9,299 bases of DNA from Elusimicrobiota bacterium (GCA_003557485.1 PWOI01000021.1:1-9299); one strand, 5' to 3'. Shown: positions 1 to 9,299, counted from the first letter of the stretch. Notes: generated by a model not told the origin, from the letters alone. A program made the numbers and translations.

Positions 1-1832
1 TAAACAAAATATGCATCCCCCATTCCGGTTTCTTGATCAAAAGAAACATTTTTCACTTTGTACCATCCCTGGGCGGCCACTTTCAGCCGTTGCCGGTAAG
101 CTTCACTGACAACTTCAACATAATCAATCTCCCCTTCAGATGAACAATATTTACCGTCTCTCACCTCTATCCGGCTTTCATCGCTGCCAAGTTTACAGGC
201 AGCGGCCTTTTTAAGTGTCTCTCTGATCTGCGATGCGGCATCCATTACTGCTTTGCCCCCAACCGTTGTAGCCCTTGATGCAACCGTAGGCCCGGAATCA
301 GGAACCCTGGTGGTATCCGGCTGAAGGATCTCAACCATATCGTAAGAACATCCCAGAGTGTCGGCGCATATCCGGTTAAAAACAGTGAGAGCGCCCTGCC
401 CCATCTCAACATTGCCAACGGCAACTACAACCGAGCCGTCTTCTTTTACATAAACCTGGGCGGCGGATTTAGCGAAATATTTTCCCTCTGCGCCAAGCCC
501 AACCCCGTAAAAAGTTGTAGATATGCCCATTCCTTTTTTCAGAGTGCTCCTGTCACCGGCGCAATGAAGCTTGAATTTACTTTTTTCAAGGGCTTGATTG
601 AGGGTTTCTTCCATTCCGCAGCTATCTCCGACTACCTGTCCGGTTGCGGTTACAGCGCCGGTTTTAAGAAGGTTTTTCCTGCGAAGCTCCACGGGATCCA
701 TTTCAAGTTTTACTGCAAGTTCGTCAATCAGCGATTCATTTGCAAAGTTGACCTGGGGCTGGCCGAAGCCCCTGAAAGCCCCGCATGGAACAGTATTAGT
801 CGCCATAGCATAAGAATCCACCCGGACATTAGGTATGTCGTAGGGGCCGGAGGCGTGGATAATCCCGCGCCAGGCAACGATCGGTGAAAGAGTAGAATAG
901 GCGCCTCCATTAACTATATACTCAGCCTCGCACGCAATCAATTTTCCGTCAGAGGACGCGCCATATTTTATCCTCGTTCTCGAGGGGTGCCTTTTGGACA
1001 TAGAATGAAAATCTTCTTCGCGGTCATATACCAGGCGCACCGGTTTACCGGTCTTCATAGCCAGAAGAGAGGCGTGAGCGGCCAGAATTGACGGCATATC
1101 CTCTTTACCGCCGAAACCGCCACCTGTAGGGGACTGGACAACGCGAACTTTTGAATAAGGAACACCTAAAATGCGGACAAGCGCATTATGCACGTAGAAT
1201 GGACACTGCATAGAACCGTAAACAGTAATGTGGGAAGACGGCCCGGGGACTGCCGTAAGCCCCTGGTTTTCAAGATAGCAGTGAACCTGGTGAGCCGTTC
1301 TGTAAACTTTTTCGATTATTACATCTGCTTCTTTGAATCCCCTGTCAACATTTCCCTTTCTTATCCTGAAAGAAGAATGTATATTGTCCTCGCCGCCTAC
1401 ATAGACAGAATCGGGCGTCATTGCTTCAACCGGGTCGTAAACAGCAGGGTGCTCCTCCACAACAAGCTCGGCGGCGCGCGCCGCAGACCTAGCCTCCTCA
1501 CGCGTATCGGCGGCCACAAGGGCTACTGCCTGGCCGTAGAACTTCACAAAGTCCCCTTCCCCTGCAAGACACGGGTAATCGTTTTTTACAAAGGGGACCG
1601 AATTCTCCCCGGGTATATCACCGGAGGTTATGACTGCCCTGACTCCAGGCATTTTTCTAATCTTATCAATATTGCTGAACTCTATGACCTTCCCGTGGGA
1701 TACAGGGCTTCTCACGGTTGCGGCTTCCAGCATCCCGTAAAGCGGGATGTCTTCTATAAACTTTGTCTGTCCGCGAACCTTTTCGCGCGCATCCACCCGG
1801 GGTGAGTTTTCAGAGGCCTTTCTTTTAATCAA
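1..1832 (-). CDS. Xanthine dehydrogenase-family molybdopterin-binding (large) subunit, 3' end outside window
   Basis: This is the molybdenum-cofactor subunit of a molybdenum hydroxylase, which hydroxylates N-heterocycles or aldehydes with water as oxygen source. I translated 610 codons with no stop before the window edge; relatives are about 750-780 residues, so roughly the last 150 are missing, including the expected GxGE catalytic-Glu region. Visible in order: N-terminal PRVDAREKVRG (11-21); the loop GGGFGGKED (237-245), whose Glu244 aligns with bovine XDH Glu802; CGAFRGFGQPQ (350-360), whose Arg354 aligns with bovine Arg880; VEMGQGALT (475-483); and PDSGPTVASR (511-520). Both residues fit a xanthine-dehydrogenase type rather than CO dehydrogenase, but the substrate is not proven. 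The frame has no early ATG. I chose TTG at 1832, with AGGA ten bases upstream; GTG at 1796 is an alternative but would remove the conserved PR. No FAD or [2Fe-2S] subunit precedes it; they may lie downstream, outside the window. Confidence 0.9.
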   Translation of the reverse strand, partial: MIKRKASENSPRVDAREKVRGQTKFIEDIPLYGMLEAATVRSPVSHGKVIEFSNIDKIRKMPGVRAVITSGDIPGENSVPFVKNDYPCLAGEGDFVKFYGQAVALVAADTREEARSAARAAELVVEEHPAVYDPVEAMTPDSVYVGGEDNIHSSFRIRKGNVDRGFKEADVIIEKVYRTAHQVHCYLENQGLTAVPGPSSHITVYGSMQCPFYVHNALVRILGVPYSKVRVVQSPTGGGFGGKEDMPSILAAHASLLAMKTGKPVRLVYDREEDFHSMSKRHPSRTRIKYGASSDGKLIACEAEYIVNGGAYSTLSPIVAWRGIIHASGPYDIPNVRVDSYAMATNTVPCGAFRGFGQPQVNFANESLIDELAVKLEMDPVELRRKNLLKTGAVTATGQVVGDSCGMEETLNQALEKSKFKLHCAGDRSTLKKGMGISTTFYGVGLGAEGKYFAKSAAQVYVKEDGSVVVAVGNVEMGQGALTVFNRICADTLGCSYDMVEILQPDTTRVPDSGPTVASRATTVGGKAVMDAASQIRETLKKAAACKLGSDESRIEVRDGKYCSSEGEIDYVEVVSEAYRQRLKVAAQGWYKVKNVSFDQETGMGDAYFV

Positions 1833-1844
1833 AACAAAAACATC

Positions 1845-4115
1845 CTATTTTTTCTCAAGGGCCGATTCGGCGGCGGCGCGGACAAACCTGTCCTTATCTC
1901 TGAGGGCGTTTTCCAGAGCTCTTTCAATAGCGTGCCCGGAAAAATGCTTCAGGGCCTGTATTGCAGATATTTTAACTACACCACTCTGCCTGCGGAAAGA
2001 AAAACTGTACCATTTCGGTTTTTCAATTATACTTATAAGCGGCTCTACAGCCCTTTTATCCCCTATAGAAGCCAGGGCCATACAGGCTGCCTGGCGTATC
2101 ATATCAGATTCACCCTTTGAGGAAAGGGTTTTGGGAGAGACAATGTTTATGAGCTCTTCAACTGCAGGTTCATATTCAAGCTCTCCAAACATCCTTATTA
2201 CTTCCCTTCTTACAAGGTCGTCTCTGTCTTGAAGGCTTTGCATAAGGAATCTTCCCTTACGGTCATCCTCTGAATGTATACGGGGAAGAGTCAGAACAGC
2301 TTCCACTCTCACCCTCCTGTCAGGGTGGGTCAGAGCTTTTTTAAGATAAGAAAAAGCGAGGCTGGCGCTCTCCAGGGCCGGAAGCACCTGGACCAGCCTT
2401 TTCAGTTTTTCCGTTGATGTTTCTCGTTCAAATTCTCCTGCCATATACGACAGGGCGTCCCCGCCGATTTCCTTCAGAAGTGAGACCATATACATCCGCT
2501 GGCTGAAATTTTCACACTCCTTGATACTCTCAACAAGCGCCGGCACAATAAAGGCTCCCAATGCAACAGTAATACGGCGGGTATTCTCACGTATATCTCT
2601 ATCCGGGGAATCCAGGTCCTGAAGGACAATCTCCGCCGCGTCGCTGGAGGCGATGCCTTTAAGAAACCCTTCAGCATATTCCGGCCTTTTAACAAAATCC
2701 GGTGTTTTCTCTTCGGTATTGCGCCTGTACATCTCTATTACCGGGAGAGCCTTGCCGTATTCTTTCCTGCGGATGTACTGCTGGGCTTTCTTAAGCAGTA
2801 TTGAGGAAATCTCCTGATATATTTCTTCATCCCTTTCTTTTACTGACTGTTCCCGTATAGCTATGAAAAGGGTTTCGGAAGACTTGTTTGATATAAGGTC
2901 AAATACTCCGTAAAGTTTTTTCATAAGTAAAATAGCGCTGCTGCGGACGGCGAGCGTATCAGCCTGCAGGTCATCAAGAATTTTTTCAACGAGTTTTTTG
3001 ATAACTTCGTCCTCTCCGGCGGCATCAAGCGCTTTAAATATTTCCGGCAGTTCTTCCCTGACATCCCCCCCTATTATAGCCAGGCTGTCTTTTTCAAGTA
3101 TCTCATGGGCCCTTCGAAAAGAGAACGATGCCGATGACTTCCACATATCAACCGGAGGCGGGACAAGTTCATCCAGGTTGCTGTTGAGAAGCTCCCTGCA
3201 TATTTCAAGGGCCATTCCTCTGTCCTTAAAACAGTCAATCATAAACCTCACAGTGTTTTTTATATTATCAAGTTTGCCGTCCGAAGAGATCTGAGGGGAT
3301 AAAGCTTTCAGGTGCCTGTATGAGCTGATTAACCTGAAAACGGTTTCTTTAAGCTGGGGCTGTGTAAGGGAAGTATTCATCTTATCTGCTACTGCATCCC
3401 TGGCTCCTGTTTTTTTATTTAAAAACTGCGAAAGAAGTTCGGGTTTGAGCGAAAACAGCTTTTCAGCTATCTCCATCTTGGTCTCATCCCTTATGGTTCC
3501 CCCGGAGGTCATCAACTTCATTTCGTTTATCTCCTGTATTACCTTCATCAATTCATCGAGAGCCCCCCTGTTCTTCTCAAAGTGATCCTTTGCGCCGGAG
3601 ACAACCATATCATCACTGTCAACGGGGCGGTATATGCGTTCATTGACTTTTATATGCTCAACCCCGTTCTTCTTCAATTGTTCCCTTACCGCAGTTTCAA
3701 CTCTTGCCTCCCTGGAGCTTTTACCGGCGAGAGCAGACATAAAAACCGTGAGTTCCCTCATTGCAAGGCCGCAGCGGAAAGTAATGTTCCTGATATTCAG
3801 AGACGACAATATTTCTGCGGCTCCTTTAACTGCCTCCTTCTTATCTGTAGCCAGGTTTCCCGTTTTAATGAGTTTTCCGTTTATAAGAATATCGTTTTCA
3901 GACTCATTAATAACCAGAAGGTCAGCCCTGTCAAATATCTTTATTAAAACAGAATAAAATTTCCGTATGGACATCTCGGCGGGCTCAGATGAGGGAGGAT
4001 AAAGTTTTACGGCGGCAAACGAAGCTTTAAAACGGAAAAGAGCTTCAATCACCAGGTCAAAAGAATACCGGTCCCTCTCTATATCAAAACTTCCTGAGGC
4101 AGGACTTCTGTTCAT
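1845..4115 (-). CDS. HEAT-repeat protein with N-terminal regulatory-type domain
   Basis: A soluble 756-residue protein without signal peptide or membrane segment. Roughly residues 1-170 form a globular domain, with features such as LLVINESENDILINGKLIK and FRCGLAMRELTVFMSAL, of the kind I associate with HEAT-repeat or HD-GYP signalling proteins of deltaproteobacteria and related groups. The middle is mostly helical. From about residue 495 to the end there are tandem helical pairs of HEAT type, for example DPDRRVRVEAV-like, DRDDLVRREVIRMFGELE, MIRQAACMALASIGDKRAVE and DKDRFVRAAAESALE, the last ending the protein. HEAT arrays are protein-binding scaffolds; I see no catalytic motif. Its ATG directly follows the TGA of the receiver gene and there is no clear ribosome binding site, so translation is probably coupled. 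I infer that it works with the receiver as a signalling output or scaffold; the partner is unknown. Confidence 0.85.
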   Translation of the reverse strand: MNRSPASGSFDIERDRYSFDLVIEALFRFKASFAAVKLYPPSSEPAEMSIRKFYSVLIKIFDRADLLVINESENDILINGKLIKTGNLATDKKEAVKGAAEILSSLNIRNITFRCGLAMRELTVFMSALAGKSSREARVETAVREQLKKNGVEHIKVNERIYRPVDSDDMVVSGAKDHFEKNRGALDELMKVIQEINEMKLMTSGGTIRDETKMEIAEKLFSLKPELLSQFLNKKTGARDAVADKMNTSLTQPQLKETVFRLISSYRHLKALSPQISSDGKLDNIKNTVRFMIDCFKDRGMALEICRELLNSNLDELVPPPVDMWKSSASFSFRRAHEILEKDSLAIIGGDVREELPEIFKALDAAGEDEVIKKLVEKILDDLQADTLAVRSSAILLMKKLYGVFDLISNKSSETLFIAIREQSVKERDEEIYQEISSILLKKAQQYIRRKEYGKALPVIEMYRRNTEEKTPDFVKRPEYAEGFLKGIASSDAAEIVLQDLDSPDRDIRENTRRITVALGAFIVPALVESIKECENFSQRMYMVSLLKEIGGDALSYMAGEFERETSTEKLKRLVQVLPALESASLAFSYLKKALTHPDRRVRVEAVLTLPRIHSEDDRKGRFLMQSLQDRDDLVRREVIRMFGELEYEPAVEELINIVSPKTLSSKGESDMIRQAACMALASIGDKRAVEPLISIIEKPKWYSFSFRRQSGVVKISAIQALKHFSGHAIERALENALRDKDRFVRAAAESALEKK

Positions 4116-4493
4116 TCAGCCCGCCGCGTTTTCCAGGGCGTCACTGACTGCCTGAATAATTTCGGCCTTCTGAAAAGGCTTTACAAGGTATACGACCACT
4201 TCCTTCTCCAGTTTCTCTTTCAATTCGGGCTCAATATTGAGCCCGGTAAGAAAAACTACGGGTATAGATGATGTAGAGGAATCTTTCCTTATCTCCCTGA
4301 TTGCCTCATACCCGTCCATCTCAGGCATATCGTAATCCATAACAATAAGGTCAGGCCGCTCTCCTATGGCCGATTCGACGCCTTCCCTGCCGTTGCCGGC
4401 TTCAATGATTTCAAAACCTCTGTCCTCAAAAACCTTTTTTATCAGAATACGAACAAAGACATCATCATCGCATACAAGCATTTTCTTTTTCAC
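4116..4493 (-). CDS. Stand-alone CheY-like response-regulator receiver
   Basis: A single receiver domain of 125 residues with no output domain. All expected residues are present: acidic pocket D9-D10-D11 (CDDD), phospho-acceptor Asp53 in VMDYDMPEMDG, Thr83 in FLTG, aromatic Tyr102 and Lys105 in the KPF motif. It should be phosphorylated by a histidine kinase not present in the window and act by protein-protein contact. The start is GTG at 4493, with GAGG eight bases upstream; an internal ATG at 4481 (codon 5), preceded by AGGTG, is a possible alternative. It begins 61 bases after the oxidoreductase stop, with no convincing terminator between them, and its TGA touches the ATG of the HEAT-repeat gene. 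That suggests the HEAT protein is its partner, in effect a split receiver-HEAT regulator. Confidence 0.93.
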   Translation of the reverse strand: MKKKMLVCDDDVFVRILIKKVFEDRGFEIIEAGNGREGVESAIGERPDLIVMDYDMPEMDGYEAIREIRKDSSTSSIPVVFLTGLNIEPELKEKLEKEVVVYLVKPFQKAEIIQAVSDALENAAG

Positions 4494-4554
4494 CTGTAAA
4501 ACCTCACTCTTTAATTTTAAAAACTAAACACCCTCGACTTCGTCAGGCCTTCTT

Positions 4555-7140
4555 TCAATCTTCCTTGAGCTGCTTCTTCTCCTCGGGAGTCCTCTCCCTC
4601 ATCTCCAAAGCCCCGGAAAAACATTTCTGCGCGCATATAGAGCATCCTATGCATCTGGACGGGTCGGTCTCGGGGTGTTTCTCCCCGTCCAGTTCTATGG
4701 CAAGGTATGGGCACCTTGCGCAGTTGCCGCATTTAAGGCAGAGATCCGGGTCTATAAGGGAGGAAATCTTCTTCTCCGAAGACAGGTCCATAAAATCGGT
4801 TACGGCCTGCGGCTGCGCAACCCCTATTAAATCCTTTACTGATGAAAAACCCCTCTTCTTCATAAGAAAACTCAACCCGTTCACAAGCTCATCTATTATC
4901 CCATACCCGTATTTCATAACAATAGTGCAGAACTGAACAGTTTCAACTCCCAGGGCCAGAAAATGGGCTGCCTGCCTGTAATTCATAGGGCCGCCGTTTC
5001 CCGATATTGCCACCCCAATGGGAACTGCCCTTGCAAGGGTAAAATAGCTTATGGGCGCAACCCCCGCACCGCTCATACCGAGGACAACCCCGTCCTCCCA
5101 TTTCTCTTTTCCCCTCTCCTGGAAACCCAGTGAGGGAAAAGTGTTTGCCAGGGTTACGCCGGCTTTTTTGTTTGGATACTTATCCAGGACTCCTTTCACC
5201 TCTTTGATTATAGTTTCAATTGAAGTCACGGCCGCGGTCAACTTGAAAAGCTTGGGGATCTCCGGGTCGGAAACCTGCATAACCCAGTCAATAACTTTTG
5301 CCGTAAGCTCCGGCGACTGGGCAACTATATCACCCTCGGTTCCTTCCCCGCCCTGGGGACAGGAAAGAGAATACTCAATACCCATAGCCCCGGCATCCTC
5401 CAGCGCTTCGGTATTTGACTGCCACCCTTTCATATCCTCCAGGTCATTGCCGGTAACCGGCCCTCCCGTGGAGGCAATTGTCAGCCTGCCGGGGTACTCC
5501 TTTACCAACCTCTTAATTTCCGAAGAAACCCGGTCCATGAGATGTCCCGAAACGTTATCGCAGTTACCGTAGGTATCGGAAGAATACATATGCATATACT
5601 CTCCCGGTATATGTATGGGCCCTTCGGCAAAAGTTGTTTTCATAACCCCCCCTGCCCAGCCGGCCTCATAGGCCTTTTTCATCTGCTCATATCCGTCCGA
5701 AGGAGGAGCCGCGGAAAGAAGAAAAGGATTTATTATTTTCCTACCGAAAAATTCGGACTCAAGGCTGACAGGTGTTTTTATGTATCCGGGAAGAGACGAT
5801 TTGCTTCTTTTTTTGTCTTCTATAACGGGAACATCACTTTTCTGAAGAAAACTTTCAACTTCCAACGCGGCGTTCTTGCCGGCCGCAACAGCTTCCACAA
5901 CCGTAGAGGGGCCGTTTACGCAGTCACCGGCAAAAAAGATATTATCCCCCTCCCCACGCGGAAGAGACGCCCTGTTTCCTATGGCCATTATTACCGTATC
6001 TATATCCGGCCTCTTCTGCGCTGTCCCGGGAATACTCTTTATATTTTCAAGTAAAAACTCTTCCCCTTCAAGCGTTACTTTCTCTGTTTCAATTGATTCA
6101 ACCGCACCTGACTCCCCTTTTATGGAGAGTACCGCTGTTCGGGGATTAACCTCTATATTAAACTCCACAAGCTCGTCTCTTTCCCTGTCAGTGAGAGGCA
6201 TACCGGCATTGTTTTCCAGGCAGAATATTTCAACCCTGCCGGCACCTGACCTGACTGCCTTAACGGCGCAGTCCAGGGCCGTCGCCCCGCCCCCTATAAC
6301 GGCAACATTGCCGGAGAGACTGGAGTCACTATCCAGAAACTCAACAGCAGTTACCGCCATCTCCTGGCCTTCAATGCCCGGCATAACCGGATCCCACAAT
6401 CCGGCGGCTGCTATCACAGCATCATATTTCCCAGAGAGCCCGTACAGATCCTCAACCGGGTTTCCGCCTTTTACACTGACATCACCCAGACTCTTAATAA
6501 AATCAATATCACCACGCAGCATTTCCCGTTCAAGCCGGTAAGGGGGTATAAGGTTTGCCATACCCCCTGACCCTTCCCTCTTTTCATATATATCTACGCG
6601 ATGGCCTTTTCGGGCAAGAAAGGCCGCAGCGGCAAGGCCCGATGGCCCGGAGCCGACAACAGATATTTTCCTGCCGGTCTTCTTTACCGTTTCAAACTCT
6701 CCTATCCCGCAGCCCCGGCGGGCCCTCCATACAATTTCGGCCTGGAGGCAAGGTATATTTATGGGGCCGTCAAAAAGCTTACGGGAACACTCTGCCATGC
6801 AGAACTTATCGGGACATACCATTCCGCATACGCCTCCCAGGGGGTTGTCTTTCATTATAATCGCCGCTGAACGGGAGAAGTCTTCTCCCTGCATCTGGCG
6901 GGCAGCCATTATGAAATCGGCGGGAGAACAGTTTACCGGACAGCCACTGCGGCAGGGTTTTTCCTCGCAGAACTCGCACCTCTCAAGTTCGGCCTTAAGC
7001 TGAGCGTCGGTAAAAAGAAGTCCTTTGCTTTTATCTTTATATCTATACTTTTGTTCCGGAGAATTATAAATTTTTTCGGGATAATCTTCCGGTGTTTCCC
7101 TCAGTTTCAATCTTATTTTTAAGTGGTTAGTATATTTCAC
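4555..7140 (-). CDS. Dihydropyrimidine dehydrogenase-type fusion (PreT-PreA-like) Fe-S flavoprotein
   Basis: This has the domain order of eukaryotic DPD in one chain of 861-863 residues (mammalian DPD about 1025; bacteria usually split it into PreT and PreA). Residues below are numbered from TTG 7146. An N-terminal Fe-S domain has C57/C60/C65/C69 and C107/C111/C116/C120, with Gln135 matching the unusual DPD Gln ligand. The FAD site is GSGPSG (165-170) plus AGDC (406-409); the second nucleotide site is GGGATA (285-290). A DHOD-like FMN barrel spans about 461-790, with candidate catalytic Cys596 in SLSCPQG, then two C-terminal ferredoxin motifs (C803-C812, C832-C842). The family moves electrons from NAD(P)H through FAD and Fe-S to FMN and reduces uracil or thymine. 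Here the FRR motif that binds NADPH phosphate is replaced by FCLEN, hinting at NADH, and one substrate Asn is Ser. I chose GTG 7140, with GAGG seven to eight bases upstream; TTG 7146 has no room for a ribosome binding site. First gene of the operon. Confidence 0.88.
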   Translation of the reverse strand: MKYTNHLKIRLKLRETPEDYPEKIYNSPEQKYRYKDKSKGLLFTDAQLKAELERCEFCEEKPCRSGCPVNCSPADFIMAARQMQGEDFSRSAAIIMKDNPLGGVCGMVCPDKFCMAECSRKLFDGPINIPCLQAEIVWRARRGCGIGEFETVKKTGRKISVVGSGPSGLAAAAFLARKGHRVDIYEKREGSGGMANLIPPYRLEREMLRGDIDFIKSLGDVSVKGGNPVEDLYGLSGKYDAVIAAAGLWDPVMPGIEGQEMAVTAVEFLDSDSSLSGNVAVIGGGATALDCAVKAVRSGAGRVEIFCLENNAGMPLTDRERDELVEFNIEVNPRTAVLSIKGESGAVESIETEKVTLEGEEFLLENIKSIPGTAQKRPDIDTVIMAIGNRASLPRGEGDNIFFAGDCVNGPSTVVEAVAAGKNAALEVESFLQKSDVPVIEDKKRSKSSLPGYIKTPVSLESEFFGRKIINPFLLSAAPPSDGYEQMKKAYEAGWAGGVMKTTFAEGPIHIPGEYMHMYSSDTYGNCDNVSGHLMDRVSSEIKRLVKEYPGRLTIASTGGPVTGNDLEDMKGWQSNTEALEDAGAMGIEYSLSCPQGGEGTEGDIVAQSPELTAKVIDWVMQVSDPEIPKLFKLTAAVTSIETIIKEVKGVLDKYPNKKAGVTLANTFPSLGFQERGKEKWEDGVVLGMSGAGVAPISYFTLARAVPIGVAISGNGGPMNYRQAAHFLALGVETVQFCTIVMKYGYGIIDELVNGLSFLMKKRGFSSVKDLIGVAQPQAVTDFMDLSSEKKISSLIDPDLCLKCGNCARCPYLAIELDGEKHPETDPSRCIGCSICAQKCFSGALEMRERTPEEKKQLKED
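6924..7048. repeat. 125-bp direct repeat, copy A (inside the oxidoreductase gene)
   Basis: This segment encodes residues about 34-74 of the DPD-type protein (from YRYKDKSK to the first cysteine cluster). It recurs in the same orientation at 8309-8433 with only two mismatches (6994 C versus T, 7021 T versus G), a constant offset of 1385. Both differences are silent third-codon changes. Confidence 0.97.
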
Positions 7141-7142
7141 TC

Positions 7143-7217
7143 TCAAACCTCAACTGTATTTCTTGGCAGGGGGGTTACGATGTCTATTCCTATTCCCACC
7201 GCCGTTCTCACTTCCAT
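7143..7217 (-). other. Possible 24-codon upstream ORF or leader peptide
   Basis: On the minus strand an ATG at 7217 opens a 24-codon frame (it starts MEVRTAVGIGIDIV and ends NTVEV) whose TGA lies two bases before the GTG start of the large oxidoreductase. The frame remains open only six codons upstream of the ATG. There is no good ribosome binding site before the ATG. It could be a translationally coupled leader, a remnant of a gene end, or chance. I do not recognise a family. Confidence 0.2.
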
Positions 7218-7246
7218 TTGACAAACTTGAATAATTTAATTATCAT
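7218..7246 (+). promoter_or_regulatory. Sigma-70-like promoter on the plus strand
   Basis: A perfect -35 TTGACA (7218-7223), a 17-base spacer and -10 TATCAT (7241-7246). No plus-strand gene follows; a hairpin terminator starts about 10 bases after the predicted start near 7253. The stretch is AT-rich, so a chance match is possible, but the -35 and spacing are ideal. Confidence 0.5.
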
Positions 7247-7252
7247 TATTAC

Positions 7253-7313
7253 AGAATCATGATGAGAGGCAAACCGAAGGGTTCCGTCCCTAGGCAATGC
7301 CTCTCCTTTTTTT
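7253..7313 (+). ncRNA. Candidate small RNA of about 60 nt
   Basis: Inferred from a promoter (7218-7246) followed directly by a strong hairpin with T-run (7264-7313) on the same strand, with no ORF. The transcript would be nearly all structure: an outer 8-bp stem, a 6x6 internal loop, and an inner 4-bp stem (AGGG/CCCT) capped by six bases. It lies opposite the leader between the NYN gene and the oxidoreductase gene and just reaches the NYN stop codon. It matches no RNA family I can name. Confidence 0.3.
7264..7313 (+). terminator. Hairpin plus T-run terminator
   Basis: GAGAGGCA (7264-7271) pairs perfectly with TGCCTCTC (7298-7305), and a run of seven T follows at 7307-7313, so it acts on plus-strand transcription. 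Read on the minus strand the sequence after the hairpin is ATCATGATT, without a T-run, so it should not efficiently terminate the NYN transcript. Confidence 0.6.
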
Positions 7314-7794
7314 AGCCCCTTTCTTTGTATTCCAATTTATTTTTCAAATCATTCATAAAAACAATATGCTTCATAAATTCACGAAGCAAGGAAGAATAAC
7401 TGTCTTTATCCGGAATCATAAGTTTCAAAAGTTTCTCTTTCCTTGTCAGGTATTTAATGAGGCAATGAAAATCACCATCGCCGGTTGTTATAATAGCCTT
7501 ATCAAAATTTTCATATTCAATCATTGTGTGTAAAACCAGCTCCGCATCTACATTCCCTTTAATTCTTCCACCTGGGAACCGTAACGTAGGCTTAAATATT
7601 AAGATAAAGCCGGCTTCCTGCAGGGAAGTATATAAGTCTTGATATCTATTGACATATCCTAAAAAGAGAAATGCCTTCGTCACATTGTATTTATCCCTTA
7701 AATATATTCGATATCTGGCAAAATCTAGGGACCATCCCTGATTTTTGATTGAAAGATTTAAATTCTGGCTATCTATAAAAGCGAAGTTATTCAT
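7312..7794 (-). CDS. NYN domain (LabA/DUF88-like) protein, putative RNase
   Basis: A compact 160-residue single-domain protein of the NYN family, which has a PIN-like fold and is thought to act as a metal-dependent ribonuclease. The acidic residues are in the expected places: Asp8 in FIDSQNL (with Asn11), Asp83 in KGNVDAELVLH, and Asp106/Asp108 in TTGDGDF. Its length is typical for the short NYN proteins common in environmental genomes. The start is ATG at 7794, with AAGGAG three to four bases upstream. It has its own predicted promoter and a palindrome in the leader. It lies 172 bases upstream of the oxidoreductase and has no evident functional link to it; the surrounding scar and the direct repeats suggest it may have arrived with an insertion. 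RNA target unknown. Confidence 0.88.
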   Translation of the reverse strand: MNNFAFIDSQNLNLSIKNQGWSLDFARYRIYLRDKYNVTKAFLFLGYVNRYQDLYTSLQEAGFILIFKPTLRFPGGRIKGNVDAELVLHTMIEYENFDKAIITTGDGDFHCLIKYLTRKEKLLKLMIPDKDSYSSLLREFMKHIVFMNDLKNKLEYKERG

Positions 7795-7811
7795 ACTCTC
7801 CTTTTCACTGA

Positions 7812-7824
7812 TCGCAATTTGCGA
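7812..7824. promoter_or_regulatory. 13-bp palindrome, possible operator
   Basis: TCGCAA-T-TTGCGA, a perfect 6+1+6 inverted repeat, lies between the predicted transcription start (about 7858) and the ribosome binding site of the NYN gene. Its position and symmetry suit a dimeric repressor site, but it could equally be a weak RNA hairpin or chance. Confidence 0.3.
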
Positions 7825-7864
7825 CCGGCTTTAATCTAAAAATACAATAATGCGATCCCGCCAT

Positions 7865-7873
7865 ATAATATCA
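7865..7873 (-). promoter_or_regulatory. Extended -10 promoter for the NYN gene
   Basis: On the minus strand TGATATTAT gives TG-n-TATTAT, an extended -10 with a good core; the -35 region (TTACAT near 7888-7893) is poor, as is usual for extended -10 promoters. The predicted leader is about 64 nt. Confidence 0.4.
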
Positions 7874-7928
7874 TATTCTGGTTAAAAATGTAACAAAAGA
7901 CGTATAATGTTGCGTTTCTGCCACATGC

Positions 7929-8065
7929 CTATTCACTCTCAGATAATTCCTTATCTATCTTGTCCACCTTCTCTCCCAGGTATCCAATGCGCAGGGGTTT
8001 TTGAACATAATCAGTTATGCCCAGGCTCTGCGCTTTCTTTACTTTATCAACTCTATTATATGCGT
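7929..8065 (-). pseudogene. C-terminal remnant of a response-regulator receiver domain
   Basis: The minus-strand frame reading KKAQSLGITDYVQKPL, then GYLGEKVDKI and ELSESE before a TAG at 7929-7931, is the last alpha/beta unit of a receiver domain: the A..LG..DY..KP signature with the conserved Lys-Pro. The phospho-acceptor half is absent. The frame is open upstream to 8132, but that part runs through the transposon-end-like repeats, so it is not receiver sequence. The fragment differs from the intact receiver at 4116-4493, so it comes from another regulator or hybrid kinase. I see nothing else between its stop and the NYN promoter. Confidence 0.6.
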
Positions 8066-8110
8066 ATCCCGGTAACTTTTGCCACCCATTCCGGCCAACT
8101 TCTGCCACCC
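8066..8110. repeat. Two tandem 22-23 bp repeats, IS21-like transposon end
   Basis: Positions 8066-8087 and 8088-8110 share the pattern AT-CCGG-AACTT-TGCCACCC in tandem. Multiple short repeats at a terminus are typical of IS21-family elements, and the CCGG/GGTGGCA words resemble IS21-type ends as I remember them. No istA or istB is present. A small hairpin, CTTCG-GAG-CGAAG (8112-8124), follows at once. The IS family assignment is inference; the repeats are directly visible. Confidence 0.45.
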
Positions 8111-8144
8111 CCTTCGGAGCGAAGCGACGCAAAGTCTTTTCTAT

Positions 8145-8237
8145 TTACATAACAAGCGGCAGGCCCTCATTGGCTCCGATATTGTTAAAAAAATTACCTC
8201 CGTCCAATTCATTCCTTGTAAGAGCGTGGAACAAACT
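8145..8237 (-). pseudogene. Unidentified 30-codon gene tail
   Basis: A minus-strand open stretch with no start codon reads SLFHALTRNELDGG, then FFNNIGANEGLPLVM and TAA. Its composition looks like real protein, and its length and lack of a start fit the tail of a deleted gene. I do not recognise the family. It shares its strand with the receiver remnant and the oxidoreductase fragment on either side. Confidence 0.25.
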
Positions 8238-8267
8238 CTATAATATCAATAAAACAAGTATAATACA

Positions 8268-8435
8268 CTAAGCTGTCGCTCTTGCTAAAGTCATTACAAA
8301 GTCGGATAGAGAACAGTTTACCGGACAGCCACTGCGGCAGGGTTTTTCCTCGCAGAACTCGCACCTCTCAAGTTCGGCTTTAAGCTGAGCGTCGGTAAAA
8401 AGAAGGCCTTTGCTTTTATCTTTATATCTATACAT
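8268..8435 (-). pseudogene. Truncated copy of the oxidoreductase N-terminal Fe-S motif (55 codons)
   Basis: An ATG at 8435 opens a 55-residue frame ending at TAG 8268-8270. After Met, residues 2-42 are identical to the DPD-type protein from YRYKDKSK through the cysteine cluster C25/C28/C33/C37/C41; the rest (LSDFVMTLARATA) differs from the intact gene (PADFIMAARQMQG), though SDFVM and ADFIM are still alike. Unlike a dead fragment, it has an excellent start: GAGGTGAT six bases before the ATG and a near-consensus promoter. It lacks the second cysteine set, so it could not build the normal cluster pair. It is either a decaying gene start or an expressed 55-residue iron-sulfur micro-protein. It lacks the 33-residue extension that precedes YRYK in the intact gene. 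Confidence 0.6.
8309..8433. repeat. 125-bp direct repeat, copy B (truncated gene start)
   Basis: This copy is 123/125 identical to 6924-7048, in the same orientation at offset 1385. It ends sharply at the base before the ATG context on one side, and fades into weak but in-frame similarity on the other (8289-8308 against 6904-6923). Confidence 0.97.
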
Positions 8436-8437
8436 AT

Positions 8438-8500
8438 ATCACCTCACATTTCTTATGCAGTTTCGGTAATTATTGTATACATATAAAAAGCTAATTTCAA
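8438..8500 (-). promoter_or_regulatory. Sigma-70 promoter and ribosome binding site for the truncated Fe-S ORF
   Basis: On the minus strand: -35 TTGAAA (8500-8495), a 17-base spacer, -10 TACAAT (8477-8472), each 5/6 to consensus. Transcription should start near 8465, followed by the ribosome binding site GAGGTGAT (8445-8438) six bases before the ATG at 8435. This is the best promoter/ribosome-binding-site combination in the window. Confidence 0.6.
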
Positions 8501-8504
8501 CCTT

Positions 8505-8551
8505 GGCGGGAAGAATAAAGAAAAGAAGAGAAAAAAGAAATAAAAACGAAA
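8505..8551 (-). other. Polypyrimidine tract after the membrane-protein gene
   Basis: Directly after the 129-residue gene, the minus strand is almost pure C/T with many T-runs for over 40 bases. There is no stable hairpin before it, so it is not a standard intrinsic terminator; it may still help transcription end there. Confidence 0.25.
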
Positions 8552-8941
8552 CTAGTTGAGGTTGTACCTGAATCTCCTGGTCCTGCCCTGTATTATTATA
8601 TACCCGGGAGTTACCTCAACAAGCCTGTAATCTCTTATGAAATCATGTCTTCTGTAAACTTCCCCTCCTATAATAGCATACAGGACTCTTCCTTCACGGA
8701 GAACTCCCTGAAAGTTCATATAAGGGGCAGGCTCTACTTCAGGTTCGGGTTCAGGTTCCGGCTCATCAAAATCATCAAATTCTTCTTCAGCATATCCATC
8801 AATATCTACATCTACCGTCTCATACTGCTCATCAGACAAACTGTCTACGAAATCATACCAGAAAACCCTCAAGTCCCTACCCCTTACAGCAAAGAGAAGG
8901 ACAACGGCAACAGCCAGAAGAATAATATATTTCAGTCTCAT
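8552..8941 (-). CDS. Single-pass membrane protein with secretin-accessory-like C-terminal domain
   Basis: 129 residues in three parts. Residues 5-19 are a hydrophobic segment after MRLK, so the protein is probably anchored in the inner membrane with its bulk outside the cytoplasm. Residues about 37-73 are very acidic and end in an EPEPEPEPEVEP linker. Residues 76-129 read as a small beta domain: FQGVLREGRVLYAIIGGEVY, then YRLVEVTPGYIIIQ and a basic RRFRYNL end. The scheme 'effect of a signal on an inner value, Aix-gG-y, l-V--i-pg-iii' is that of the C-terminal domains of GspB, MshK and PilP-like proteins that support secretins in type II secretion or type IV pili. That assignment is by pattern only. 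The ATG is nine bases after the stop of the S74-domain gene and has no clear ribosome binding site, so translational coupling is likely. Confidence 0.75.
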   Translation of the reverse strand: MRLKYIILLAVAVVLLFAVRGRDLRVFWYDFVDSLSDEQYETVDVDIDGYAEEEFDDFDEPEPEPEPEVEPAPYMNFQGVLREGRVLYAIIGGEVYRRHDFIRDYRLVEVTPGYIIIQGRTRRFRYNLN

Positions 8942-8950
8942 CTTTTAAAT

Positions 8951-9299
8951 TTAACGCAACTGTTCTTCAATTCTCTCCAGGGCAGCCCTGAGCTCCTGTA
9001 TATGGGCCTCCTGTCTCTCAATCTGCTTCTGCTGGGTTTTCACAACTTCCGTAAGATAAAGTGGGATCCTATTGTAATGTATGGATTCTACTTTGCCATC
9101 CAAAAAACTGACCAATCTATCCAATCCCAAATCTACAAAATCCTCAGCTATATATCCTATACTCTCTTCCCCTGTACTTTTGCAGTTATATACTTTAGAT
9201 TCTGTTTTTAGAATCTTAGAAAAATCTTCCTCAAAAGGCCGAATATTTTTCTTGTATCGTTTTGAAGAAGTCATTCTAACTAGATCTCCTCTTTTATGA
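8951..9299 (-). CDS. Peptidase S74-type intramolecular chaperone domain protein (probably 5' partial)
   Basis: The C-terminal domain carries the S74 start pattern SSKRYKKNI, equivalent to the common SDxRxKxNI, with the Ser and the Lys five residues on that form the self-cleavage dyad. It continues with IGYIAEDFVDLGLDRLV and VESIHYNRIPLYLTEVVK, and ends in a coiled coil (about 30 residues rich in Q, E and I). Such domains help phage tail fibres and bacterial surface proteins fold as trimers and then cut themselves off. The frame is open to the window edge, so a longer fibre or adhesin upstream is likely. However, an ATG at 9274, with GAGGAG eleven bases upstream, would give a 107-residue protein that starts exactly at the domain. 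It overlaps nothing and is followed closely by the membrane-protein gene. Confidence 0.82.
   Translation of the reverse strand, partial: HKRGDLVRMTSSKRYKKNIRPFEEDFSKILKTESKVYNCKSTGEESIGYIAEDFVDLGLDRLVSFLDGKVESIHYNRIPLYLTEVVKTQQKQIERQEAHIQELRAALERIEEQLR

Follow-up and report, generated by a model that had tools for sequence, protein, structure and literature searches.

Several described systems meet at the locus analysed here. TnGBS/ISLre2 (p-MULT 3) and some ISKra4-group (p-MULT 4) elements insert ahead of sigma-A promoters with a constant spacing, which amounts to 15-17 bp in the case of TnGBS (PMC3942029). The locus holds one end of a repeated element that resembles these promoter-targeting Mutator-like elements in terminating at a fixed distance upstream of promoters of the sigma-70/A type, in one orientation; it differs from TnGBS in that the distance is about 19-21 bp, and its membership of the family is putative. 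Another terminus recalls the IS21 family, ISAs29 in particular, in its TGCGTATyCCGG... sequence with CCATTCCGGCCAAC and repeated sub-units, but here there is a single end, and neither istA nor istB is present among the ORFs of the window. A further segment aligns to the N-terminus of a putative toxin from toxin-antitoxin pairs associated with DUF2283, except that only about 31 codons are left, fused to another gene, and that the antitoxin gene is absent; no full-length DUF2283-linked toxin with a partner antitoxin was found at the locus. The gene to which these pieces are attached shares its domain layout, on a single chain, with the NAD-dependent dihydropyrimidine dehydrogenase PreT/PreA and the single-chain eukaryotic DPD, whereas the enzyme of about 830 residues scores below the NCBIfam equivalog cut-offs.

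The window, that is, the whole stretch of DNA analysed, is an entire contig of 9,299 bp (C89) from a 2.07-Mb MAG with 212 contigs and 87% completeness. Its species is represented by this one MAG, and the analysis was made from the assembled sequence. Its relatives and the matches of its mobile pieces assign it to the Elusimicrobiota. Read along the gene, the arrangement is the native 5' end with one 125-bp copy, then debris, then the second 125-bp copy with the native body (Table 1). The long reading frame encodes a PreT-like half (Fer4_20 and FAD/NAD domains), then a PreA-like half and C-terminal ferredoxin clusters, which is the order expected of a PreT-PreA or DPD-like enzyme. It scores 214 bits against a cut-off of 335 for PRK08318 and 234 against 516 for PRK12771, and the substrate is therefore presumptive. 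In a genome of the same genus (G001) the orthologue immediately follows a dihydropyrimidinase-like gene (assigned by reading the sequence, without a profile), a neighbour that would fit a presumed role in pyrimidine catabolism. Codons 1-33 of the 863-aa frame are foreign, and a GTG at 7140 provides an alternative start, for which a GAGG is better spaced than it is for TTG 7146.

The direct repeat described in the initial annotation was recovered by alignment with the same coordinates, identity, strand and frame: the two copies agree at 123 of 125 positions and are spaced 1,385 bp apart. Their length at this identity excludes a chance origin. Both mismatches, at 7021/8406 (GGA/GGC) and 6994/8379 (AAG/AAA), fall on third positions and are synonymous, and the longest exact run is about 70 bp. 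On one side the boundary of the repeat is precisely the G in the ATG of copy B (8435-8433). On the other, towards the gene body, copy B runs on into a diverged extension that keeps the frame (SDFVM versus ADFIM) and whose 13/20 match beyond the 125 bp is equalled by only 6 of 18,558 comparison offsets, a rarity that points to either real homology or microhomology at the junction.

Which of the two copies marks the start of the native gene? In G001 the gene is uninterrupted, codes for 831 aa and begins at exactly the position of copy B's ATG, with the N-terminus MYKYKNKSK (MYKYKNKSKALLFTDAQL). When one copy and the 1,260-bp insert are removed in silico, a single open frame of 831 aa plus stop results, rather than the 829-830 codons initially given for the deletion product. 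The promoter, ribosome binding site and ATG that had been proposed ahead of copy B are all in place, with 10 of 12 promoter positions matching at 8500-8472 and a GAGGTG immediately 5' of the ATG. The block upstream of copy B aligns to G001 with a score of 19, above 2000 of 2000 shuffles, and the sequence upstream of copy A yields a marginal gapped alignment (p 0.04). Because copy B has its start and its promoter block in common with G001, and because the fusion product is 831 aa long, copy B marks where the native gene begins, and copy A now leads the displaced body. The intact gene and the promoter block of G001 also support the earlier suggestion of an insertion that doubled the gene start and supplied a replacement 5' end; the possibility that relatives natively carry the 33-residue extension was examined as well, and the extension is absent from all 13 orthologue loci examined. 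One same-genus genome was compared, so that the empty site is read from an orthologue of 77% identity and not from a sister strain. Upstream of copy B, the stretch 8552-9274 encodes a 129-aa membrane-anchored protein that belongs to no family and a protein of the Peptidase_S74 type (endosialidase chaperone); G001 has the dihydropyrimidinase-like gene in that place, so the upstream neighbourhood differs too.

Table 1. Features of the 9,299-bp window, with positions counted from its first letter.
Feature	Position	Strand	Basis or remark
Fused preT-preA (dihydropyrimidine-dehydrogenase-like) ORF, 863 aa from TTG 7146	4555..7146	-	Profiles and orthologues
Repeat copy A, corresponding to native codons 2-42, at the front of the gene body	6924..7048	-	Self-comparison
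Probable N-terminal piece left from a toxin-like gene (DUF2283 as partner family), reading in frame into copy A	7049..7146	-	Weak protein match
End of repeated mobile element	7154..7198	+	End (7198) 19 bp before TTGACA at 7218
Promoter TTGACA-17-TATCAT of hairpin RNA gene, strong, near-consensus	7218..7246	+	
Conserved hairpin and T-run; small RNA gene that converges with the NYN gene	7264..7312	+	
NYN-domain (PIN-like nuclease) gene, 160 aa	7312..7794	-	Profile
Promoter region with inverted repeat, ahead of NYN gene	7917-7865		
Inverted repeat AAACGCAACA-12-TGTTACATTT, overlapping -35 of NYN promoter	7887..7917	-	Pattern search
C-terminal fragment of response-regulator gene, truncated by the IS21-like end	7929..8060	-	Intact homologue in G005 (L053)
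IS21-family-like element end, two ~20-bp sub-repeats (CCGGyMAACTTyTGCCACCC), reads inward to the right	8061..8110	+	ISAs29 match
AT-rich stretch, first insert piece in minus-strand order	8308-8111		
Truncated ORF from native ATG, 55 codons then stop	8268..8435	-	ORF reading
Diverged extension of copy B	8289..8308	-	13/20 identical to copy A's continuation
Repeat copy B, native 5' end behind its own promoter and ATG	8309..8433	-	Self-comparison
Native promoter TTGAAA-17-TACAAT	8472..8500	-	Conserved in G001 (GGTTGAAnTTAnCT..TATGTATAnAAT)

The insert, 1,260 bp in length and located after native codon 42, consists of ends of mobile elements and pieces of genes heaped about a complete NYN gene and a hairpin RNA, and most of its parts have a GC content of 0.32-0.41, compared with 0.51 in the gene body. 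The similarity of the IS21-like end to ISAs29 (79.5% over 39 bp) starts exactly at the terminus beside istB; with an E-value of about 6, which alone is not significant, the match would be persuasive by position only. The predicted hairpin is stable (z -3.4), and its 21-mer core is found, identical, in exactly 3 of 145 genomes; these belong to different families and are the same three in which the NYN gene's 3' half was found. The hairpin RNA matches no Rfam family, an Rfam scan of the window returned nothing above chance, and a tRNA search of the window found none. No source for the insert turned up in the rest of the assembly, a plasmid search with it gave no match, and no recombinase, integrase or excisionase is encoded among its ORFs.

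At the NYN promoter lies a 31-bp inverted repeat (AAAYGYAACATTA..TTGTTRCRTT), further copies of which occur in relatives (L150, L151, L153-L155). There it precedes unrelated cassettes of toxin-antitoxin type, namely DUF433+DUF5615, DUF4160+DUF2442, DUF4258+DUF2283 and a PIN-domain pair, and after one additional copy come ORFs without a family. Possibly, then, this repeat is an operator shared by unrelated toxin-antitoxin cassettes.

The promoter-linked element is far from confined to this locus: its terminus recurs at several places in the same MAG and at many in the genomes of other Elusimicrobiota, where it frequently sits at the end of a contig, as repeats do (L042-L045, L050, L060, L077-L098). 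Among 29 deduplicated flanks, position 20 is T in 24, position 21 is T in 28 and position 22 is G in 19, with an AT-rich -10 region further on. In nearly all of the 29 copies, 19-21 bp separate the end of the element from the -35 box downstream of it, a fixed distance in a single orientation. One genome (G005) has the homologous hairpin-gene promoter with no element upstream, and so presents the empty site. The element's transposase was not found, the contigs breaking inside the element, and a search for its other end at 40 contig starts of one genome (G008) produced no clear candidate. An IS481-like identity for the segment at 7154-7198 was considered and withdrawn: the sole HTH transposase fragment (L083) is a single occurrence at the end of a contig and possibly part of a separate IS. 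At another locus (L043, G000:C141) two tandem repeats of about 125 bp with the promoter-linked terminus, at 3100-3230 and 4862-4990, each stand before a different gene, and may be a short non-autonomous form of the element.

As for the 33-residue extension, its only match with E below 0.02 among 386 genomes (E 0.007, 37% over 30 residues) is to the N-terminus of a 93-aa ORF that directly adjoins a DUF2283 gene in a toxin-antitoxin-like arrangement; one relative (G004) also has a DUF4258 and DUF2283 pair. A Pfam search with 31 of its residues found no family, tblastn against plasmids gave no match, and relatives contain nothing close to it. With a match of this weakness, the extension is best read as the putative start of a toxin-like gene that was beheaded and joined in frame to native codon 2.

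How might such an arrangement have come about? We favour, with a probability of about three in four, a foreign or ectopic insert after native codon 42 together with a duplicated gene start, both most likely the product of one illegitimate event. The native state was that of G001, with a promoter, an ATG and an 831-codon preT-preA fusion. Comparison shows that some 1.26 kb of foreign or ectopic DNA entered after codon 42 and that the first 125 bp were doubled to flank it, the order of events being our reconstruction. As the last piece of the insert, the first 31 or so codons of a toxin-like gene, including its own start codon, would have become continuous in frame with codon 2 of the native gene. 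The gene body would thereby have received an alternative 5' end, and the native promoter is left with a 55-codon stub. Imagine that replication or repair departed in the region of codon 42, took ectopic DNA as its template and resumed at a short AGTAT match beside the start codon: with the return point 125 bp upstream of the departure, insert and duplication would have arisen together.

Ordinary transposition leads to far shorter target duplications, and template switching of this kind and single-crossover integration are the best candidates for the origin of the 125-bp duplication. Neither the drop from 98% to about 65% identity past copy B nor the restriction of differences to synonymous sites decides between them, and a clean duplication leaves the 13/20 extension beyond copy B unexplained. 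That extension could be donor sequence if a circle or replicon carrying a 5' piece of the gene from a related strain had integrated by a single (Campbell-type) crossover, an event that would also yield exactly one copy per side and in which the two synonymous differences look allelic rather than like decay. This near rival, possible but in our view rather unlikely, nonetheless demands prior capture of the gene fragment and a circle of which no example is known, and from one donor allele 125 near-identical bp followed abruptly by about 65% identity would be unexpected. Direct att-like repeats do lie at both ends of the insert within the target gene, as would remain from a site-specific integrative element that restores the start of its target gene; duplication of a gene end around an insert, with an alternative 5' end, is the layout of such elements, and an attP carrying a gene fragment would suit an identity core with a diverged extension. 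However, the insert is merely about 1.26 kb long and has neither integrase nor excisionase, and no related element is present at the orthologous genes of relatives, which makes this origin decidedly improbable. Finally, on a 9.3-kb MAG contig whose longest exact repeat run, at about 70 bp, is within the k-mer range of assemblers, metagenome strain variants could have been joined into a chimera. This, too, is improbable, as two unusual junctions, that of copy B with its tail and that of the toxin remnant with copy A, are each unique and lie outside repeats, so that real DNA must contain them; an alternative resolution of the repeat would give an intact gene and, besides it, either a circle of 1385 bp or a tandem array.

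The initial annotation had also raised a reversible switch, on/off or high/low, and this part of it found no support. A programmed switch would alternate, through recombination between the repeats, between an inserted state (weak or off) and a deleted state driven by the strong native promoter. Deletion would indeed produce a perfect native gene, and repeats of 125 bp at 98% identity are long enough for RecA-type recombination. But direct repeats delete rather than invert, and a crossover between them loses the 1385-bp unit as a circle, so that the change is one-way unless the circle is re-integrated. Moreover, the locus has neither a reversible topology (inversion or slippage) nor a dedicated recombinase, the insert is made of degraded mobile pieces, the arrangement is absent from the other genomes compared, and the single MAG of this species offers no example of the deleted form. 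We consider a programmed switch highly improbable; an expression switch at this locus is unsupported rather than disproved. Very little credence, likewise, attaches to the notion that the 1385-bp unit (the repeat plus the insert with NYN gene, hairpin and toxin start) is a small mobile cassette able to enter the 125-bp gene start and to leave it again, which, if true, would give a host gene a replaceable 5' end. What does seem plausible is rare spontaneous reversion, since RecA-type recombination between the repeats could excise the insert and would restore the native gene precisely.

The locus is thus an ordinary, if well-layered, insertion scar. For annotation, this places the true gene start at copy B and marks the 33-residue extension as foreign, with a gene body that may now be expressed from a borrowed start. 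It offers a clear example of how duplications of a gene start around mobile debris can mimic expression switches. The promoter-linked element in Elusimicrobiota, and the operator-like repeat before unrelated toxin-antitoxin cassettes, may be worth more than the locus itself.
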